A stretch of 8,687 bases of DNA from Hydrogenophaga sp. (GTDB lineage: Bacteria; Pseudomonadota; Gammaproteobacteria; Burkholderiales; Burkholderiaceae): positions 1 to 8,687 of the forward strand of contig JALOSH010000135.1 of NCBI GenBank assembly GCA_025458545.1. The letters are read 5' to 3'. Every line of letters begins with the position of its first letter. Position 1 is the stretch's first letter. Shown in pieces: positions 1 through 8,687 of this stretch. The notes under the pieces are model-generated. The model saw nothing but the letters and a program-made list of their open reading frames with translations. It did no database searches and was not told where the DNA came from. The position numbers and the translations under genes were made by a program.

Positions 1-906
1 TTCATCGGGCGTGCTGGGATCGGCGTCGATGTTCAGATCGGCCAGCTTCTTCCTCACATCCGGCTTGGCCAGGGCGGCCACGATGTCTTTGTTCAGGCGG
101 TCAATGACGGGGCGCGGTGTCTTGCCAGGCACGGCCAGTGCGTTCCAGGACGAAGCCTGGAAGTCCTTGACCCCGGCTTCCACCGCGGTGGGCACCTCGG
201 GCAGCGCGATGGAGCGCTTCTTGCCGGTCACGGCCAGGGCACGGAAGGCACCCGCCTTGATCTGGGTGAGCGCCGGGCCGAGGATCTCGACCCCGACGTC
301 GACCTGCTTGCCGCCGACCAGGGCGGGCGTGCCGTTGAAAGGCACGATCTGCACATCGATGTCGGCGGTGGACTTGAACAGCTCGGCGGCCAGGTTCTGG
401 GTGCTGCCGATGTTGATGCTGCCTACATTGAGCTTGTTCGGATTCGCTTTGGCGAACGCGACCAGTTCGCCCAGGGTCTTGTAAGGCGAGTCGGACGGCA
501 CCAGCACCGCCAGGTCGAAGGTGCCGAGGGTGGACACCGGCGCCAGGTCTTTCAGCGTGTCGTACGGCAGGCTCTTGAACAGGCTGGCGGTCACGGCCGT
601 GCCGTTGGACATCAGGAACATCGTGTGGCCATCGGGCTCGGCGCGCGCCACCGTTTCGGCCGCCACCACGCCGCCGGCGCCAGGGCGGTTTTCGATGGTG
701 ACCGGCTGGCCCAGCGAAGTGCTCAGCTCGGCCGCCACGATGCGTGCGGTGAGGTCACCGGCGCCACCGGCGGCGAACGGCACCACGATGCGCAGGGGTT
801 TGCTCGGGAAACCTTGCGCCAGCACGGGCATGGACAGCCCCATCACGGACAAGGCCAGACCGGTGGCCAGCAGGCCACGGCGGAACGAGGACACGGAACG
901 GGTCAT
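1..906 (-). CDS. Bug-family tripartite tricarboxylate transporter receptor, 3' end cut by window edge
   Basis: This is a periplasmic solute receptor of the Bug (TctC-like) family, which delivers carboxylates or other small acids to TctAB-type permeases or acts as a sensor. The reverse strand is open for 302 codons from ATG at 904-906 to the left edge, so only about the last 20-25 residues and the stop are missing. Residues 1-30 are a signal peptide (basic start, hydrophobic core, VLA cleavage site). The mature protein opens FPSKPLRIVVPFAAGG. The glycine-rich ligand loop (PFAAGGAGD, 43-51) and the RPGAGG loop (74-79) are both typical of the family. A strong ribosome site, AAAGGAG (912-918), lies 5 bases before the ATG. 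It follows dctM on the same strand after 115 bases and may have its own promoter. No tctA or tctB partner is visible. Family is certain; ligand unknown. Confidence 0.93.
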   Translation of the reverse strand, partial: MTRSVSSFRRGLLATGLALSVMGLSMPVLAQGFPSKPLRIVVPFAAGGAGDLTARIVAAELSTSLGQPVTIENRPGAGGVVAAETVARAEPDGHTMFLMSNGTAVTASLFKSLPYDTLKDLAPVSTLGTFDLAVLVPSDSPYKTLGELVAFAKANPNKLNVGSINIGSTQNLAAELFKSTADIDVQIVPFNGTPALVGGKQVDVGVEILGPALTQIKAGAFRALAVTGKKRSIALPEVPTAVEAGVKDFQASSWNALAVPGKTPRPVIDRLNKDIVAALAKPDVRKKLADLNIDADPSTPDE

Positions 907-1021
907 GAGGTCTCCTTTGAATGAAAGATCGATCCACATGACTTTAACCAGACAGAAGGGTGCGTGCCATGGCATGCAACCCCATTCAGCTATTCATGTT
1001 TGCGATGGCACGCGCGTTATT

Positions 1022-2253
1022 TCACAGTCGAAGCATGAACAGCGTGATGCCGGGAAACGCCACCAGGATGGCGGTGCGGATGAAATCGCTGGTGACGAAC
1101 GGCAGGATGGCGCGGTAGGTCTGGGTGATGGGCACATCTTTCGCCATGGCGTTGATCCCTCGGGGGTCAGGCCAAAATCCAGCGCCATGATGATGGGGAA
1201 AAACACCGGGATGGTCAGCAGGATCATGGACAGCGAGTCCATGAAACAGCCCAGGATCACGTACAGCAACAGGATGGCCACCAGCACCAGGATCGGGCTC
1301 AGGCCCCAGCCGGCCACCGCGCTGGCCGCTTCCTGAGGCAGTTGGGACAGCGCCAGGAAGGTGTTGTACAGGCCGGCGCCGAGCACGATCATGAAGATCA
1401 TGCCGGTGGCAATCGCCGTGCCCAGCAACGCACCCGTGAGCGTCTTGCGGTTCAGGCCGCCCCCGGCCCAGGCCGCGATGCCGGTGGAAAACGCACCGAT
1501 GGCCGCGCCTTCGGTGGGCGTGAAGATGCCGGTGTAGATGCCACCGACCACCACCAGAAAGATCACGATCACCGGCCAGGTGCGTGCCGTGGCGGCCCAG
1601 CGCTCTTTCATGGGCATGGGCGGCATGGTGCCCATTTCCTGCGGCCGAAGGCGCGCGTAAATGGCGATGGTGATCATGTAGCCCATGGCCGCCAGGATGC
1701 CGGGCACAAAGGCGGCCAGGAACAGCTTGGCGATGTTCTGCTCGGTCAGGATGGCGTAGATCACCAGCACCACCGACGGCGGGATCAGGATGCCCAGCGT
1801 GCCGCCAGCGGCCAGGCAGGCGGTGGAAATGCCGCCCGCGTAACCGGCGCGCTTCAACTCGGGCAAGGCCACCTGGCCCATGGTGGCGGCGGTGGCCAGC
1901 GACGAACCACATATGGCGCCGAAGCCGGCACAAGCGCCCACGGCCGCCATGGCCACCCCACCTTTGCGGTGACCAATCCAGGCCTCAGCGGCCTTGAACA
2001 GCGCCTGCGACAACCCCCCCATCGCGGCGAACTGACCCATCAGCAAAAACAGCGGGATGACCGACAGGTTGTAGTTGGAAAACGTGGTGTAAGTGACCTG
2101 CTTGAGCTGGTTCAGGATGGGTGTGGCCGAACCGTAAATCATCCAGGCGCCGCCGAGCCCGCACAGCAGCATGGACAGGCCGATCGGCACCCGCACGAAG
2201 ATCAGCAACAGCATGAAGGGGAATGACCAAAGGGCCAGTTCGATGGTGCTCAT
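1022..2253 (-). pseudogene. dctM: TRAP transporter large permease DctM, internally deleted and frameshifted
   Basis: This is the large membrane subunit of a TRAP transporter, which moves organic acids with Na+ using a periplasmic receptor. From ATG at 2251-2253 the frame gives a normal DctM for about 365 residues. It shows the GGTLGILIPPS loop, FTPTEGAAIGA, and FMDSLSMILLTIPVFFPII. After GLTPE (near 1159) the normal frame ends and continues as unrelated sequence to a stop at 994. The expected C-terminus (INAMAKDVP to GITLFMLRL, stop TGA 1022-1024) is in another frame starting at 1156. Known DctM proteins have about 29 more residues here, including the ITPPVG loop that mirrors the first IPPS loop. 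So this is a deletion of 3n+1 bases, not a single-base slip. Loss of that loop should abolish Na+-coupled transport (inference). dctQ lies 18 bases upstream. A genuine deletion is preferred; a cloning or assembly error is the alternative. Confidence 0.85.
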
Positions 2254-2271
2254 GGGGTTCTCTTGTTGAAA

Positions 2272-2793
2272 TCAGTGGCTGACGTTGGCCTCGACGGTCC
2301 AGCCCTTGGGCTCGGAACCCAGGCCAAAACGGGTGAGGGTGCGGGCCACGTAGCACAGGCAGCCGATCACCGCGCCCACCAGACAGAAGGCATAACCCCA
2401 CCACAGCGGCATGGCCAGGATGAAGGTGGTCTCCATGTACTCCCTCTTCTCCAGCATGCCTTCCCAGAGCTTCCAGGTCAGCACCAGCCAGACCGCGAGC
2501 ATGGCCAGGTCGCTGAGGGTGTCGACCGTCTTGCGGAACCACAGGGGCATGTGCATGTACAGCAGGTCCACCGTTGCGTGGCCACCGCGCAGATAGCACC
2601 AGGGCAAAAAGAAAAACACGGCGATGCCCACGCCGACCTCGACCAGTTCGAAGTCCCCGGGGATCGGGCCCAGACCGAGGTCCAGAAAGGCCCGACCGGT
2701 GACGCTGGCCACCACCATCAGGGTCACGGCCAACAACACGACACCGCCGACGATGGCGGTCCAGTTCGCTAAACGGTAAATCCAGGCGATCAT
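2272..2793 (-). CDS. dctQ: TRAP transporter small permease DctQ
   Basis: This is the small membrane subunit of a TRAP transporter; it pairs with DctM and helps dock the receptor. The protein has 173 residues, normal for the family, with four predicted membrane segments near 11-31, 49-69, 94-112 and 127-150. The pattern GxxxF(E/D)LVEVGVGIAVFFFLPWCYLRGGHATVD (about 46-75) is characteristic of DctQ. The start ATG (2791-2793) is supported by GAGGAA (2802-2807) 8 bases upstream. The dctM start lies 18 bases after the stop, so the two were an operon. The gene itself appears intact although its dctM partner and the adjacent dctP relic are damaged. Substrate cannot be read from this subunit. Confidence 0.93.
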   Translation of the reverse strand: MIAWIYRLANWTAIVGGVVLLAVTLMVVASVTGRAFLDLGLGPIPGDFELVEVGVGIAVFFFLPWCYLRGGHATVDLLYMHMPLWFRKTVDTLSDLAMLAVWLVLTWKLWEGMLEKREYMETTFILAMPLWWGYAFCLVGAVIGCLCYVARTLTRFGLGSEPKGWTVEANVSH

Positions 2794-2916
2794 TTCTTGG
2801 GTTCCTCGGCGCTCATGAAGACAAGGCTCGCATTGTGACCTCGCATCCGACTACCACCGCTTGAATGCGTGTGAGCGTCGCCGCGCGATCCGGCCATCGG
2901 TGAATCAGACAGTGTG

Positions 2917-2945
2917 CTTATGGTTTTTTAAAATAACCAAAATGT
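2917..2945. promoter_or_regulatory. AT-rich palindromic element upstream of dctQ (copy 1)
   Basis: A sharply AT-rich patch lies in otherwise GC-rich DNA. The core at 2922-2938 is a 17-base palindrome (GGTTTTTTAAAATAACC) with a single mismatch. TATGGTT (2919-2925), seven bases, then ATAAC (2933-2937) matches a second element at 6473-6491 base for base at the specified positions and in spacing. On the minus strand a perfect TTGACA (2943-2948) abuts it, about 150 bases before dctQ, so it may be the operator of the dctQM promoter. No good -10 box is seen at 16-18 bases. Operator function is inferred. Confidence 0.5.
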
Positions 2946-2949
2946 CAAG

Positions 2950-3150
2950 ATGGGAAACCCGGGTGCAGCCCCCTACGGCACCCGGGCGCAGCACTCAGCG
3001 GGCCTGGTCGAACAGCTGCGCCGGTCCCGCTATCTGCATGGCCTGGAACCGCTGGATCGTGGTGCACCCACCCGACCCGGTCTCGACCTTCTGCGACAGG
3101 GCACGATGGCCAGGTCCGGGGTCGCAGCCTGCGGTGGCAAGGACTGGTCG
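2950..3150 (-). pseudogene. Relic of a third TRAP solute receptor gene (dctP)
   Basis: On the minus strand this stretch aligns with the N-terminal third of both intact dctP genes in the window. Readable pieces are LPPQAATPDLAIVPC (DctP-1: LPPQATIPAKAIVPW), then after a one-base loss SQKVETGSGG (AQKVEAESGG), then AMQIAGPAQLFDQAR (SMQLGGTPVQLFDQAR), followed at once by TGA where the intact genes have Asp. A last trace, GCTRVSH-like, matches GYTPGRFPK near 2955-2965. One codon in the MQLGGTPV region and about six bases further on are also missing. The signal peptide and the C-terminal two thirds are absent. It sits just ahead of dctQ in the same orientation, the usual place of the receptor in a dctPQM operon, so it is probably the original partner of this transporter. 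It cannot encode a receptor. Confidence 0.85.
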
Positions 3151-3187
3151 TCATCCCAAGCCCGCACTGTCGGTCATCCCGTCATCC
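3150..3187. repeat. Three short GTCATCC direct repeats
   Basis: GTCATCCC occurs at 3150-3157 and 3173-3180, and GTCATCC at 3181-3187, the last two back to back. They lie between the dctP relic and the dctP-1 terminator. They could be chance, or the remains of a dispersed intergenic repeat. The rest of 2794-3256 outside the relic and the palindromic element holds no recognisable gene. Confidence 0.3.
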
Positions 3188-3256
3188 TTGAAAAGTGGCA
3201 TCGGGCACAACCAGCTATGAGCGTCTGGCATCTCGGCACCAACCCTGGACAGGCAC

Positions 3257-3283
3257 AAAAAAGCCGCCCTGACTGGGCGGCTT
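3257..3283 (-). terminator. Rho-independent terminator of dctP-1
   Basis: Read on the minus strand, AAGCCGCCC (3275-3283) pairs perfectly with GGGCGGCTT (3261-3269) across a five-base loop, giving a 9-bp GC-rich stem. The stem runs straight into a tract of six T (3257-3262). It lies 18 bases after the dctP-1 stop, so it should end the gntR-dctP-1 transcript and separate it from dctQM. Confidence 0.92.
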
Positions 3284-3301
3284 CGATCAGGTAGATCGCG
3301 T

Positions 3302-4339
3302 TTACTTGCTGTGCTTGGCGATCAGCGCGCGTGCTTCGGCAGCCAGTTTGGCGCCGTCGATGCCCTTGCCCTTGACCTCGTTGATCCAGTCGGTTTCCAC
3401 CGTGGCGGCGGTGCGGCGCCAGCGCTGCGTCTCGGCCAAGTCCAGCGCCACGATGTTGTTGCCCGCCTTGACCGCGATGTCGCGACCGATCTTGTCGCCT
3501 TCGTCCATGGCCCGGCCAAACAGCGTGGCGGCCACCATGCCCGAGTTGTTGTCGATCACCTTCTTCAGGTCGGGCGGCAGCTTGTCATAAGACGCTTTGT
3601 TCATCGAGAACGCGAAGGTCTGGGTGTACAGGCCGTCTTTGCCCGCAAACGTGGTGTGGTTCTTCACCAGCTCGGTGACCTTGAGCGCCGGCGTGACCTC
3701 CCAGGGGATGGTGGTGCCGTCGATCACACCTTTGGACAAGGCTTCGGTCACGGCCGGAACTGGCATGCCCACCGGAGTGGCGCCCAGCTTGGTCAGCATG
3801 TTGTTGATGATGCGCGAGCCGCCACGGATCTTCATGCCGCGCAGGCTCTCCAGCCCGGTCACCGGGGTCTTGGTGTGGAACAGGCCCGGGCCGTGGGTGT
3901 GCACCGCGATGAGCTTGACGTCCTTGAACTCTTCGGGTGCGAACTTCTCGACGTATTCCTGGATGGCTTTGGACGACTGCTCGGCACTGCCGCTCATGAA
4001 CGGCAATTCAAACACCTCGGTTTTCGGGAAACGCCCGGGGGTGTAGCCCAGCACGGTCCAGGTGATGTCGGCCACGCCGTCGCGGGCCTGATCAAACAGC
4101 TGGACCGGCGTGCCGCCCAGCTGCATCGACGGGAACAGTTGCACCTTGATGCGCCCGCCCGATTCGGCCTCCACCTTTTGCGCCCAGGGGACGATGGCCT
4201 TGGCCGGGATGGTGGCCTGCGGCGGCAGCATCTGGTGCAGGCGCAAGGTCACGGTCTGTGCGCTGGCGGTGCTGGCCAGGCTGGCCAGTGCCACGGCACT
4301 CAGTGCGTGCAGCGCGGTCCGTCGTGTGGTGAGTTTCAT
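3302..4339 (-). CDS. TRAP transporter solute-binding protein DctP (copy 1)
   Basis: This is a periplasmic receptor of the DctP family, which captures an organic acid for a TRAP permease. It has 345 residues, the normal length. Residues 1-27 form a signal peptide (RR near the start, hydrophobic core, ASA cleavage before QTVTLRL). The family hallmark SLRGMKIRGG (166-174) includes Arg172, the residue that normally grips the ligand carboxylate. LSKGVIDGTTIPWEV (201-215) and KNHTTF (226-231) are also typical. AGGAG (4346-4350) sits 6 bases before the ATG. The gene starts 68 bases after gntR ends, same strand, so the two may be cotranscribed; a strong terminator follows. It is very similar to the other intact copy at 5376-6404. 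Ligand unknown; an aromatic acid is plausible from the vanAB context, but C4-dicarboxylate-type names given to such proteins by default are not evidence. Confidence 0.93.
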   Translation of the reverse strand: MKLTTRRTALHALSAVALASLASTASAQTVTLRLHQMLPPQATIPAKAIVPWAQKVEAESGGRIKVQLFPSMQLGGTPVQLFDQARDGVADITWTVLGYTPGRFPKTEVFELPFMSGSAEQSSKAIQEYVEKFAPEEFKDVKLIAVHTHGPGLFHTKTPVTGLESLRGMKIRGGSRIINNMLTKLGATPVGMPVPAVTEALSKGVIDGTTIPWEVTPALKVTELVKNHTTFAGKDGLYTQTFAFSMNKASYDKLPPDLKKVIDNNSGMVAATLFGRAMDEGDKIGRDIAVKAGNNIVALDLAETQRWRRTAATVETDWINEVKGKGIDGAKLAAEARALIAKHSK

Positions 4340-4407
4340 GGTGGTCTCCTGTGGTGAGTGAAAAAAGAAAGGCTTCCCTGGGGTCGTTGGTCGGGGTGTC
4401 GGCGGGT

Positions 4408-5202
4408 TCAGGTCTGGCGCCGGATCAGTCGGATCGCCGGCAGCGACCCGCTTGCCGAAGAGTCGTCGGTCGATTGGGCACGCAGCACCTCCTGCAGGTT
4501 TCGCTGCGCCAGGCGCGAATGCTCACGCATGATGGCTTCGGCGCGGTAACTCTCGCGCTGCTCAATGGCGCAAAGCACCTGCCGGTGCTGGTCTTGAGCC
4601 ACCACCAGCATGTCGCGGGCTCGGCTGGACTGGGCTTGCAGCAACACGAACCCCGACGGCGAAGCGAACGGCAGGCTGACCACCCGGTCCAGCTGGCGCG
4701 CGATGGTCGGGCTCTGGGCCATCTCGCACAGCAATCTGTGAAAGCGGTGGTTGAGCGCCACGTAAGCGGAAAATCCTTGGTCATCCAGACGGGGTGCAGA
4801 CAGCACCGCATCGATGCCGTCCAGGCACTGGCGTGCCGATTGCAGCGCCAGCGGCGTCGCACCGCGCTCGGCCGCCAAGCGCGCCAGCAGTCCTTCGAGC
4901 GTGCCGCGCAGCTCGATCGCATCGGCCACATCGCGTTCGGTGAAGCTCTGCACCACGTAGCCCCCGCCGGGCAGCGCAGCGAGCAGGCCCTCCTGCTCCA
5001 ACCGCACGAGCGCCGCCCGGATGGGCGTGCGCGACATGCCCAGCCGCTCGACGATGGCCAGTTCGGCGATGCGGGTGCCGCCAGAAAGCTCCCCCGAGAG
5101 GATCAGCTCGCGCAGCCGCAGCTGTGCCCGTACCTGGGCGCTTTCGTTGGCGGCTGGCAGTGGCGTCGGGTCGTCATTGGACCGATGGGGAGCGGCACTC
5201 AT
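4408..5202 (-). CDS. GntR-family (FCD) regulator, VanR-like
   Basis: This is a ligand-responsive DNA-binding regulator of 264 residues. A winged helix-turn-helix spans about 22-86, with the GntR pattern LGMSRTPIRAALVRLEQEGLL (54-74), followed by an all-helical FCD effector domain (about 90-240). The domain entry FTERDVADAIELRGTLEGL resembles VanR, the vanillate repressor of pseudomonads (from memory, not searched). Metal-site positions are His155, His206 and His228, with Asn151 where many FCD proteins have Asp. ATG at 5200-5202 is chosen because the open frame upstream (to 5358) reads through the promoter and lacks GntR sequence. No ribosome site precedes this ATG, but a -10-like box lies 8 bases upstream, so the message may be leaderless. 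GTATAC sites in front suggest autoregulation. It lies between two dctP paralogues and may also be the vanillate sensor for vanAB. Confidence 0.88.
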   Translation of the reverse strand: MSAAPHRSNDDPTPLPAANESAQVRAQLRLRELILSGELSGGTRIAELAIVERLGMSRTPIRAALVRLEQEGLLAALPGGGYVVQSFTERDVADAIELRGTLEGLLARLAAERGATPLALQSARQCLDGIDAVLSAPRLDDQGFSAYVALNHRFHRLLCEMAQSPTIARQLDRVVSLPFASPSGFVLLQAQSSRARDMLVVAQDQHRQVLCAIEQRESYRAEAIMREHSRLAQRNLQEVLRAQSTDDSSASGSLPAIRLIRRQT

Positions 5203-5210
5203 GGCGTCAA

Positions 5211-5239
5211 TGTATACAGAAATCCTGAAATTGCCCCAA
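5211..5239 (-). promoter_or_regulatory. Candidate gntR promoter with operator on the -10 box
   Basis: On the minus strand TTGGGG (5234-5239) and TATACA (5211-5216) are separated by exactly 17 bases. The -10 box lies 8 bases before the gntR ATG, so transcription would begin at or beside the start codon. The -10 coincides with the perfect palindrome TGTATACA (5211-5218), a typical GntR/FCD half-site pair, so binding there would block RNA polymerase. The -35 match is weak. Confidence 0.5.
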
Positions 5240-5248
5240 AAAGTGGCC

Positions 5249-5281
5249 GGTATACGGGAAATCCATGAGTTTCTGTATCCC
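5249..5281. promoter_or_regulatory. Second and third GTATAC-type sites upstream of gntR
   Basis: GGTATACGGGAAATCC (5249-5264) repeats the pattern of TGTATACAGAAATCC (5211-5225), with centres 38 bases apart. A third, inverted copy GGGATACAGAAA reads on the minus strand at 5270-5281. Three related sites in one 173-base gap fit cooperative binding by the GntR protein. Function is inferred from pattern only. Confidence 0.45.
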
Positions 5282-5327
5282 AAAAAACGGCTGGGCGCAC
5301 CGGCCAGCATGGACCGGGCAGTCAAGC

Positions 5328-5354
5328 TCAAGGACCGCCCAAGGCGGCCCTTGA
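5328..5354 (-). terminator. Hairpin after dctP-2, possible weak terminator
   Basis: TCAAGGACCGCC (5328-5339) pairs with GGCGGCCCTTGA (5343-5354) across a three-base loop, with one mismatch in a 12-bp stem. It lies 22 bases beyond the dctP-2 stop. No T-tract follows on the minus strand, so it may stabilise the 3' end or end transcription only partly. Confidence 0.45.
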
Positions 5355-5375
5355 TCACTCATTCGGGCACTGCTG

Positions 5376-6404
5376 TCATTTTTCGTAGCGGCTGATCAGG
5401 GCCCGCGCCTCGGACACCAGGCGTGCGCCGTCGACGTTCTTGGACTGCATGTCCTTGATCCACTCCGACTCCACCGCGCTGGCGGTCCGGCGCCAGCGCT
5501 GCACCTCGGCCGCTTCCAGGGTGGTGATCCGGTTCCCGGCCTTCACGGCCAGGTCGCGCCCGACGTTGTCGCCCACATCCTGGGTCCGGGCGATCAAGGC
5601 GCTGAGTTCAAGACCAGAGTTGTCGTCGATCACCTTTTTCAGATCGGGCGGCAGCTTGTTGTACGAAGCCTTGTTCATGGCCAGCACGAAGGTCGTCACA
5701 TACAACGCACGGTCACCGGCAAAAGTGGTGTGGTTCTTCACCAGCTCCTGCACCTTCAGGGCGGGCGCCACCTCCCAGGGAATGGTGGTCCCGTCCAGCA
5801 CGCCCTTGGACAGCGCTTCGGTCACGGCCGGCACCGGCATGCCCACGGGTGTGGCACCCAGTTGGGTCAGCATGCTGTTGACCACGCGGGTACCACCGCG
5901 AATCTTCATGCCGCGCAGGCTTTCCAGACCGGTGATCGGCTGTTTGGTGTGGAACAGACCCGGTCCGTGGGTGTGCAAAGCCAGCACGTGCACGTCTTTG
6001 TATTCGTCCATCGCGTTTTTCTGCACGTAGTCCCACAGCGCGCGGGAGGTCTTTTCGGCCGACAGGCCTGCGATGAAAGGCAGCTCGAAAACCTCCGACT
6101 TGGGGAATCGACCGGGGGTGTAGCCCGGCAGTGTCCAAACGATGTCGGCCACGCCATCGCGTGCCTGGTCATAGAGTTGCGGCGGCGTGCCGCCCAGCTG
6201 CATGGAGGGGAACAGCTGGATCTTGATGCGCCCCTTGGATTCGTCTTCGATCTTCTTCGCCCAGGGCACCAGCGCCTTGGACGGCACCGTGCCTTGCGGC
6301 GGCAAGAAATGGTGCAGACGCAGCGTCACCTCCTGTGCGAACGCGTTCAGGCTGGCCGAAGCGGCCAGGGCCAGCGCAGCGACTTTGAAACCCCAAGATG
6401 CCAT
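5376..6404 (-). CDS. TRAP transporter solute-binding protein DctP (copy 2)
   Basis: This is a second periplasmic TRAP receptor, 342 residues. The signal peptide covers residues 1-23 (AFA cleavage before QEVTLRL). The ligand-binding core matches copy 1 closely: the DQARDGVAD block, GYTPGRFPK, the SLRGMKIRGG hallmark with Arg169, LSKGVLDGTTIPWEV, KNHTTFAG, and the C-terminal QRWRRT. Differences cluster in about 112-140 and 232-275, which may alter ligand or partner preference. The start at 6402-6404 is chosen because AGGAG (6411-6415) lies 6 bases upstream and a signal peptide begins at once; the open frame back to 6488 adds 28 residues with no signal-peptide character. It is the first minus-strand gene of the divergent region facing marR-vanAB, and its promoter region carries the palindromic element at 6471-6498. 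No intact permease pair is visible nearby. Confidence 0.93.
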   Translation of the reverse strand: MASWGFKVAALALAASASLNAFAQEVTLRLHHFLPPQGTVPSKALVPWAKKIEDESKGRIKIQLFPSMQLGGTPPQLYDQARDGVADIVWTLPGYTPGRFPKSEVFELPFIAGLSAEKTSRALWDYVQKNAMDEYKDVHVLALHTHGPGLFHTKQPITGLESLRGMKIRGGTRVVNSMLTQLGATPVGMPVPAVTEALSKGVLDGTTIPWEVAPALKVQELVKNHTTFAGDRALYVTTFVLAMNKASYNKLPPDLKKVIDDNSGLELSALIARTQDVGDNVGRDLAVKAGNRITTLEAAEVQRWRRTASAVESEWIKDMQSKNVDGARLVSEARALISRYEK

Positions 6405-6410
6405 GTTGAT

Positions 6411-6415
6411 CTCCT
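6411..6415 (-). promoter_or_regulatory. Ribosome binding site fixing the dctP-2 start
   Basis: AGGAG on the minus strand, 6 bases before ATG 6402-6404. It favours this start over the in-frame ATG at 6488, which would place extra residues ahead of the signal peptide. Confidence 0.8.
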
Positions 6416-6470
6416 GTTGCTGGCCTGCTCTCAGGCCGGTGGATGAAGGAAGACACGCCACGGCGCGTCG

Positions 6471-6498
6471 CCTATGGTTATTTTCCATAACAATATGT
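6471..6498. promoter_or_regulatory. Palindromic operator candidate between dctP-2 and marR (copy 2)
   Basis: TATGGTTAT (6473-6481) and ATAACAATA (6487-6495) form 9-base inverted arms with one mismatch around a five-base centre, an AT-rich island in GC-rich DNA. The size and symmetry suit a MarR dimer. TATGGTT-N7-ATAAC is shared exactly with 2919-2937, and flanking bases (CTTATGG versus CCTATGG; CAAAATGT versus AATATGT) also agree with one gap. It lies 69 bases upstream of dctP-2 and about 190 bases upstream of marR, so it could control both directions. Binding protein is inferred. Confidence 0.55.
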
Positions 6499-6509
6499 AC
6501 GCTGACCTC

Positions 6510-6525
6510 CTAGGACTTTCCCTAG
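6510..6525. promoter_or_regulatory. Small inverted repeat in the divergent region
   Basis: CTAGG (6510-6514) and CCTAG (6521-6525) are inverted with a six-base gap, and CCTAGG at 6509-6514 is itself palindromic. CTAG is often rare in such genomes, so two copies 11 bases apart are mildly notable. The rest of the 6405-6686 gap shows no gene and no convincing sigma-70 promoter by eye. Confidence 0.3.
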
Positions 6526-6686
6526 CCAGCCAGCGCGCACTCGGCAACACCCTTGCTCTCGAAGACCGCTGCTATGCTCTCCTGCCAGCAGGCGAGCCAT
6601 GGAGCGTCCCGCCATCCGTAAGAACCGCTTGCACCGGCCGCCCGAACACCTCCCGCCTCGCTGCAAGCCGCCGATTTCCACCCGAC

Positions 6687-7496
6687 ATGTCACCCCGATT
6701 CGACGAGCACCTGCACCATGAGCCCGGTCACCTGATCCGGCGCGCGCACCAGTTGGCGGTGGCCACCTTCCACGAAGTGCACGGGCGCCAGGTCACGCCT
6801 GTTCAATACGCGGTGCTGCGCGCGCTGGCGGAGGCGCCCGACATCGACCAGGTGACGCTGGCCGAGAAGGTGGCGCTGGACACGTCCACCACCGCCGACA
6901 TCGCCACCCGGCTGGAGGCCAAGGGCTGGATCGAGCGCGAACTGATGGCGCGGCGTCAGCGCAGCCTTCGTCTGACACCCGCAGGCCGGGCGGTGCTGAC
7001 CGAGATGCTGGGCCGCGTCGAGTCCATGTACCAGCGCCTGCTGGGCGCGCTTTCGGTACAGGAGCAGAAAGACTTCTTGCGTCTCCTGGCCAAACTCGCC
7101 AAGACGACCGAACCACAAGACCATGTTCCCTCTGAACACCTGGTACGTGGCCGCCCGCAGCGAAGAGATCGGCACGGAACGTCCACTGGGACGGCGCATC
7201 TGCAACATTCCCATGGCGCTGTTCCGCAACAGTTCGGGCGTGGCCGCAGCCGTGGAAGACTTCTGCCCGCACCGCGGCGCCCCGCTCTCGCTGGGCAGGG
7301 TGGTCGGCGACACGCTGGTCTGCGGCTACCACGGCCTGGCCATGGGCTGCGACGGCAAAACCGTGTCCATGCCCGGTCAGCGCACCCGCGGCTTTCCGGC
7401 CAACCGCAGCTTCCCCATTCACGAGGAGCACGGCTTCGTGTGGGTGTGGCCGGGCGATTCGGCCAAGGCGGACGTGGCCAGCATCCCGAAGTTTGA
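6687..7496 (+). CDS. MarR-family regulator; frame runs on into vanA
   Basis: This is a winged helix-turn-helix regulator of the MarR family, which usually represses nearby catabolic genes until an aromatic ligand binds. Domain residues are about 1-140: a dimerising N-terminal helix, then QVTPVQYAVLRAL (35-47), recognition region LAEKVALDTSTTADIATRLEAKGWI (58-82), and wing RRQRSLRLTPAGR (89-101), all classic. ATG 6687-6689 is the only start that gives a normal N-terminus; no clear ribosome site precedes it. Oddly, no stop follows the domain. The frame passes through the vanA start and ends only at TGA 7494-7496, giving 269 residues, and the last 120 or so are just vanA read in another frame. 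Another frame has TGA at 7133-7135, the natural place for the end, so an indel near 7090-7122 is possible. It lies directly ahead of vanAB and probably controls them. The domain is certain; the end is not. Confidence 0.75.
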   Translation: MSPRFDEHLHHEPGHLIRRAHQLAVATFHEVHGRQVTPVQYAVLRALAEAPDIDQVTLAEKVALDTSTTADIATRLEAKGWIERELMARRQRSLRLTPAGRAVLTEMLGRVESMYQRLLGALSVQEQKDFLRLLAKLAKTTEPQDHVPSEHLVRGRPQRRDRHGTSTGTAHLQHSHGAVPQQFGRGRSRGRLLPAPRRPALAGQGGRRHAGLRLPRPGHGLRRQNRVHARSAHPRLSGQPQLPHSRGARLRVGVAGRFGQGGRGQHPEV

Positions 7497-8172
7497 ATGG
7501 TTGGGCAACCCGCAATTCGGATATGGCGGCGGCTTGTATGAAATCGCCTGTGACTACCGCCTGATGATCGACAACCTGATGGACCTGACGCACGAAACCT
7601 ATGTGCACAGCACCAGCATTGGCCAGAAGGAAATTGACGAAGTGCCGTGCCAGACCCGCGTGGACGGCGATCATGTGATCACCGAGCGCCACATGGAAGG
7701 CATCGAGGCGCCGCCGTTCTGGAAGATGGCGCTGCGCATGAACGGCCTGCCCGACGACCAGCTGGTGGACCGCTGGCAGATCTGCCACTTCACGCCGCCC
7801 AGCCACATCATGATCGAGGTGGGCGTGGCGCTGCAGGGCCACGGCGGCTACCACGCGCCCGACGAGTTCAAGGCCGCGAGCTGGGTGGTGGACTTCATCA
7901 CCCCCGAGACCGACACCAGCATCCACTACTTCTGGGGCATGGCGCGCAAGTTCAAGCCGACCGACGCGGCGCTGACCGCCCAGATCCGCGAAGGCCAGGG
8001 CAAGATCTTCGGCGAGGACCAGGAGATGCTGGAGCGCCAGCAAAGGAACCTGCTGGCCTACCCGGATCGCAAGCTGTTGATGCTCAACATCGACACCGGC
8101 GGCGTGCAATCGCGCAAGGTGATCGAGCGCGTGATCGCGGCCGAAAAGGCTTCCCAACAGGCGGCTGCATGA
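7123..8172 (+). CDS. vanA: Vanillate O-demethylase oxygenase subunit (VanA-like Rieske oxygenase)
   Basis: This is the terminal oxygenase that removes the O-methyl group of vanillate as formaldehyde, giving protocatechuate, with electrons from VanB. It has 349 residues, normal for VanA. The Rieske [2Fe-2S] ligands are Cys48, His50 ([11 protein letters not shown]) and Cys67, His70 (CGYHGL). The catalytic iron site is [12 protein letters not shown] (151-162), with His157 and His162 as ligands and Asp154 as the likely electron bridge. The third ligand is probably Asp299 in [23 protein letters not shown] (74-87) and the C-terminal [17 protein letters not shown] are strongly VanA-like. A weak ribosome site suggests coupling to marR. 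The stop overlaps the vanB start. A related methoxybenzoate or dicamba-type demethylase is the alternative. Confidence 0.88.
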
Positions 8173-8687
8173 GTGGTGCGTCCACACTGCGGGTTCGCGT
8201 CGCCAAGCGCCGCGACGAGGCACAGGGCATTTGCAGCCTCGACCTGGTGGCCGAAGACGGCGGCGCCCTGCCCGCCTTCACCGCCGGCGCCCACATCGAT
8301 CTGAACCTGCCCAACGGTCTGGTGCGACAGTATTCGCTGTGCAACCCGCCGGGCGAAACGCAGCGCTACCAGGTGGCGGTGTTGCGCGATCCAGCTTCAC
8401 GCGGTGGATCGAAGGCGGTGCACGAGCTGCTGCCCGAAGGCGCGGCCTTGACCATCAGCACCCCGCGCAACCACTTCGAACTCGATGCCCAGGCAGCGCA
8501 CCACCTGCTGCTGGCGGGCGGTATCGGCATCACCCCGCTGCTGGCCATGGCCGAACAGCTCACCGCCGAGGGAAAAGCTTTCGAACTCCACCACTGCACC
8601 CGCTCCCGGGACCGCACGCCGTTTGTGGAGCGCATGGCGGCCACGCGGTTTGCCGCGCGGGTGCACCACCACTTTGACGACGGCGGC
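8169..8687 (+). CDS. vanB: Vanillate O-demethylase reductase subunit (VanB-like), 3' end cut by window edge
   Basis: This is the FMN and [2Fe-2S] reductase that passes NADH electrons to the Rieske oxygenase. 173 residues lie in the window, a little over half of the usual ~315. The flavin motif RQYSL (53-57) and GGSKAVHE (79-86) build the FMN site. [18 protein letters not shown] (114-131) is the nucleotide-binding motif, followed by [12 protein letters not shown] (141-152), as in phthalate dioxygenase reductase relatives. The C-terminal plant-type ferredoxin domain would lie beyond 8687. ATG 8169-8171 overlaps the vanA stop as ATGA, so translation is coupled and the two subunits should be made together. 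The frame is intact to the edge. Confidence 0.9.

Follow-up and report, generated by a model that had tools for sequence, protein, structure and literature searches.

The palindromic element that occurs twice in an 8,687-nucleotide stretch of a Hydrogenophaga sp. contig (hereafter, the window) is, judged from its sequence and its distribution, a genuine regulatory site of the type found before genes for the use of plant phenolics such as ferulate, and its owner is most likely a regulator encoded outside the window rather than by the neighboring regulator gene. Both copies, designated sites A and B, probably serve as operators for a CouR/FerR-like MarR repressor that governs the use of hydroxycinnamates (ferulate, p-coumarate) and is encoded elsewhere in the genome. 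Their placement is best read as subjecting a TRAP transporter to control by hydroxycinnamates, much like the CouR/TarPQM arrangement of R. palustris.

As the initial annotation had reported, the pattern TATGGTT-N7-ATAAC is present at positions 2919 and 6473 with all 12 fixed bases and equal spacing in both copies. Its core is a 19-bp palindrome, TNGTTAT-N5-ATAACNA (Table 1), and each core departs from symmetry at one pair, matching the near-palindrome with one mismatch described there; the AT islands were likewise borne out, with a GC content of 0.19 and 0.30 across the cores and the four bases on either side of them, versus 0.645 in the whole window. In an ungapped 28-base alignment of sites A and B, 18 positions are identical. 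When up to three mismatches were allowed, the pattern was found five times in the window, where 0.89 occurrences were expected by chance and 2 of 200 shuffles reached that count; this pattern had been picked after the sequence was seen, and the fairer test is a matrix trained on 60 sites from other loci, with the window excluded (training range 25–47 bits). Both sites scored inside the training range, and the next-best values in the window were 1.4 (overlapping site A) and then − 9.0. The AT-rich cores and the dctP remnant beside site A, which points to local rearrangement, could be taken to mean that the two copies are a chance resemblance or parts of a duplicated block, but the probability of this is close to negligible given that the matrix scores of both sites are far above all else in the window and that numerous genomes carry the element ahead of the same genes.

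Table 1. Positions and strands of the predicted sites and the genes in the window
Feature	Positions	Strand	Remarks
dctM, TRAP large permease	994..2253	-	Pfam DctM 2e-76, residues 13-360 of 419
dctQ, TRAP small permease	2272..2793	-	Pfam DctQ 4e-22; downstream of site A
Operator site A (predicted)	2921..2939	-	Core TGGTTATTTTAAAAAACCA on dctQ strand; one mismatch to strict palindrome; matrix 35.3 bits
Companion box A	2961..2975	-	TAGGGGGCTGCACCC; start 36 bp upstream of the core of site A
dctP remnant (approximately residues 37-86 of dctP1)	2998..3139	-	Between dctP1 and site A
dctP1, TRAP solute-binding protein	3302..4339	-	Pfam DctP
GntR/FCD regulator	4408..5202	-	Pfam FCD, GntR; GTATAC repeats before the gene at 5212-5280
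dctP2, TRAP solute-binding protein	5376..6401	-	Pfam DctP; downstream of site B
Operator site B (predicted)	6475..6493	-	Core TTGTTATGGAAAATAACCA on dctP2 strand; matrix 29.0 bits
Companion box B	6513..6524	-	TAGGGAAAGTCC; start 31 bp upstream of the core of site B
marR, PcaV/HosA-like, adjoins site B	6687..7122	+	Pfam MarR; PDB PcaV 5e-17, HosA 2e-15
vanA-like Rieske oxygenase	7123..8172	+	Pfam VanA_C

The core of site A lies 127 bp from dctQ, and site B lies 74 bp upstream of dctP2 and 194 bp upstream of the divergent marR. The dctP1-dctQ junction in the window is broken by the dctP remnant (75% identical to the dctP1 DNA across 146 aligned columns, E 4e-21), and dctQM has an operator copy of its own; no counterpart of site A was found before dctQ in L002, L003, and L115, the three relatives whose junctions were read. 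The window holds two dctP genes beside one dctQM. The dctM frame has an apparent shift near position 1160, a DctM-like C-terminal continuation being seen by eye in another frame, and the marR frame continues into vanA without a stop.

The palindrome is conserved and rare in genomes. Its strict form occurs in 68 copies across 299 related genomes, 61 of which carry it versus 14 that carry a reversed control. Downstream of 57 of the 68 copies (60 of 71 when three further loci are added), the alignment start of echA, echB, amh, or dctP2 follows within 300 bp, and the sites stand 16–117 bp before the alignment starts of the target genes. The target genes are of the hydroxycinnamate type, comprising echA with an acyl-CoA synthetase, the hydratase/lyase echB, and an amidohydrolase (amh), plus dctP2. 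The echB product was identified as a p-hydroxycinnamoyl-CoA hydratase/lyase above the NCBIfam cut-off, and the CoA ligase reached 688 of 777 bits, under the NCBIfam cut-off of its best model, such that its substrate is a likely label. All of the 30 best echA homologues, which were selected by protein and not by site, have a copy immediately upstream that differs at no more than two positions (no mismatch in 16, one in 7, and two in 7); 25 of these loci reach the matrix training range and 5 fall below it. Of five relatives whose dctP2 is at least 78% identical, four have their own site before it. A site stands before dctP2 in G002, G003, G214, and G047, as in the window; in G286, amh with an upstream site is followed by dctP2.

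The candidate that we infer to be the regulator is a second MarR, absent from the window and here named MarR9 (Pfam MarR_2/MarR), whose best PDB match is CouR 6c28 (1e-21, the next being 9e-13) and which was found in 7 of 9 relatives searched. The strict palindrome is present in 53 of 101 genomes with a strong MarR9 match versus 8 of 198 without one. Divided further by the MarR of the window (window-type MarR), it is present in 33 of 75 genomes with strong MarR9 and no window-type MarR, in 20 of 26 with both, and in 8 of 187 with neither, where the cut-offs for a strong match are our own and genomes with weaker matches, 60 for window-type MarR (16 of them with the strict site) and 32 for MarR9, were scored as lacking the protein. 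A strong MarR9 gene lies within 20 kb of 43 of the 68 sites, and a window-type marR within 20 kb of 4. In two genomes in which echA is 78% identical and MarR9 has no match (G185 and G263), nothing site-like stands before echA (5–6 mismatches). Forty-eight of the 101 strong-MarR9 genomes are without a strict site, and one genome (G001; 2.6 Mb, at least 257 contigs) has a strict site and no MarR9 match. The co-occurrence could also stem from shared inheritance of MarR9 with echA. We regard it as unlikely that another regulator binds the palindrome and that MarR9 is merely linked to the pathway: association with the sites differs from binding, and for 25 of the 68 sites a strong MarR9 gene was not found within 20 kb (8 of these 25 are on contigs shorter than 20 kb), but MarR9 is a CouR homologue, and in the 45 largest neighbor clusters of 66 site loci, inspected by eye and in part scanned with Pfam, the likely regulators were only MarR9 (14 loci), a 103-aa helix-turn-helix protein (4), and the window-type MarR (3).

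The initial annotation had suggested that one regulator, most simply the adjacent MarR, controls both transporter parts and possibly vanAB. One regulator is most likely for both sites, which both relate to the TRAP transporter, but its identification with the adjacent MarR was not upheld, and we consider it quite unlikely that the window-type MarR binds both sites and thereby controls the transporter, itself, and vanAB. Adjacency favors it, with 194 bp (window) and 131 bp (L003) between the site and marR, as does the enrichment of the site in genomes with strong window-type MarR (20/37 vs. 41/262), but all 20 of these genomes also have strong MarR9, and none of the 11 genomes with window-type MarR and no strong MarR9 has the strict site, despite an echA homologue at E ≤ 1e-85 in all 11. 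The echA upstream regions of 8 of these 11 genomes yielded a single one-mismatch copy, 273 bp before echA in G150, which has window-type MarR and no MarR9 match and so speaks for the adjacent protein. The conservation before orthologous marR-vanAB loci that had been proposed as a check was not found: the element, with at most one mismatch, lies within 300 bp upstream of marR at 2 of the 44 loci with this gene, those of the window and L003, each of which also has dctP2 next to it, and none of 46 vanA matches has a site within 300 bp (L002 and L103 in these counts are one genome), which removes vanAB as a target in the relatives. The recognition-helix regions of the two proteins also differ, and the one MarR9 compared with the window MarR is 24% identical to it.

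In relatives, the window-type MarR family has a separate palindrome near vanA, TCATTCAG-N4-CTGAATGA, which argues further against its use of the shared element. The exact form ATTCA-N6-TGAAT was found in 26 of 32 marR-vanA gaps and a form with at most three mismatches at 35 of 44 marR loci. Upstream of marR itself there was no shared exact dyad, the commonest occurring at 3 of 44 loci. Co-occurrence, position, and this separate vanA-side palindrome led to the rejection of the adjacent MarR as the regulator. The window lacks the vanA palindrome, though most relatives carry one before vanA, and because it is missing there, an indirect effect on marR-vanAB may be possible in the window. The GntR/FCD protein, whose gene is located between sites A and B, is a highly improbable binder of them, as TGTATACA is present in the 200 bp upstream of the gntR alignment at five of six gntR loci (the window, L100, L104, L171, and L174, but not L101) and gntR occurs at 3 of the 66 site loci (L100, L101, and L104); this candidate was rejected on its own separate element.

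Many palindrome copies have a second box, TAGGG-WAAR, 31–44 bp upstream. The sequences beyond the element had been described as unlike each other; both flanks in fact carry this TAGGG...CC box upstream on the transcript strand (Table 1). A search for perfect TAGGG dyads in eight genomes, intended to name the box protein, gave matches in 7 of 8, versus 5 of 8 for the control, with mixed neighbors. A tentative joint reading, which we hold to be somewhat less than an even prospect, is that these are two-input promoters in which the palindrome of a CouR-like repressor stands at a nearly fixed distance from a (C)TAGGG-WAA[AG]-NCC box bound by a putative activator, and that this module may define a family-wide hydroxycinnamate regulon (echA-fcs, hydratase/lyase, and TRAP genes). 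In genomes whose sole MarR9 is a diverged one, the half-sites would shift with it (TGNTTA...) and the box would keep its 31-bp distance; in the window lineage, the module would further have come to stand before dctQ, and marR-vanAB may have been drawn under site B by the loss of the vanA palindrome.

In the mechanism that we propose, a MarR9 dimer on the palindrome, the right half of which appears to resemble a − 10 box, would cover the core promoter and block transcription. The CoA ligase would convert the imported phenolic to a CoA thioester, which would release the repressor, and the catabolic enzymes and TRAP uptake would then be induced together, with site B driving dctP2 and site A driving dctQM. 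Uptake by the TRAP transporter would be tied to catabolism through DNA sequence, hydroxycinnamate use throughout a large bacterial family would have a defined operator sequence and a candidate for its regulator, and the vanillate-side MarR would gain a separate candidate operator. Given that the nearest regulator gene is not the best candidate here, caution is warranted in the choice of regulator. A literature search, judged by titles and the beginnings of abstracts, found no published description of the exact operator in this bacterial family.

The closest parallel is R. palustris, in which CouR is described as controlling coumarate-CoA ligase, enoyl-CoA hydratase, and the TarPQM TRAP transporter (PMC3610893). 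That regulon (couAB, CouPSTU, and TarPQM) is similar in its MarR-family regulator, CouR 6c28 being nearest to MarR9, and in having CoA ligase, enoyl-CoA hydratase, and a TRAP transporter as targets. Here, however, the main targets include a divergent amidohydrolase, and the window has two dctP genes by one dctQM. The dctP2 product is related to solved TRAP binding proteins (PDB 5im2, 3e-112; 7nr2, 8e-108). FerR of P. fluorescens, FerC of Sphingobium SYK-6, and HcaR of Acinetobacter and Agrobacterium are described as MarR regulators of hydroxycinnamate catabolism that answer CoA thioesters (PMC10458429, PMC5487221), and their likeness is one of regulator family and pathway. On the vanillate side, DesR is described as a regulator of vanillate genes (PMC6888825); the window MarR belongs with this PcaV/HosA/DesR type, its best PDB matches being PcaV and then HosA, and its family's vanA-side palindrome is unlike the shared element. 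CouR of R. jostii RHA1 is described as a MarR-type repressor with an inverted repeat that has a 5-bp spacer (PMC4737184); the 5-bp spacer recurs in the present element, and the MarR type in its candidate regulator. It is described as autoregulating, whereas MarR9 loci show no sign of autoregulation, with a site in only one of 33 (L199), where it belongs to an amh approximately 1 kb away. The boxes themselves differ, with cATTGA-5-TCAATg overlapping the − 35 region given for R. jostii and TGGTTAT-5-ATAACCA for the present element.

The two palindrome copies reported by the initial annotation were present in the window with all 12 fixed bases in each, and they share a symmetric core of 19 bp, TNGTTAT-N5-ATAACNA, which sequence comparison predicts to be a true regulatory element. 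Site A precedes dctQ and site B precedes dctP2, both in the minus-strand series of a tctC/Bug gene, dctM, dctQ, dctP1, the gene for a GntR/FCD regulator, and dctP2; the plus strand carries marR, a vanA-like oxygenase gene, and the start of a reductase gene.

Coordinates of the features located in the window (strict form: 19-bp palindrome without mismatch)
Feature	Position	Description
Site A	2921-2939	One base off the strict form
Site B	6475-6493	Fits the strict form
Companion boxes	2961-2975 and 6513-6524	TAGGG-WAAR-NCC, at a near-fixed distance upstream of the palindrome
dctP remnant	2998-3139	75% identical to dctP1
Apparent shift in dctM frame	about 1160	DctM-like C-terminal continuation reads in another frame
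GTATAC repeats	5212-5280	Before gntR
marR-vanA junction	7121-7123	marR codons run directly into vanA, with no marR stop

Relatives of the window were used for comparison, and among the first six loci, which encode relatives of the window MarR, the palindrome was found again in L001, L002, L003, and L006, not simply before marR: it preceded the amidohydrolase gene amh in all four and dctP2 in L002 and L003. A one-mismatch search of six whole genomes gave one to three distinct places per genome. In a scan of 299 genomes from the family of the relative G002, the strict form occurred at 68 places in 61 genomes versus 14 genomes for a reversed control palindrome. When the surroundings of all 68 strict sites (66 loci) were examined, an alignment start of echA (enoyl-CoA hydratase family), echB (hydratase/lyase), amh, or dctP2 lay within 300 bp of 57; adding L001, L003, and L006 brought this to 60 of 71, the other 11 sites having no alignment start of these four genes within 300 bp. 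The conservation, position, and co-occurrence of the palindrome are direct observations.

A matrix built from 60 target-linked sites, with the window and L002 excluded, assigned 35.3 to site A and 29.0 to site B, compared with 25-47 (median 40) for the sites it was trained on; the next-best value in the window was 1.4, overlapping site A. Among 512,105 positions in 34 loci encoding a MarR of the window's own PcaV/HosA-like family (L143-L176), the score of site A was never reached and that of site B was reached once, before echA. A test set independent of the site comprised the 30 best echA homologues of the 174 genomes (out of 299) having one at E <= 1e-85; in all 30, a copy of the palindrome with at most two mismatches lay immediately upstream (none in 16, one in 7, two in 7), and 25 of the 30 loci scored inside the training range.

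The echA product belongs to the enoyl-CoA hydratase family, and the gene that follows usually encodes an AMP-binding acyl-CoA synthetase. Among the clusters of neighbours near the sites are the tannase/feruloyl esterase, thiolase, acyl-CoA dehydrogenase, and short-chain dehydrogenase families. The echB product reached 471 bits against the p-hydroxycinnamoyl-CoA hydratase/lyase model (cut-off 276). "Feruloyl-CoA synthetase" is only a likely label for the synthetase, because its 688 bits against its best model stay under the cut-off of 777.

In the TRAP transporter, the site lies 29-77 bp upstream of dctP2 in four of the five genomes with dctP2 at >=78% identity (G002, G003, G214, G047, G286); in G286, dctP2 comes after amh, which has the site. 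Matrix scores at 24 dctP loci of lower identity (58-71%) were 26.6 (L215), 20.7 (L216), and 13.4 or less for the remainder. Site A had no counterpart before dctQ in L002, L003, or L115. In these three loci ~100-165 bp separate dctP1 from dctQ; the window junction measures ~508 bp and contains the dctP remnant. We infer that dctQM was split from dctP1 and then gained a dctP2-like promoter.

The companion box, TAGGG...CC, starts 31-36 bp upstream of the core in all six site-bearing TRAP promoters (window A, window B, L103, L003, L104, L115). TAGGG occurred 20-45 bp upstream in 24/55 echA-site pairs, 3/3 echB, and 2/35 amh, and in 85 of 20,000 random 25-base windows. The expression GGG[TAG]WW[AG][CT], picked after inspecting the same promoters and with counts inflated by relatedness, was present in 38 of 51 echA promoters with its start 34-41 bp upstream (exactly 40 bp in 31), with 0-3/51 in other distance windows and 15/5000 in random windows; it was also present in 23 of 30 echA loci picked by protein, a set overlapping the 51. 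A search of perfect TAGGG dyads in eight genomes yielded no name for the box protein.

The adjacent MarR, which the initial annotation had proposed as regulator of both transporter parts and possibly of vanAB, is probably the wrong candidate. Clustering of neighbours found a second MarR encoded outside the window, MarR9, which 14 site loci carry. In the PDB, the top hit of MarR9 is CouR (6c28, 1e-21) and those of the window MarR are PcaV and HosA; one MarR9 is 24% identical to the window MarR. Strong matches (E up to 1.5e-38 for MarR9, 9e-41 for the window type) were found in 101 and 37 of the 299 genomes, respectively, weaker matches being scored absent (32 genomes for MarR9; 60 for the window type, a strict site being present in 16 of the 60). 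The strict site was present in 20/26 genomes with both regulators, 33/75 with MarR9 only, 8/187 with neither, and 0/11 with the window type only. A strong MarR9 gene lay within 20 kb of 43/68 sites and a window-type marR within 20 kb of 4/68. Nor did conservation before orthologous marR genes emerge, the palindrome lying within 300 bp upstream in 2/44 marR loci, and vanA fell away as a target in relatives (palindrome within 300 bp upstream of 0/46 vanA matches). Counting against MarR9 are the 48 of 101 strong-MarR9 genomes with no strict site and G001, which has the site and no MarR9 match. At three loci with a hydratase/lyase site (L092, L095, L096), a MarR9-type gene was observed ~7 kb from the site in G225 and G295 (weaker matches) and 13 kb from it in G101 (strong match).

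All 11 genomes with the window-type MarR and no strong MarR9 have an echA homologue, and the region before it was examined in eight. Nothing site-like (5-6 mismatches) preceded echA in G185 and G263, which have no MarR9 match; G150, likewise with no match, has a one-mismatch copy at -273, which also counts against MarR9. The other five (G058, G252, G174, G062, G226) encode weaker MarR9 relatives and carry changed palindromes with 2-4 mismatches, e.g. TGCTTAAGACTATTAACCA, with the companion box 31 bp further upstream in four; upstream of echA in L290, L291, L292, and L295, the changed palindromes have half-sites of the form TGNTTA..., with the box 31 bp upstream. Changed palindromes in genomes that encode weaker MarR9 relatives possibly reflect co-evolution of operator and regulator.

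The window-type MarR family has its own palindrome, TCATTCAG-N4-CTGAATGA, a candidate operator of the PcaV/HosA-like MarR. Of 44 marR loci, 35 had it with up to three mismatches, and in 32 of the 35 it lay within 170 bp of vanA (in marR-vanA gaps, for example, at L002 7487, L144 8493, and L148 8502); it was absent from the window within four mismatches. Exact ATTCA-N6-TGAAT was present in 26 of 32 marR-vanA gaps, a set counting one genome twice (L002/L103) and including the window's own 1-bp gap; the gap is 66-355 bp in 30 entries, the exceptions being L173 (1148 bp) and the window. P0001, a MarR 97% identical to that of the window, ends normally at 151 aa, and the window junction is either a real deletion or an assembly error. 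A third element, TGTATACA, lies upstream of gntR in five of six loci (window, L100, L104, L171, L174) and is a candidate GntR/FCD operator.

CouR, FerC, FerR, and HcaR are described as MarR regulators released by hydroxycinnamoyl-CoA (PMC4737184, PMC10458429, PMC5487221), so by analogy MarR9 would repress sites A and B until the thioester forms, and formation of hydroxycinnamoyl-CoA would end that repression. Rhodopseudomonas palustris CouR has a CoA ligase, an enoyl-CoA hydratase, and the TarPQM transporter as its targets (PMC3610893). The predicted regulon of the window palindrome is an additional case of an already known kind.
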